Source: Planctomycetales bacterium 71-10 | GTDB lineage: Bacteria > Planctomycetota > Planctomycetia > Isosphaerales > Isosphaeraceae | Assembly (NCBI GenBank): GCA_001898385.1 | Contig: MKTT01000076.1 | Span: 1 to 64,000 of the forward strand | Direction of reading: 5' to 3' | DNA length: 64,000 nucleotides | Shown: positions 1 to 64,000 of the stretch, in pieces | Numbering within the stretch: position 1 is the first letter of the stretch | Layout of the letters: each line of letters begins with the position of its first letter | Program-made: the position numbers and the translations under genes | Notes under the pieces: model-generated | Databases searched by the model: none | Seen by the model: the letters and a program-made list of their open reading frames with translations, nothing else | What the model was told of the DNA's origin: nothing

Positions 1-505
1 CACCACGGCGCGGCCTCCCCTTCCACCTCCAACTGTCAACCCGCCCAAACCGCTTTCACACCATCTCTGCGACAATCCCCTTCGATCGTTCAGGCCGATG
101 GCACGTCCTCTGTTCGCCCCTCCGTCGGCCCCCCGGTCGCAGTCATGCGAGCCGCATTTGTCGAGGGCGATCCTAACGAGACGGGGACGCCCGTAGTTCT
201 CTTCACCGCGTCCAGATTGTCAAGGAGCCGTCGAAGGATCGTGTCTTCCGTACGATCTGACGGAGGTGCCTCAGGATTTCAGGTTCCTGGAAAAAACGGC
301 GCACCCGGTGCCCCGCGGTCTGCTTCGGTTTGGATGTTGGGATGTAGAGTTCGTGGAACTCATGTCCCCCGACGGCCCGGCGTGTGCTAGACTGCAAGGT
401 GCAAATTCCCGCGGGCGCGTCGCGTACGTGCTCGACTCGGGGTCGTGACGCCGATATAGTTAGGCAATCGCAACGAGGCGCGGCCCGCCGGCCGTGGTCG
501 TCGGG
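1..505. other. gene-free left edge
   Basis: No open frame here has a recognisable domain. Short frames on both strands have no family hallmark, and the minus-strand frame over 203-664 runs antisense through the STAS gene. The only signal I can support is a sigma-70-like promoter near 432-460 ahead of the chemosensory cluster. The 3' end of an upstream gene could lie left of the window. Confidence 0.5.
432..460 (+). promoter_or_regulatory. candidate sigma-70 promoter of the chemosensory cluster
   Basis: TCGACT (432-437) and TATAGT (455-460) are separated by 17 nt. They match the -35 and -10 consensus at 4 of 6 and 5 of 6 positions. Start codons of the STAS gene lie 34-46 nt downstream. A/T-rich hexamers are rare in this GC-rich DNA, which makes the match somewhat more credible. 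No transcription data support it. Confidence 0.35.
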
Positions 506-802
506 ATGAACCCTGGCGAGGTCAAGACGGTGGGGCTCGACGGCCCGGTGACGATCTACGAGGTCGCCGGGCTCCGGGAGGCGTTCCGCGAGGCGCTCGC
601 CGAGGGCGTCGACCTTCGGGTCGAGTTGGACGAGTCCACGAAATGGGACCTTGCGGGACTCCAACTGCTGATTTCGTGCGTGCGGACGGCCCGCGCCGAG
701 GGGCGGGGGCTGACGCTCGCGAAGGTCCCCCGTACGTGCGTCGAGACGGCCGAGCGTGCGGGGCTGTCGGGATGGCTTGAATCGGTGACCGAATCGGACT
801 GA
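506..802 (+). CDS. STAS-domain protein (anti-anti-sigma-like)
   Basis: This 98-aa protein is almost entirely one STAS domain. The pattern runs VKTVGLDGPVTIYEV, then a hydrophobic strand RVELDES, then the helix start WDLAGLQLLISCV. STAS proteins of this size act as phosphorylatable switches (SpoIIAA-like) or as small adaptors beside chemotaxis genes. Here the usual D-[ST]-x-G segment reads DLAG, so the phosphorylatable Ser/Thr is absent and classical kinase control is doubtful. An in-frame GTG at 494 is an alternative start; the ATG at 506 was chosen. It is followed at some distance by a CheY-like gene and cheA, suggesting a role in the same chemosensory pathway. Confidence 0.72.
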   Translation: MNPGEVKTVGLDGPVTIYEVAGLREAFREALAEGVDLRVELDESTKWDLAGLQLLISCVRTARAEGRGLTLAKVPRTCVETAERAGLSGWLESVTESD

Positions 803-921
803 CGTCGGCCCTCGCCCCGCCCGGGGCGGGCCGGTGGGACTCGAGGACGACCCCGCCCCGGGTCGTCGGCGGCGGGCGCCGCGGGTCGGGGCGCATCAGC
901 CTGAGCTGAGAGGCGGCGGAT

Positions 922-1383
922 ATGAACTGGGCCTCCCCCCAGACCCTCACCGCGACCGCGGACCGGCCGACGGGCCTGCGGGCCCCCCATCACCTGGCGG
1001 GATCCGGCGTGAAGACCACCACGAAGACCGTGCTCCACGCCGACGACAGCGGATCCGTCCGACGCTGGGTCTCCGAGCAACTGGCCGGCCTGGGCCTCAA
1101 GGTGGTCTCCGTGGCCGATGGCCTCGCCGCGTTGGAGTATCTCAAGGATGGCCGTTGCGACCTTCTCCTGACCGACCTGGAGATGCCCAACCTCGACGGC
1201 CTGGGCCTTCTCGCCGCCGTCCGCGAACTGCCGGCCCATCGCTTCCTTCCCGTGCTGGTCCTCTCCAGCAAGCAGCCGAGCGAGTTCGACCCCTCGCGCC
1301 GCCAGGGCGTCACGGGCTGGCTGGTCAAGCCGGTCGACGGCGAGCACCTCCGCCGCTGGGTCCGCCGCGTCCTTCCGGAATAA
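922..1383 (+). CDS. cheY: CheY-like single-domain response regulator
   Basis: The protein is a stand-alone receiver domain. With the 922 start (153 aa) the acidic pair is D41-D42 (LHADDSGSV), the phosphoacceptor is D85 (LLLTDLEMPNLDG), the switch Ser is at about 115 and the conserved Lys is K136 (LVKPVDG). The first 29 residues have no family similarity. A GTG at 1009, preceded by a GGCGGG stretch, would give a 124-aa protein of usual CheY length starting MKTTTKTVLHADDS and may be the true start. No output domain is present. Its position just before cheA makes CheA the likely phosphodonor. Confidence 0.85.
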   Translation: MNWASPQTLTATADRPTGLRAPHHLAGSGVKTTTKTVLHADDSGSVRRWVSEQLAGLGLKVVSVADGLAALEYLKDGRCDLLLTDLEMPNLDGLGLLAAVRELPAHRFLPVLVLSSKQPSEFDPSRRQGVTGWLVKPVDGEHLRRWVRRVLPE

Positions 1384-1669
1384 CCGGCCGGAACCGGCCG
1401 ACCGGCCTCGCTTTCCGACGCCGCGGCCCGGCGACCCGCCGCGACGTCGGGTACATTACCACGGCGATCGTCCCGGCCTTCCGGAATCGACCACATCCGG
1501 GGGGCGGAGAAGGGTTCGCGCGCTTACAATTCTAAGGACGACCGCGCAAGATGGAGCGGTCGGCGAAGCGGGAACGACCGGCGAGGGATCCGCCGGTCCA
1601 TCGGCACCCAGGACGCGATCCGGACGCCCGCCCCACCGGCGTCCCCCAGCCCTAGGAAGCGACCCGGCC

Positions 1670-3982
1670 TTGGGAAGCGCGGACGACCGTTTTCGCGAGA
1701 TGTTCTATGAGGAAGCGCGCGAGCTTCTCATCAGCCTCGAAGAAGGACTGATGGAGCTGGAACGCCGCCAGGGCGACCGCGCGCACCTCGACAAGACCTT
1801 TCGCGCCGCGCACAGCCTCAAGGGGGCCGCGGCGATGGTCGGCCTGGGGCCGATCGCCGAGTTCACGCACGGCATCGAGGCCGTCCTGGAGAAGATCCGG
1901 ACCGGGGGCCTCGCCGTCGACTCGGACATCATCACCACCCTGCTGGAGTCGCGCGACCACCTCGCCGCGATGGTCGAGGGCGAGGCCGCGAACTCCCCCA
2001 TCCCGGGCTCCGGCCACCTGAGCCAGCGCCTCGCGGCCCTCCTGGCCTCGACCGGGAAGGCGAACAAGCCCCCCGACGAGCCTCCCCCGGCCGCCCCGGC
2101 ACCGAAGCCCGCCCCCGAGCCCGGCCCGATCCCCGCGCCGCCGACCGCGAGCCGCCCCCCCGAGGCTTCGGCCCCCCCCGCCGCCGAGTCCGCGCCGCCG
2201 AAGAAGCCGAAGCGAGCCCGCAAGCCCAAGCCGAAGGCCCCGAAGGTCGCGGCGAGCCAGGCGATGGCCGCGGAGCCGACGGCCGAGGTCGTCGCCGGGG
2301 AGACGCTCTATCGCATCCGATTCGCCCCCGGGCCCGACGTCCTCAAGCGGGGCGTGAATCTCCTGGGCGTGTTCGACGAGCTGCGCGAGCTGGGGACGCT
2401 GGAAGTCCAGGCCGACATCGAGGCCGTCCCCACCCTGGACGACTTCGACCCCGAGCGCAACTACCTGAGCTGGACCTCCTCCCTGCGGACCTCGATCGAG
2501 CCCGAGCGGCTCGACGACGTGTTCTTGTTCGTGGTCGAGGATGGCGCGATCGGCGTCGAGCGGCGGCTGGCCGACGGCTCCTTCGAGCCGGTCGAGACGC
2601 CGCTGCTGAAGCTGCCGAAGGGGACGCCGGTGGCCACCCCGCCGTCGGACGTCTCCCGCCCGCGGCCCGCCCCCGCGGCGGTCGCCCCGGCCTCGGTGCC
2701 GAACGGGGTCGCCCCCGTCCCGAGGCCGTCCGAGCCCGCCAACGGCGAGGCGACGCCCAAGGCCGCCCCCGCCCGCGCCCACGGCCGCATCCGGGTCGAC
2801 GCCCAGCAGCTCGACGACCTCGTCGGCCTGGCCGGCGAGCTGGCGGTGATCTCGGACAACCTCCAGGGGCTCCGCGAGGTCAAGAGCGCGTCCCCCTGGG
2901 GCTCGGCGCTGGAGGCGCTGCTCCGCGTCAGCCGCGAGATCCGCGACACCACGCTGGACCTCCGCATGGTGCCGGTCGACGAGCTGTTCTCGCGGTTCCC
3001 CCGGTTCGTCCGCGACCAGGCCGACCGGACGGGGAAGGAGATCGAGCTGCGGATCGACGGCCAGGAGACCCGGCTGGACCGGACGATCGTGGAGCGGCTG
3101 GCCGACCCGATGATCCACCTGATCCGCAACGCCGTCGACCACGCGCTGGAGACGCCGGAGGAGCGGGCCGCCGCGGGCAAGTCGCGGGTGGGCCGGATCA
3201 CCCTCTCGGCCGGCCACGAGGGGGACCGGGTCGCCATCAAGGTCGAGGACGACGGCCGGGGCCTGGACCGCGAGCGGATCGTCAAGAAGGGGGTGGAACG
3301 CGGCCTGATCCCGCCGAACACGCCGCCGGACGACCCCCGCGTCGTGAGCCTGATCTTCGAGCCCGGGTTCTCGACCCGGGACCAGGTCAGCGACATGTCG
3401 GGCCGGGGCGTGGGGCTGGACGTCGTGCGCGACTCGGTGCGGGCCCTGCGCGGGAGCCTCTCCGTCGAGAGCGCCCCGGGCCGGGGGACGTCGTTCACCT
3501 TCCGGCTGCCGCTGACCCTGGCCCTGATCGACGGCCTGCTGATCGAGACCGGCGGGGGGCGCTACGTCGTGCCGCTGGCCCAGGTCGAGGAATGCGTGGC
3601 GCTGGGGGGCGTGCAGCAAGCCCTGTCGTCGGGCCGGCCGTGCGTGACGGTTCGCGGCGAGCTGGTGCCGACCGTCTCCCTCCGGGGCCTCTTCGGGATC
3701 GACGGCCCGCCGCCGCCGCGGCAGGAGCTGCTGCTGACGCGGCACTCGGGGCGCCGGGTGGGCGTCGCGGTCGACCGGCTGAACGGCCGGGTTCAGGCCG
3801 TGATCCAGTCGCTGGGCGAGGGCCTGCACGGCCTCGGCCGATTCTCCGGCGCGACGATCCTGGGCGACGGCACGGTTTCGCTGATCCTGGACCTCGCGGC
3901 GCTCGTGTCGGAATCGCGGGTCGCCGAGAACGCATCGCGTCACAAGCCTCCCGCCGGCGTGAGGGTGGAGAACGTCCGATGA
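1670..3982 (+). CDS. cheA: chemotaxis histidine kinase CheA
   Basis: 770 aa, TTG start. An N-terminal Hpt domain holds the phosphorylated His48 in the H-box ([15 protein letters not shown]). A Pro/Ala/Lys-rich linker (about 125-205) follows, then a P2-like region (about 213-300). The P3 dimerisation helices begin at [14 protein letters not shown] (about 370). The HATPase has an N box ([14 protein letters not shown], about 483), G1 box (VEDDGRGLD, about 525) and G2 box (GRGVGLDVV, about 578). A CheW-like P5 domain closes the protein. There is no C-terminal receiver, unlike WspE-type hybrids. Its stop overlaps the start of the MCP gene (ATGA), so the two are translationally coupled. Confidence 0.95.
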
Positions 3983-5832
3983 GATTGACCCTGCGCAAGA
4001 AAGTCACGCTGGCGCTGGTGGCCTTCGGCCTGATCCCGGCGGGCATCGTCGCGCTGACGGCCTACTGGGCCGACGAGCAGTTCAAGCGCAAGCAAGACCT
4101 GATCATCATGACCGCCGCCGGGGCGATCGGCGACAAGATCCACACGATCGCCCTGGCCAACGAGAGGACCAAGAAGCCGGCGGAGCCCCCCGCCTCGGCG
4201 GTCGCGGCGTCGCCCGATATGCCCGAACTGCCGGAGTGGGAGCTGAACGACGCCACGCGGCAGAAGATCCAGGAGTCGATCTCCCTGCTCGTCAACCGGT
4301 TCGAGCTGGATAACGCCCAGGTCATGGTGATCGACCCGGAGAACGTCGTGCTGCTGCGGACCCGCGGGCCGTCCGGAGCGTTCGACGACAAGCCGGAACA
4401 GTTGGAGACGCGATACGCCGGCGTCGCCGACCGGTTGCAGAGGTCCGTCGGCGCCGAGCCCATCCCGGCCGTCGCCGGGTCGAACCTCGGGCGCGAGATC
4501 GTCGGCTACTCGTGGATCGCCGTCAAGGCGCCCCTCAAGCCGGATTCCAAGCACGGCTACGGCGTGCTGATCGCGATCCCCCAGGTCAACGCCTACGAGA
4601 CGATCTACGACGCGCAGAGCCGGATCGCCCTGATGCTGGTGGCGATCGTCGCCCTATCGGTGGTGCTGGGCTGGCTGTTCGGGCTCTGGTTCATCCGGCC
4701 GCTGCTCCAGATCGTCAACGTGACCGAGGATCTGCACGAAGGCCACCTCTACAGCCGCACGGGGATCTCCCGGTCGGACGAGATGGGCGAGCTGGCCGGG
4801 CTGACCGACTCGGTGGTGGCGAAGCTGTCGGAGGTGGTCGGCCAGATCCGGAGCATGACCGGGTCGGTCTCCACGGCGAGCAACGAGCTGAACTCGTCGG
4901 CCCAGCAGCTGGCGCAGGGGGCGCACCAGCAGGCGGCGACGCTCCAGGAGATCGGCAGCAGCCTCCAGTCGGTCGACGGGTCCGTCGCCCGGAACGCGCA
5001 ACACGCCCGCGACACCGCCCGCACGGCGAACGAGGCCAGCGCCCAGGCCGGCCGCGGCGGCGAGGCCGTCCACCAGACCGTCGCGGCGATGCGGGAGATC
5101 ACCCAGAAGATCCTGATCGTCGAGGACATCGCCTACCAGACGAACCTGCTGTCGCTCAACGCGGCCATCGAGGCCGCCCGCGCCGGCCCGCACGGCCGGG
5201 GCTTCGCGGTGGTCGCCGGCGAGGTCAAGAAGCTGGCCGAGCGCAGCCAGGCGGCGGCGCAGCAGATCAGCGACCTGGCCAAGAAGAGCGTCGCCGTGGC
5301 CGAGAACGCCGGCCAGCTGCTGGAGCGGACCGTCCCGATGATCCGCGACACGTCCGAGCTGATCTCGGAGATCGCGGCGGCCAGCCAGGAGCAGATGAAC
5401 GCGATCCGCGAGATCAACATCGGCGTGAAGCAGCTTGAGGACGTGGTCTCGCAGAACGCGGCGGCCAGCCACGAGCTGGCGGCGACGTCGACCGACCTGG
5501 CCCTCCAGTCGTCGAACCTCCAGCGGGTGGTGGAATTCTTCCGGCTGGACGACAACGCGTTCGCGGCCCCGCCCCCCCCCGCGACCGGGCGCGGGCTCGA
5601 ACGGCCGACGTCGCGTGGCGCGCGCCGGCCTTCGCACCACCGCCCGGCGGCCCACGTCGCCGAGGACGCCCACCACGGAGCGAGCAACGGCCCCGGCTCG
5701 CGCGGCGGCCACCTGCCGCCGCCGGCCGCGCCGTCGGCCGGCCACGGGCCGCCCCCCGGCGCGGTCCCGCCGCCCCGGGGCGGCGTGGTGGTCAACCTTG
5801 ACGACGACGACAATTTCGAGCGATTCTCATGA
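3979..5832 (+). CDS. methyl-accepting chemotaxis protein
   Basis: 617 aa; the start ATG overlaps the cheA stop (ATGA). TM1 lies at about 10-29 and TM2 at about 217-239, bracketing a periplasmic sensor of roughly 185 residues with no clear family assignment from sequence alone. HAMP follows (about 240-292), then a long coiled-coil signalling domain whose hairpin tip carries the universal signature ([20 protein letters not shown], 384-403). After about 525 there is a flexible Pro/Gly/His-rich tail. The last residues, DDDNFERFS, look like a CheR/CheB-tethering pentapeptide (NFERF, 612-616). The receptor probably pairs with the CheA, CheW, CheR and CheB encoded around it. Confidence 0.94.
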
Positions 5833-5874
5833 GCGGGCGCCCGACCCGCCCGGCCGCCTGGGAGGCCCCCGCCG

Positions 5875-6375
5875 ATGCTCGACCTGACCGCCGAAACCGA
5901 CGCCGACCGCGACCGCGCCCAGTCCTACGTCGTCTTCCGGCTCGGGGGCGAGGCGTACGCGCTGGAGGTCCTGCGCGTCCAGGAAGTCCTGGACGTCCTG
6001 GCGATCACCGAGGTCCCCGGCGCGTCGCGGAGCCTGCTGGGGGTGATCAACCTTCGCGGGCACGTCGTCCCGGTGTATGATCTGAGGATCCCGTTCGGGC
6101 TGCCGCTGGACTCGAAGCCGGGCCGGGCGCCGAGCGTCCTGATCGTGGAGGCGGAGGAGGGGAACGGCTCGGACGTGACCGGCCTGCTCGTCGACCGGGT
6201 CTCCGACGTCCTGGAGTTCTCGCCCGACCAGGTCCAGGCGGCGCCCCAGCTGGGGCTGGGGAAGACGACCCCGTTCGTGCGGGGCCTGATCCGTCACCAG
6301 GACGCCTTCCTGCTCGTACTCGACGTGGACCGCGTGTTCTCGGCATTGGCTACGATCAACGGCGAGGGGGTCTAA
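5875..6375 (+). CDS. cheW: chemotaxis adaptor CheW
   Basis: 166 aa, a single CheW beta-barrel domain. Hallmarks are YVVFRLGGEAYALEVLRVQEV, the turn LLGVINLRGHVVPVYDLR with the conserved Arg, and a second subdomain VTGLLVDRVSDVLEF. The protein bridges receptor tips to CheA in the signalling array. The gene sits 42 nt after the MCP gene, and its stop is one base from the cheR start codon, so it belongs to the same transcription unit. Confidence 0.95.
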   Translation: MLDLTAETDADRDRAQSYVVFRLGGEAYALEVLRVQEVLDVLAITEVPGASRSLLGVINLRGHVVPVYDLRIPFGLPLDSKPGRAPSVLIVEAEEGNGSDVTGLLVDRVSDVLEFSPDQVQAAPQLGLGKTTPFVRGLIRHQDAFLLVLDVDRVFSALATINGEGV

Positions 6376-6376
6376 C

Positions 6377-7243
6377 GTGGCGTCGTCGGGCCTGCTGCCA
6401 CCCTCGCCCTCCGGCGAACCCGACCCGTGGTCCGAGAAAGACTTCGGCTGCGTCGTCGGGTTCCTGCGGAACCAGATCGGGATCACATTGGAGGCCCACC
6501 GTATGGGGCTGCTCCAGGCCCGGCTGCGTTCGCGCCTCCAGGCGCGGGGGCTGGCCAGCTTCACCCAGTTCTACGACCAGGCCCTGCGCCCGGATCCCGG
6601 CGGCTGGGGCGCGCAGCTGCTGATCGACCTGTCGACGGTCAACCACACGTCGTTCTTCCGCGAGCCGGCCCACTTCACGTTCCTGATCGAGCAGGTCTCG
6701 GCCTGGCTCCGCGACCAGCCGACGGCCCCGGTGCGGATCTGGTCGGCCGGCTGCTCCTCGGGCCAGGAGCCGTACAGCATGGCCATGGCCCTGGCCGAGG
6801 CCCTGCCCCAGCACGCGCTGTCGCGGCTGGACATCTGGGGGAGCGACCTCTCGCTGGAGATGCTCAAGGTGGCCGCCGGGGCCATCTACAACGCCCGCGA
6901 CGTCCAGGGGGTGTCGCAGGCGCGGCTGCGGCGGTTCTTCCTCCTGGGCCGCGGCCCGCGCGAGGGCTCGTTCCGGATCGTCCCGGAGATCCGCGACCTG
7001 GTGAAGTTCCGCCACATCGACCTCCGGACCGGCCACTGGCCCATCCCGGCCGACTTCCACGTCGTCTTCTGCCGCAACGTCTCCATCTACTTCTCGGACG
7101 AGGACCGCCAGGTGCTGCTCAACCGCCTGGCCCAGCACATCCGGCCGGGCGGCTGGCTGGTGATGGGCAACGGCGAGATCCTCCCCTCGGTCCCGCCGAT
7201 GTTCCGCAAGCACTCCCCCTCGATCTTCCAGAAAGAGGACTGA
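6377..7243 (+). CDS. cheR: chemotaxis protein methyltransferase CheR
   Basis: 288 aa, GTG start one base after the cheW stop. CheR transfers methyl from SAM to receptor glutamates. The N-terminal all-alpha domain ([22 protein letters not shown]) precedes the SAM domain with [32 protein letters not shown] and [13 protein letters not shown]. The C-terminal [10 protein letters not shown] strand is also typical. No TPR extension is present, so substrate docking may depend on the beta-subdomain and the pentapeptide-like tail on the neighbouring MCP. Confidence 0.95.
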
Positions 7244-7249
7244 TCGGCC

Positions 7250-8380
7250 ATGGCCCTGCGCGACCGCTCCGTTCCGCCGGCCCCTCCCGCCCACCACTCG
7301 GCGATCGAGGTGATGGTGGTGGACGACAGCGCCGTGATCCGCCAGCGGCTCAAGTCGATCATCGAGTCCGACCACCGCTTCCGCGTGACCCTGGCGGCCG
7401 ACCCCTACGAGGCCGTCGCGCTGCTGAGCCGGTCGGTGCCGGGGGTGATCGTGCTCGACGTCGAGATGCCCCGGATGGACGGCCTGACGTTCCTCCGCAA
7501 GCTGATGAAGCAGCACCCGATGCCCGTGGTGCTCTGCACGTCGATCCCCGACCGCGCCGTCACGGCCCTGGAGATGGGGGCCATCGAGGTCATCGCCAAG
7601 CCCGACTGGCTCAACGCCGCGCGACTGCCGGAGTGGTCGGCCGGCCTGCTGGAGAGCATCCGGAACGCGGCCCGCGCCGGCAAGCTCCCGCTCCGCGAGG
7701 ACCGCCCGCTCGCCGGCGATTCCCGGCACTCGGCCGACGTCGTCCTCCCCCACGTCCCGTACACGCCGCGCGGGACCGTGAGCGACCCGCTCGTCGTGGT
7801 GGGGGTCAGCACCGGGGGCGTGCAGGCGATCCAGGCGATGCTCGCCGGGTTCCCGGCCGACGCGCCCGGCCTGGTGATCGTCCAGCACATGCCGGCCGAC
7901 TTCACCGCGGCCTTCGCCGACCGCCTGAACAACGACCCCCGCATCAAGGTCGAGGTCGTCGAGGCCCGCCACCACGACCCGGTGCGCCGCGGCAAGGCGC
8001 TGGTGATCCCGGGGGGCGCGTCGCACGGCATCGTGCGACGGCACGGCTCGGGCTATCGGGTCGAGCTGCACGAGGGGCCGCCGGTCTGCCTCCACCGGCC
8101 CAGCGTGGAGGTCCTGTTCCGCTCGGCCGCGCAGGCCGCCGGGCCCGCCGCCGCCGGCGTCATCATGACCGGCATGGGCGACGACGGCGCGGGGGGCCTG
8201 CTGGAGATGCGCGAGGCCGGCTCGCTGACCATCGCCCAGAACGAGGCCACCTGCGTCGTCTTCGGAATGCCCCGCGAGGCGATCCGTCGCGGGGCGGCGA
8301 AATACGTCGTCCCGCTGGAGAACATCCCCCAGACCATCATGGCCTGGGTCGCCAACCCCGACGCCGGCACCTGGCACTGA
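7250..8380 (+). CDS. cheB: chemotaxis response regulator, protein-glutamate methylesterase CheB
   Basis: 376 aa. The N-terminal receiver has D25-D26 (VVDDSAVIRQ), phosphoacceptor D70 (VIVLDVEMPRMDG) and K117. The C-terminal methylesterase carries the catalytic triad: S187 (VGVSTGGVQ), H213 (IVQHMPADF) and D312 (MTGMGDDGA). It removes methyl groups from receptor glutamates when phosphorylated by CheA. It is the last gene of the cluster, 6 nt after cheR. The next gene is convergent, so the transcription unit ends here. Confidence 0.95.
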   Translation: MALRDRSVPPAPPAHHSAIEVMVVDDSAVIRQRLKSIIESDHRFRVTLAADPYEAVALLSRSVPGVIVLDVEMPRMDGLTFLRKLMKQHPMPVVLCTSIPDRAVTALEMGAIEVIAKPDWLNAARLPEWSAGLLESIRNAARAGKLPLREDRPLAGDSRHSADVVLPHVPYTPRGTVSDPLVVVGVSTGGVQAIQAMLAGFPADAPGLVIVQHMPADFTAAFADRLNNDPRIKVEVVEARHHDPVRRGKALVIPGGASHGIVRRHGSGYRVELHEGPPVCLHRPSVEVLFRSAAQAAGPAAAGVIMTGMGDDGAGGLLEMREAGSLTIAQNEATCVVFGMPREAIRRGAAKYVVPLENIPQTIMAWVANPDAGTWH

Positions 8381-8410
8381 GGCCGGGCGCCGGCGTCCGC
8401 TCGGGCCGGG

Positions 8411-9499
8411 TCAGTAGGAATCGGCGCTGACGATCTCGCCGCCGGAGATCGAGTTCAGCCCCAGCCAGACGGGCATGCTCACGCTGTTCTTCACGAACCG
8501 GACCGAGCCGTCGCCCATCATCGCGTTGACGCCCCCGGCGTGCCGGCTCCTCGCCCCCGCGAACGCCCGCTTGTCGCCGGCCCCGCCGGCGCAGGGGAGG
8601 CCCTGGACGGGCTCGCTGACGCACAGGGGGATCTGGTTCAGGAAGTCGCCGCCGTTAGGCGGGTTCACGGGCAGCCGATAATAGTCGGTCGGATTGTTGG
8701 GCGCGAGCCTCGCCATGAATGAGCCGCCGCCGGGGATCGTCGACCACATCATCCCCCGAAGGTCGAAGGTGGCCCCCTGGAGGATCTCGGCGGCGAAGAC
8801 CGTGTTGCTCGTCCCGTCGGTCACCGAGGCCACGCTCGTCGTCTCGAACCCGAACGCCGACTTCATGTGGTTGGGTAGGCCGCCGGTGACCGGGTCGACC
8901 ATCGGGCTGTATCCGGCCTGCGTGTCCTGGCCCCAGTGCAGGTTGCCCCAGCTCGCCGCGTAGTTCCCCTTGGTGAACTTCAGGGCGTTGACCGCGGCCA
9001 CCGGGACGAAATCCGGGCTGACCTGCCACTGGTTGATGCGATCGCTCGGGCACTGGAACGTGCTCAGCTTCGTGAGCGAGACCGTGTTGTTCACGAAGAT
9101 GCCCATCGGGATGCTCCCCGTCTCGGGCCCCTCCGCCCCGATCTGATAATTGTAGGCGTTCCCCAGCGCCCCCTGCTCGATGTACGGCAGCATCAGGCAG
9201 AACCAGGGGGTGTTCTGGCAGCTCGAGAAGACGTTCGTGCCGCACGGCGTGGGATCCGCCGGCGCCAGGACCTGGCCCACGCCGCGGATATTCCCCGTCG
9301 GGAAGCTCCCGACCGTCGAATGATAGTTGTGCATCGCCAACCCGAGCTGCTTCAGGTTGTTCGTACACTGGGCGCGACGCGCGGCCTCGCGCGCCGCCTG
9401 GACGGCCGGTAGGAGGAGGGCGATGAGGACGGCGATGATCGCGATCACCACCAGCAGCTCAATCAATGTGAACGCGCGCGCCTTCGAAGTCCTGAGCAT
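8411..9499 (-). CDS. DUF1559 pseudopilin-like protein with H-X9-DG motif
   Basis: 362 aa. The N terminus is a type IV prepilin-like leader and hydrophobic helix ([19 protein letters not shown]), followed by the planctomycete-specific [19 protein letters not shown] segment. The C terminus has the family signature: H, nine residues, DG ([17 protein letters not shown]). Planctomycetes carry many such paralogues, and their function is unknown. The start was set at 9499 because AGGAG lies about 9 nt upstream and the leader then has usual length; an open frame extends 32 codons further. A second family member lies at 19813-20841. Confidence 0.88.
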
Positions 9500-9805
9500 G
9501 GGACGGAGGCTCCTGAATGCGTTGTACGGGAGAGGGCGATCGATGCGATGGATGCGAGCCGACATGCCCCTCGCCATCGAGGGGTTCAAGATCAACCTAC
9601 CAATCCGGGACCGGGATGGCGAGCGTGAAATCCTATGGATTTCGACTTTTCATCATCCCTGCACTCCGGCTTCGCGATTAAGGCGGCCGATGCCCGGTCG
9701 CGATGGCGTCGGCGGCCCGAAAAGGCGATGATGGAGGCCCCGCGCGGGCCGACGTCGGCCCTTCCGGTCGGGTCGGGACGGATCGACGAGAGGAGCATCC
9801 CAGCG

Positions 9806-10726
9806 GTGGTCGACTTGCGCGTGAGCCTGGGCCGGTTGGAGTTGAGGAACCCGGTCCTGACGGCGTCCGGGACGTTCGGCTACGTCCGCGAGATGGCGGG
9901 CTTCGTCCGGCTCGACCGCCTCGGCGGGGTGGTCCCCAAGACGGTGACCCAGCGCCCGAGGGCGGGCAACCCGACGCCCCGGACCGTCGAGACTCGCGCG
10001 GGCCTGCTCAACGCGATCGGCCTGGACAACGACGGCATCGACCACTTCCGCGAGCATCACCTGCCCTACCTGCGGACGATCGGGACGGCGGTCGTGGCGA
10101 ACATCGCCGGCGAGGACGAGGACCAGTTCGTCGCGATGGCCGAGGCCCTGGGCGGTGAGCCCGGCCTGGCGGCGGTCGAGCTGAACGTCTCCTGCCCGAA
10201 CGTCAGCCACGGCCTCGACCTGGGCGTCGACGCCGCCGCCGTCGGCCGGCTGGTCGGCCGGGTCCGGGCGGCCTGCCCGCTGCCGATCCTCGCCAAGCTC
10301 ACCCCGAACGTCACCGACATCGTCCCGATCGCCGCCGCCGCCGCCGAGGCCGGGGCCGACGCGGTGACGCTCATCAACACCGTGCGCGGGATGGCGATCG
10401 ACTGGCGCCGCCGACGGCCGATCCTCGCCAACGACGTCGGCGGCCTGAGCGGCCCGGCGATCAAGCCGATCGCCCTGCGGATCGTCTGGGACGTCGCGCG
10501 GGCCTTGCCCGGCCTGCCCATCGTGGCCGTCGGCGGGATCGCCGACGCCGACGACGCGCTGGAGTTCCTCGTCGCCGGCGCCTCGGCCGTCCAGGTGGGC
10601 ACCGCCACCTTCTACAACCCCCGCGCGGCCGAAGACGTCCTCGACGGCATGACCCGACGCCTCGACGAGGCGGGCGTCGCGAACGTCGGCGAAGTCATCG
10701 GCGCGGGCCGGTCGAACCGGGAGTGA
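9806..10726 (+). CDS. pyrD: dihydroorotate dehydrogenase, type 1B catalytic subunit
   Basis: 306 aa with a GTG start preceded by GAGAGGAG; the open frame extends upstream, but this start gives the usual class 1B length. PyrD oxidises dihydroorotate to orotate in pyrimidine synthesis using FMN. Visible hallmarks are the N-terminal LRNPVLTASGTFGY, the substrate loop with catalytic Cys (ELNVSCPNVSHG), KLTPNVTDI, and the C-terminal phosphate-binding GGIADADDALE and VQVGTATFYNP. Class 1B enzymes usually pair with an iron-sulphur PyrK subunit; no pyrK lies beside it here. Confidence 0.93.
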   Translation: MVDLRVSLGRLELRNPVLTASGTFGYVREMAGFVRLDRLGGVVPKTVTQRPRAGNPTPRTVETRAGLLNAIGLDNDGIDHFREHHLPYLRTIGTAVVANIAGEDEDQFVAMAEALGGEPGLAAVELNVSCPNVSHGLDLGVDAAAVGRLVGRVRAACPLPILAKLTPNVTDIVPIAAAAAEAGADAVTLINTVRGMAIDWRRRRPILANDVGGLSGPAIKPIALRIVWDVARALPGLPIVAVGGIADADDALEFLVAGASAVQVGTATFYNPRAAEDVLDGMTRRLDEAGVANVGEVIGAGRSNRE

Positions 10727-10734
10727 CTGGACGT

Positions 10735-11286
10735 TCAGCGACGGACGAGCAAGAGGATGGGGGCCAGCGCCACTCGGCAGGCCGCGCCGGCCAGGATGAA
10801 TGCCACGGCCCCGACCATCGCGGCCCCGATCTGGTCCTCGCCCGGATGCGCCGACAGGCCGGACGCCTGGGCCCAATGGACGACGACCCCGGACAGCCCG
10901 CCGATCATGAGCAGCCTGATCTTGGGGAGCGGGCCGAAGATCCAGGCGATCGCGGTGAAGAGGCCCAGGGTCGCCAGCAGCACGGCGGCCGTCGCCCCGG
11001 CGCAGGCGACGCCCACGACCGCCGCGGCGACGATCCCCGCGTATAGGCCGCCGGTGACGCCGCCGAAGGCGCCCGCCACCAGCGCGGCCATCAGCCCGAC
11101 CGCCATCGCGACGCCCCAGATGCTCCCCTCGCCCCCACCCCCGCCGCCGGAGTAGGACGTCGTCGGCTGCGCGGCCCTGGCGCGATCGGCCTGGCCGTTC
11201 CAGTAGCCGACGACCTCCAGGGCCGACTGCGGGGCACCCGTCGACCAACCCGAGTAGCCCGCCTGGTAGCCTCGGTCGTAGCTCAC
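10735..11286 (-). CDS. predicted multi-pass membrane protein of unknown function
   Basis: 183 aa. The N terminus (SYDRGYQAGYSGWSTG) is Tyr/Gly-rich and hydrophilic, followed by a short Gly run. Four or five hydrophobic Ala/Gly/Val-rich segments then fill the rest (from GSIWGVAMAVGLMAALV to AFILAGAACRVALAPIL). The GTG start at 11286 has GAGGGGGGA upstream; the frame stays open further but with no plausible protein. It converges on pyrD with an 8-nt gap. No family is recognised. Membrane localisation is inferred from hydrophobicity alone. Confidence 0.6.
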   Translation of the reverse strand: MSYDRGYQAGYSGWSTGAPQSALEVVGYWNGQADRARAAQPTTSYSGGGGGGEGSIWGVAMAVGLMAALVAGAFGGVTGGLYAGIVAAAVVGVACAGATAAVLLATLGLFTAIAWIFGPLPKIRLLMIGGLSGVVVHWAQASGLSAHPGEDQIGAAMVGAVAFILAGAACRVALAPILLLVRR

Positions 11287-11554
11287 GCGTCCCCCCTCAC
11301 GTCGGACGAAGACGTTCCTCCCCCGGCCGCAACTTCGCGGCGTCAGTATGGATCGACGACGGCGAGGCCCCGGCTTAAGGCGATCCGCGGCCGTCCTGAC
11401 GCGTCGCGCGGCCAATCGCCCCGCCCGGCATCGTCGCTCCTCGCCTCGCGCAACGGGAGGCGGGCGCGCCATGATCCTTGAGGGGATGGTAGATGAGGGG
11501 TGCATTACAAGAGTCCCGCCCGGTGGCCGACCCCCGTCCTGAGATGAGACCGTC

Positions 11555-14254
11555 ATGCACCGCAGGATCCCGCTCGCCCGGGCCACGCCTCGCCGACGGC
11601 CCGTGCGGCGTCTGCACTTCGACCCCCTGGAGCTGCGGGCCGTCCCCAGCGCCGCGGCCGAGTTCGCCGCGGCCTTCCCGCTCGGCGGCGCCGATGGGAC
11701 GGTGACCGTCCGCAAGGCGATCGCGGGATACAGCGAAGGGCCGGTCGTCGTCGGGTCGTTCACGGGGACCGTCGACTTCGACCCCGGCCCCGGCGTCTTC
11801 AACCTCACGAGCGCCGGCGGGGAGGACGCCTTCGTCGCGCGCTATGATCGGATGGGCCGCCTGCAATGGGCCCAGCGGTTCGGCGGCGAGGGTGACGACC
11901 GGGCGAACGACGTCATCGCCCCCTACAACGGCGACGTCACCGTCGTCGGATCGTTCTCCGGCACGGTCACCTATCGAGATCACGTCACCTGGTACGAATT
12001 CCATCAAATCCAGAGCGAGGGGGGGACTGACGCCTTCGTACTGGCCATGAGCCCGTACACCGAAGGCGAGTTCCGATACGTCAGGTCCTTCGGCGGCGCG
12101 GGGGACGACGAGGCGAATGGGCTGGCCTACTCGTCGTATGGCGACATGGTGATCGTCGGATCGTTCTCCGGCACGGCGAACTTCGACCCGTACTATCGCC
12201 TGGCCGGGTCGCCCCACACGTTGACCTCGGCGGGGGGTACGGACGCCTTCCTGCTCTCCATCGGCATGGGGGCCTCCTGGTGGGAGCCGTCGTCCGTGGT
12301 GGTCCGCGCGGGGGGGCCCGGCGACGACGCGGCGCTGGCGGTCAACTGGGACCGCAGCGGCGGCGACTCCTTCAGCCCCGGGAACGGCCTGCCCATCCTG
12401 GGGACGTTCACGGGGACGGCCGACCTCAGCTTCGAGGACGGGCTCCACGTCGCGACGTTCTACACCCGCGAGGGGCCCGACTACCGCACCAGCGCCGGCG
12501 GCCGGGACGTCTTCGTGGCCCGGGTGGTCGGGGGCTCGATCGAGCCGGTGTTCCTCAAGACCTTCGGCGGCCCCGGCGACGAGAGGCCGACGGCCCTGAC
12601 CATCGTCAATGAAGGGGCGACGGCGTATTCCCAGGGCCATTTCTATTACTACGTCGCCGGCGCATTCGAGGGCGAGGCCCGGTTCGACGACGGGGCCGCG
12701 GGCGGTCGCGTCTCGGCCGGCGGGTCCGACGGCTTTCTCGCCCGCTACGACGCCCACGACGGCGCGCTCGACTGGGTCGCGACCCTGGCCGGGCCGGGGG
12801 ACGACTCGGTCGAGGTCATCGTCTCCGACTCGACGGGGGTCTCCGCGACGGGAGGGTTCACCGGCGGCCTGGACTTCGACCCGGGCGCGGGCGCGACCGT
12901 CCTCCAGGGCGGAGCGGCCGGCTCGGCCTTCCTCTGGAGGCTGACCGGCGACGGCGCCCTCGATTCGGCGCGGGCCTTCGGGGGGGGCGGATCGTCGCGG
13001 GGCCTCGGCCTGACCTATGTGGGATGGGACGAATTCTTCGTCGCCGTTCGATTCGCCGGACCCGTCGACTTCGACCCGGGCCCGAAGACGAGCCTCGTCG
13101 CCTCGACCGGCGCGTCGGACGGATTCTTCGCCAAGTTCCAGACGATGCCGGACATGCTCCCGATCGCCGGGGATGATATGTACCGGGTGACGGCCGGTCA
13201 GGAGCTGGCGGTCCAGCGGTACGACTCCTGGGGCTACGGGCCGATCCCGGGCGGCCTCCTCGTCAACGATCGCACCCGCCGGGGCACCGATTCGGGGGTG
13301 GTCCAGCGGCTCACCTTCACGAAAGGCGGCTACTTCACCGTCTGGGAGTACAGCGGGGCGTTTTCCTACGAGCCCGTCGCAGGGTTCGCGGGCGTCGACT
13401 CGTTCACGTACCAACTCCGAGACGGCGACCTGCTGTCCAACGTCGCGACCGTCTCCTTCGACGTGGTCCCGGCGGGCCCCGCGCCCGCGGCCCGGTCCGA
13501 TCACGCGGTCGACCTCGGCACGGGCGGCGTGTGGAGTTGGTCGGCCGTCGGCGGCTGGGCCCAGGTCTCCACCCTTGATGCGGAGGGCGTGGCCACCGGG
13601 CCGGACGGGCGGATCTACCTCGACCTCGGCCCGCGCGGCCTCTGGTCGTGGGCCGACGGCGGCTATCGCAAGATCAACGAGGCCGACCCCCAGGCGATCG
13701 TCGCCGGCCCGGACGGCTCGCTCGCGGTCGACTACGGCCCGTACGGCCTCTGGACCTGGTCGGGCGACGTCGTGAGCCGGCTCAACGCCGCGGATCCGGA
13801 GGGGGCCGTGTTCGCCCCCGACGGCTCGCTCTACGTCGATTACGGCCGCTACGGGCTCTGGGCCTGGCGCCGGGGGGCCGGATTTCGGCAGGTCAACGCC
13901 GCGGACCCCGAGGGCCTCGCCGCGGGCCCGGGCGGCGTCCTCTACGTCGACTTCGGCCCGTTCGGGCTGTGGGATTATCGCGACGGCCGGGGCTTCCTCC
14001 GGTTGAACGACGCGAACGCCCGGTCCCTCGCGGTCGCGGCCGACGGCACACTGCTCGCCGACTTCGGCCCATACGGCCTCTGGGCTCGCCGCGAACTCTC
14101 CGGCTTCGTCCGATTGAACGCCGCGGCCCCCCGCAGGATGGCCCTCGGCTCCTCGGGCGTCCTCTACGTCGACTTCGGCGCCGAGGGCTACTCCCGATGG
14201 CTCGACGGCGGCTTAAGCCGGATCGCCCACGCCGGGCCCGGCTCCCAGGTTTGA
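11555..14254 (+). CDS. large secreted protein: LEPR-XLL-like N terminus, SBBP-like repeats, cadherin-like domain, C-terminal tandem repeats
   Basis: 899 aa. The Arg-rich N terminus with FDPLELRAVPSA resembles the planctomycete LEPR-XLL motif. Residues about 55-530 hold repeats of the pattern GSFTGTVDFDPGPG...TSAGGEDAFVARYD...FGGEGDD, like SBBP/beta-propeller blades. A cadherin/VCBS-like domain follows (DDMYRVTAGQELAV to FTYQLRDGDLLSNVATVSF). From about 650 to the end there are seven repeats of about 36 residues with the core DxGPYGLWxW...LNAADPEG...PDGSLYVD, suggesting a second propeller. It is probably exported and surface-associated. The 3' end overlaps the convergent methyltransferase gene by 42 nt. 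Confidence 0.85.
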   Translation: MHRRIPLARATPRRRPVRRLHFDPLELRAVPSAAAEFAAAFPLGGADGTVTVRKAIAGYSEGPVVVGSFTGTVDFDPGPGVFNLTSAGGEDAFVARYDRMGRLQWAQRFGGEGDDRANDVIAPYNGDVTVVGSFSGTVTYRDHVTWYEFHQIQSEGGTDAFVLAMSPYTEGEFRYVRSFGGAGDDEANGLAYSSYGDMVIVGSFSGTANFDPYYRLAGSPHTLTSAGGTDAFLLSIGMGASWWEPSSVVVRAGGPGDDAALAVNWDRSGGDSFSPGNGLPILGTFTGTADLSFEDGLHVATFYTREGPDYRTSAGGRDVFVARVVGGSIEPVFLKTFGGPGDERPTALTIVNEGATAYSQGHFYYYVAGAFEGEARFDDGAAGGRVSAGGSDGFLARYDAHDGALDWVATLAGPGDDSVEVIVSDSTGVSATGGFTGGLDFDPGAGATVLQGGAAGSAFLWRLTGDGALDSARAFGGGGSSRGLGLTYVGWDEFFVAVRFAGPVDFDPGPKTSLVASTGASDGFFAKFQTMPDMLPIAGDDMYRVTAGQELAVQRYDSWGYGPIPGGLLVNDRTRRGTDSGVVQRLTFTKGGYFTVWEYSGAFSYEPVAGFAGVDSFTYQLRDGDLLSNVATVSFDVVPAGPAPAARSDHAVDLGTGGVWSWSAVGGWAQVSTLDAEGVATGPDGRIYLDLGPRGLWSWADGGYRKINEADPQAIVAGPDGSLAVDYGPYGLWTWSGDVVSRLNAADPEGAVFAPDGSLYVDYGRYGLWAWRRGAGFRQVNAADPEGLAAGPGGVLYVDFGPFGLWDYRDGRGFLRLNDANARSLAVAADGTLLADFGPYGLWARRELSGFVRLNAAAPRRMALGSSGVLYVDFGAEGYSRWLDGGLSRIAHAGPGSQV

Positions 14255-14998
14255 CACGGCCCCCGTCCGTGAAGGCCGGCGGAACACGCGATAGATCGTC
14301 CCCGGCCGGCGCTCGCCGGCCTCGTCGACGGTCGACGTCGCCTCGGCCTCGCAGCCGAGCCCGCGCGGCGGGAGTTCGGCGGGGAAGTCCTCGGCCGAGG
14401 CGCGGTAAGGCGTCGCCAGGATCGCCTCACCGCCGGGGGCGAGGAGCTTCGCCAGCACGTCGGCGACCAGCGGCACGAGCTTCCGCTCGTAGAGCACATC
14501 GGCCGCGATGATCCGCGCGAACGATAGCGGGGGGGGCTCGCGCCAGTCGAGGAGGAGGTAGTCGGCCCGCTTCTCCGGCAGCCCGCCCTCGGCGACGCTC
14601 CGCCGGATGAAGGCGAAGGCGGCGGGGTCGTAGTCGCTGAACCGGACCCGGAACCCCAGCGCCAGGGCGGCGAGCCCGCCCAGGCCCAGGCCGCAGCCCA
14701 GTTCCAGGACCTCGTCGTCGCCCGGGTCGACGCCGCCCCAGCGGTCGAAGACCGCCTCGGCGAGCATCCGCGCGCCGGGCCAGAGGTAGGCCCAGTAGGG
14801 CATGTAGTCGTCGGCCTGGTTCCGGGCGTGGACCGCGGGGTCGTCGAGCAGGCGATCGGGCTCGACGGGACGAGCCAGGCGCAGGGCGCGGCCGGCGATT
14901 GCGAACGTCGAGACGGTCGTCGGTCCCCGGTATTCGGGCGGGCTTGACGGCGACCCTAGAGTTGGAACGGGATGCAACGGCGACGGTTTATGGATCAA
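14213..14998 (-). CDS. class I SAM-dependent methyltransferase
   Basis: 261 aa. Motif I is VLELGCGLGLGGLAALALG; motif II is FSDYDPAAFAF; then LLLDWREPPPLSFARIIAADVLYE and LAPGGEAILATP. The MPYWAYLWPGARMLAEAV segment before motif I is typical of the NNMT/METTL (protein lysine methyltransferase-like) group, so the substrate may be a protein, but this is inference. The start ATG lies only 17 nt from the divergent thioesterase start, so regulatory sites of the two genes must overlap. The 3' end overlaps the convergent gene. Confidence 0.82.
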   Translation of the reverse strand: MIHKPSPLHPVPTLGSPSSPPEYRGPTTVSTFAIAGRALRLARPVEPDRLLDDPAVHARNQADDYMPYWAYLWPGARMLAEAVFDRWGGVDPGDDEVLELGCGLGLGGLAALALGFRVRFSDYDPAAFAFIRRSVAEGGLPEKRADYLLLDWREPPPLSFARIIAADVLYERKLVPLVADVLAKLLAPGGEAILATPYRASAEDFPAELPPRGLGCEAEATSTVDEAGERRPGTIYRVFRRPSRTGAVSNLGAGPGVGDPA

Positions 14999-15015
14999 CG
15001 GAGGTCGACTCGACG

Positions 15016-15543
15016 ATGGACGTGCCCAGGAGCGAGGATCCCATGGCCCCCCGCGCGGCGGTCGATTCCCGCGTGAGCCTCGCGATCCTCACCGTGCCGG
15101 GCGACGCGAACCCGTTCGGGACCCTGCACGGCGGGGTCATGCTGCGGATGGCGGACGAATGCGGCGCGGTCTCCGCCCTGCGGCACGTCGGCCGGGGGCA
15201 GGTGACGACGGCCGCGATGGACTCCATGACGTTCCTGTGCCCGGTGTACGTCGGCGAGCGGGTGGAGATCGTCGCCGAGGTCACGCACGCCGGCCGGACG
15301 TCGATCGAGACCCGCATCGAGATCTACGCCGAGGCGCTCCAGCACCCCGGCCGCCGCAAGGTCGGCTCGGGCTACGCGCTGTACGTGGCGCTCGACGACG
15401 AGGGGAAGCGGCCCCACGAGGTGCCGCCGCTCCTCTCCGTGACCGAGGCCGATCGGATCCGCGACGAGGCGGCGGCCGAACGGCAGGCGGTCCGCCTGGC
15501 CCGCCGCGAGGAGGCCAGGCGCCACAGCCGCGAATTCCTCTGA
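15016..15543 (+). CDS. acyl-CoA thioesterase, hotdog fold (YciA-like)
   Basis: 175 aa. The hotdog-fold signature of BACH/YciA-type thioesterases is clear: NPFGTLHGGVMLRMADECGA, then TTAAMDSMTFLCPVYVGERVEI and TSIETRIEIYAE. These cytosolic enzymes hydrolyse acyl-CoA to free acid and CoA. The start at 15016 has GGAGG about 11 nt upstream; ATG at 15043 is an alternative. The C-terminal 25 residues are Arg/Glu-rich and outside the domain. Confidence 0.88.
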   Translation: MDVPRSEDPMAPRAAVDSRVSLAILTVPGDANPFGTLHGGVMLRMADECGAVSALRHVGRGQVTTAAMDSMTFLCPVYVGERVEIVAEVTHAGRTSIETRIEIYAEALQHPGRRKVGSGYALYVALDDEGKRPHEVPPLLSVTEADRIRDEAAAERQAVRLARREEARRHSREFL

Positions 15544-15553
15544 CCCGGGCCGA

Positions 15554-15886
15554 TCAGGCCGGGGCCGAGGGGGTCGACTCCGCCGGCGTGGTCGTGGAGA
15601 CCGCGCCCGGGACCTCGAACTTGGGGACCGACTCGTCGACGGTCGAGGTCGACGGCCGGGGGGCGTCGTAGGTCATGGACGGCTTCGGGGCCTGGTACGG
15701 CGAGGTGTAGCTGGAGATCGACGAGGAGGCGTCGTCGAGGCCGCTGGTGACCTCGTTGAGCCCCTTCTTGAACTCGACGATCCCCTTCCCCAGGGACCGG
15801 CCCACCTCGGGGAGCCGCTTGCCGAACAGCAAGACGGCCAGCCCCATCACGATCATCATCTCCATCGGCCCGAGATTCGGCAGCAT
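15554..15886 (-). CDS. tatA: TatA/E-family twin-arginine translocase subunit
   Basis: 110 aa. The N-terminal helix (MEMMIVMGLAVLLFGKRLPEV) and the following amphipathic helix (GRSLGKGIVEFKKGLNEV) are classic TatA, with the FGxxxLPE turn. The C-terminal half is a Ser/Thr/Pro-rich tail without structure. TatA forms the pore-associated oligomer for export of folded proteins. It lies 61 nt downstream of a second TatA gene on the same strand. tatC is not in the window. Confidence 0.92.
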   Translation of the reverse strand: MLPNLGPMEMMIVMGLAVLLFGKRLPEVGRSLGKGIVEFKKGLNEVTSGLDDASSSISSYTSPYQAPKPSMTYDAPRPSTSTVDESVPKFEVPGAVSTTTPAESTPSAPA

Positions 15887-15947
15887 GCGGCAGGCTCCTC
15901 GGTTCGTGCGAGCGGTCGCGGGTCGGATCGGCTCGGATCGGCTCGGA

Positions 15948-16160
15948 TCAGGGGGCGGGCGGGGTGATCTTCTTGTCGGCCGCGTTGACGGCCTCGTCCA
16001 GCTCGTCCTCGATGCCGGCGACCCCCTTCTTGAACTCGGTGACGCTCTTGCCGAGCGATCGCATCACGCTGGGGAGGCGGTTGCCGAACATCAGCAGGGA
16101 GACGAACGCCACGACGAGCAGCTCGGTGGTGCCGAGGTTGGGCAGGAACGCGAAGGGCAT
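15948..16160 (-). CDS. tatA: TatA/E-family protein, second copy
   Basis: 70 aa. It keeps the TatA plan: short N terminus, hydrophobic helix (TTELLVVAFVSLLMFGNRLP), FGxxLP turn and amphipathic helix (SVMRSLGKSVTEFKKGVAGI). It is shorter than its neighbour and lacks the Ser/Pro tail. The shared SLGKxxxEFKKG segment suggests a tandem duplication. Whether one copy acts as TatB cannot be decided from sequence: the polar residue typical of TatA position 8 and the Glu of TatB are not distinctive here. Confidence 0.9.
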   Translation of the reverse strand: MPFAFLPNLGTTELLVVAFVSLLMFGNRLPSVMRSLGKSVTEFKKGVAGIEDELDEAVNAADKKITPPAP

Positions 16161-16224
16161 GGGTGGGTCCTCGGTCGGTCGGATCGATTCGGGTGGAGTC
16201 GGGGTCGGGTCGGTGGGGATCAGG

Positions 16225-16509
16225 TCAGGGCGTCGGGCCGGCGGCGATCAGGGTCCGCGTGACGATCCAGGCGGCGACGGCCGCGGCGGCGATCAGCGTC
16301 AGGCCCCAGAAGAGTCGGCCCCCGCGCGTCAGCGACGCCCCGAAGACGCGCCGGCGCGACGCCGGGGTAGGAGTGCGCCTCGACGTCCGGCGGACGGGGC
16401 TGATCCAGGGCATGACCGTCCGGGCGCGATCGCTCTTGAGCACGCCGGAGCGCCCGTAGAGCGCCAGGGCGACCATCGCGATCAAAACCAGTTCGCGGAA
16501 GCCGATCAT
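16225..16509 (-). CDS. small two-helix membrane protein with TatA-like N terminus
   Basis: 94 aa, ATG at 16509 with GAGG 6 nt upstream. The first helix (MIGFRELVLIAMVALALYGR) resembles a TatA N terminus, but the FG-LPE turn is replaced by YGRSGVLKSDRAR. An Arg-rich segment follows, and a second hydrophobic helix (LFWGLTLIAAAAVAAWIV) ends the protein, which TatA does not have. It lies on the same strand just upstream of the two tatA genes, so it may be a diverged Tat component or accessory. No family is firmly recognised. Confidence 0.6.
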   Translation of the reverse strand: MIGFRELVLIAMVALALYGRSGVLKSDRARTVMPWISPVRRTSRRTPTPASRRRVFGASLTRGGRLFWGLTLIAAAAVAAWIVTRTLIAAGPTP

Positions 16510-17142
16510 CGCGCCTCGCCCGTCGCTCGGGGGGGTAAGCTCGGGGGCCTCCGGGCGAGGACGCCGGGGCGAAGGCCCTTGCGGGGCGGGGGGCCGGGGG
16601 ATGTACGCACACGGGACGCCGCCGCGTTGATGGGGGCCGACAGATCGGCGCCGACCATAGGCCATTGCGTCTCGACAGGGACGACGCGGGTGGGCTGCTG
16701 ACTTCACCTCAATCGTACCGCCCCCCGCCCCCCTGTCAATCCCCCGGCCTCGCACGCGGCCCTCGGCCCGGCGTGACCTCGCGCGCGGCGTGACGGCCCG
16801 TCGCGTCGCCGCGACGCGACGGCCCCGCCCGGCGTCGCCCCCGATCATCGTCGCGCAGCCGCCGGCGCGTCGCCGGATCTCCCCGACGTTGAACTTCGTC
16901 ATCCACGCATCGTGCCACCCGCGGCCGGGCCCTAGAGTTCGCTCGTCCCGACCGCCGAGCCGCAGGGCCGCCGCCCGAGGCCGACGCGAGAGGACGAGCG
17001 GGAGCGGAACGGCGGACGATGCGGCCGAGAGGGGCCGCGAGGCGGGTGGCGATCGACGGTTCGCCGGCAGAAGCCGGCGGCGACGCCCCGGCCGCTCAGA
17101 GGACGAGCTGGGAGAGAGGTCGAAACAGCAAGGAATCGAAGT
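16510..17142. other. intergenic region between divergent tatA-like and PEP-CTERM genes
   Basis: About 630 nt without a supported gene. The minus-strand frame stays open through most of it but gives an Arg/Gly-rich translation typical of antisense or non-coding GC-rich DNA, with no domain. The region should carry divergent promoters for the genes on both sides. I see no strong sigma-70 match, repeat or riboswitch. Confidence 0.5.
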
Positions 17143-17814
17143 ATGAAGATTTGGAAACTGGTCCTGGCCCTGGGCGTCCTCCTGGCGGCTGCCGCGCGGT
17201 CCGACGCGGGGAGCATCGCGATCACCGACCTGTACAACACCGGCGTCGACGCGGCCCATAACCCCCTGGCGAACGGCGCGATCGACAACCACTACACCCT
17301 CTCGACCAACCCCTCGGGCGTCACGACCCCGATCGTCTACCGCAACCCCGCGTGGGTCGCGAACGCCCCGGCCTCCGGGAGCGACCTGGCCGCCCAGTGG
17401 ATCGCCCCCTCCTCGTCGAGCGTGCCCGATGGCACCTACACCTACACCACCAGCTTCACCCTCGGCGCCGGCGCCCTCATCCCGAGCGTCGAGATCGGCG
17501 GCCGGTTCACGGCCGACGACCAGATCATCAACGTCTATCTCAACGGCCACGCCCTGGGGATCGGGACGAGCGGCGACGAGATCTACGGCCACTGGTTCAA
17601 CTTCTCGATCGCCAACTCGGCCTACTTCCTCGCCGGGACGACGAACTACCTGGCCTTCGAGACCAAGAACACCCACGGCTCGGTCAACGGCCTCATCGTC
17701 CAGATGACCGGCTCGTACAACGCGGTCCCCGAGCCCGCCTCGGTCGCCATGATGGGCCTGGGGGGCGTCGCGGCCCTGGCCTTCGGCCGCCGCCGGATCA
17801 AGGCCCGCGCCTGA
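17143..17814 (+). CDS. PEP-CTERM sorting-domain protein
   Basis: 223 aa. A signal peptide (MKIWKLVLALGVLLAAAARSDA) precedes a mature region of about 165 residues with no recognised catalytic motif. The C terminus is a full PEP-CTERM sorting signal: VPEPAS, a hydrophobic helix (VAMMGLGGVAALAFG) and the basic tail RRRIKAR. Such proteins are processed by exosortase and usually end up in the extracellular matrix or on the surface. No exosortase gene lies nearby. A perfect 18-bp hairpin follows the gene. Confidence 0.9.
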   Translation: MKIWKLVLALGVLLAAAARSDAGSIAITDLYNTGVDAAHNPLANGAIDNHYTLSTNPSGVTTPIVYRNPAWVANAPASGSDLAAQWIAPSSSSVPDGTYTYTTSFTLGAGALIPSVEIGGRFTADDQIINVYLNGHALGIGTSGDEIYGHWFNFSIANSAYFLAGTTNYLAFETKNTHGSVNGLIVQMTGSYNAVPEPASVAMMGLGGVAALAFGRRRIKARA

Positions 17815-17835
17815 TCCCGGCCCGCCGCCGTTCCT

Positions 17836-17875
17836 GCGACGCGGCCCGAGGAGGCGACTCCTCGGGCCGCGTCGC
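17836..17875. terminator. perfect 18-bp inverted repeat, probable bidirectional terminator
   Basis: Two exactly complementary 18-nt arms (17836-17853 and 17858-17875) enclose a GCGA tetraloop. The hairpin lies in the 72-nt gap between convergent genes, 21 nt after one stop codon and 11 nt from the other. There is no clear T-run on either side, so it may stop transcription with Rho or act as an RNA 3'-end stabiliser. Confidence 0.75.
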
Positions 17876-17886
17876 TTCGAACGGGC

Positions 17887-19056
17887 TCAGACGATCACGC
17901 GCAGCGCTCGCAGCCGGCGGGCGGCCTCGTCCAGCGTCTCATCCCGCTTGCAGAAGCAGAAGCGGACGTAGGAGCGGCCCAGCTCCTTGTCGCGGAAGAA
18001 GCTCGAACCGGGGACGGTCGCCACGCCGACCTCGCGCACGAGCTTCCCCGCGAACGCCACGTCGTCGTCCGCCCCGAACGGGCCGATGCCGGCCATGATG
18101 TAGTACGCCCCCTGGGGCGCGTCGAACTCGAAGCCCACGTCCCAGAGCGCCTTGCAGAAGCGGTCGCGGCGGGCCTGGTAGCCGGCGGCGAGGTCGTCGT
18201 AGTAGGAGCGAGGGAGCCGGTAGGCGACCGCGCCCGCCTCCTGGAGCGGGGCCGCCGCGCCGATCGAGACGAAGTCGTGGACCTGGCGGAACGCCTTCGT
18301 CATCCGAGGCGGGGCCAGGATCGTGCCGACGCGCCAGCCGGTCACGGAGTAGGTCTTGGACATCCCCCCCACCGTCACCGATCGCTCCCACATGCCGTCG
18401 AGCGACGCCAGCGCGACGTGCCGCCGGCCGTCGAAGAGGATGTGCTCGTAGATCTCGTCGGTGATCGCGATCGCGTCCCACTTGCGGCAGAGGTCGGCGA
18501 TGACCTCCAGGTCCTCGCGCGCGAAGACAGCCCCGGTGGGGTTCGTGGGGTTGCAGAGGACGATGGCCTTCGTCTTGTCGTTGAACGCGGCGGCCAGCTC
18601 GTCGGGGTCGAACTTCCAGTGCGGCGGGCGGACGGGGACGAACCGGGGCGTGGCCCCGGCGAGCATGCAGTCGGGCCAGTAGTTCTCGTAGAAGGGCTGC
18701 GAGAGGATGACCTCGTCGCCCGGGTTGATGAGGGACAGCAGCGCGACGAGCATCGCCTCGGTGCTGCCGCAGGTGACGGTGATCTCCTCTTCCGGGTCGA
18801 CCGCCAGCCCCAGGTGCCAGGCGGCGTGCTCGGCGATGGCGTGGCGGAGGTCGTGGGCTCCCCAGGTGATCGCGTACTGGTTCACGTCGTCCTGGATGGC
18901 GCGGCAGGCGGCGTCCTTGAGGGCCTGGGGGGCGGGGAAGTCGGGCATCCCCTGCGCCAGGTTGACGGCCCCGTGGCGGCGGGCCTCGATGGACATGCCG
19001 CGGATGACGCTGTCGGTGAACCGCTGGGCCTTCAGGGAGATCAACGGGTTCTGCAT
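17887..19056 (-). CDS. PLP-dependent class I/II aminotransferase
   Basis: 389 aa, full length for fold-type I AAT-like enzymes. Hallmarks are NLAQGMPDFPAPQ, the QYAITWGAHDLRHAIA substrate segment, CNPTNPTGAVF, DEIYEHILFDG, and the PLP-binding lysine in GGMSKTYSVTGWRVG. The C-terminal SYVRFCFCKRDETLDEA contains the substrate-carboxylate Arg. Overall it is closest to the aspartate/kynurenine/methionine aminotransferase group; the exact amino donor cannot be told. The gene stands alone, convergent with the PEP-CTERM gene. Confidence 0.9.
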   Translation of the reverse strand: MQNPLISLKAQRFTDSVIRGMSIEARRHGAVNLAQGMPDFPAPQALKDAACRAIQDDVNQYAITWGAHDLRHAIAEHAAWHLGLAVDPEEEITVTCGSTEAMLVALLSLINPGDEVILSQPFYENYWPDCMLAGATPRFVPVRPPHWKFDPDELAAAFNDKTKAIVLCNPTNPTGAVFAREDLEVIADLCRKWDAIAITDEIYEHILFDGRRHVALASLDGMWERSVTVGGMSKTYSVTGWRVGTILAPPRMTKAFRQVHDFVSIGAAAPLQEAGAVAYRLPRSYYDDLAAGYQARRDRFCKALWDVGFEFDAPQGAYYIMAGIGPFGADDDVAFAGKLVREVGVATVPGSSFFRDKELGRSYVRFCFCKRDETLDEAARRLRALRVIV

Positions 19057-19129
19057 CGTGGGGTCGATCCGCGCGGTTCGTGGGGCCGTCGCCGCGCGGC
19101 GTCGGGCGGCGACGGCGGGGATGGTGGGC

Positions 19130-19549
19130 TCACTCGGGACGGTGGGCGTCGTGGCAGTCCTTGCAGGAGGAGCCGATCGTCTTGGCCACGGCCTTGAAAC
19201 CGTCCACGTCCTTCTTGTCGACCGAGTCCTTCAGGCTGGAGGCGCTGTCGGCCAGGGCCTTGCAGAGCTTGTCCCAGGAAGCCTTGTCCCCCTTGGGGGC
19301 GTCGTTCTTGCCGAGGTCGGGCGCGTACTTCGAGAAGGCGTCCGACGCCTCCTTGACCTTGGCCCAGTCGGGCGACGGGGCCTTGGCGGCGGCCTTGAGC
19401 GTGTTGTTGGGCGAGGTCTTGCCGGCGAACAGCTTCTTCATGACGACCTCGACGCTGGCCGGGTCGTCGGCCGCGGCGTTCGTCTGGGCGACCGCGGCGA
19501 GGGCCAGGACAAGGGCGGCCATGCTCGCACCGCAGATCAGGCTCTTCAT
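19130..19549 (-). CDS. class II (c-prime-like) cytochrome c
   Basis: 139 aa. A signal peptide (MKSLICGASMAALVLALAAVAQTNA) directs export. The mature part is helical and Lys/Asp-rich, and the single haem site CKDCH lies near the C terminus (SSCKDCHDAHRPE), the arrangement of class II cytochromes c. It would be a periplasmic electron carrier or sensor. A good Shine-Dalgarno (AGGAG) lies before the ATG. The gene is single, between an aminotransferase gene and a divergent DUF1559 gene. Confidence 0.82.
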   Translation of the reverse strand: MKSLICGASMAALVLALAAVAQTNAAADDPASVEVVMKKLFAGKTSPNNTLKAAAKAPSPDWAKVKEASDAFSKYAPDLGKNDAPKGDKASWDKLCKALADSASSLKDSVDKKDVDGFKAVAKTIGSSCKDCHDAHRPE

Positions 19550-19812
19550 GCAATTCTCCTCAAGATCCGTCGAGATCGGGCCGCCGACGCGGCGGGCCCT
19601 TATTGCGTCGTCGGAGAGCGGGCCCGGCCGAGTGGTGCGCGGACCGGACCGTCAAATAGCCTAACGGCAATCGCCACGCCGGGCCAGCCGGCAAACGCCC
19701 GGTCGGGACCTGGACTCCCCGCGTCCCGGTCCGCTATGATCGTGATGCAAATATCGCCATCATCATGGCGAGCCGTCCGGGATTCGGCCGGCCTGACGAG
19801 GGGGGGGCCGTC

Positions 19813-20841
19813 ATGAGGAAGGGCTTCACGCTGATCGAGCTGCTGGTGGTGATCGCGATCATCGCGGTCCTGATCGCCCTGCTCCTCCCCGCCGTCCAGA
19901 GCGCCCGCGAGGCCGCGCGTCGCGCCCAGTGCGCCAACAACCTGAAGCAGCTCGGCCTGGGGATGCACAACTACGCGACGGCGCACGGCGTCTTCCCGCC
20001 GGGGCGGATCAACAGCCACGTCGCCGGTGCGGGGAACACCTGGGGGGCGTACGCGCAGATGCTCCCGCAGCTGGAACTCGCGGTCGTGTTCAACGCCTTC
20101 AACTTCAACCTCTCCCCGGACATCGACCTGGCCAACACGACGGCCGCGGGGATCTTCATCTCCACGTTCCTCTGCCCCAGCGACCCCAGCCCGCCGCAGT
20201 ACGCCCAGACGAACTACGGCATGCACAACTACCCCGTCTGCGTCGGCAGCCTGTTCCCGGTGGCGCAGGCGCCGGTGGACGCCTCGGGGAACGCCCTGGG
20301 GAGCCGCCCGGACGGGATCTTCGCGGAGAACTCGGCCATCCGGCTGGCGGCCGTGTCGGACGGGCTCTCGAACACGACGGCGATCGGGGAGTCGATCCGG
20401 TCGGTCCCCGGGGTCGCCTTCGCGCAGAACCCGCTCAACGGGTTCGTCATCACCGGGGACAACAAGACGAGCGGGCCGCCGATCACCTCGGACGCGGACT
20501 ATCAGTCGCTCTGCGTGACGGCCTCGCCGCCCGGGTTCCAGGTGACGCGGGGGAGCAAGTGGCACTACGGGGCCCCCGGGCACAGCATGTACAACCAACG
20601 ACGCGCCCCCAACGACCCGCAGGTGGACTGCCGCGGCGGCCTGCCGCACAGCGACAAGTCCGACCCGTTCTGGAACCAGCTCTCGCTGAGCGTCGCCGCC
20701 CGGAGCAAGCACCCCGGCGGGGTCCAAGTCCTGTTCGCCGACGGCCACGCCGCGTTCGTGAAGGACTCGATCGCCCTGCCGACGTGGCGGGCCCTGGCGA
20801 GCGCGGCCGGCGGCGAGGTCGTCTCGGCGGACTCCTACTGA
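19813..20841 (+). CDS. DUF1559 pseudopilin-like protein with H-X9-DG motif
   Basis: 342 aa. The prepilin-like leader ([20 protein letters not shown]) and the segment [19 protein letters not shown] match the family. The C terminus has H, nine residues, DG ([18 protein letters not shown]). The start at 19813 was chosen because a G-rich Shine-Dalgarno precedes it and the leader is then of normal length. The stop codon overlaps the start of the downstream lipoprotein gene (TGATG), so the two are translationally coupled, a common DUF1559 arrangement. Confidence 0.9.
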
Positions 20842-21191
20842 TGGTGGCCCGTCGCCTCCTGGCCCTGTCGATCGCCCTGGCCCTCGCCGGATGCGGGCCG
20901 AGCCCCGGCGCGGCCGGGCTGTGGGACCTGCGCGTCGGCGGCCCGGCGCGGATCGTCGGCGAGGGCGGGGCCCCGGAGATCGTCGTTTCGAACCTCGCCG
21001 AGCCCGCCGTTCGGGGCCGACGCCCCCGCAAAGGAGAGGCCCCGAAGGTCGAGACCGTGACCCTGGCGGCCGGGACGAAGGCGACGGTCCTGGCGGTCGA
21101 CGGCGACGACGCCCGCGTCCGGATTGAGGAGGGTCCGCACGCCGGCTCGACCTACTGGATCGAGTGCCGTCGGCTGTCGGCCGGGGAGTAG
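20841..21191 (+). CDS. small lipoprotein coupled to the DUF1559 gene
   Basis: 116 aa. The signal peptide [18 protein letters not shown] ends in a lipobox (LAGC), so the mature protein should be lipid-anchored at Cys18. The mature part is beta-rich (PEIVVSNLAEPAV, VETVTLAAGTKATVLAVDGD, DARVRIEEGPHAGSTYWIECRRL), resembling a small SH3-like or barrel domain, but I recognise no named family. The start codon overlaps the upstream stop by one base, so expression depends on the pseudopilin-like gene and a joint function is likely. Confidence 0.8.
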   Translation: MVARRLLALSIALALAGCGPSPGAAGLWDLRVGGPARIVGEGGAPEIVVSNLAEPAVRGRRPRKGEAPKVETVTLAAGTKATVLAVDGDDARVRIEEGPHAGSTYWIECRRLSAGE

Positions 21192-21320
21192 CGAGGACTC
21201 CGGCATGCCCCTTGCCTCCGCCCCTCCCCGGAAATACCCTCTCTCCATGAGGACCGCGGTCGCTCCGCGGCGGGAACGAGGGCCGACCGCACCGACGCGG
21301 GACACCGGGAGTCGATCCAC

Positions 21321-22184
21321 ATGCGCTGGCAAGGCGGGAGAGAGAGCGAGAACGTCGAGGATCGTCGCGGGATGTCGCCGGCGATGGTGGGAGGCGGGAT
21401 CGGGACCCTGATCATCATCCTCCTGGGCCTCTTCCTGGGCATCGACCCCCGGCCGTTGCTCCAGATCTTCGGCGGCGGCGCTCCCGGCGGCGGCCCCGGG
21501 GCCCCCCCGCAGCGGGAGCGCGAGCTGACCGAGGAGGAGAAGCAGCAGGGCGAGTTCGTCCGACGGCTCATGGCCATGACCGAGGACGTCTGGCAGGAAC
21601 AGTTCGCCAAGATGGGGAAGCAGTATCAGGATCCGACCCTCGTCCTTTTCTCCGGCCAGGTCTCGACCCAGGGGTGCGGCTTCGCCAGCTCGGCGGTCGG
21701 GCCGTTCTACTGCCCGGGGGACCAGAAGGTCTACATCGACCTTTCCTTCTATGACGAGCTGGCGAGCCGGTTCAAGTCCCCCGGCGACTTCGCCCGGGCC
21801 TACGTCATCGCCCACGAGGTGGGCCACCATGTGCAGAACCTGCTGGGGATCAGCGAGCAGGTCTCGCGGGCCCAGCAGCAGGTGGACAAGGCCGAGGCCA
21901 ACGCGCTGTCGGTCCGGCTGGAACTCCAGGCCGACTTCCTCGCCGGGGTCTGGGCCCACCACATCGAGAAGAAGGAGCACGTCCTGGAGACCGGCGACAT
22001 CGAGTCCGGCCTGCGGGCCGCCACGGCGATCGGCGACGACGCCCTCCAGAAGCAGGCCCAGGGGTACGTCGTCCCCGACTCGTTCACGCACGGGACCAGC
22101 GAGCAGCGGGTCCGGTGGTTCACGAAGGGCCTCCAGACCGGGGACGTGAACCAGGGGGACACCTTCAAGGCGGAGGAACTCTGA
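21321..22184 (+). CDS. ypfJ: YpfJ-like neutral zinc metallopeptidase
   Basis: 287 aa. The N terminus RWQGGRESENVEDRRG and a single transmembrane helix (GGGIGTLIIILLGLFLGI) are typical of the YpfJ/KPN_00489 family. A Gly/Pro-rich linker follows. The catalytic part has VIAHEVGHHVQNLLGI with the HExxH zinc site (H165, E166, H169) and ELQADFLAGVWAHH, which supplies the third ligand region. It also has the family motifs GCGFASSAVGPFYCPGDQKVY. Membrane-anchored peptidases of this family have no assigned physiological role. Confidence 0.93.
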   Translation: MRWQGGRESENVEDRRGMSPAMVGGGIGTLIIILLGLFLGIDPRPLLQIFGGGAPGGGPGAPPQRERELTEEEKQQGEFVRRLMAMTEDVWQEQFAKMGKQYQDPTLVLFSGQVSTQGCGFASSAVGPFYCPGDQKVYIDLSFYDELASRFKSPGDFARAYVIAHEVGHHVQNLLGISEQVSRAQQQVDKAEANALSVRLELQADFLAGVWAHHIEKKEHVLETGDIESGLRAATAIGDDALQKQAQGYVVPDSFTHGTSEQRVRWFTKGLQTGDVNQGDTFKAEEL

Positions 22185-22411
22185 CCGGGTGCCGCCGGTG
22201 CGACCGGCGCAACCCTCGCCTCGCGACCGGCCGGCCCTCGGCCGGGGTCGATTCGGGACGGCGGCGGCCCGCCTCGGGCCGATAGAGAGGGCAGTTGGGG
22301 ATCCGGCGGGGCACGCGCCGGGTCCCTTCGCGGCGTCGGGACCCGGCCGGGTGGGCCGGGGAGGAGTCCCGCCTGTCGCCGCGAGGCCCCGCGATCATGG
22401 AGGATCGTCGC

Positions 22412-23623
22412 ATGTCCGCCCCGTCGAACCGCCGCTCGTCGCGTCACTCGTTCCGGCCGACGGCCGACGCCCGGCTCGAAGAGCGGGTGGTGCTGTCGAA
22501 CGCCTCGCCCGTGACGCTCCACGACTACCTGACCATCTCTCGCCGGCTGTTGAACAATCCCTCGCCGCGGCTGGCCCGCGTGGTGGGCTTCCCCGCGTTC
22601 ACCAAGGACGCCCCGGGGGTCCAGGAGAATCCGAGGACGATCTACGCCCCGGCGATCCAGACCATCCGCGGCGGCCAGGCGGTCAACGTCGTGACCACCG
22701 ACGGCTCGCGGTTCCGGATCCAGCTCGGCTACGTCTCCAACACCCAGCAGGCGTCGGCGGCCGAGGGGGCCAACGGCCTGTATGCGGCGGGCTCGGGCTC
22801 GACGGCCCTCGGGCTGGCCCAGCCGACCGAGACGCCCCAGCCTCAGGGGACGGTGCGGGTCTATCCCCGGCCGGATGGCTCCGTGGGGATCATCGTGGAC
22901 GGCTCGACCTCCAACACCGAGCTGACTATCAATCCCCTGCCCCGGTCGATCAAGAAGGGGTACGCCCACAGCTTCGCCTACGGCCAGGCCGAGCAGTCCC
23001 GCATCCTGGACGTCAGCTCGATCACGGTCAACAGCGGCTCGATCGCCTCGATCCTCGGGTTCCACACCACCAACCTCACCGGGCCGGTGGTGGTCAGCGG
23101 GACGCAGGCCATCGACCGGATGGCGTTCAACTCGATCCAGGCGGGCGGGTCGATCACGACGGGCGGCGACCTCAACACCCTGGACGTCCTGAACGGGGTG
23201 GACCTGGCCGACGGCGGGTTCATCTCCATCGGCCGCGACCTGAACCTGCTGAACGTCGGCGGGACGCTCTCGATCCAGGACGGCTCCGCGTTCAACGTCG
23301 CCCGCGACCTCGGCCTCGTGGCCCAGGCGCCGAAGGGGACCGGGACCGGCTCGAACGTCCTGACCCTCAACGTACCGCTCGTCGGCACCCAGTCGACCGA
23401 GCAGTATCCGGCCGTCTCGGCCTATATCCAGGGTGACGTCATCATCGCCGCCAACGCCGCGTTCAACGTCGGCCGCAAGATCGACGCCCAGTTCCAGGTG
23501 AACGGCAGCTTCAACGGCCTCAGCCGCTTCACCTACGTCAACGGCCTCCCGATCCTGATCGACGCAAGCGGCAACCCCTACCAGAATGAGGTCGTCGTCG
23601 TGATCGGCAGGCGGGTCGCCTGA
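22412..23623 (+). CDS. secreted LEPR-XLL-type protein, beta-repeat rich
   Basis: 403 aa, ATG at 22412 with GGAGG 8 nt upstream. The N terminus (NRRSSRHSFRPTADARLEERVVLSN) carries a planctomycete LEPR-XLL-like motif. The rest is rich in Gly, Asn and Thr, with short beta repeats such as GGSITTGGDLNTLDVLNG and GGFISIGRDLNLLNVGGTLSI, suggesting a beta-helix-like surface protein. No catalytic motif is visible. It ends 4 nt before the convergent ThuA-like gene. Confidence 0.75.
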   Translation: MSAPSNRRSSRHSFRPTADARLEERVVLSNASPVTLHDYLTISRRLLNNPSPRLARVVGFPAFTKDAPGVQENPRTIYAPAIQTIRGGQAVNVVTTDGSRFRIQLGYVSNTQQASAAEGANGLYAAGSGSTALGLAQPTETPQPQGTVRVYPRPDGSVGIIVDGSTSNTELTINPLPRSIKKGYAHSFAYGQAEQSRILDVSSITVNSGSIASILGFHTTNLTGPVVVSGTQAIDRMAFNSIQAGGSITTGGDLNTLDVLNGVDLADGGFISIGRDLNLLNVGGTLSIQDGSAFNVARDLGLVAQAPKGTGTGSNVLTLNVPLVGTQSTEQYPAVSAYIQGDVIIAANAAFNVGRKIDAQFQVNGSFNGLSRFTYVNGLPILIDASGNPYQNEVVVVIGRRVA

Positions 23624-23627
23624 GGCT

Positions 23628-24596
23628 TCATCGGCCCGCGCCGGCCGGCAGGTAGGCCGGCGCGAGGTCCTTCTTGAAGCCGCCGACGCCCGAGTTGTGC
23701 GGCTCGTAGGGCGAGGCGAAGTCCGCCTTCACGCCCCCGGCCGGGATGTCGCCCTCCTTGCCGAGGGCCCAGAAGATCCCGTTGAGGGCGAGCTTCCGCA
23801 TGGGCTCGGCCTTGAAGTCGAAGGGGTGGCCGAGGGTCGTGAAGAAGACCCGGGCGGGCTTGCCGCTCGCGCCGACGTGGGTCTTCGTCCAGGCGACGGG
23901 GTTGGTCTCGGGGAAGCGGTCGAACTCCTTGGCGTGGCCCGACTTCGACGCCTTGCCCGTCAGCAGCTTCGTGCATTCGCCCTCCAGCGAGTCGCCCCCC
24001 CCCTCGACGTGGTACAGCCACGACTCGACCTCGAACGGCGACGTCACCCCGCGCAGGATGGGGTGATCGGCCGCAGACGGGACGACGGAGACGGCCGTCA
24101 GCTTCTCCAGGCCGTCGCCGAAGTGGCCGTGGTGGGTGATCCACTTCTGGCCGAAGACCTTCCGCTCCCAGGATTCGTTCATCTCGGCCGCGTGGGGCGG
24201 GCCGTCGTAGCGGAAGGCGTGCGACGCCGTGCGGAATCCCATCATCGGCCGGCCGGAGTCCGCGTACTTCTTGATGCGGTCGAGCTGGTCGTCCGGCAGC
24301 TTCCGGAAGCGGGTGAACATCACGACGAGGTCGGCGTCGTCGAGCGCCTCCAGGCCGGCGATGTTCGTCAGGACGTTGGGGTCGATCTTCCCCTTTGAAT
24401 CGAGGGCGTAGCAGACCGACACCCGGAAGCCGTGCGACTTGTGGAGGATGTCCGCCAGCATCGGCAGCGATTCCTCGCTGCGGTACTCCTCGTCGCCGGT
24501 GATGAAGACGACGTGGGGGACCTTGTCGTCCCCGCGCGCGGCGAGGCCCATCAGGAGGAGGCCGGCGAAGGTCCAGCGGGCGAGCGAGCGGGGCAT
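23628..24596 (-). CDS. ThuA-like domain secreted protein
   Basis: 322 aa. A signal peptide (MPRSLARWTFAGLLLMGLAARG) precedes a ThuA/trehalose-utilisation-like class I glutamine amidotransferase fold. Visible elements are HVVFITGDEEYRSEESLPMLADIL, DADLVVMFTRFRKLPDDQ and GRPMMGFRTASHAF. Planctomycetes have many secreted members, often linked to carbohydrate use. The nucleophile Cys of true amidotransferases is not apparent at the elbow (MMGFRTASHAF), so a transferase reaction is not expected. Confidence 0.85.
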   Translation of the reverse strand: MPRSLARWTFAGLLLMGLAARGDDKVPHVVFITGDEEYRSEESLPMLADILHKSHGFRVSVCYALDSKGKIDPNVLTNIAGLEALDDADLVVMFTRFRKLPDDQLDRIKKYADSGRPMMGFRTASHAFRYDGPPHAAEMNESWERKVFGQKWITHHGHFGDGLEKLTAVSVVPSAADHPILRGVTSPFEVESWLYHVEGGGDSLEGECTKLLTGKASKSGHAKEFDRFPETNPVAWTKTHVGASGKPARVFFTTLGHPFDFKAEPMRKLALNGIFWALGKEGDIPAGGVKADFASPYEPHNSGVGGFKKDLAPAYLPAGAGR

Positions 24597-24677
24597 GGGT
24601 CGTCCTCGGGCCGGTTGCGGGGAGGGTGGCTTTCGAAGGTTATAAGGGGCGCGGTGGGCCCGTGCAACGGGCCGGCC

Positions 24678-25658
24678 TCATTCCTCGATCCCCTCATGAC
24701 GGTGCGGGTAGGGCTCCAGGTGGACCAAAACGTCGCGCAGGTTGGGGAATCGCTCCAGGAGCCGATCCTTGACCTGGTGGCCGATCTTGTGCCCCTCGTG
24801 GACGCTCAGGTCCGCGGGGACCTGGACGTGGATGTCGACCAGGTATTCCAGGCCGCTCTTGCGCACCCACAGCTTGTCGACCCGCCGGACCTCGGGCATC
24901 TCCGAGGCGGCCCGGCGCACGGCCTCCACGACCTCGGGCTCCGCCTGGGCGTCCATCAACTCCTGGGCGCTGGAGAGGAGCAGCCGCGTCGCCGAGTTCA
25001 GGATGACGCCCACCACCACGAGCGCCGCCACGGCGTCCAGGAACGCGAACCGCGGGCCGAGGATCCGGACCATCGCCAGGCTGACGAGCACGGCCAGGGC
25101 GCTGAGCGCATCCGAGCGGTGGTCCCAGGCGTTCGCGATCAGGGCGAGGGAGCCCAGACGCCGGCCCAGGCGGATCTTGTATTGATAGAGGGCTTCCTTC
25201 ACCAGAACGTTCCCGCCGGCGATGGCGAGCGTCCACCACGGGGGGATGTCGGCTTTCGGCTCGGTCGAGAACGACCGCAGGTTCTCCCAGCCGACCATCA
25301 GGGCCGAGACGATCACCAGCACCGCCACGTTCGAGCCGGCGACGGCCTCGGCGCGGGTGTGGCCGTAGGGATGTTCGGCGTCGGCCGGCTTCTGGGCCAC
25401 GCGGAAGGCGGTCAGGACGACGGCCGAGGTGAAGACGTCGCCCAGCGAGTTGACCGCGTCGGAGACCATGGCGCGCGAGCCGCCGACCAGCCCCCCCGCG
25501 AGCTTGGCCGCGCCCAGGACCAGGTTCACCCCCAGCCCCAACCGCGTCGCCCCGACGGCTTCTTTGTAGAGCCGCCGCTTCTCCTCCTCCGACCGCTTCC
25601 CCATCGTCGCGCCCACCGCCGCGACGACGGCGCACCCGTCCCCGGCGGCCCCCATCAT
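24678..25658 (-). CDS. cation diffusion facilitator (CDF) family efflux protein
   Basis: 326 aa. The protein has the CDF plan of six hydrophobic segments and a cytosolic ferredoxin-like C-terminal domain. TM2 carries SDAVNSLGD and TM5 NAWDHRSDALSA, giving the D-x(n)-D/H-x3-D metal site. The HPYGHTRAEAV loop is also conserved. CDF proteins export divalent metals (Zn, Fe, Mn or Co) against protons; the metal cannot be told. The ATG pair at 25653-25658 follows AGGAG and was chosen over ATG at 25604. The His-containing C terminus (YPHRHEGIEE) may bind metal. Confidence 0.92.
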   Translation of the reverse strand: MMGAAGDGCAVVAAVGATMGKRSEEEKRRLYKEAVGATRLGLGVNLVLGAAKLAGGLVGGSRAMVSDAVNSLGDVFTSAVVLTAFRVAQKPADAEHPYGHTRAEAVAGSNVAVLVIVSALMVGWENLRSFSTEPKADIPPWWTLAIAGGNVLVKEALYQYKIRLGRRLGSLALIANAWDHRSDALSALAVLVSLAMVRILGPRFAFLDAVAALVVVGVILNSATRLLLSSAQELMDAQAEPEVVEAVRRAASEMPEVRRVDKLWVRKSGLEYLVDIHVQVPADLSVHEGHKIGHQVKDRLLERFPNLRDVLVHLEPYPHRHEGIEE

Positions 25659-26049
25659 AATCGCTCCTGCCCGCGATTCGAACGGCTCCGTTCGCCGCCG
25701 CGACGAGCGAAGCCATCGGACGCAAACCCTTGGCCTGCAAGGGCCGACCCTCGGAAATCGGTGGCTTCGAACGCGCGAAGACGTTGATTCGAGCACGCGG
25801 CCCGGCCGCTCGCGACGCCTGGGCTCCTCCGAATGCGCGGCCGGTGCTGAGGCGACGATGCGCACGGCCGGGCGATCGCCTCCGGCGGTTCTGCGTCGAT
25901 CTCCTCGGCTTGTGTCGGTCATCACCTACCCCCCGCCCCGGTTTGCGATCCCCCCCGATGACCGATGTCCCCGTTTTCGTGCTTGCGACGATCTTGTGAA
26001 CGAAGTCGGCGCGATCGGGACGGGATTTTCGAGGACTGTGCGGCATCCC

Positions 26050-26312
26050 GTCCCCTCTCCCGCCGGGAGCGGGTCGCCGCGCAGCGGCGGGTGAGGGTCA
26101 CCGGCCGCGGCGGAGGATGGCCACGCGGACGCCGGAAGCGCCATGGCGGCGTCGAAGGGTGGTCCGGGCGGTCCGCCCGGACGTCCCCATGCGAAAGCCT
26201 TCGACGTCCGGGCGGACCGCCCGGACCACCCTCTAGCCGCCCTACGCTCCATCCGAACTCCGACGACCCTCACCCGGCCCTTTGGGCCGCCCTCTCCCGG
26301 CGGGAGAGGGGA
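26050..26312. repeat. palindrome-ended repeat (family 1) with internal 30-bp hairpin
   Basis: The left end (from 26050) and right end (to 26312) are inverted copies of a CCCTCTCCCG/CGGGAGAGGG hairpin unit followed by GGGTGAGGGT. The same ends bracket shorter or longer inserts at 53484-53878 and 60518-60680. Here a separate perfect hairpin (26156-26232) sits inside. The 704-nt gap between the CDF gene and smpB (25659-26362) holds this element and otherwise no supported gene. Confidence 0.75.
26156..26232. repeat. perfect 30-bp inverted repeat, 17-nt loop
   Basis: The 30-nt arm at 26156-26185 is exactly complementary to 26203-26232. Each arm contains a smaller dyad (GGGCGGTCCGCCC), so alternative cruciforms are possible. 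It lies inside the family 1 repeat between divergently placed unrelated genes and codes for nothing recognisable. It may be a terminator-like end or an independent small element. Confidence 0.85.
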
Positions 26313-26362
26313 AGTCGGGCTCATCAGCGTCGCTCTCCCGGGCGAGGGCGCCCGGCGGCCGG

Positions 26363-26860
26363 TCAGCGCCGGCGGAGGGCGCGGTCCATGTCGCGCTTGG
26401 CCTCGTTCTTCTTGATGGCCTCGCGCTTGTCGAAGGTCTTGCGGCCCTTGGCGACGAAGATCTCGACCTTGGCCATCCCGTTCTTGAAGTAGATGGCGGT
26501 GGGGACCAGGGTGAGCCCGCGCTCGTTGGTGCGGGCGGCGAGCTTCTCGATCTCGCTGCGGTGGAGCAGCAGCTTGCGGCTCCGCTTGGGGATGTGGTTC
26601 ATCCGGTTGGCCTGGAGATACTCCGGGATGTCGCAGCCGTTGAGCCAGACCTCGCCCCGGGCCACGTCGGCGTAGGCGTCTTCCAGGTTCGCCTTGCCGT
26701 TGCGCAGGCTCTTGACCTCGGTGCCGGTCAGGACGATGCCGGCCTCGACCTTCTCGATCAGGTCGTAGTCGTGCCGCGCGCGGCGGTTCCGGGCGACGAT
26801 CTTGATGTCGTCCTTCTCGTCCTTCTTGGCGGCGGACTTCCCCGCGTCTTTCTTGGCCAT
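26363..26860 (-). CDS. smpB: SsrA (tmRNA)-binding protein SmpB
   Basis: 165 aa. SmpB binds tmRNA and rescues stalled ribosomes by trans-translation. The OB-fold hallmarks are RRARHDYDLIEKVEAGIVL, TGTEVKSLRNGKANLEDAYA, LNGCDIPEY and RSRKLLLHRSEI. The C-terminal tail has the usual AKGRKTFDKREAIK followed by Lys/Arg residues. The Lys-rich N-terminal extension (MAKKDAGKSAAKKDEKDD) is longer than in E. coli. The gene for tmRNA was not seen in this window. Confidence 0.96.
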   Translation of the reverse strand: MAKKDAGKSAAKKDEKDDIKIVARNRRARHDYDLIEKVEAGIVLTGTEVKSLRNGKANLEDAYADVARGEVWLNGCDIPEYLQANRMNHIPKRSRKLLLHRSEIEKLAARTNERGLTLVPTAIYFKNGMAKVEIFVAKGRKTFDKREAIKKNEAKRDMDRALRRR

Positions 26861-26917
26861 GGTCTCGACCCAGCCCCGTGACGGTCCCTCGTGTTCACCC
26901 GGCCTTCATCATACGCA

Positions 26918-27928
26918 TCAGGCGCGAGTCGCGTGGCAGGCGACGACGATTTCCTCGACGATCTTCGCCGGGGCGGCCGACTCGAGGACGAGGACGGGGC
27001 GGGGGAAGCCGCCGTCGCGGATCGCGGCGGCCTCGCGGCCGATGAGGACGACGAACGTGGCCGGCAGGGCCCGCTCGACGGCCGCTCGGGCGGCGCGCTC
27101 GTAGGTGAAGTGGTGCCAGACCGCCTTCCATCCCTCCGGCCCCGCCGCGGCCGGGGGCATCGCCAGGGCCCTGTGCAGGGCGAGGTCGAGCGAATAATCG
27201 GCGACGACCCAGCGATCCCCGAGCCCCCGGGCTCCCCACCGCCATCCCGCGATCCGCGTCGCCGCGGCCTGGACGACGGCGAATGCGCGGTCGCGCGGGT
27301 CGGCCGGGTGGTCCGAGGACGGCACGCGCTGGTCGTCCGCCCGGCGCAGGGGATCGGCGTCGAGGGCTCGGACGAGGCGGTCGTGGACCTCCGACGCCAG
27401 GGCGACTTCCGCCGGATCGTCGGGGTCGGCGGCCGACACCGCCACCTGACTCGGGCGGCGGTCCAGGTCGCCGAGCAGTTCGTTGACGGTCCGGCCCGTC
27501 AGCGGGTCGAGCATCCACGGCGCGACCTCGACCGTCGGCACCAGCGCGAACCGCCGGAACGGGAGCCGGGGGTGCGGCAGCGTGAGCCGGGGCGTCCGGC
27601 GCACCTCCTGGCCGTACAGCAGCAGGTCCAGGTCGAGCGTCCGGGCCCCCCAGCGCTCGTCCCGCACGCGGCCGAGCTTCGCCTCGATCGCGTGCAGCCG
27701 CTCCAGCAGGGTCAGCGGGTCGAGCGTCGGCTCGGTCAGGAGCGCCGCGTTCAGGAACGGGGCCTGGTCGGGGGGGCCGCCGACGGGGACGGTCTCGTAA
27801 TACTTGCTGACCGTCCAGAGGTGGAAGTGGGGCTCGGCCTTGATGATCGCGACCGCCTCGTCCAGGGTCGCCTCGCGGTCCCCCTGGTTGCTCCCCATCC
27901 CGATGATCGCCAGCGAGCCCTCGCTCAT
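26918..27928 (-). CDS. folK: HPPK (FolK) with extra C-terminal domain
   Basis: 336 aa; ATG at 27928 has GAGG upstream. Residues 1-160 are hydroxymethyldihydropterin pyrophosphokinase of folate synthesis: IIGMGSNQGDRE, FLNAALL, RVRDERWGARTLDLDLLLYG with Mg-binding D99 and D101, and LPHPRL. Residues about 160-336 form an added region absent from ordinary FolK. It has RIAGWRWGARGLGDRWVVADYSLDLALHRALA, an ERAARAAVERALPATFVVLIGREAA strand-helix and no P-loop. Bacteroidetes have FolK fused to a deoxynucleoside kinase, but the kinase motifs are not visible here. The added function is unknown. Confidence 0.9.
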   Translation of the reverse strand: MSEGSLAIIGMGSNQGDREATLDEAVAIIKAEPHFHLWTVSKYYETVPVGGPPDQAPFLNAALLTEPTLDPLTLLERLHAIEAKLGRVRDERWGARTLDLDLLLYGQEVRRTPRLTLPHPRLPFRRFALVPTVEVAPWMLDPLTGRTVNELLGDLDRRPSQVAVSAADPDDPAEVALASEVHDRLVRALDADPLRRADDQRVPSSDHPADPRDRAFAVVQAAATRIAGWRWGARGLGDRWVVADYSLDLALHRALAMPPAAAGPEGWKAVWHHFTYERAARAAVERALPATFVVLIGREAAAIRDGGFPRPVLVLESAAPAKIVEEIVVACHATRA

Positions 27929-28040
27929 CTCCGCCTCGATTCGATGCTTCGCGCCGCGTGTCGACTGATACGCCCCAGGGGACTCGGATGACATCCGTTC
28001 TCCCGCGAGGATGCTCCGTCGATGACCGGAGGGGCGAGCC

Positions 28041-28071
28041 CCCCCCTTCTCCCACGAGGGGAGAAGGATGA
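28041..28071. repeat. half copy of a palindromic repeat (family 3)
   Basis: CCTTCTCCCACGAGGGGAGAAGG forms a short hairpin and matches the ends of the element at 53591-53743. No second end is present within the 227-nt gap between folK and dapL, so this is a solo end or a remnant. It could act as a transcript end for dapL. Confidence 0.6.
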
Positions 28072-28155
28072 TTCGCACCGGCCCGCCCGGCTCTGATTAT
28101 AGCGTCGGCGACGCCGGACGGCTTTCTCGGAGGCAGGTCGACCGCACGGGCCCCT

Positions 28156-29325
28156 TTACAGCGCCAGCTTGCCGATGCGGTCGACGGCCTCCAGCAGGCG
28201 CGGGGTCTCGACGGTCAGCGAGACGCGGACGTAGCCGTCGGCCGTGCGACCGAAGCCGAGGCCGGGGGTGGTCACCACGCTGGCCTCGTCGAGCAGCCGG
28301 CCGCAGAGGTCGGTGGAGGAATACCCCTTCGGGCACGGGATCCAGACGTAGAAGGTGGCGCCCGGCGACGGCACGTCCCATCCCAGCTTGCGCATCGCCG
28401 AGACGAAGGCGTCGCGGCGCTCCTTGTACAGGGCGCGGATGGGGGGGGTCAGTTCGTCGTACCCGTCCAGGGCCGTCTTCGCGGCGAACTGGACGGCGGT
28501 GAAGATGCCGGAGTCGCAGTTGGCCTTCACCTGCTTCAGCGCCGAGATCATCGGTTCGCCGCCGATGGCGAAGCCGACGCGCCAGCCGGTCATGTTGAAG
28601 GTCTTCGACAGGCTGTGGAATTCCACGGCCACGTCCTTCGCGCCGGGCACCTGGAGGATGCTGGGGGCGGGCTCGTCGAAGTACATCTCGTTGTAGGCGG
28701 CGTCCTGGGCGACGGTGAAGCCGTGCGTCCGGGCCAGGCCGACGACCTTCTCGAAGTACGGCAGGTCGGCCGTGCCGCCGGTCGGGTTGTTCGGGAAGTT
28801 GAGGAACATCAGCTTCGCGAGCGCATAGACGTCGGCCGGGATGGCGTCTAGGTCGGGGCGGAAGCCCAGGCGGGCCTCCAGCGGCATCGTGTAGACGTCG
28901 GCCCCGGCGAACTGGCTGGCCGAGCGGTACACCGGGTAGCACGGGTCGGGGACCAGGCTGATCTCGCCGGGGTTGAGCACGGCCAGCGGGAAGTGGGCCA
29001 GGCCCTCCTTCGAGCCGATCAGCGGCAGGATCTCGGTCTCCGGATCCAGATCCAGGCCGTATCGGGCCTTGCAGAACGCGGCGATCGACTTCCGCAACTC
29101 CGGCGAGCCCTGATCCAGGGCGTACTGGTGGAACGCCGGGTTCTCGACGTTCTTCTGGAGACTCTCGATGATCGGCCGGGGCGTGGGCCGGTCGGGGTCG
29201 CCGACGCCCAGGTTGATGACGTCGCGCCCGGCGGCGATGGCGGCCTTCTTCTTCCTGTCGATCTCGGCGAACAGGTACGGCGGGAGATTCTGGAGCCGCT
29301 GGGACTTCACGAACGGGGTGGCCAT
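28156..29325 (-). CDS. dapL: LL-diaminopimelate aminotransferase-like PLP enzyme
   Basis: 389 aa. This AAT-fold enzyme matches the DapL/AlaT-like group: PPYLFAEIDRKKKAAIAAG, INLGVGDPDRPTP, FHQYALDQGSPELRKSIAAFC, LPLIGSKEGLAHFPLAVLNPGE, LNFPNNPTGGTADL, and PLP lysine in EFHSLSKTFNMTGWRVGFA. DapL makes LL-diaminopimelate directly from tetrahydrodipicolinate for lysine and peptidoglycan synthesis. The ATG at 29325 has GAGG upstream; a GTG at 29349 would add eight residues. The assignment to DapL rather than another LL-DAP-like aminotransferase is probable, not certain. Confidence 0.88.
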   Translation of the reverse strand: MATPFVKSQRLQNLPPYLFAEIDRKKKAAIAAGRDVINLGVGDPDRPTPRPIIESLQKNVENPAFHQYALDQGSPELRKSIAAFCKARYGLDLDPETEILPLIGSKEGLAHFPLAVLNPGEISLVPDPCYPVYRSASQFAGADVYTMPLEARLGFRPDLDAIPADVYALAKLMFLNFPNNPTGGTADLPYFEKVVGLARTHGFTVAQDAAYNEMYFDEPAPSILQVPGAKDVAVEFHSLSKTFNMTGWRVGFAIGGEPMISALKQVKANCDSGIFTAVQFAAKTALDGYDELTPPIRALYKERRDAFVSAMRKLGWDVPSPGATFYVWIPCPKGYSSTDLCGRLLDEASVVTTPGLGFGRTADGYVRVSLTVETPRLLEAVDRIGKLAL

Positions 29326-29451
29326 CGCGTCGAGCCTCGCTTCAGACACTGGTTTTCTTGCGGTCCACCAGTGTATCCCCGCGTCCCCGCCGCGACAACC
29401 GCCGGCGTTTCGCGCGCCTTAGCCGCTCCCCCGGAGAATCCCGGCGAGCGG

Positions 29452-32820
<3,369 letters not shown>

Positions 32821-32859
32821 GGCGGTCGCGGGGTCCGGGGCTCGGGTCGGTTCGAGGTC

Positions 32860-33816
32860 TCAGCGCGTGGGGGCCTGCTCGATGCGGGCGGCGGCGTCGA
32901 GCAGGACGGCGAGGATCCGCTCGCGGTCGACGCCCGCCATCGCCAGCGCGACCTGGGCCTCGATCGCGCCGAACTTCGCCCCGAGGTTGAACCGCTGGCC
33001 GCACGTCTCCAGGGCCAGGTACTTCTCGCGCCGGGCCAGGGCGTTCAGGGCGGTGGTGAGCTGGATGGACCCCTGCTCCCGGCGGTCCTCGCGGACGGCC
33101 TCGCCCAGCAGGTCGAAGACGCCGGGCGTCAGGACGTGCATGCCGAAGAAGCAGAGGTAGTGCCCCGCGCGCAGCCCCGGCACGTTCAGCCGAAGCTCCG
33201 CCAGGGTCGGGTTCGGCTTCTCGACGACCTCCTCGATCGCGTAGACGTCGGGCCGGCCCGCGAGCCGACGCCCGGCGAGCGTGCCGTACTGGTGGATCAG
33301 GTGCTCGCGCGTGGCCTGCACGGCCGAGACCGCGCAGCGCTCGGCGACGGCCAGGTCGATGAGCTGGCGGGCGCAGCGGCGGGGCTCGGCCGAGAGGTAG
33401 AGGTGATCCCCCAGCAGGAGGAGGAACGGGTCGTCGGCGACGAACTCGCGGGAGCACCAGACGGCGTGGCCGTAACCCCGGGGCTCCTCCTGGACGGCGA
33501 ACGTCAGCCGCTCCTCCAGGCTCGACAGCCGTCGCGCCTGCTCCTCGGCCCACCCGACCCCGTCGAAGCCGGCCCGGAGCGTGCTCGCGTAGTGGCGGAA
33601 GTGGGCCCGGTAGACCGCCTCGTCGCCCGGCGCGGCGATGACGCAGATGCGCTCGATGCCGCTCTCCAGGGCCTCCTCGGCGATGATCTGGAGGACGGGC
33701 TTGCTCAGGCCGTCCCGGTCGACCACCGGGAGCATGGCCTTCTGCACCGTGTCGCACGCGGGGTAAGCCCGGGCCCCGCGGCCCGCCGCGGTGATGACCG
33801 CCTTCGATATGACCAC
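32860..33816 (-). CDS. GalU-like UTP-glucose-1-phosphate uridylyltransferase family protein
   Basis: 318 aa, GTG start. The nucleotide-binding signature is ITAAGRGARAYPACDTVQKAMLPVV, close to the GAGLGTRFLPATK-KEMLP pattern of bacterial GalU. Others are LQIIAEEALESGIERICVI, QEEPRGYGHAVWCSREFV with LLLLGDHLY, and EEVVEKPNP. The insertion with R-A-Y in place of T-R-F suggests a substrate other than plain glucose-1-phosphate. It is the first gene of a two-gene unit with the kinase/pyrophosphorylase fusion, so both probably serve one sugar-nucleotide route. Confidence 0.86.
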   Translation of the reverse strand: MVISKAVITAAGRGARAYPACDTVQKAMLPVVDRDGLSKPVLQIIAEEALESGIERICVIAAPGDEAVYRAHFRHYASTLRAGFDGVGWAEEQARRLSSLEERLTFAVQEEPRGYGHAVWCSREFVADDPFLLLLGDHLYLSAEPRRCARQLIDLAVAERCAVSAVQATREHLIHQYGTLAGRRLAGRPDVYAIEEVVEKPNPTLAELRLNVPGLRAGHYLCFFGMHVLTPGVFDLLGEAVREDRREQGSIQLTTALNALARREKYLALETCGQRFNLGAKFGAIEAQVALAMAGVDRERILAVLLDAAARIEQAPTR

Positions 33817-34223
33817 GTCTCGATCCCTTCCGCCGGATACCGCCGTTCGAAACCCCGGGGCGTCGCCGTCACCGGCCCCGAGCGACCGAGGCTCGCGACG
33901 CCCGCCTCATGCCGGCGGCGCGGGCGGCCCCCGCGAATCCTTCGCCGTCCCCGGGGTCGTCGCCCCGCATCGGCCCGCAGTCTACCCCCTGCCCGAGCCC
34001 GAAGGAAGCGAACGCCTTGCCGACGTCCTCCCAAGGTGCGCGGGCCCGGCGGCGACGCGATTCGGCAAACGGTTTTCCAACCAGGATTTACGGAGTTTTC
34101 GAGCCCGTGGGGCGTCGGGTTCTCGCAATCTCGGCGGCCAGGCCCTTGACTTCCCCCCCGTCGCCCCTTATCTTGTGTCTACCAACGCGACGGACGCCGG
34201 TTTCACAAAGCCTCGCCGTCCTT
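33817..34223. other. intergenic region upstream of tRNA-Asp
   Basis: About 400 nt separate the divergent GalU-like gene from the tRNA. I see no supported coding sequence. It holds a good sigma-70 promoter for the tRNA (34147-34175). The part nearest the GalU-like gene should carry that gene's promoter, but no convincing hexamers were found. Confidence 0.5.
34147..34175 (+). promoter_or_regulatory. sigma-70 promoter of tRNA-Asp
   Basis: TTGACT (34147-34152) and TATCTT (34170-34175) are separated by 17 nt, the optimal spacing, and match the -35 and -10 consensus at 5 and 4 positions. The tRNA begins 49 nt after the -10 element. Confidence 0.6.
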
Positions 34224-34297
34224 GGGGATGTAGCTCAATTGGTTAGAGCACCGGCCTGTCACGCCGGAGGTTGCGGGTTCGAGCCCCGTCATCCTCG
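34224..34297 (+). tRNA. tRNA-Asp (GTC)
   Basis: A full cloverleaf can be drawn. The 7-bp acceptor stem (GGGGATG with CATCCTC) has one G-U pair. The D arm begins TAGCTC, the anticodon stem-loop is CCGGCCTGTCACGCCGG with anticodon GTC, and the T arm is GCGGGTTCGAGCCCCGT. The discriminator is G, as expected for Asp. The CCA end is not encoded and must be added after transcription. Confidence 0.96.
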
Positions 34298-34666
34298 CTT
34301 CTCCTTCCTTGCCGCCATTTCCTCGCGGCTTTCCATCTCGGCCCTGACGCCGAGTTTCGATTTCTCTCCGACGGCCTCATTCATGCGGCGAACGTCGGCT
34401 GTCGACCCACGGCGGCGGGGTTCCATCTAGGGGCGTGATGATGCTCCTCCGTATGGGGATCCCGCCGTGGTAGTCGACCGCAGGCCGTCGATTTCTGGGG
34501 TTCGACTTCGGGCTTGTGGCCTTGATACGGATCGGGGCCGACACGATAATCCTTACTTCGTCAGATCGTGCGCGCGGTGCGGCGACGACGCGGGCTCATC
34601 GCAGACAGCGGGGCGGTCGTCGTCCGTGACAAGGGACCGGCCGGACCGGGAGGACTGAAGCCAGAG
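34298..34666. other. intergenic region between tRNA-Asp and pyruvoyl arginine decarboxylase gene
   Basis: About 370 nt, visibly less GC-rich than the flanking genes in its first half. Pyrimidine-rich DNA follows the tRNA. No supported gene, repeat or clear hairpin terminator was found. It should hold the promoter for the downstream decarboxylase gene. Confidence 0.45.
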
Positions 34667-35212
34667 ATGTACGTACCAGCGAAGTTGTTCTTCACCAAGG
34701 GAGTCGGCACCCACCGCGAAAAGCTGACCAGCTTCGAGTTGGCCCTCCGGGACGCCCGGATCGCCTGCTACAATCTGGTGCGGGTCTCCAGCATCTTCCC
34801 GCCGCGCTGCAAGGAGGTCACGATCGAGCAGGGGCTCAAGGAGCTGAACCCCGGCCAGATCGTCCACGTCGTCATCAGCGAGTGCGCCACGGCCGAGCCC
34901 AACCGGCTGGTGGCCTCCAGCGTGGGCGTCGCCATCCCCCGCGACCGCGACCAGTTCGGCTACCTGTCCGAGCACCACGCCTACGGCCAGACCGCGAAGA
35001 CCGCGGCCGACTACGCCGAGGACCTGGCGGCCGAGATGCTGGCCACGATCCTCGGGGTCGAGTTCAACCCGAACAGCTCGTGGGACGAGAAGCGCGAGAT
35101 CTGGAAGATCGCCGACGTCATCTACAAGACGAAGGAAGTGACCCAGACCGCCGTCGGACACAAGGACGGCCTCTGGACGACCGTGATCGCCGCCGCCGTC
35201 CTGCTCCCCTGA
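34667..35212 (+). CDS. pdaD: pyruvoyl-dependent arginine decarboxylase
   Basis: 181 aa; ATG at 34667 was chosen since homology starts at [20 protein letters not shown], although the frame is open further upstream. PvlArgDC makes agmatine from arginine, the first step of one polyamine route. The proenzyme cleaves itself between two serines, here S41-S42 in [13 protein letters not shown], leaving the pyruvoyl group on the new alpha-chain N terminus. [27 protein letters not shown] is also diagnostic. It lies 8 nt ahead of the Sua5/TsaC gene. Confidence 0.94.
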
Positions 35213-35220
35213 GGGCCGCC

Positions 35221-36225
35221 GTGATCCGCACGCGGGTCCTGCTCGTCGACCGCGACGAGCCCGAGCCTGGTCCCATCGCCGAGGCCGCCGCCGTCCTGCG
35301 ACGCGGCGGCCTCGTCGCATTCGCCACCGAGACCGTCTACGGCCTCGGGGCCGTCGCCACCGACGCCGACGCCGTCCGCGGGATCTTCGAGGCCAAGGGC
35401 CGGCCCTCGACGAATCCCCTCATCGTCCACGCGGCCGACGTCGACCACGCCCGCACATTCGCCGCCCGCTGGGACGACCGCACCGACCTCCTGGCGCGAA
35501 GGTTCTGGCCCGGCCCCCTCACGCTGGTCGTGCCGCGCGCGGCCGCCATCCCGGACGTCGTGGCCGCGGGGGGGCCCACCGTCGGCCTGCGCGTCCCCGG
35601 CCCGACCGTCGCCCGTCGGCTCATCGAGGGCGTCGGCCTGCCGCTCGCCGCGCCGAGCGCGAACCGCTCCAACCACGTCTCCCCCACCCGCGCCGAACAC
35701 GTCCTGGCCGACCTGGACGGCCGCGTCCACCTGATCCTGGACAGCGGGCCGGCGACCGTCGGGCTGGAGTCGACCGTCCTGGACCTGACGGCCGATCCCC
35801 CGCGCGTCCTGCGGCCGGGGCCGATCTCGCCGGGCGTGTTGGCGAACGTCCTGGGGATGGGCGTGGATCATGGCCCCGTCGCGGCCGATTCCGGCCACCT
35901 GGCCAGTCCGGGCCTGCTCGCCGTCCACTACGCGCCGAGGACCCGCGCCGTGCGGATCCCCTCCCCCGCGCACCTGGCCGATTTCGACCGGCCGGCGCGG
36001 TTCGGGCTGATGGCGTTCGAACCGATCCCCGATGCCCTTCGTTTGAAGCCGGTGGCCGCGAGCATCGAGCCGGATCCGGCCGTCGCGGCCCGGGACTTCT
36101 ACCGGGCGCTGCGCGACCTCGACTCCCGGGGCCTCGACCTCATCATCGCCGTGGAGCCGCCCGAGGGCCCCGAGTGGGACGCCCTCCGCGACCGGCTGCG
36201 GCGCGCCACGACGCCGCACGCCTGA
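35221..36225 (+). CDS. sua5: L-threonylcarbamoyladenylate synthase (Sua5/YrdC/YwlC family)
   Basis: 334 aa, GTG start 8 nt after the decarboxylase stop. The enzyme makes threonylcarbamoyl-AMP for the t6A37 modification of ANN-decoding tRNAs. The YrdC domain shows LRRGGLVAFATETVYGLG, FEAKGRPSTNPLIVH, FWPGPLTLVV, VGLRVPGPTVAR, LPLAAPSANRSNHVSPT and VGLESTVLDLT. The C-terminal Sua5 domain follows after LRPGPIS, starting near SPGLLAVHYAPRT, so this is the long Sua5 type rather than short TsaC. Confidence 0.94.
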   Translation: MIRTRVLLVDRDEPEPGPIAEAAAVLRRGGLVAFATETVYGLGAVATDADAVRGIFEAKGRPSTNPLIVHAADVDHARTFAARWDDRTDLLARRFWPGPLTLVVPRAAAIPDVVAAGGPTVGLRVPGPTVARRLIEGVGLPLAAPSANRSNHVSPTRAEHVLADLDGRVHLILDSGPATVGLESTVLDLTADPPRVLRPGPISPGVLANVLGMGVDHGPVAADSGHLASPGLLAVHYAPRTRAVRIPSPAHLADFDRPARFGLMAFEPIPDALRLKPVAASIEPDPAVAARDFYRALRDLDSRGLDLIIAVEPPEGPEWDALRDRLRRATTPHA

Positions 36226-36232
36226 TCTCTAT

Positions 36233-37339
36233 TTAAAGGAACAGCCGACGCTGGGGGTCGAGGATGTCCTCGTCGGGGTCGCGCTCGGGGACGGCCATGC
36301 CCAGGTGGCGGTAGGCCGACGCGGTGGCGACGCGGCCCCGGGGGGTGCGGACGACGAACTCGCGGCGCAGGAGGTAGGGCTCGACCTCGTCGCGGATCGT
36401 GTCGACGGACAGGGTCATCGTGGCGGCGAGGGCCTCGGCGCCGGTCGGCCCTCCCTTGAAGACGCGGATGAGGGTGTCGAGATAGCGGCGGTCCTGCTTG
36501 TCCATCCCCTCGGCGTCGATCTCCTGCATGGCCAGCGCGTCGTTGGCCACGGAGACGTCGATGACGCCGTCGGCGCGGGCGAGGGCGTAGTCGCGGACCC
36601 AGCGGAGGCGGGCGTTGGCGATGCGCGGGGTGCCCCGGCTGCGGCCGGCCAGCTCCCAGGCGGCCTCGGGGCTGATCGTGGCGCGGAGCTTGGCGGCGTT
36701 GATCGTGATGATCCGCGCCAGGTCCTCCTGCTCGTAGAACTCCAGGTGCTCGTGCATGTGGAACCGCTCGCGCAGCGGCGAGGAGAGCATGCCGCTGCGG
36801 GTGGTGGCCCCGATGATCGTGAACTTCTTCAAAGGGAGGTTGATCGTCCGCGCGGCCATCCCCTCGCCCAGCACGACGTCGACCCGGAAGTCTTCCATCA
36901 CCGGGTAGATGAACTCCTCCACGGCGCGGGGGAGGCGGTGGATCTCGTCGATGAAGAGGATGGAGCCCTCGGCCGCGTTGGTGAGGTAGGGCATCACGTC
37001 CATCTTCTTGTCGAGCGACGCGCCGCTGGTGAGGCTCAGCTCCACGCCCAGCTCGTTGTGCAGGACGCCGGCGAACGTCGTCTTGCCGAGGCCCGGCGGG
37101 CCGTCGAAGAGGATGTGCGGCAGGGGCTCGTTGCGCTTCTTGGCGGCGGCCAGGGCGATCGAGAGCCGCTCGGCCACGGCGCGCTGGCCGATGATCTCGG
37201 AGAGGCGTTGCGGGCGCAACTTCTCCTCGACGGCGTCGGCCGGCGCGTGGGCTTCGGCGCGGGCCTCGGCCCGGGGCTCGCGGTCGGCTTCGCGGTCGCG
37301 GTCGGGCTGCTTGTTGGTGATCTTCACTTCCCGCGCCAT
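36233..37339 (-). CDS. ruvB: Holliday junction branch migration ATPase RuvB
   Basis: 368 aa. RuvB is the hexameric AAA+ motor that, with RuvA, drives branch migration. Walker A is GPPGLGKTTFAG (G80 to G91 region), Walker B is ILFIDEIHRL, sensor 1 is TIIGATTRSG, and the Arg-finger region is SPLRERFHMHEHLEFY. The C-terminal winged helix contains GGPTGAEALAATM and LLRREFVVRTPRGRVAT. An Arg/Glu/Asp/Ala-rich extension of about 38 residues precedes the conserved RPQRLSEIIGQ. ruvA lies 25 nt upstream on the same strand. The gene converges with sua5, 7 nt away. Confidence 0.96.
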   Translation of the reverse strand: MAREVKITNKQPDRDREADREPRAEARAEAHAPADAVEEKLRPQRLSEIIGQRAVAERLSIALAAAKKRNEPLPHILFDGPPGLGKTTFAGVLHNELGVELSLTSGASLDKKMDVMPYLTNAAEGSILFIDEIHRLPRAVEEFIYPVMEDFRVDVVLGEGMAARTINLPLKKFTIIGATTRSGMLSSPLRERFHMHEHLEFYEQEDLARIITINAAKLRATISPEAAWELAGRSRGTPRIANARLRWVRDYALARADGVIDVSVANDALAMQEIDAEGMDKQDRRYLDTLIRVFKGGPTGAEALAATMTLSVDTIRDEVEPYLLRREFVVRTPRGRVATASAYRHLGMAVPERDPDEDILDPQRRLFL

Positions 37340-37364
37340 GGCGTCATCCTCCCTCGGCCGAGGT

Positions 37365-38015
37365 TCAGGGCTTCTCCTGCTGATAGATCGCTTCGATCAG
37401 ATCGGCGACCGACTTGAACTTCTTCCGGCCGGCCATCACGCGGTCGATGGCCGCGCGGGCCTGCATCTCGGAGTGGCCCACGGCCAGGAGCGCGGCGTAG
37501 GCGTCGCTGACGACGTCGGGCTCGGCGTGAGCGGCCTCGCCGTTGCTGGGCGCCGGGGCCGAGGTGGTGCCGTCCGGGTTGACGATCAGGGCGTAGATGC
37601 CGACCTTCCGCCGCAGCTTGGCCACGATCCGCTCGGCGGTCGCCTCGCCGATGCCGGGGAACGTGGAGAGCGTCTTCACGTCCTGCTCCTGGATCGTCCT
37701 CGCGATCTCCCGGACCGGCCTGACCATCGCCCGCAGCGCCTTCTTCATCCCCACGCCGTCGACCGAGCAGAAGGTGTCGAAGAATTCGCGCTCGATGGTC
37801 GACAAGAAGCCGATCAGCCGGGGCGTCAGCCGCCCCCCCATCGCCTGCCCTTCGATATAGAAGGTGGTGTGCAGCGTGATCGGCTCGCCGACCTTCCCCT
37901 GGATCTGCCGCCGCGTGTGCTCCGGGATGAGCACCTCCAGCTCGAACGGCTCGACCCCGAGGGTCAGGCTCTCCTCGTTCACCGCCCTGAGCACGCCCCG
38001 AATTTGAGTGATCAC
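37365..38015 (-). CDS. ruvA: Holliday junction DNA helicase subunit RuvA
   Basis: 216 aa from the GTG at 38015, which has GAGG upstream and gives the usual RuvA N terminus ([18 protein letters not shown]). An ATG at 38060 would add 15 residues but has no Shine-Dalgarno. Domain I is the OB fold. Domain II holds the helix-hairpin-helix motifs [20 protein letters not shown] and [19 protein letters not shown]. Domain III ([21 protein letters not shown]) contacts RuvB. It sits directly upstream of ruvB; ruvC is not adjacent. Confidence 0.9.
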
Positions 38016-39090
38016 CCCTGGCCCTCGCCCCTGGACGACTGTGTGTTTTTGTTCAGTCATTGTAGACCACGAAAGCGACGCCCGCAAGCGGGGATTCCGT
38101 CGAGGCGACGAGGGCCGACGAGGGGGGCTCATCGACCGAGCGTGCCGGAGGATCAAGGCGCGAGTCCGACGCCTCACGGCGGGCGAGGAGCGACGAGGCA
38201 CGCCGGGTAGAGACGCTCGAGCAGGCCGACGATGCGCATCCTTCTCCCCTTGAGGTGCTGCGTCGCAAACACTCAGGATTAGAGCGAGGAACGGCCTTCC
38301 CCCCTCGCGGGGGAAGGTGGCCCGAAGGGCCGGATGAGGGGGGGGACGAGCCGGGCGGCCGTCGCAATCCCGGGCCGGTCGGACGGGCCTTCGAAATCCC
38401 GGCGGCTCGCGTGCTTCGCGTCCCCCTCATCTGACCGCTCCGCGGTCTGTCTTCCCCCGCGAGGGGGGAAGACCGGCTTCGACCCGCATCGGCATATCTT
38501 CGACGCAGCACCCTTGAGGGGGAAGGGGCCGATCGCCCCAGGTCGTCTCGAAATCCAACGGCTCGCGCCGCCGTCCGTCGCGGCGCGAGCCGGGACGGCG
38601 CGGGTGCCTTCGAGCGGCGCCCTCTCGAGGCGCGCGATCGGCCCCGTCGGGTCATCACATGGCAGGCCCGGACCATCCTCGATGCGAGCGCCGGAGGGGC
38701 TTCGCGCGGCCCTCGCGCGGAGGCCTCCGAGGCGCGCGACGAGGAGACCTCGCGAGGAGCCTCGGAGGCGGCCCGCGAGGCCCGATCGCGCGATTCACGC
38801 GCGGGGTTCGCGGGCCCCGAATCGCGAAGTCCCTGGAAATCACCGGGCGAAACGCACATCCATTGAGAATCCAAGATGTCTCCGTATCTGAGTTTGATAG
38901 GATGAAAGCGAACGGGCGCGCGACGATGCGACGGGGCCGGCCGCCCGAAAAACCCGGAAAATCCCGAGAATTTCGAGGATTTCGAAGCAGCTTCCTCTTC
39001 CACTGGTTCAAAGATTTGGTATGAATTGGCGCAGGGGCCGCTCAATGAGAGATGGTCCGCCACGAGATCACGCCCGAGACGAGGTGCCCG
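38016..39090. other. gene-free region of about 1.1 kb built of palindromic repeats
   Basis: No coding sequence is supported on either strand; open frames run straight through the repeats and give Arg/Pro/Ser-rich translations. It holds a family 2 element (38295-38473) inside inverted CGACGCAGCACC-containing ends (about 38241-38275 and 38499-38540). An 11-bp dyad lies at 38723-38733 and 38759-38769. The last 150 nt is less GC-rich and ends at the Shine-Dalgarno of the histone-like gene. Confidence 0.65.
38295..38473. repeat. family 2 palindrome-ended element, copy A (179 nt)
   Basis: It begins with the hairpin CTTCCCCCCTCGCGGGGGAAG followed by GTGGCCCGAAGGGCC and GGATGAGGGG. It ends with CCCCTCATCTGACCGC, TCCGCGGTCTG and a second CTTCCCCC/GGGGGAAG hairpin. 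The middle contains GCCTTCGAAATCC. Copies B (45349-45527) and C (47181-47361) have the same ends, order and length. No open frame is conserved between copies, so this is a non-coding, MITE-like repeat. Confidence 0.85.
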
Positions 39091-39498
39091 ATGGCCACGA
39101 AGAAAGCGACTCCCAAGAGCAGCGCCCCGAAGGCCGCCCCCAAGAAGGCCGCCCCCAAGAAGGCGGCCGCGGACAAGGCCGCCGCCCCCAAGGCCGCCGC
39201 CGCCCCCAAGGCCCCGAAGAAGGCCGCCGCCCCCAAGGCCGCCGGCGTCAAGAAGGCCCCCAAGAAGGCGGCCCCGGCCATCAAGCTGTCGGATTCGCAG
39301 ACGAACCTCCTGAAGGAGATCGCCGGCGCGGGCGAGGCGGGCGTGATCGCCACCAAGAAGACGCAGAAGTCGCTGGACGCCCTCCAGACGAAGAAGCTCA
39401 TCAAGAAGGGCAAGAAGGAGGGGGAGTTCTTCAAGTACCACGTCTCCAAGGTGGGCGAGAAGCACGTCGCCGGCCTCTCCGCCGCCCCCACCGCCTGA
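39091..39498 (+). CDS. histone H1-like basic protein with C-terminal winged-helix-like domain
   Basis: 135 aa; ATG at 39091 follows GAGGTGCCCG. Residues 1-70 are almost only Ala, Lys and Pro in repeats such as APKKAAPKKAA, like the C-terminal tail of eukaryotic H1 and bacterial HC1-type proteins. Residues about 72-135 (LSDSQTNLLKEIAGAGEAGV, LDALQTKKLIKKGKKEGEFF, KYHVSKVGEKHVAG) have the helix spacing and wing of a MarR-like winged helix. DNA binding and nucleoid compaction are likely by composition. The gene stands alone after a repeat-rich region. Confidence 0.75.
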   Translation: MATKKATPKSSAPKAAPKKAAPKKAAADKAAAPKAAAAPKAPKKAAAPKAAGVKKAPKKAAPAIKLSDSQTNLLKEIAGAGEAGVIATKKTQKSLDALQTKKLIKKGKKEGEFFKYHVSKVGEKHVAGLSAAPTA

Positions 39499-39721
39499 GC
39501 GCCGCGACGCGGCCCGGACGGACGAGACGGACCATCAGGGCCGGGCCCGCACCTCGACGGGCGCCGGCCCTTTCTCTTGCGCGGGCCCCGGGCCCCCGGG
39601 CCCGAAGCGACCTTGGCGGTTCGGCGTCCGCCCGCTATGATCCCCGCGCCTCGTCGACCGTCGCGGCGCGTCGCCCCTCCCTCGCGACGCCCCCGCGGGA
39701 GACGCCCCCATCTCAACCTCC

Positions 39722-40504
39722 ATGAAGGATGGTTCCACGGCCATGGACGACCGAGCTTTCTGGAAGGGCGCGAAGCGGAGCGCGGCCCGGGGGGTCGTCG
39801 CCCTCGCCGTGCTGGCCACCGGCTGCGGCACCTACGTCGGCACCACGGCGAGGAGCTTCCTGGGCCACGTCCGCAACAACCCCGACCCCAACGCCCGCTA
39901 CCTCGCCTACGCGAAGCTCGGCTCGAAGGACGTGTACGACACGGACGAGCAGCGCGGCGAGGCCGTCGCCGTCCTGATCGACCGCTATTACAAGGGGAAC
40001 GAGCCCCTGGCCAGCCGCGCGATGATCTGCCGGACGCTCGGCGAGCTGGGCGACCCCCGCGCCCGCGACGTCCTGCTGAAGGCCGTCCACCACCACGACG
40101 CCGTCGTGAAGATCGAGGCCTGCCGCGCCCTGGGGAAGGTCGGGAAGCCCGAGGACGCCTCGGTCCTCGCCCAGATCATGAGCCTCGACAACCTGGAGGA
40201 CGCCCGGATGGCCGCCATCGACGGCCTGTCCGACCTCAAGAGCCAGGACCCGCGCATCTACAAGGTGCTGCTCGACTCCATGGAGCACGACGACCCGGCG
40301 ATCCGCCTGGCCTCGCTCAACGCCTTGCGCAAGATCACCGGCAAGGACATGGGGACCGAGGTCGACGCCTGGCGCAAGGAGCTGGAGCCCATCCTCGCCG
40401 CCACGCCCACCGAGCTGGCCGCGCCGTCGAACACGCGCACGGCCGCCGACGAGGCCGCCGCGAAGTCGGCCGCCGCCCAGGAGCCGACGGGCGAGCTGCG
40501 CTGA
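39722..40504 (+). CDS. HEAT-repeat lipoprotein
   Basis: 260 aa. A signal peptide ends at a lipobox (VLATGC), so the mature protein is a membrane-anchored lipoprotein. The rest is helical HEAT/PBS-lyase-like repeats, for example MICRTLGELGDPRARDVLLKAV, KIEACRALGKVGKPEDASVLAQIM and AIRLASLNALRKITGKD. Such repeats bind proteins; no catalytic motif is visible. ATG at 39743 is an equally good start and would place the lipobox Cys at 28. The Ala/Thr-rich C terminus is disordered. It precedes mutS2 by 131 nt. Confidence 0.82.
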   Translation: MKDGSTAMDDRAFWKGAKRSAARGVVALAVLATGCGTYVGTTARSFLGHVRNNPDPNARYLAYAKLGSKDVYDTDEQRGEAVAVLIDRYYKGNEPLASRAMICRTLGELGDPRARDVLLKAVHHHDAVVKIEACRALGKVGKPEDASVLAQIMSLDNLEDARMAAIDGLSDLKSQDPRIYKVLLDSMEHDDPAIRLASLNALRKITGKDMGTEVDAWRKELEPILAATPTELAAPSNTRTAADEAAAKSAAAQEPTGELR

Positions 40505-40635
40505 GCGACAGCGCGGCTGTTGGGATGGCCCCGCCCCGCGGGCGTCCGTCATAATCGAGCGACGACGCGAACCGCGCCTCGGCCCCGTGCGTCCGAGGGG
40601 AATCCCGCCACGCGCGTCGGCACCCGAGAGGCGAG

Positions 40636-42681
<2,046 letters not shown>

Positions 42682-42727
42682 TCGCGGCGATCGGTCACGC
42701 CGCGGGCCTCGGCATTACGTCCGGGAG

Positions 42728-43180
42728 TCAGCTCGGGTTGACGACGGCGAGCCCTTCAAGGGCCGCCACGTCGCAGAGCCGTTGATCGGCACAGACGAAG
42801 CCGTCGAGGGGCTGAGTCCGATGGGCCTTGAGTGCGACTGCGAGTTGGAGGGCGTCGAGGGTCCGAATCTGACGGTTCGGTCCATACGTGGTGACGAGGT
42901 CTGATGCCAGTTGATAGGGGGAGTTGAGCACTCGCAGCGGACGCAGGATCTTTCGCTTCACGTCGGCCAGGAACAGGCCGCGAAGCCGTTGAAACTCCTG
43001 TGCCAGGATGAGCCCGGTTCGCACCTTCGTGGCGAACCCGGACAGGGTTTCGACCCACGCCAATCGGGAGATGAAAATCTCGGCCCCGGGCTCTGACAGG
43101 AGGCGTTGGACTTCCGCCGTCCCGCTCTCGACGTGGTAATTCTTGATGAGGGCGCTCGTGTCGAAGAAGTATCGGGGCAT
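42728..43180 (-). CDS. vapC: PIN-domain toxin (VapC-like)
   Basis: 150 aa. The four acidic PIN residues can be placed: D7 (YFFDTSALIKNY), E44 (AWVETLSG), D109 (TLDALQLA) and D132 (VCADQRLC). PIN toxins are Mg-dependent RNases. The start codon overlaps the antitoxin stop (TGATG), the usual toxin-antitoxin coupling. The pair is less GC-rich than its neighbours, consistent with horizontal transfer. Confidence 0.9.
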   Translation of the reverse strand: MPRYFFDTSALIKNYHVESGTAEVQRLLSEPGAEIFISRLAWVETLSGFATKVRTGLILAQEFQRLRGLFLADVKRKILRPLRVLNSPYQLASDLVTTYGPNRQIRTLDALQLAVALKAHRTQPLDGFVCADQRLCDVAALEGLAVVNPS

Positions 43181-43470
43181 CAGAAGCGTTCCGCCCGTTC
43201 TTCCTCGACGATGACGCGAGCCATCGAATCCTGGACTCTCGACGTGGCGGCCCTGACTTCGTCAAGGGTTACCGAGTCGTCCGCTTCCCGTTCGCAGTAC
43301 TTCACGAAATCATGGTCGATGAGTTCGCCGAAAGGGGCGTGCGGGACGGGCTCGTCGGCGAGGAACCGCACCAACGCCGCTTCAATGACGGCTTCCTGGG
43401 AGGGGTAGATCCCGGCTGCGACTTTCCCCTTCAGGAGCCGTTCAAGTTCGATGGAAAGATGTATATTCAT
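43180..43470 (-). CDS. antitoxin of VapC-like toxin
   Basis: 96 aa. The N terminus (MNIHLSIELERLLKGKVAAGIYPSQEAVIEAALVRFL) matches a ribbon-helix-helix fold as in ParD/CopG antitoxins. The acidic C-terminal half (DDSVTLDEVRAATSRVQDSMARVIVEEERAERF) would wrap the toxin. It has a strong Shine-Dalgarno (AAGGA, 9 nt) and an extended -10 promoter upstream. RHH antitoxins usually repress their own operon. Confidence 0.85.
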   Translation of the reverse strand: MNIHLSIELERLLKGKVAAGIYPSQEAVIEAALVRFLADEPVPHAPFGELIDHDFVKYCEREADDSVTLDEVRAATSRVQDSMARVIVEEERAERF

Positions 43471-43508
43471 TTTGATTAATCCTTCCGCTTTCGGGCCGCC
43501 CTCCGACT

Positions 43509-43514
43509 ATTGTA
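43509..43514 (-). promoter_or_regulatory. extended -10 promoter of the toxin-antitoxin operon
   Basis: On the minus strand TGATACAAT gives an extended -10 element (TGnTACAAT) 39 nt from the antitoxin start codon. No clear -35 lies 17 nt upstream, as is acceptable for extended -10 promoters. Autoregulation by the RHH antitoxin near this site is likely but not shown by an obvious operator dyad. Confidence 0.45.
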
Positions 43515-43571
43515 TCACAACCCGCAGTGCCGCATCATTTTGCAAATGAACCCCCGGCCAGTAACGGCCGC

Positions 43572-44678
43572 TCACGCCGGGCATAGGCCCGCGAGGTCTC
43601 GGATCGCCGCCTGGGCGATGGGCGAGGGGCACGACCAGACGAGGAAGAAGAGGGCCTGGCGGGCCCAGCGCTGGGCGGGGTCGGTGCGGAGGAATCCGCT
43701 GCCGCGGCGGGCGGTGAGATAGGACTGGGTGGTCCGCAGGGCCAGGGCGTTCGCTTGGGCGCGGAGCGAGCCGGCGGTCGCGGCGTCGCCTTCGCCGCGG
43801 GCGCAGGCCATGAGGGTCGACCAGGCCCCGGACCAGGTCTCGCGCATCAGGTCGACCGGCTCGACGAGGTCGACGCGCCCGGCCGTCAGGGCGGCCAGGC
43901 CGGCCAGCGCCGCCGCGGCCTGGCCGAGCGCCAGGGCCGAGGTCTCCAGCCCCGCCGTGCCGACGGCCCCGGGCTGGGCGCTGATCTCGGTGGTCGGGCC
44001 CGTGAGGACGTCGTCGGCGTCGATCTCGACGCCCGTCACGACGACCTCGGCCGTGCGCGAGGCCTGGAGCGCGGCGAGGTCGAACGCGGGGAGGACGGAC
44101 AGGCCGGGGCGGTCGCTCGCCAGCGCGATGAGCATCTGGCGGCCGTCGTCCAGCAGCGCGCCGGTGACGAAGACGTCGGCGTTCTCCGCGCCCGTCACCC
44201 ACGGCATCGCGCCGTCGAGGCGATACCGGCCGGGGCCGATCTCCGTCGCCGTGAGGGCCTTCGCGCCCAGGCGTCGCGAGGTGGTGAGCTGCGAGATCCC
44301 CACCGTCGCCATCGCCTCGCCCGCGGCGACCGACCGCAGCCACTCGGCGGCCCGGGGGCGGTCGGCCACGGTCATGAGCCGGCGCACGGCGGCGTCGTGC
44401 TGCGAGAGGATGAAGACGGCCGTCAGGCTGGACTCGGCCAGCCGGGCGTAGCGCTGGACTAGCAAGGGCCGCGGGACGGCGTCGCCCCCCTGCCCCGCCG
44501 GGACCGACCACCGCAGGACGCCCGCGTCGACCAACGGCCGCCAGAGGGGCTCGGGCCAGCCGCCGTCGAGGTCCGCCGGGCCGTCGGCGGCGCGGAGGAC
44601 CTCGGCCAGCGCGACGACCCGCGCCTCGTCCGGGTCGCGTTCGGTCCAGAAGCCGTGATGCACCGCGTCGTCGCCCAT
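43572..44678 (-). CDS. acyl-CoA dehydrogenase-fold flavoprotein
   Basis: 368 aa; ATG at 44678 follows GAGG. The protein has the ACAD plan: helical N domain (LVDAGVLRWSVPAGQGGDAV), beta domain (ATVGISQLTTSRRLG, YRLDGAMPWVTGAENADVFV) and a C-terminal four-helix domain (LGQAAAALAGLAAL). The usual catalytic Glu of the C domain is not evident. The end RRGSGFLRTDPAQRWARQALFFLVW is like flavin-dependent monooxygenases or other ACAD-fold enzymes that do not oxidise acyl-CoA. Substrate unknown. Divergent from the Nudix gene. Confidence 0.82.
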   Translation of the reverse strand: MGDDAVHHGFWTERDPDEARVVALAEVLRAADGPADLDGGWPEPLWRPLVDAGVLRWSVPAGQGGDAVPRPLLVQRYARLAESSLTAVFILSQHDAAVRRLMTVADRPRAAEWLRSVAAGEAMATVGISQLTTSRRLGAKALTATEIGPGRYRLDGAMPWVTGAENADVFVTGALLDDGRQMLIALASDRPGLSVLPAFDLAALQASRTAEVVVTGVEIDADDVLTGPTTEISAQPGAVGTAGLETSALALGQAAAALAGLAALTAGRVDLVEPVDLMRETWSGAWSTLMACARGEGDAATAGSLRAQANALALRTTQSYLTARRGSGFLRTDPAQRWARQALFFLVWSCPSPIAQAAIRDLAGLCPA

Positions 44679-44741
44679 GCTAACCTCATCTCCTCGGGCC
44701 GCCGCATCTCCCCCGGTCATCGTCGCACAAGGCCGCGAACC

Positions 44742-45320
44742 ATGTCAGCCCCGTATTGCTACAAGCACCCGCGCCCCGCCGTCACGACGGACCTGATCGT
44801 CTTCGCCTGGATCGACGCCAGCCTCCGCACGCTCCTGGTGCGGCGCAAGGCCGAGCCGTTCGAGGGCCGATGGGCCCTCCCCGGCGGGTTCCTCGACGTC
44901 GACGAGGAGGCCGAGGCCGGCGCCCGCCGCGAGCTTAAGGAGGAGACCGGCCTGGTCGTCCCGGGCGCGATCGACCCGCTGGGCTTCTTCGCGAAGGTCG
45001 GCCGCGACCCGCGCGGGAGGACGGTCACGCTGGCCTTCGCCGCGATCCTGCCGTCGGGCTCGCACCCAGTCCGCGGGGGCGACGACGCCGCCGAGGCCGA
45101 GTGGGTCCCGCTCGACCGCGCGAAGGGCCTGGCCTTCGATCACGACGAGATCCTCGCCGCGGCGACCGCCTGGCTCCGCAAGCGGATCTCGACCAAGACG
45201 CCCGACGCCCTCGCCATCCTGCCGCGGCCCGTCGAGCGGCCCACCGTCTTCGCCCTGTTCAAGGCCGTCGAGCTCCCCCCGCGCGGCGTGCCGCCCTGGC
45301 TTTTGGCGGCGGGGGGCTGA
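44742..45320 (+). CDS. Nudix hydrolase
   Basis: 192 aa. The Nudix box is intact: GGFLDVDEEAEAGARRELKE (from G48) followed by ETGL, fitting GX5EX7REUXEEXGU. The N terminus (YKHPRPAVTTDLIVFAWIDASLRTLLVRRKAEPFEGRWALPGG) is of the ADP-ribose pyrophosphatase/NrtR-like type, but no C-terminal winged helix is present, so it is an enzyme rather than an NrtR regulator. The substrate could be ADP-ribose or another nucleoside diphosphate. A family 2 repeat follows the stop codon. Confidence 0.9.
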   Translation: MSAPYCYKHPRPAVTTDLIVFAWIDASLRTLLVRRKAEPFEGRWALPGGFLDVDEEAEAGARRELKEETGLVVPGAIDPLGFFAKVGRDPRGRTVTLAFAAILPSGSHPVRGGDDAAEAEWVPLDRAKGLAFDHDEILAAATAWLRKRISTKTPDALAILPRPVERPTVFALFKAVELPPRGVPPWLLAAGG

Positions 45321-45348
45321 GCCGCGGGGGAATTCGACATCGTAACGG

Positions 45349-45527
45349 CCTTCCCCCCTGGCGGGGGAAGGTGGCCCGCAGGGCCGGATGAGGGGGAAGA
45401 CGAGCGCGATGGCCGTCGGGATCCCGAGCCGGTCGGGCGGGCCTTCGAAATCTCGACGGCTCCCATGCTTCGCATCCCCCTCATCTGACCGCTTCGCGGT
45501 CTGTCTTCCCCCGCGAGGGGGGAAGAC
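45349..45527. repeat. family 2 palindrome-ended element, copy B (179 nt)
   Basis: Same hairpin ends and order as copy A: CCTTCCCCCC with GGGGGAAGG, GGCCCGCAGGGCC, GGATGAGGGGG, a central GCCTTCGAAATC, CCCCTCATCTGACCGCTTCGC, then the closing hairpin. Its middle is almost identical to copy C in inverse orientation. It fills most of the 320-nt gap between the Nudix and methyltransferase genes (45321-45640); no gene lies there. Confidence 0.88.
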
Positions 45528-45640
45528 GTCGAGCACCGCGGTTCGACTTGCCCGGTCGGCCGGGGCGCGATAGAGTTCCGCGGCTTCTCGGGCGACGCAG
45601 GGACGGCGCCCGCCGCGACGTGGACGGAAGGGACGCCCGG

Positions 45641-46486
45641 ATGAGCACGATCGGATCGACCAGGCGCAGGCGGGCCTCGCGCCCCGACGGGCCCGCCCCC
45701 GCCGACCACCGCGCCGAGGCCGCCCTGATCCGCGAACTCTGGGGACGCCAGCGCGAGGCCGACGGCTCGCTGAGCGACGACGAGCGGCGCTACCTCGACG
45801 CCCACTTCTCGATGCCGCTGACGCTCCGCCGCCGCCTCGCCATGGTCGACTGGCTGGCGGCCGGGATCCGCCCCGGCGACCGCGTCCTCGAATGGGGATG
45901 CCGCCACGGCGTCGACTCGTGCATCTACCGCCGCCGGTTCGGCCCCTCCCTCGAACTCCACGGCTGCGACTTCGTCGAGGCCGACGACTACCGGCCGTTC
46001 TTCGAATACAGCGGCCTGCGCTACACCCGCCTCGTCGACTACGTCCGGCTCGATTATCCCGACGCCTCGTTCGACGTCGTCACCAGCAACGGCGTCTGGG
46101 AGCACGTCTTCCACGAGGAAGCCTCGCTCCGCGAGGTCTTCCGGATCCTCCGCCCCGGCGGGTCATTCCTGGTAGCCTGCCTCCCCAACCGCTACAGCTA
46201 CACCGAGGCCGTCCAGCGCAAGTTGGGGCACTCGGCCCACGATCGGCTGTACACGATCGACTCGGCCACGGCCCTGTTGAACACGACGGGGTTCGAAGTG
46301 CTCGCCTGGGAGCGCCGGCTGCTGCTGCCGACGATGCTCAACGGCTTCCCGAAGCCCCTCAAGGCGGCCTACAGCAAGCTCCACGGGCTCGTCTGGGCGT
46401 TCAACGCCGCCCTCGAACGCACCTGGCCCGTCGGCCTGCTGGCCAGCAACCTGAACCTCGTCGCCCGCCGGCCCGCCGAGGGCTGA
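45641..46486 (+). CDS. class I SAM-dependent methyltransferase
   Basis: 281 aa; ATG at 45641 follows GGAAGGGA. Motif I is VLEWGCRHGVDSCIYRRRFG, with Trp and Arg replacing the usual Asp/Glu-x-GxGxG spacing. LHGCDFVEADDY, FDVVTSNGVWEHVFHEEASL and RILRPGGSFLVACLPNRYSYTEAV follow, as in the UbiE/Methyltransf_11 group acting on small molecules, lipids or glycans. The substrate is unknown. The gene lies between two inverted copies of the family 2 repeat. Confidence 0.85.
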   Translation: MSTIGSTRRRRASRPDGPAPADHRAEAALIRELWGRQREADGSLSDDERRYLDAHFSMPLTLRRRLAMVDWLAAGIRPGDRVLEWGCRHGVDSCIYRRRFGPSLELHGCDFVEADDYRPFFEYSGLRYTRLVDYVRLDYPDASFDVVTSNGVWEHVFHEEASLREVFRILRPGGSFLVACLPNRYSYTEAVQRKLGHSAHDRLYTIDSATALLNTTGFEVLAWERRLLLPTMLNGFPKPLKAAYSKLHGLVWAFNAALERTWPVGLLASNLNLVARRPAEG

Positions 46487-46549
46487 GCGGGCCCCGACGT
46501 GGCCGGAATCCGGCCACCCGGGCGCGCGAGGTGCATGAAGGCCGCGGCG

Positions 46550-47041
46550 TCAGCTCGCCAGGTCGGCCTCGCAGAGGATTTCGAAGCCCATCTCGTGCAG
46601 CGAGCGGCTGGCCTGCTCGTTGTTGTCGACGTGCATGGCGACCGCCGGCCGGCCGTGGGGCTGGACGATCAGCGGGTAGGCGTAGTGGATGTTGATCTCG
46701 GCCCGCAGGAGCGCCAGGCACATGTCGGCCAGCGACGAGGACGAGATCGGCAGCTCGGCGGCGACCAGCTCGTTCTCGGCGAAGGCGTGCTTGTTCAGCG
46801 AGAGGATCTCGCGGCCCTGCTCCGGGTGGCTGAGGATCAGTCGGATGATCGAGCAGTCGGCCGAGTCGGAGATGGTCAGGCCGACGATCTTGACCTTGCT
46901 CCCCTGGAAGGAGCGGATGACTTCGAGCAATTGCCCGACGCGGTTCTCCAGGAAGACGGAAAACTGGGTGACGCTCGGCCAGTTCCGGCCGTGCAGGGTC
47001 TCGACGTCGATCTCGGCGCCGCCGTCCTCGCCCAAGCTCAT
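46550..47041 (-). CDS. tandem ACT-domain protein
   Basis: 163 aa. Two ACT-like beta-alpha-beta-beta-alpha-beta units can be read: TQFSVFLENRVGQLLEVIRS with VKIVGLTISDSADCSIIRLIL, and ELVAAELPISSSSLADMCLALLRAEI with YAYPLIVQPHGRPAVAMHVD. ACT domains bind amino acids and regulate enzymes; stand-alone pairs of this kind are common in planctomycetes and are often annotated as acetolactate-synthase-like regulatory proteins. No catalytic domain is attached. Target unknown. Confidence 0.8.
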   Translation of the reverse strand: MSLGEDGGAEIDVETLHGRNWPSVTQFSVFLENRVGQLLEVIRSFQGSKVKIVGLTISDSADCSIIRLILSHPEQGREILSLNKHAFAENELVAAELPISSSSLADMCLALLRAEINIHYAYPLIVQPHGRPAVAMHVDNNEQASRSLHEMGFEILCEADLAS

Positions 47042-47180
47042 AAAGTCCGTCCCTCGCGTTTAGCCAGGACCAAGGGGTCGCACGGTCGCGACTCTCACAA
47101 AGTAATGGGCCCCCTCCTCCCGGGTCAATGCAAACTCGCCCGGGGGGTGTTCCTTTGGAATTTGGTGGTCGATGTTTGAC

Positions 47181-47361
47181 GTCTTCCCCCCTCGCGGGGG
47201 AAGACAGACCCCGCAGGGGTCAGATGAGGGGGATGCGAAGCATGGGGGCCGTCGGGATTTCGAAGGCCCGCCCGACCGGCCCGGGATCCCGACGGCCATC
47301 GCGCTCGTCTTCCCCCTCATCCGGCCCTGCGGGCCACCTTCCCCCGCCAGGGGGGAAGGCC
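47181..47361. repeat. family 2 palindrome-ended element, copy C (181 nt), inverse of copy B
   Basis: Reads as the reverse complement of copy B with few differences: it opens with CTTCCCCCCTCGCGGGGGAAG and closes with CTTCCCCCGCCAGGGGGGAAG. The GATTTCGAAGGCCCGCC type centre is conserved. With copy B it forms a large inverted repeat flanking the methyltransferase and ACT genes. It lies in the 422-nt gap 47042-47463, which has no supported gene. Confidence 0.88.
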
Positions 47362-47463
47362 GTCATGATGCCTCCTCAACCTCCGACGCGATCCGACGAA
47401 TTCCAAAGGCGCCCCCCTCGCGCAGGTCTGCGACATCCTTCGATCGAACCCCGAGGCCCCGCC

Positions 47464-48309
47464 ATGATCGCCCCGTCCTCCTTCGGCCTGGTCCTGCTCC
47501 TCGCGACCCTCGTCCCCGCCGACGAGCCCCCGGACGCGACGGCGCGCGACCTCCTCGCCGCCCACAACCGCGAGCGCGAGGCCGAGAAGCTGCCGCCGCT
47601 GACGCTCGACCCGAAGCTGACGGAGGCCGCCCGGCTCCACGCCGAGGACATGGCCGGGCGTCGCGAGATGACCCACGAAGGGGCCGACGGCTCGAAGCCA
47701 TTCGAGCGCGTGAAGCGCGCGGGCTATCGCTTCGTGAAGACCGGCGAGAACGTCGCGCGGGGTCAGCGGGCCGTCGCGGAGGCGATGAAATCGTGGATGG
47801 AGAGCGAGGGGCACCGCAAGAACATCCTCGGCGACTTCGCCCAGATGGGCGGGGCGAGGGTCGAGGACGAGGACGGCGAGCCCTACTGGTGCGTCGTGTT
47901 CGGCACGCCGAGGACCCGGCTCGACCCCGACGCGGCCGAGAAGGCCGTCGCCGAGAAGGTCGCCGCGGCCCGCAAGGAGGCCGGCAAGGGGGAGCTGGAG
48001 GTCGACCCCAAGCTGGCGAAGGCCGCACGGGCGCTCGCGGCCGACATGGCGGAGTCGGCCGCGAAGCCCGAGAACGAGCGGAAGCCGCCCGACGTCGCGG
48101 CGCGGCTGAAGGAGGCCGGGGCGACGTACCGGAGCGTGGCGGTCGTCCTCGGCGGCGGGAATCCGACGGCCGACGATTTCGTCCGGGCGATGCTCGACGA
48201 CCCCGCCCGCAAGGAGCCCCTGCTGGGGGATTCCGAGGCCGTCGGGATCGGTTACGCGACGGATGCCGAGGATGCACCCTTCTGGTGCGTCGTGTTGGTG
48301 GAACGGTGA
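47464..48309 (+). CDS. secreted CAP-domain protein with a second, degenerate CAP-like half
   Basis: 281 aa. A short signal peptide (MIAPSSFGLVLLLATLVPA) precedes a CAP/SCP domain: LLAAHNREREAEKLPPLTLD, AARLHAEDMAGRREMTHEG, GENVARGQRAVAEAMKSWM, SEGHRKNILGDFAQMGGARV and PYWCVVFGTP. Residues about 155-281 repeat the pattern weakly (GKGELEVDPKLAKAARALAADMAE, DDFVRAMLDDPARKEPLLG, VGIGYATDAEDAPFWCVVLVE), missing the active-site His and Glu equivalents. It is probably extracellular. Function within the CAP superfamily is unknown. Confidence 0.87.
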   Translation: MIAPSSFGLVLLLATLVPADEPPDATARDLLAAHNREREAEKLPPLTLDPKLTEAARLHAEDMAGRREMTHEGADGSKPFERVKRAGYRFVKTGENVARGQRAVAEAMKSWMESEGHRKNILGDFAQMGGARVEDEDGEPYWCVVFGTPRTRLDPDAAEKAVAEKVAAARKEAGKGELEVDPKLAKAARALAADMAESAAKPENERKPPDVAARLKEAGATYRSVAVVLGGGNPTADDFVRAMLDDPARKEPLLGDSEAVGIGYATDAEDAPFWCVVLVER

Positions 48310-48562
48310 GGCGCGGGGCGCGGAAAGTCCGCCGCCGCCGCCATTTCGCGCGAAGGTCGCGGGCCGGGCTGCCGAAGAATCAGACGTGACGAGTTCGAAT
48401 AGCCGCGCGCCGGGGGGCGTCTCTAGTCCAGGGGCGTCGCGATGGCGTGATGCGCGAAGCTCGGTCGACGGTCTCCGGTCTCACGACGACGCACGAAGGG
48501 CCGGGAGGCGGGGAAGCCCCCCTCGTCCGCGGCCCGGTCCAACAATAAAGGTGACTACCCCC

Positions 48563-49915
48563 ATGCCGTGGCGACGCCTCCACCCGGCCCGGGCCCTCTC
48601 GGCCGCGGGACTGGTCAGCAGCCTGATGTTCCTCAGCGGCCCGGCCGCGGCCGGCCGTCCCCTCGACGACGAGCCCTCCACCCTGCCGGCGGCGGCGGCG
48701 ACCACCGAGACCGTCGACGTCCTGAAGGCGGCCGACGCCGGCGACCTCAAGGTCACGGCGCGGGGCCAGGGCCAGGACAAGGTCCGCCTGAGCATCGAGA
48801 ACGTCTCCGGGAAGCGCCTGAACGTCGTCATCCCGCCGGGCCTGGTCGCCTCCAGCAACCTCGGCCAGGGGGGCCGCGGCGGCTTCCAGAGCATGGGCCT
48901 GGGCGCGATCAACAACCGCCCCGGCAGCTTCGGCCGGTTCGCGGGCTCCGCCGCCCCCGGCTTCCGCTCGATGCCCGTCACGGGGTCCGACTCCCCCGCC
49001 CTCACCGTCCCCGCGGGCGAGACCCTGGACGTCTCGGTCCCGGGCGTCTGCCTGAACTACGGCGTCGATGCCCCCGGCCCGCGCGACGTCTTCACGCTGA
49101 TGGACGTCGACCGGTACACGGAGGACGCCCGCGTCCGCAAGGGCCTGCGCAGCCTGGCGCTGCTGGGGACCAGCCAGGGCGTCGCCCAGGCCGCGATGTG
49201 GCGGATCTGCAACGACGTCTCCTTCGATGAGATGGCCTCGCGCGACGGCAAGCTGCTGAACGACCAGGAGCTGGCCCTGGCCGCCCGGTTCGTCGAGGCG
49301 GTCGACGCCGCCGGCCCCGACGGGCTGGTCGACCCCGCCCTGCTGACCGAGGGCCGCGTCTTCGTGAGCGTCCAGGCCGAGGGCGCGTCCGCCCGCGGCG
49401 AGGCTGCTCGCCTGGCCGGCAAGCTCGACGGGCTCCGGCTGTTCGGCCTGCCCGTCAAGCTCGTGGAGGGGGATGACGTCCCGGTCGCCTCCGCCCCCGC
49501 CCTGTTGGTCAGGCTCGCCCTCAGCGAGACCGCGGAGGGCGAGGCCCTCGGCCGGATGCAGGTCGGCTCCTCGCCGTCCGGCGACCAGTGGCGTCCGCTC
49601 GGCAAGGTGACGTTCCGCGACCACTCGTCGCTGGCCGTCCTCGACGCCCAGAGCCTCGCCGCCCTGATGGAGCACGAGCTGGCGACCGCCTTCGTGACCG
49701 TCCGGGCCGCCAAGCGGACCGCGACCAGCACCACCCTGCGGGTCGACAACAAGCTGCCGTTCACGGTCTCCGGACTGAGCCTCCGCGCCGGGTCGTCCGC
49801 CGGCTCGCCGCTCGTCCCGTTCGACGCCGTCGGCATCGGCCCCGCCCGCTCGGCCATGCTGCCGATCCAGGCCGGGCAGGCCCAGGTCGCCGGGGTCGAG
49901 CTGAACGGCCTCTGA
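48563..49915 (+). CDS. secreted protein of unknown function
   Basis: 450 aa. A signal peptide (LHPARALSAAGLVSSLMFLSGPAAA) is followed by a domain with beta strands and a Gly-rich loop (DKVRLSIENVSGKRLNVVIPPGLVASSNLG, then GQGGRGGFQSMGLG). A helical part follows (LLGTSQGVAQAAMWRICNDV). The C-terminal half has repeated beta segments (ALLVRLALSETAEGEALGRMQVG, TTLRVDNKLPFTVSGLSLRAGS). I recognise no named family. A strong hairpin lies after the stop. Confidence 0.72.
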   Translation: MPWRRLHPARALSAAGLVSSLMFLSGPAAAGRPLDDEPSTLPAAAATTETVDVLKAADAGDLKVTARGQGQDKVRLSIENVSGKRLNVVIPPGLVASSNLGQGGRGGFQSMGLGAINNRPGSFGRFAGSAAPGFRSMPVTGSDSPALTVPAGETLDVSVPGVCLNYGVDAPGPRDVFTLMDVDRYTEDARVRKGLRSLALLGTSQGVAQAAMWRICNDVSFDEMASRDGKLLNDQELALAARFVEAVDAAGPDGLVDPALLTEGRVFVSVQAEGASARGEAARLAGKLDGLRLFGLPVKLVEGDDVPVASAPALLVRLALSETAEGEALGRMQVGSSPSGDQWRPLGKVTFRDHSSLAVLDAQSLAALMEHELATAFVTVRAAKRTATSTTLRVDNKLPFTVSGLSLRAGSSAGSPLVPFDAVGIGPARSAMLPIQAGQAQVAGVELNGL

Positions 49916-49943
49916 GCCGGCCTCCCGTCGACCGAGCCCCATC

Positions 49944-49980
49944 GCGGAGGGCGGCGTCCCCGGGGACCGCCGCCCTCCGC
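49944..49980. terminator. strong hairpin terminator after the secreted protein gene
   Basis: The arm GCGGAGGGCGGCGTCCCC pairs with GGGGACCGCCGCCCTCCGC, leaving one bulged C. The hairpin starts 28 nt after the stop codon and is followed by ATTTCG, with no long T-run. Intrinsic termination or RNA-end protection is likely. Confidence 0.65.
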
Positions 49981-50168
49981 ATTTCGAAGCGGCGAAATCC
50001 GCCCCGAGGCCGAACCGACCGGCACCGGCCGACGTAGCACGCACGGCCCTCGCCGCGCGGCGGGTCCCTTGTCGCTCCCCGTCGGGAGCGGCTAGGATAG
50101 GTGGATTGAGCAGTCTCCGCGACGCGGCGTCCGGCCGCGAGGTCTCCCCGGGGTCGCACGGCCGGCAC

Positions 50169-50447
50169 ATGGCGATCGAACGACGGCGGGTCATCTTCTC
50201 GGGGCGGGTCCAGGGCGTGGGCTTCCGGGCCTCGACGTCCTGGACGGCCCGCGGCTTCAACGTCGTCGGCTACGTCCGGAACCTCCCCGACGGGACGGTC
50301 GAGGTCGTCGCCGAGGCCGAGGCCGACGAGCTGGACCGCTTCGTCGCCGCGGTGCGGGAGCGGATGTCCGGGTTCATCCGGGGGGTCGACTCCGCGCCCC
50401 TGGCCGCCGGTCATCCGCCGCTGCTCGGCTTCCACGTCCGATCCTGA
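50169..50447 (+). CDS. acyP: acylphosphatase
   Basis: 92 aa, the full length of the family. The acyl-phosphate-binding loop is FSGRVQGVGFRAST with catalytic Arg20, and Asn38 lies in VGYVRNLPDGTVEVVAEAE. The small cytosolic enzyme hydrolyses carboxyl-phosphate bonds. The frame is open upstream, but ATG at 50169 gives the canonical N terminus. It precedes an ABC permease gene by 60 nt. Confidence 0.94.
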   Translation: MAIERRRVIFSGRVQGVGFRASTSWTARGFNVVGYVRNLPDGTVEVVAEAEADELDRFVAAVRERMSGFIRGVDSAPLAAGHPPLLGFHVRS

Positions 50448-50507
50448 CCCGACCCGCTCCCCGACCGGTCCGATATCCGTCCGATCCTTCCTCCGAATCA
50501 GAGCACC

Positions 50508-51320
50508 ATGAAATCTTTCACGATCGCCCTCGCGACGGCCAAGGAAACGATCCGCCAGCCGTCCTTCTTCGTGATCGCCTTCTTCGCCGCGGCGCTGCTG
50601 GTCGGCACGATCTTCGTGCCGTACTTCACGTTCGGCGAGGACATCAAGATGTACAAGGACACCGGGCTGACGACGATCTCGTTCTTCAGCATGCTGCTGG
50701 CGCTGCTCACGTCCAGCTCGACGGTCGCGGAGGAGATCGAGGGGAAGACGGCCATCACCCTGCTGTCCAAGCCGATCAACCGCCGCCAGTTCATCGTCGG
50801 CAAGCTGATGGGGATCCTGATGGGGGTCCTGCTCCTCTACCTGATCCTGGGGAGCCTGTTCGCCGCCGGCGTCTGGTACAAGATCCCGTATGACCTGCGC
50901 GAGTCGGCCGGGACGCTGGAGAGCGGCATGCGGACGGGCCAGGTGCTCCAGGTGCTGCCGGGCCTGGTGCTGGGCTTCTTCGAAGTCACGATCCTGACGT
51001 CGATCAGCGTGGCCCTCTCCACCCGGCTGCCGATGCTGGTGAACCTGATCGTCTGCATCATGATCTTCTTCCTGGGCCACCTCAGCCCGGTCCTGGTGGA
51101 CGCGACCCGGAACACCCAGCAGCTCATCCACTTCATGGCGCAGCTGTTCGCGTGGATCCTGCCGCCGCTGGAGCTGTTCAACGCCGGGCCGTCGATCGCC
51201 ACGGGGGCCGTGATCCCCTGGGCCGGCTACGTTCTGCCGGCGCTGGGCTGCTGCGTGTTGTACAGTGGAGCGGCCCTCTTCTTCGCGTTCCTGCTCTTCG
51301 AGGATCGCGACCTGGCCTGA
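50508..51320 (+). CDS. ABC-2 type transporter permease
   Basis: 270 aa with six hydrophobic segments: SFFVIAFFAAALLVGTIFVP, ISFFSMLLALLTSS, MGILMGVLLLYLILGSLFAA, VLQVLPGLVLGFFEVTI, LVNLIVCIMIFFLGHL and GCCVLYSGAALFFAFLLF. The motif VAEEIEGKTAITLLSKPINRRQFIVGK is typical of ABC-2/NatB-type permeases (coupling helix). The partner ATPase is not adjacent; the next gene is an ABC exporter fused to its own, degenerate, ATPase. Confidence 0.88.
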   Translation: MKSFTIALATAKETIRQPSFFVIAFFAAALLVGTIFVPYFTFGEDIKMYKDTGLTTISFFSMLLALLTSSSTVAEEIEGKTAITLLSKPINRRQFIVGKLMGILMGVLLLYLILGSLFAAGVWYKIPYDLRESAGTLESGMRTGQVLQVLPGLVLGFFEVTILTSISVALSTRLPMLVNLIVCIMIFFLGHLSPVLVDATRNTQQLIHFMAQLFAWILPPLELFNAGPSIATGAVIPWAGYVLPALGCCVLYSGAALFFAFLLFEDRDLA

Positions 51321-51468
51321 TCCGGCCCGACCGAGGCCGCCGACGTCGCCCCGCACCGCCGCGGGGGCCGTCGGCGGTCGCCCGCCGCCCGGCCCCGGGA
51401 CGGCCCGCGTCGAGAGGGTTCGCCGACACGAGAACCGGCCCTGGACCCCTTGGCGGGGAGCCCCCTGC

Positions 51469-53442
51469 ATGCAAGCCGAAGCCTACTCCCGCGCGAAGAA
51501 CCTCCTCGCCGCGGGCCGTTCCCCGCTGATCGCCCGCGTCCTGGGCGCGGTCGAGGCCCTGCTGGCCCTCGGCCTCCTGGTCCTCGCCGCCCTGTTCGCC
51601 GGCCTGATGGCCTCGCGCGGCGAGATCAGCATCGCGGAGAAAGCGACGGCGAGCCTCCCCGCCTGGTCCGCCGGGCGTCAGATCGGCAAGGCCGGCGACT
51701 ACGTCGTCTACGAGAATTCGGGCCTGTTCCCGCTCGTCGGGGCCAACCTGAACAGCCCCAACCCGGTCCACCGCCTCGGCGCCCGGGCCCTGAACGGGCT
51801 GACCAACGTCCTGCCTACGCTGCGGAACAACGTCGGGGCGCTGGCCACGCTGCTGGCCCTGGGCCTGGCGCTGGCCCTCCTGCTCTCGCTGGCCGCCCGG
51901 CTGAGGCGGGCCGCCGTCGCCGCCGCCGTCGCCGACCTGGCCACGAACCTGCGGAATCAGATCCACCGCCAGATGTATCGCCTGGGCCAGTCGTCGCTCC
52001 CCACCGAGGGGGTCGGCCCCGTGGTCAACATCTGGACCCGCGAGGTCAACGACATCCGCGACGCCCTCGCGGCGGACTTCGAGGTCAAGCCCGGGATGAT
52101 CGTCCTGGCCGCCGGCCTGGCCGCCCTGGCGCTCTCGGCCTCCCCCATGCTCACGCTCTTCCTGGCGTCGCTGGGCCTTCTGGTCTCCATGATCTCCCGG
52201 GCCATGAACCGCGAGGCCCGCGCCACCTACGACGCGGCCCTCCGCGACGCCTCGCTCCAGCTCTGCCTGCTCCACGAGGACCTCGGCCTGCTGCGGACCG
52301 TGCGCACCTACGGCGTGGAGGACTTCGACCGCCGCCGGTTCGACGAGCACCTCGACCGCTATCAGGACGCCGACGTCCGCCGGATGCTGGCCCAGGGGAC
52401 GCTCACCACGTCCTCCGCCCTCCTCTTCGGCGCGGCGACCGCCACGGCGCTCGGCCTGCTCGGCTACAACGTCCTGGTGAAGGACCGGATCTCGATCGCG
52501 ACGATGCTGGTCCTGGCGGCGTCGTTGGCCGGCCTGGCCTATCCCATCCTCCGCTGGGCCCGGATGCGGCAGGCGATCCGCCACGCCAACCGCTCGGCCG
52601 CGGAGATCTTCGAGTTCCTCGCCCGCTCGCCCGAGCTGCACCAGAACGTCGGCGCCGAGTTCCTCCCGCCCCTCCGCGACCGCATCGTCCTGGACGACGT
52701 CACGCTGGAGAGCCGCTCCGGACGCCTGCTGCTCGACCACGTCTCGCTGGAGATCCCCGCCGGCGGCCGCACGGCGCTCGTCGGGCTGGACGAGGACTCC
52801 AAGCTGGCCCTCGCCTGCCTGGTCCCCCGGCTCATCGACCCCCAGGCCGGCCGCGTCCTGATCGACGGCCGCGACCTCCGCGAGATGACCCTGGAATCCG
52901 TCCGGGCCCAGGCCGCGACCGTCCTCCAGGCCGACCTGGTCTTCACCGACTCGATCCTGGTCAACATCGGCCTGGGCGACCCGCGCAACACCCTCCAGCG
53001 CGTGATCGAGGCGGCCAAGCTGGCCCACGCCCACTACTTCATCCAGGACCTCCCCCACGGCTACGACACCGTGGTCGGCCCCCTCGGCCATTACCTCCGC
53101 CCCGACGAACAGCTCCGCATCGCCCTGGCCCGCGCGTACCTCCACGACCCCTCGATCCTGATCGTCGAGGAGCTTCCCACCCCCGTCGACGACGAGGTGA
53201 AGCTGCTGCTCGACGACACGCTCTCCCGGCTGGCGTCCGGGCGCACGGTCCTCGTCATCCCGCACCGGCTCTCGTCGATCCGATCGGCCGACAACGTGGC
53301 CCTGCTGCACAACGGCCGCCTGGAAGGCTTCGCCACCCCCTCCAAGCTCCAGGCCGAGAGCAAGCTGTTCCGCCACATCCTCTACACCGAGTTCAACGAG
53401 TACGCCACCGGCGAGATCGAGGCCGGCCAGGTCGGGGGCTGA
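51469..53442 (+). CDS. ABC exporter-like protein with degenerate nucleotide-binding domain
   Basis: 657 aa. An ABC transmembrane domain (TM segments from about 22, 125, 208, 300) with the RxxxYxxxLxD coupling pattern is followed by an ABC ATPase domain from about 400. Its motifs are altered. Walker A reads VGLDEDSKLAL (no GxGKS/T, although the Lys remains). The signature is LRPDEQLRIALARAY instead of LSGGQ. Walker B ends IVEELP. The D-loop and H-loop (VIPHRLSSI) are recognisable. The protein probably has weak or no ATPase activity unless a partner supplies competent sites. A 90-residue extracytoplasmic loop follows TM1. Confidence 0.85.
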   Translation: MQAEAYSRAKNLLAAGRSPLIARVLGAVEALLALGLLVLAALFAGLMASRGEISIAEKATASLPAWSAGRQIGKAGDYVVYENSGLFPLVGANLNSPNPVHRLGARALNGLTNVLPTLRNNVGALATLLALGLALALLLSLAARLRRAAVAAAVADLATNLRNQIHRQMYRLGQSSLPTEGVGPVVNIWTREVNDIRDALAADFEVKPGMIVLAAGLAALALSASPMLTLFLASLGLLVSMISRAMNREARATYDAALRDASLQLCLLHEDLGLLRTVRTYGVEDFDRRRFDEHLDRYQDADVRRMLAQGTLTTSSALLFGAATATALGLLGYNVLVKDRISIATMLVLAASLAGLAYPILRWARMRQAIRHANRSAAEIFEFLARSPELHQNVGAEFLPPLRDRIVLDDVTLESRSGRLLLDHVSLEIPAGGRTALVGLDEDSKLALACLVPRLIDPQAGRVLIDGRDLREMTLESVRAQAATVLQADLVFTDSILVNIGLGDPRNTLQRVIEAAKLAHAHYFIQDLPHGYDTVVGPLGHYLRPDEQLRIALARAYLHDPSILIVEELPTPVDDEVKLLLDDTLSRLASGRTVLVIPHRLSSIRSADNVALLHNGRLEGFATPSKLQAESKLFRHILYTEFNEYATGEIEAGQVGG

Positions 53443-53483
53443 CGAAGTCGCCCGGCGGCCGTAAGCCGGGTCGTCCCTATCAT

Positions 53484-53878
53484 CCCCTCTGCCGCCGGGA
53501 GAGGGCGGCCGCGCCGCGGCGGGTGAGGGTCGCCGGCGAGCGCAAGGTATGACGGGCTCGCGATCTCCGAGCCGGCCCACGCCAAGCATCCTTCTCCCCT
53601 CGTGGGAGAAGGTGCCCCGGAGGGGCGGATGAGGGGGGCGCGACCGGAAACCCTCGACTTCAAAGCCTACGCCGGTCGTGAGATGCGGAGGCGGTCGCCC
53701 CCTCATCCGGCCTGCGGCCACCTTCTCCTACGAGGGGAGAAGGATGCCTGTCATGAGGCTGCTTCGATGTTTTCGACGCAGCACCCTTGAGGGAGAAGGC
53801 CCCGATCGCCGCGGTCGTCCCGAGATCCGACGACCCTCACCCGGCCCTCCGGGCCGCCCTCTCCCGGCGGGAGAGGGG
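53484..53878. repeat. family 1 palindrome-ended repeat split by a nested family 3 element
   Basis: The outer ends (from 53484 and to 53878) match the intact 163-nt copy at 60518-60680, including GGGTGAGGGTCGCCGG and ATGACGGGCTC next to the left end. A complete family 3 element (53591-53743) lies between. A CGACGCAGCACCCTTGAGGG unit (from 53774), also seen at about 38502, lies to its right. The order suggests successive insertions. The 500-nt gap 53443-53942 holds no gene. Confidence 0.8.
53591..53743. repeat. family 3 palindrome-ended element (153 nt)
   Basis: It opens with CCTTCTCCCCTCGTGGGAGAAGG followed by TGCCCCGGAGGGGCGGATGAGG, and closes with CCTCATCCGGCCTGCGGCC and CCTTCTCCTACGAGGGGAGAAGG. 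The architecture equals family 2 with different hairpin bases. A solo end is at 28041-28071. Confidence 0.8.
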
Positions 53879-53942
53879 ACGTCGATCATCGTCCCGACCC
53901 GCCGCCGGCGATGGCTCCGTCTCCCCCGCCTCGGGCCTCGTC

Positions 53943-54677
53943 TCAGCAGAAGTCGTCCACCGTCGGCGTGAGGACCAACTCCGGCACGCGGGCGCGGGGG
54001 TTCAGCTCGACGAGGAACTTGACCGCCGCGGCGACGTCCTCGGGCTGGAGCATGGCGAGCTTGCGCTCGGGGGGGACGGGGACCAGTCGGGCTTCGAGGA
54101 TGGGCGTGTTGACCTCGCCGGGGTAGATCACGGTGGAGCGCACGCCGTCCTCGCGGGCCTCGCGGCCCAGGCAGAGGCCCAGCGCGGCCTGGCCGAACTT
54201 GGAGGCCGAGTAGCCCGCCCCGCCCAGCGTGCTCGCGCGGTAGCCGGACAGGGAGCAGACCTGGACCACCAGCCCGTCCTTGCGCGCCCGCATCCCCGGC
54301 AGGATCGCCTTCACGAGGTTGAACGGGCCGGTCAGGTTCGTCCGGATCATCAGGTCCCAGTCCTCGGGCGTCAGGACGTCGAGCGCCCGGTGGCGGACAT
54401 TCGTCCCCGCGTTGCAGACCAGGACGTCGATCGACCCGAACTCGGCCTCGATCGCCACGGCCGTCGCGCTCACGGCCTCGCCGTCGGTGACGTCGCACGG
54501 GGCGACGAGCGCACGCTCGGCCCCGTCGCCGAGGAGGGCCTTGGTCGCCTCCAGCTTCTCGCGCCCCCGGCCCACCAGGGCCACCCGCAGGCCCATGCCG
54601 GCGAGCGCCTGCGCCACCCCCCGCCCGATCCCGCTCCCGGCCCCCGTGACGACCGCAGTCCCCGGCTTCCGACTCAT
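53943..54677 (-). CDS. short-chain dehydrogenase/reductase (SDR)
   Basis: 244 aa. Classical SDR motifs are present: cofactor loop VVTGAGSGIGRGVAQAL, DVLVCNAGTN, the catalytic Ser in VQVCSLSGYRA, YSASKFGQAALGL with Tyr and Lys, and VIYPGEVNTP. The LVGRGREKLEATK segment favours NADP(H). The substrate is unknown. An ATG at 54677 was chosen over one at 54698 because the homology begins there. Confidence 0.9.
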   Translation of the reverse strand: MSRKPGTAVVTGAGSGIGRGVAQALAGMGLRVALVGRGREKLEATKALLGDGAERALVAPCDVTDGEAVSATAVAIEAEFGSIDVLVCNAGTNVRHRALDVLTPEDWDLMIRTNLTGPFNLVKAILPGMRARKDGLVVQVCSLSGYRASTLGGAGYSASKFGQAALGLCLGREAREDGVRSTVIYPGEVNTPILEARLVPVPPERKLAMLQPEDVAAAVKFLVELNPRARVPELVLTPTVDDFC

Positions 54678-54705
54678 GGCTGTCGCGTCTCCAAGCAAAA
54701 AACGA

Positions 54706-54739
54706 AAGGCCCCGCGCTCGGATGCCGGCGCGGGGCCTT
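54706..54739 (-). terminator. Rho-independent terminator of the subtilase gene
   Basis: AAGGCCCCGCGC (54706-54717) pairs with GCGCGGGGCCTT (54728-54739), a perfect 12-bp stem with a 10-nt loop. On the minus strand it is followed by TCGTTTTTTG, a proper T-run. It lies 35 nt after the subtilase stop codon. Confidence 0.9.
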
Positions 54740-54773
54740 CGAGGTCGTCACGGATTGTATCGCGGGGCCGGGC

Positions 54774-56471
54774 TCACTGCGACGTCGAGGCGCTCCAGGC
54801 CCGGACCTTGGAGCCGCTGGCCCACTTGCTCATCGCCCGCAGCAACTGGCCGACGTCCGCCTTCGCCAGCTTGGTCGTCGAGGCCGCCTGGTCCACGGCC
54901 GTCGAGGTCAAGTTCTGGACCGTCGTCCCGTTGAGCACCACCGGCACGTCCAGGGTGGTCGGCGTCGGCTCGACGTCCTCGTCATCGGTCGCGGGGGCCG
55001 TCGGCGTCGCGGGGACGGTCGGGGTGACCGGCGTGTAATCGACGGGAGTCGTCGGCGGCGTGAGAACCTGCTGGGCCGGCGGCGTCACGACGACGGGCTT
55101 GGTCGGAGTGGTCACGACCGGGGTCGTCGGCGTGGTCACGACCGGCGTCGTCGGGGTCGTGACGACGGGCTTGGTCGGCGTGGTGACCACCGGAGTCGTC
55201 GGGACGGCCGGGGCCCCGGGGATCAGCGAGGCCGACTTCAGGACGTCGAGCCGGCCCAGGTCGATGCCGGTCACGTCGTCGTGGATCGTCCGGGCACCCT
55301 GCTTCAGCCAGCCCTGGAGCTGGTCGACCGTGGGGAGCGAGCCGTAGCGCTGCTTGTAGATCGACTGGAGCAGGACGATCGAGCCGGAGACGAGCGGCGC
55401 GGCGAAGCTGGTCCCCTCGACGTTCGAGTAGCCGCCGCCGTCGATCAGGGCGCCGATCCCCGAGGCCGGGGCGGCGAGGTCGGTGGCCGTCGAGCCGCCG
55501 AGGGCCGAGCCCAGGCGCTGGGCGTTCGCGAGGATCTTGTCCGAGGTGTCCGTCCCCGTCACGCTGATGACGCCGTCGAGGACCGCGGTGAAGCCCTCGC
55601 CCTGGTTGCCGGCGAAGCTGTTCCCCGTGGCCGCGACCACCGGGATGTTCAGGTCCCTGAGCTTCTTGACCAGCTCGGTCATCCGCTGGCCGACGCCGCC
55701 GTCCTGGGCGAACCAGTTCTTGGCGTAGTTGCGGCCGTTGGACAGCGAGATGTTGACCACGCTGATGTTGTATTCGTCGTGGTGGTCGACGACCCACTGG
55801 AGGGCGTTGGCGATGTTGTTGGTGTCGGCCGTGTCGGAGCCGTTGGTGACCTTCAGGGCCACGACGTCCGCCCCGGGGGCGACGCCCAGGTGTCCGGCGT
55901 CGTCGCCGGCGATCAGGCCCGCGACGGCCGTGCCGTGCTGGGAGGACGAGGCGATCGGGTCGGAGTCGCCGTCGCCGAAGTCATAGCCGGCGACGACCTT
56001 GTTCCCGGCCCCGTAGCCGCCGCCCAAGGCCGAGTTGTTGTAGTTGACGCCGGTGTCGATCACGGCGACCGTCAGCCCGGCCCCGTCGACGCCGTAGGTC
56101 GACCGCGCCTGGGCGGAGCCGATGATCGGGTCGAAGGCCGTGGGCGTGCCGACGGCGACCGAGCCGGCCGGCTCGGCGACGGCCTCGGCGCGGGCGGCGC
56201 GGCGAAGGGCGGCGCGGGAGGCGAGGTCGCCGCCGGCCCGCGCGACGCGGGCGTTCTGCAAGGCTCCCATCGCATGGGGCCGGGGCGCGGCGGGCGCCTG
56301 GTCGACGGCCGACCGCAGCCGCTGCACGGCCTCGGCGCGGCGGGCGGACTGCTCGGCGGCGGCCCCCCCGATCCCCGTCGAGAGCAGCCGGCGGGCGTCG
56401 AGCTCCTCGATCGCGGGGCGATGCTTGCGACGAGAGTCTCGGCTGTTGCTGCCGGTCAGGGTCCATGCCAT
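54774..56471 (-). CDS. secreted S8 (subtilisin-like) serine peptidase with LEPR-XLL-like N terminus
   Basis: 565 aa; ATG at 56471 follows GGGGAG. The N terminus SRRKHRPAIEELDARRLLST carries the planctomycete LEPR-XLL-like motif. The peptidase has Asp in VAVIDTGVNYNN (about 138), His in SSQHGTAVAGLIAG (about 175), the oxyanion Asn in VVAATGNSFAG and Ser in VEGTSFAAPLVSG (about 354). A linker of repeated TTPVVTTPTKP units (about 440-490) follows. The C-terminal domain (about 505-565) is of unknown type. It is probably exported and cell-surface bound. A clear terminator follows. Confidence 0.92.
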   Translation of the reverse strand: MAWTLTGSNSRDSRRKHRPAIEELDARRLLSTGIGGAAAEQSARRAEAVQRLRSAVDQAPAAPRPHAMGALQNARVARAGGDLASRAALRRAARAEAVAEPAGSVAVGTPTAFDPIIGSAQARSTYGVDGAGLTVAVIDTGVNYNNSALGGGYGAGNKVVAGYDFGDGDSDPIASSSQHGTAVAGLIAGDDAGHLGVAPGADVVALKVTNGSDTADTNNIANALQWVVDHHDEYNISVVNISLSNGRNYAKNWFAQDGGVGQRMTELVKKLRDLNIPVVAATGNSFAGNQGEGFTAVLDGVISVTGTDTSDKILANAQRLGSALGGSTATDLAAPASGIGALIDGGGYSNVEGTSFAAPLVSGSIVLLQSIYKQRYGSLPTVDQLQGWLKQGARTIHDDVTGIDLGRLDVLKSASLIPGAPAVPTTPVVTTPTKPVVTTPTTPVVTTPTTPVVTTPTKPVVVTPPAQQVLTPPTTPVDYTPVTPTVPATPTAPATDDEDVEPTPTTLDVPVVLNGTTVQNLTSTAVDQAASTTKLAKADVGQLLRAMSKWASGSKVRAWSASTSQ

Positions 56472-57085
56472 GGAACGAATCTCCCCAGACGGCCGCCATG
56501 CCTTTGGCTGGGCCGCCCCGCGGTTCGGTTGTGATCGCCCCCCGTCCATGGCGGGCCCGGCGTCCCCGCATCGTCCGGGGGCCTCCGGGCCCGGGGGGCC
56601 CCGCCCCGGGATTCCTCCCGGACGCGGCCCCGCAGAGCGCGTGACAAGGTTGTTCGGCACGAGAAAAGGCTTCGAGACGCGGGGGCGGCGCACCGCCCCC
56701 GGCGTCCCGGGCCCTTCAGCCCGAGCGCGGAGAATCGACGTCGGTCCTCGCGGCCGGCCGGGAGTCTGGGGACACCCTCGGCTCCGCTTGGGGCCGTCGA
56801 TTCGGCTTCGTCGTCCTGACATCCGGCCGGTCGCATCCCGTACGACTCGGCCGTTCCGAACGGGCCCATCCCGGGCCCCTCGCCGACGCCGATCCTGTGG
56901 CACCGGGGCGGCGGGCCGACCCGACCGGCCTCAACGCCGGTCGCCGCCGCCCGCCCCCTCCCCCTCGACCTCGTTCCGCCTTGCGTCCCCGCCGGGGTCG
57001 CAATAGATTGAGGTCGCCTCGGGGGAGGCCCACCGGAGACTGGCGTCCCCGGCGGTGATTCAGGTATCGGAATCGAGGCGAACCG
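56472..57085. other. intergenic region between divergent subtilase and kdsB genes
   Basis: About 610 nt. Frames on both strands remain open but give Arg/Pro/Gly-rich translations without any domain, and none has a ribosome-binding site. Divergent promoters should be here. CAATAGATT near 57001-57009 is an A/T-rich patch but not a clear -10. No repeat of the intergenic families was found. Confidence 0.5.
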
Positions 57086-57856
57086 ATGTCCGCAGGAAAA
57101 ATGGAAAATGTCGCGGTGATCCCGGCGCGGTTCGCTTCCACCCGCCTCCCCGGCAAACCCCTCCTGTCCGACACCGGGAAGCCCCTCATCCAGCACGTCG
57201 TCGAGGCCGCGCGACGCGCGAAATCGCTGCGACGCGTGATCGTCGCCACGGACGACGAGCGCATCGCCGACGCCGTGCGCCGCTTCGGCGGCGAGGTCGC
57301 CATGACCCGCGCCGACCACCCGACGGGCACCGACCGCGTGGCCGAGGTGGTCGCGACGATCCCCGAGGCCGGCATCATCGTCAACGTCCAGGGCGATGAG
57401 CCCGAGATCGACGGATCGACGATCGATCGCCTGATCACACTATTAGAAGAAGACCCCGACGCCCCGATGGCCACGCTCGCCACGCCGATCCGCGACGAGG
57501 CCGTCTACCGCGACCCCTCGTGCGTGAAGGTCGTCGCCGCGCGCCACCGCGCCCTCTACTTCTCGCGCAGCCCCATCCCCCACCACCGCGACGGCTCGCC
57601 CGACTTCTCCGACCCCGCCGCCCCCGCGGCCTTCCTCCACCTGGGCCTCTACGCCTACCGCCGCGACTTCCTCCTCACCGTCGGCACCCTCCCCCGCTCG
57701 CCGCTGGAGGCCGCCGAGAAGCTGGAGCAGCTCCGCGTCCTGGAGGCCGGCCTCCCCATCGCCCTCGGATTCGTCGACGAGCCCTCCATCGGCGTCGACA
57801 CCCCCGACGACTACCGCCGCTTCGTCGACCGCTGGCGCGCGCGAAATCCGGGGTGA
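57086..57856 (+). CDS. kdsB: 3-deoxy-manno-octulosonate cytidylyltransferase
   Basis: 256 aa. KdsB activates Kdo to CMP-Kdo for lipopolysaccharide core synthesis. The motifs are strong: VIPARFASTRLPGKPL, PLIQHVVEAARRAK, VIVATDDERIADAV, DHPTGTDRVAEV, VNVQGDEPEI, FSRSPIPHHRDG, HLGLYAYRRDFL and EKLEQLRVLEAGLPI. Length is standard. It supports a Gram-negative type outer membrane. Other Kdo genes are not adjacent. Confidence 0.96.
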   Translation: MSAGKMENVAVIPARFASTRLPGKPLLSDTGKPLIQHVVEAARRAKSLRRVIVATDDERIADAVRRFGGEVAMTRADHPTGTDRVAEVVATIPEAGIIVNVQGDEPEIDGSTIDRLITLLEEDPDAPMATLATPIRDEAVYRDPSCVKVVAARHRALYFSRSPIPHHRDGSPDFSDPAAPAAFLHLGLYAYRRDFLLTVGTLPRSPLEAAEKLEQLRVLEAGLPIALGFVDEPSIGVDTPDDYRRFVDRWRARNPG

Positions 57857-57907
57857 TCGAGCCGACGTCCATCCGACATCTAAGGTCGACCGATTACGCC
57901 CTGGGTT

Positions 57908-58423
57908 TCACGCCACATCCCAGGGTATACGTCCCTGTGTTGCGATCTCGATCACCAGCGGGTGAGGATCAATCGCTTTCACGCGCCTACGAAGGTCCAT
58001 CTGTACTTTGGCCGGGTCGATCGCGCGCGGGAACAATTTCGACGGATTGTCTGGTTGCTCCAGGTGCAGGACCACCCGAAGGTTGTCGGCACGCAACGCG
58101 CGCCTGGCCGCTTCCCGCTCCTTCGGGTCGCTCGCACGGATCTGGGCCGCAGCCACCCCCGCCAGCGTGTTTCGGACCTTGTCGACGATCTCGACCGCCA
58201 GGTCGATCGCCTTGGTGCGGCGATGCCGACGATAGTCCTTCACCTCGACGAGCCAGCAGCATGAAGACGGAGACGGCGATATTGCGAGGATGTCGACCCC
58301 CTTGACGCCGTCCATCATCCTGACGAACTGCTGACGATAGTGGGCCCAATCGTCGTATTTCGAGGCATGCCATCCGTTATGAAATGTAAATCCCAGCTGC
58401 CCTTCACGGATCTTCGCCATCAT
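57908..58423 (-). CDS. PD-(D/E)XK-nuclease-like protein, partner of AAA ATPase
   Basis: 171 aa, no named family recognised. A D-X15-E-X-K pattern (D44 in GVDILAI, E60-V-K62 in WLVEVKDYRRH) sits between two predicted beta strands, the layout of the PD-(D/E)XK nuclease core. Helices rich in Arg/Asp follow (LAVEIVDKVRNTLAGVAAAQIRA), then LRVVLHLEQP. Nuclease activity is inference. The start ATG overlaps the stop of the AAA ATPase gene (ATGA), so the two are made together. The pair is less GC-rich than neighbours, as expected of acquired DNA. Confidence 0.72.
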   Translation of the reverse strand: MMAKIREGQLGFTFHNGWHASKYDDWAHYRQQFVRMMDGVKGVDILAISPSPSSCCWLVEVKDYRRHRRTKAIDLAVEIVDKVRNTLAGVAAAQIRASDPKEREAARRALRADNLRVVLHLEQPDNPSKLFPRAIDPAKVQMDLRRRVKAIDPHPLVIEIATQGRIPWDVA

Positions 58424-59472
58424 CGGACGCCCTGGGCGAGGTAGCGGTCCGATTGGCTCAATTCTTCGCTGAGCGAGTCGATATCTCCCACATCATCGAT
58501 GGACTCGCCCTGTTCGAGGGCCACGCCCCCGGGGGCTGGGTGCAAGCCGATGAACCGGGTCTCCACGTCGGCGAACTCCGCTCCACCGGCCAAGATGTCG
58601 AGCTCTCGCAGCAGGAACAGGCTATGGGTTGCGACGAAGACCTGAATCCCCGCCGCGCAAAGGCCCAGGATCGTCCGCGCGACGAGCTTGATCACCTTCG
58701 GATTGAGGTTGGCCTCCGGCTCGTCCCAGTAAAGCGACCCCGCGCCCACGAGCGATCTTGTCGCGATCAATCGTGCGATCATCGCCAGTTTTCGCAATCC
58801 CTCTGCGACCAGGTGCGCCTCCAGGTCGCCCGCGGGGGTCTCCACGTAGAATCGATCGTTCCTGCCCAGCACGACCTTGCCCCCTAACTCCTCCTCAAGA
58901 GGGGTCGCCAGCCCCTCCAAAGGGCGAGGTCGCACGCCCCTGGTGGCTGGGACTCCGAGCAGCAAGCAGGTATCTCGCCAGGTCTCTTCGATTTCGAGGT
59001 CGGTCGTCTCATAGAGCGAGACAAATCCCGGGTAAATGGATAGCAACTCGCGACTGGGAAGGAACACCGGGGGATGGTCGGCCCACCGTCTCGGGAGCGA
59101 GATGACGTTCACTTCCGACTTGCTGTTCGTATTGAAGTGGAACGACAACGGGTGCGATTTCGGCTCGAACACCGCCTCGACCTCGCATCGGCTTCGCCCC
59201 TTCCGCCGGCTCGCCAGGCGACCCAACTCCTCAGGGCGGAAGACGCGACGGAGTTTGCGGGCGATCTCTCCCTCCAGGTACTTCTTGGTGGGGGCGGGCG
59301 GGAGGGCGTCGCGCTTGAGCGGTGAGACGACCGATTGGACGCAATACGCCGCTTTCAAGGCATGCGACTTCCCTGCCCCGTTCTCTCCGATGACGACGTT
59401 CAAGCCGGAGCAGAGCCGGAAATCCGCATCGGCGAAGACGGTGAAGTTCCTCAGGGTCAGGCGAGATAGCAT
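58420..59472 (-). CDS. AAA/ABC-type ATPase of the AAA_21 (OLD/RecF-like) group
   Basis: 350 aa; ATG at 59472 follows AAGGGGA. The N terminus MLSRLTLRNFTVFADADFRL is typical of RecF/OLD/AAA_21 proteins. Walker A is GENGAGKS (29-36). Residues about 40-240 hold an insertion with few known motifs. A signature-like LVAEGLRKLAMIARL (from 221) precedes Walker B SLYWDEPEANLNPK (from 246) and the H-loop VFVATHSLFLLRELD (from 278). There is no Toprim domain, unlike OLD nucleases. The downstream gene supplies a probable nuclease. ATPase plus nuclease pairs of this form are common in anti-phage systems (Septu, PARIS, AbiL-like). Confidence 0.88.
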   Translation of the reverse strand: MLSRLTLRNFTVFADADFRLCSGLNVVIGENGAGKSHALKAAYCVQSVVSPLKRDALPPAPTKKYLEGEIARKLRRVFRPEELGRLASRRKGRSRCEVEAVFEPKSHPLSFHFNTNSKSEVNVISLPRRWADHPPVFLPSRELLSIYPGFVSLYETTDLEIEETWRDTCLLLGVPATRGVRPRPLEGLATPLEEELGGKVVLGRNDRFYVETPAGDLEAHLVAEGLRKLAMIARLIATRSLVGAGSLYWDEPEANLNPKVIKLVARTILGLCAAGIQVFVATHSLFLLRELDILAGGAEFADVETRFIGLHPAPGGVALEQGESIDDVGDIDSLSEELSQSDRYLAQGVR

Positions 59473-59622
59473 CACGTCCCCTTGGTGGTGCTCGATGTCT
59501 GGGAGTCGGGACGAGGCCGCCGCGACGCAGTTCCAGCCCATTGTAATCTCGAGCCCGCGCCCACGCGATGCGACGGGGTCGGGGGCCCGGCTGGCATAGC
59601 TGCGGGGAATTGGGGCCTCGAC

Positions 59623-60321
59623 TCAGGGCCGTCCCGTGCCTTCCAGCGCCGCGACGATCGCGTCGGCGATGGCCTTCATGCCGTGGTCGCCGGGATGGCC
59701 GGCGACGCCTTCGTGCTTGTAGGGGCGTTCGGAGCGGGCGGCGTTGGCGGGGTCGCGGCCGAGGTGGGCGATGTCGAGGAAGACGGCGTCGGCCTCCTTC
59801 GCGGCGGCGCGGAGGCGGGCGTCCTTGGACTCGACGGGCCAGAAGCAGCTCCGGACGAGGACGATCGGCCGTCGGCCGTCGCGACGGACGCCTTCCAGGA
59901 TCTTCGCCACGCCGGCCTGGAACTTCGCCGCGTCCTCGGGCGAGGCGAACTCGGGCGTGTTCTCGCCGATCGCCAGGACGACGAGGTCGGCGTCGAAGGC
60001 GAACAGGTCCTTCATCTTCTCGGCGACGTCGTAGTCGGCGTAGCCGCGTTCGAAGTCGGCGATGTTCCGGACGAGGGTCTCGGGCTCCTTCCCCGCACGC
60101 TTCGCCACGGCCGCCGTGACCAGGTGGACGTAATCCTTCTCGGGCGCGGTGGCCGCCATGCCCCAGTCGCCGTGCCAGTCGATGTGGGGCGCGGGGCCGT
60201 GGCGGGTGATGCTGTTCCCCAGGAACAGGATCTTGCGCACCTCCGACAGCTTCGGACCCTCCGCGCCCGCCGTCCCGATCACGCCCGCCGCCAGCACCGC
60301 CAGCCAGAGCCCGCGTCTCAT
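59623..60321 (-). CDS. secreted SGNH/GDSL-type hydrolase
   Basis: 232 aa; ATG at 60321 follows GGGAGGG. A signal peptide (MRRGLWLAVLAAGVIGTAGA) precedes the SGNH fold. Block I is LFLGNSITRHG with the nucleophile Ser, block III is VVLAIGENTPEF with the Asn (and Gly before it), and block V is HPGDHGMKAIADAI with the catalytic His three residues after Asp. Substrate is probably an ester on a polysaccharide, but that is inference from planctomycete paralogues. Confidence 0.88.
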   Translation of the reverse strand: MRRGLWLAVLAAGVIGTAGAEGPKLSEVRKILFLGNSITRHGPAPHIDWHGDWGMAATAPEKDYVHLVTAAVAKRAGKEPETLVRNIADFERGYADYDVAEKMKDLFAFDADLVVLAIGENTPEFASPEDAAKFQAGVAKILEGVRRDGRRPIVLVRSCFWPVESKDARLRAAAKEADAVFLDIAHLGRDPANAARSERPYKHEGVAGHPGDHGMKAIADAIVAALEGTGRP

Positions 60322-60517
60322 CGATGTCCCTCCCGGATTTCGTCGTCGCCAGCGAGCGTTGTATCGCGAAGCCGGGACGTCCGCCACGGTGCGATTCCGG
60401 AGTTCCTCGCGGAATCCTGAAATCTCGACGCCCGCGATGCGGAACGTACGAGTGTTGGGTCGGTCTTTGACAACCCGTGCGGATCGAAACGAAGGGCGGG
60501 AACCGATTCCGGCGAAC

Positions 60518-60680
60518 GTCCCTCTCCCGCCGGGAGAGGGCGGCCGCGCAGCGGCGGGTGAGGGTCGCCGGAGGCGCGGAGGGCATGACGGGCTCCAGGT
60601 CGCCGGACCGGAGCCATGCTTACAGTCCGGCGACCCTCACCCGGCCCTCCGGGCCACCCTCTCCCGGCGGGAGAGGGGAC
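60518..60680. repeat. family 1 palindrome-ended repeat, intact copy (163 nt)
   Basis: Left end GTCCCTCTCCCGCCGGGAGAGGG, then GCGCAGCGGC and GGGTGAGGGTCGCCGG. The right end is the inverse: CCGGCGACCCTCACCC, GGCCCTCCGGGCC and CTCTCCCGGCGGGAGAGGGGAC. The 504-nt gap between the SGNH gene and prs (60322-60825) has this element and no supported gene. Confidence 0.85.
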
Positions 60681-60825
60681 GGACGGATGCCGGCCGGGGG
60701 ATGCGGGCCCACAATCGACTTCGACGAACGAAGCCGACCGCGTTCGCCGCAAGTTTCAATGCATCAAGAAGTTGCCGCGCCGCTCGCCGAAACCGTCGCC
60801 GCGAACGAAGCCATCGCGGGTCGGC

Positions 60826-61818
60826 TCAGTAGTTGAACAGGCGGCTGACGCTCTCGCGGCGGTGGATGGACATGATGGCGTCGGCGAAGAGGCCGGCGAC
60901 GCTCACGACCTTGCAGCAGGGGGCCAGGGGCTCGAAGCGGTAGCCGATCGTGTCGGTCATCACCAGCTCCTTGATCGGCGAGGCGGCGAGCTTGGCGGCC
61001 GAGCCCTTCGAGAAGACGCCGTGGGAGACGCAGGCGTAGACGTCCTTCGCCCCGCGCTCCTTGCAGGCGACGGCCATCTCGATCAGGGTGCCGCCGGAGA
61101 TGGTGAAGTCGTCCACGATCAGGACGTTGCGGTCCTTCACCTCGCCGACGATGTCCAGCATCTCGGCCTTCTCGTCGTGGCCGCGGCGGACCTTGTTGCC
61201 GAAGACCACCGGCGCGTGGATCATCTCGGCGAACTTGTACGCCTGCTTGCCGAAGCCCACGTCCGGCGACGCGACCACCAGGTCGGGGATCTCCTTCTTG
61301 CGGAAGTAGTCCACCAGGACCGGCATGGCGTACAGGTGGTCGACCGGGATGCGGAAGAAGCCCTGGATCTGCGGGCTGTGCAGGTCCATCGTCAGGACGC
61401 GGTCGGCCCCGGCGGCCTCGATGCAGTCGGCGCAGACGCGGGCGCGGATGGAGACGCGGGGCTCGTCCTTCTTGTCCCCCTTGGCGTAGCTGAAGAAGGG
61501 GATGACGGCCGTGACCTGGGTGGCGCTCGCCCGCTTGAAGGCGTCGATCCAGAACAGCAGCTCCATGAAGTTGTCGTTGACCGGGTATTCCGTCCCCTGG
61601 ATGACGTACACGTCGCGCCCGCGCACGTTCTCCAGCACCCGGACGAAGACGCACCCCTCGCTGAACGTGCGCGTCTCGGCCTGCGCCACGTCCGTCCCCA
61701 GGCGCTCGCAGATCGCCCGGCCGAGCGAACCGCTGGCGCTGCCGGCGAAGACCTTCAGCTCGCCGTAGGGGTCGACCCGGTCGGTCGAGGAACAGATCAG
61801 GGGCATGTCCTTGCTCAC
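60826..61818 (-). CDS. prs: ribose-phosphate pyrophosphokinase
   Basis: 330 aa from the GTG at 61818; ATG at 61806 would give 326 aa. Prs makes PRPP from ribose-5-phosphate and ATP for nucleotide, His and Trp synthesis. Motifs: LKVFAGSASGSLGRAICERLG, FSEGCVFVRVLENVRGRDVYVIQG, NDNFMELLFWIDAFKRASA, TAVIPFFSYAKGDKKD with the flexible loop, and TMDLHSPQIQGFF. The PRPP site is VLIVDDFTISGGTLIE. The Ser-Gly-Gly in this site replaces the usual T-A-G, which is characteristic of class II/III-like variants or planctomycete orthologues. Confidence 0.95.
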   Translation of the reverse strand: MSKDMPLICSSTDRVDPYGELKVFAGSASGSLGRAICERLGTDVAQAETRTFSEGCVFVRVLENVRGRDVYVIQGTEYPVNDNFMELLFWIDAFKRASATQVTAVIPFFSYAKGDKKDEPRVSIRARVCADCIEAAGADRVLTMDLHSPQIQGFFRIPVDHLYAMPVLVDYFRKKEIPDLVVASPDVGFGKQAYKFAEMIHAPVVFGNKVRRGHDEKAEMLDIVGEVKDRNVLIVDDFTISGGTLIEMAVACKERGAKDVYACVSHGVFSKGSAAKLAASPIKELVMTDTIGYRFEPLAPCCKVVSVAGLFADAIMSIHRRESVSRLFNY

Positions 61819-62085
61819 GGCGTCCGCCCTGTCGTCGGGGGGAATGGGATGGAAGGACTCCGTGCGATCGCCCCCGCGGCCGCAATCGACGGGCCCCGCC
61901 CCCCGCGGCGGGCCGTCGACATCTGATCTTAACACCGGCCCCCGTCCCCGGCCACCCTCCCACGACCCACCCATCGGCGATCGTCGGCGCATCCCGCCGG
62001 ATCCTCCTGTCGCGCCGGCCGATCGTTTACAATCGCGCGGTCCGTACGACGCCCTCCCCGCCACCGCCCACCAGGAGGCCCCGCC

Positions 62086-63708
62086 ATGCCGCGACGGAGT
62101 TCCATCCTCGCCCCCCTGCTCCTCGCGACCGCCCTCGCACCGCTCGCCCCCGCGGCCCTCGCCCAGGCCGAGCCCGCGCCGGAAGCCCCCAGCTTCGACG
62201 GCGCCGTCGGCTGGATCAACTCCGGGCCGATCACGCTGGAGTCGCTCAAGGGGAAGGTGGTCCTCCTGGACTTCTGGACCTACTGCTGCATCAACTGCCA
62301 CCACATCCTCCCCGACCTGGCGAAGCTGGAGGCCAAGTACAAGAACGAGCTGGTGGTGATCGGCGTCCACTCCGGCAAGTTCGACGCCGAGCGCAACACC
62401 GAGAACATCCGCCGCAAGGTGGCCGAGTACCGGATCAAGCACCCCGTCGTCAACGACGCCGAGATGGAGATCTGGACCCGGTTCGACGTCCACTCCTGGC
62501 CCTCGCGGGTCCTGATCGACCCCGAGGGGAACGTCGTCGTCTTCGGCCGCGACGAGAACGGGAACCCGGTCACGGCCGTCGGTGGCGAGGGCCGGTACGA
62601 GCTGTTCGACTTCGCCATCGGCAAGCTCGCGGCCGACGCCCGCAAGAAGGGGATCCTGGACGAGAAGCCCGTCGCCTTCCCCACCGAGGAGAGCCAGTAC
62701 GCCGACAAGCCCATCCTCTTCCCGGGCAAGGTGCTGGCCGACGCGAAGTCGAACCGCCTGTTCATCTCCGACACCGGCCACAACCGGATCGTGGCGACCG
62801 ACCTCGACGGCAAGGACCCCGTGGTCATCGGCGACGGCGGCGAGGGCCTCGTCGACGGCGACTTCGCGAAGGCCCGGTTCAACCGCCAGCAGGGGATGTG
62901 CCTGGACGGCGACGTCCTCTACGTCGCCGACACCGAGAACCACGCCATCCGCGCCGTCGACCTGAAGGCGAAGACCGTGGCCACCGTCGTCGGCGACGGC
63001 AAGCAGGCCGACCGCGACCCCCGCGAGCCGTTCGTCGGCCCCGGCAAGTCCTCATCCATCTCCAGCCCCTGGGACGTGATCCAGCTCGAAGGCTCGAAGC
63101 GGATCTACATCGCGATGGCCGGCACGCACCAGATCTACGCCTACGACCCCGAACCCGGGACCGTCCGCCGGTTCGCCGGCTCCGGCTACGAGAACATCCG
63201 CGACGGCCTCCCTGACGACGCCCGCTTCGCCCAGCCCAGCGGCCTGGCGACCGACGGCGAGGACCTGTTCATCGCCGACTCGGAGGTCTCCGGCGTCCGC
63301 GTCATCTCGAACATCGCCGCCGGCCTGCCGAAGGTCGGCCGGGTCGTCGGCAAGGGCCTGTTCGACTTCGGCGATCGCGACGGCGCCGGCCCGGAACAGG
63401 TCCGCCTCCAGCACTGCCTGGGCCTGGCCTTCGCCGACGGCAAGCTCTACATCGCCGACACCTACAACAACAAGGTGAAGGTCGCCGACCCCAAGACCGC
63501 CGAGGTCGCCACGTTCCTCGGCGACGCGAAGTCCGGCGACTCCGACGAGCCCGCCCGCTTCCACGAGCCCGGCGGCCTGAGCGTCGCCGCCGGCAAGCTG
63601 TACGTCGCCGACACCAACAACCACAAGATCAAGGTCGTCGACCTCGCCACCAAGACGGTGAAGACCCTGGAGATCCCCGGCCTCGCCCCGCCGGCACCGG
63701 CCCGATGA
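62086..63708 (+). CDS. NHLRC2-like thioredoxin-fold and NHL-repeat protein
   Basis: 540 aa. A signal peptide (MPRRSSILAPLLLATALAPLAPAALA) precedes a thioredoxin-like domain with the NHLRC2-type motif WTYCCINCHH (C67, C68, C71) and VVLLDFWTY. Residues about 215-530 are NHL beta-propeller blades: NRLFISDTGHNRIVATDLDG, DVLYVADTENHAIRAVDLK, KLYIADTYNNKVKVADPKT and KLYVADTNNHKIKVVDLAT. The animal protein NHLRC2 has the same order. Here it is predicted to be extracytoplasmic; a redox or scaffold role is inferred. Confidence 0.93.
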   Translation: MPRRSSILAPLLLATALAPLAPAALAQAEPAPEAPSFDGAVGWINSGPITLESLKGKVVLLDFWTYCCINCHHILPDLAKLEAKYKNELVVIGVHSGKFDAERNTENIRRKVAEYRIKHPVVNDAEMEIWTRFDVHSWPSRVLIDPEGNVVVFGRDENGNPVTAVGGEGRYELFDFAIGKLAADARKKGILDEKPVAFPTEESQYADKPILFPGKVLADAKSNRLFISDTGHNRIVATDLDGKDPVVIGDGGEGLVDGDFAKARFNRQQGMCLDGDVLYVADTENHAIRAVDLKAKTVATVVGDGKQADRDPREPFVGPGKSSSISSPWDVIQLEGSKRIYIAMAGTHQIYAYDPEPGTVRRFAGSGYENIRDGLPDDARFAQPSGLATDGEDLFIADSEVSGVRVISNIAAGLPKVGRVVGKGLFDFGDRDGAGPEQVRLQHCLGLAFADGKLYIADTYNNKVKVADPKTAEVATFLGDAKSGDSDEPARFHEPGGLSVAAGKLYVADTNNHKIKVVDLATKTVKTLEIPGLAPPAPAR

Positions 63709-63813
63709 ACGGGGACGCCCGGCACCGCTGGCGTGCGATCCGCCGGGGCGATACCATCCCCCTGATGGACGAGTCGGATTGGGCCCGATCGATTTCCCTC
63801 GGAGTCTCCTCGC

Positions 63814-64000
63814 ATGCCGCCCGGCTCCCTCGGTCGCCTTGCTTGCGCCGCCGCGCTGATCCTGGCCCCCGTCGTCGCGCGTGCTCAAACCCGCCCGGGG
63901 GCGGCCGCGGGCAAGGCCGCGGCGAGCCGCGCCGCCCTGCCGACGCGCCCGCGGGCCGTGCTGAAAGGGCACGCCAAGGAGGTCCAGGCGCTCGCCTTCT
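63814..64000 (+). CDS. secreted WD40-repeat protein, N-terminal part
   Basis: The gene runs off the right edge; 62 codons are visible. ATG at 63814 follows GGAG at 9 nt. A signal peptide (LGRLACAAALILAPVVARA) is followed by an Ala/Arg-rich stretch and RAVLKGHAKEVQALAF, the start of a first WD40 blade (the GH dipeptide and hydrophobic strand are typical). Planctomycetes have many exported WD40 proteins. Confidence 0.7.
   Translation, partial: MPPGSLGRLACAAALILAPVVARAQTRPGAAAGKAAASRAALPTRPRAVLKGHAKEVQALAF

Follow-up and report, generated by a model that had tools for sequence, protein, structure and literature searches.

WonAB, from the Vibrio cholerae WASA-1 prophage, is a two-gene pair of an ABC ATPase and a PD-(D/E)XK nuclease and a validated anti-phage system that stops translation: both genes are needed, ATP-site and nuclease-site mutants are inactive, the toxicity of the nuclease depends on the ATPase, and DNA stays intact while translation is halted (PMC12137116). 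C-terminal extensions of WonA bind WonB, and two further systems, PD-T4-4 and an operon of an OLD-ABC ATPase with a novel REase, are described as related (PMC12137116). In Septu (PtuAB, also found as the effectors of retron Ec78/Eco7) a PtuA-type ATPase is joined to the HNH nuclease PtuB, and in PARIS the ATPase AriA is joined to the Toprim nuclease AriB. The HEC systems are Hma-embedded candidates (PMC10855318; PMC12988326), of which HEC-05 and HEC-06 function independently (PMC11411939).

The window analysed here, a stretch of 64,000 nucleotides from Planctomycetales bacterium 71-10, carries two genes that very probably are a solo copy, acquired by horizontal transfer, of the candidate anti-phage module HEC-02, and whose role is probably defensive. 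They encode a PtuA-like ABC ATPase and a protein of PD-(D/E)XK fold with an intact catalytic triad, overlap, are inherited together, and recur in Hma operons or beside defence genes. The features of the locus are as follows.

57908..58423, minus strand: HEC-02 nuclease gene (predicted), 171 aa, PD-(D/E)XK fold with D44-X15-E60-X-K62 (PADLOC PDLC04145, AlphaFold model)
58420..59472, minus strand: HEC-02 ATPase gene, 350 aa, PtuA/Rad50-type ABC ATPase, AAA_21 (PADLOC PDLC04146, Pfam, AlphaFold model)
58420..58423, minus strand: 4-base ATGA stop/start overlap of the ATPase and nuclease genes (read from the sequence)
58714..58737, minus strand: Walker B region SLYWDEPE, ATPase residues 246-253 including D250 and E251; W249, D250, E251, P252 and E253 invariant
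59365..59388, minus strand: Walker A motif GENGAGKS, ATPase residues 29-36; G29, N31, G34 and K35 invariant in alignments
57833..59662, no strand: segment bounded by kdsB and the GDSL-hydrolase gene and replaced by 82 bp in the congener G395 (BLASTN of the window against L059-L063)

The coordinates, strand, 171-aa length, overlap and D44-X15-E60-X-K62 spacing given in the initial annotation are all exact, and the ATPase has, as described there, intact Walker A, Walker B and H-loop (ATHS) motifs and a single catalytic domain. Its longest open reading frame starts at 59541, so that 59472 corresponds to M24 of that frame; the latter start is supported because homologues and the profile match begin there and AAGGGG lies just upstream. 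A scan for promoters and terminators at the pair found no signal above shuffles. A chance open reading frame is ruled out by full-length profile matches, conserved linkage and an excess of substitutions at third codon positions.

Against the PADLOC models, the ATPase matches HEC-02B (PDLC04146) with E 6.1e-133 over profile positions 1-342 of 344, and the small protein matches HEC-02A (PDLC04145) with E 3.9e-63 over positions 1-168 of 170. Both component models are thereby matched by genes adjacent on one strand with a 4-base overlap, in the order of the catalogued system, and judged from these matches the pair is HEC-02, not a new kind of bacterial immune system. HEC-02 was reportedly defined in a preprint of Payne et al. 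2024; among accessible papers, a search by name gave nothing relevant and no report of an HEC-02 assay was found. The initial annotation had called for such a PADLOC search and had seen a distinct, perhaps undescribed, defence pair. Its coupling of an ATPase to a PD-(D/E)XK-fold protein, the linkage and the recurrence at defence loci stand, and the idea of an undescribed pair is corrected, by the full-length matches of both proteins and by the ABC-ATPase/PD-(D/E)XK defence pairs already known (PMC12137116). Likewise out of date is its view that the partners in ATPase/nuclease pairs are HNH, Toprim or other types, since that of WonAB is a PD-(D/E)XK enzyme (PMC12137116).

Beyond HEC-02, the ATPase matches Pfam AAA_21 at 1.5e-17, and its next-best PADLOC models, all far weaker, are AriA, mad3, PD-T4-4_A, AbiLi and PtuA. 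Its AlphaFold model (pLDDT 85) is an SMC/Rad50/PtuA-type ABC head without a second catalytic domain, to which PtuA of Septu aligns over residues 1-350 with Z 18.2-18.5. The likeness to known systems ends at the partner protein in three cases. The Septu nuclease PtuB is an HNH enzyme, whereas the partner here has a PD-(D/E)XK fold and does not match the PADLOC PtuB models at E up to 1; PARIS resembles the pair through its ATPase (AriA model matched at 6.7e-19), but AriB is a Toprim nuclease and the small protein has no AriB match in PADLOC at E up to 1; PD-T4-4 is also an operon of ATPase and nuclease (PD-T4-4_A matched at 1.2e-12), but no PD-T4-4_B model of PADLOC is matched by the small protein at E up to 1. 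WonAB, likened here by its described layout, shares both kinds of partner, and differs in the C-terminal extensions by which WonA binds WonB, the HEC-02 ATPase being a compact protein of 350 aa (PMC12137116).

The small protein has no match in Pfam, NCBIfam or PHROG, and a sequence search for solved relatives found none that was credible. Among 24 homologues, residues E60, K62, D63, Y64, W57 and K82 are invariant and D44 is nearly so, the clear exception being an alanine in L027, where the ATPase gene is broken. The AlphaFold model, built from a 24-row alignment (pLDDT 87), sets D44 just ahead of strand 45-48 and both E60 and K62 within strand 55-63, a predicted placement that is the classic PD-(D/E)XK hairpin. 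The comparison with restriction-endonuclease folds suggested in the initial annotation bears this out: in a second look at the matches from Foldseek, AF1548 was best (Z 6.8), the others including FokI (6.4), McrC (5.5) and HamA (5.2), and all 19 chains with Z of 5 or more are PD-(D/E)XK enzymes or domains, with no competing fold at that level. These chains represent AF1548, FokI, the P. abyssi repair endonuclease, Cdn1, BstEII, BsmI, the BspD6I nickase, XisH, McrBC, Can2 and HamA. The nuclease Mus81, the top match in Foldseek itself, where no match fell below E 0.001, belongs to the same superfamily. Because the Z scores are moderate (6.8 at best) and the Foldseek E-values weak, fold and motif carry the claim together; on both, the small protein is a predicted nuclease.

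Linkage of the homologues in other genomes, which the initial annotation had set as a test, proved consistent. When only the nuclease was used as query against 84,980 species genomes, 25 loci were found, many of them from Akkermansia and so not independent. In 24 of these the ATPase gene is the next one upstream, in the same orientation; the exception lies at a contig edge, its match beginning at base 3 of the contig. Close or overlapping spacing of the two genes is seen repeatedly. The spread is patchy: 392 genomes of the phylum gave 3 with a match to the nuclease model, and 59 near relatives gave 7 with the ATPase. The pair also occurs in other members of the window's family and on two plasmids, of Pseudanabaena and Paracoccus.

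Five relatives of the pair lie between HmaB and HmaC (L004, L010, L051, L052 and L058), and the one in the congener G394 has the order HmaA-HmaB-ATPase-nuclease-HmaC; the window copy, by contrast, stands alone outside an Hma operon, embedding being a property of the HEC-02 family, and the source of its name, that is not required of each copy. Other defence genes also occur nearby: L004 holds a PtuA gene within the same cluster as the pair, plasmid L039 has PDC-S68 and a restriction enzyme of type IIG near it, and in L054 a type II methyltransferase adjoins it. Beside six solo loci (L006, L008, L009, L012, L022 and L024) no PADLOC match was found among the one or two neighbouring genes tested at each, so not every HEC-02 copy sits in an island.

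This context raises the alternative that the pair is an Hma accessory with little function outside Hma, the window copy being an orphan remnant. A tree of the ATPases nests the window copy among Hma-embedded ones: its planctomycete group (100/99), whose finer internal order is not firm, includes three such copies and at least one solo copy. Its own genome offers only a distant HmaC-like DUF499 protein. We nevertheless consider a remnant improbable: many intact solo copies exist across several phyla, neither window gene is disrupted and their differences from relatives fall mostly at third codon positions, and HEC-05 and HEC-06 work alone despite being embedded (PMC11411939).

Two larger clusters were seen in passing. 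In L038 (6341-14498, the Pseudanabaena plasmid) the pair lies in a run with genes for GrpE, an Hsp70-like protein, DUF1257, DUF2997, an IetA-like AAA protein and one further protein that matches a HEAT/ARM retron model in part; the run may be a larger defence operon, as yet uncharacterised. The window's own genome has, in L065 (contig C134:9000-28000, at about 9470-18922), a distant Hma-like cluster of a DUF499 ATPase (30% to HmaC), a DUF7680 protein, an AAA_21 ATPase, an HmaB-like region (26%) and an HmaA-like helicase fragment, in which an AAA_21 ATPase again lies between HmaC-like and HmaB-like genes.

In the window the pair lies, as originally described, between kdsB (a CTP_transf_3 protein) and a hydrolase gene, of the GDSL type by a match slightly below the Pfam cut-off, and is indeed less GC-rich than the housekeeping genes around it: GC is 0.605/0.631 against 0.71 in both neighbours and in the whole window, and GC3 is 0.73/0.80 against 0.91 in kdsB and about 0.95-0.98 in several other housekeeping genes. 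Elsewhere in the window, a PIN-domain protein at 42728-43180 (minus strand; GC 0.625, GC3 0.77) is likely also acquired and perhaps a VapC-like toxin. The kdsB and GDSL-hydrolase genes are adjacent in four congeners (G395, G392, G396 and G393), none of which has the pair at that site: the interval is 82 bp in G395, against 1,830 in the window, and holds a ParD-like antitoxin gene in G392 and PEP-CTERM proteins in G396 and G393. The junction (57857-59622 in the window, with equivalents in L059-L062) is a variable cargo site in the genus. In G394 the pair lies 3.4 Mb from that genome's own kdsB, inside the Hma operon. Since the site is empty or otherwise occupied in four congeners and the G394 pair is elsewhere, the most economical interpretation is gain of the pair at the window site, not inheritance in place. 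A prophage or phage origin was set aside: phage records contained nothing that matched the pair, and a pattern search of viral contigs was also negative, though with a strict pattern and hence as weak evidence.

A toxin-antitoxin or addiction module, in which the ATPase only neutralises the nuclease and has no role in infection, would fit the overlapping two-gene layout with a small potential toxin, the antitoxin gene that occupies the same site in a congener, and the toxin-antitoxin pair that adjoins HEC-02 on the Paracoccus plasmid. It is nonetheless quite improbable, for the ATPase, an ABC enzyme, is conserved and keeps all its catalytic motifs, the pair is repeatedly embedded in Hma, and the toxicity of the WonAB nuclease needed its ATPase, which speaks against simple sequestration (PMC12137116). 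A role in chromosomal repair, as a complex akin to SbcCD or RecF, hinted at by the Rad50/SMC likeness of the ATPase head and a weak RecF profile match far below cut-off, is highly implausible for a mobile, defence-linked pair of patchy spread and low GC, at a site that lacks it in four congeners, whose second member is not an Mre11-type phosphatase.

For the defensive module that we favour, the most likely scheme, drawn from analogous systems, is one in which a sensor ATPase holds a nuclease effector and then activates it during infection. The ATPase would oligomerise and keep the nuclease in an inactive complex, detect a phage-associated trigger through its own ATP-dependent state and then switch on the nuclease, whose cutting of nucleic acid would stop or abort the infection, on the pattern of WonAB and Septu. 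A more specific proposal, tentative and rather unlikely as a whole, is that HEC-02 is autonomous, enters and leaves Hma operons, and has an ATPase that senses infection and activates a PD-(D/E)XK enzyme that cuts tRNA or rRNA and not DNA; an RNA-cutting HEC-02 would, if real, be a second PD-(D/E)XK case of translation shut-off beside WonAB. That the catalogued, Hma-embedded HEC-02 also exists solo and intact, a small mobile cargo in a chromosomal site of variable content, speaks for a self-sufficient function; the pair also offers a compact two-gene test case of how ABC-ATPase sensors drive nuclease effectors.

Relatives of the pair vary in both build and integrity. Apparently decayed copies occur in L027 (Trueperella), with a split ATPase gene and the nuclease Asp replaced by Ala, in L008 (Holophagae), with a frameshifted nuclease, and in L056, with an internal TAG in the ATPase and no nuclease found, the state of the copy in G410, a relative in the window's family. 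Some HEC-02 nucleases (for example L004:10004-10582 and L006:9428-10015) carry a Cys-rich, zinc-ribbon-like insert of about 25 residues with CxxC-type pairs just before the catalytic Asp, which the window nuclease lacks, and those of Akkermansia (L011-L026) are extended at the C-terminus by about 80 residues, a charged stretch that is absent elsewhere.
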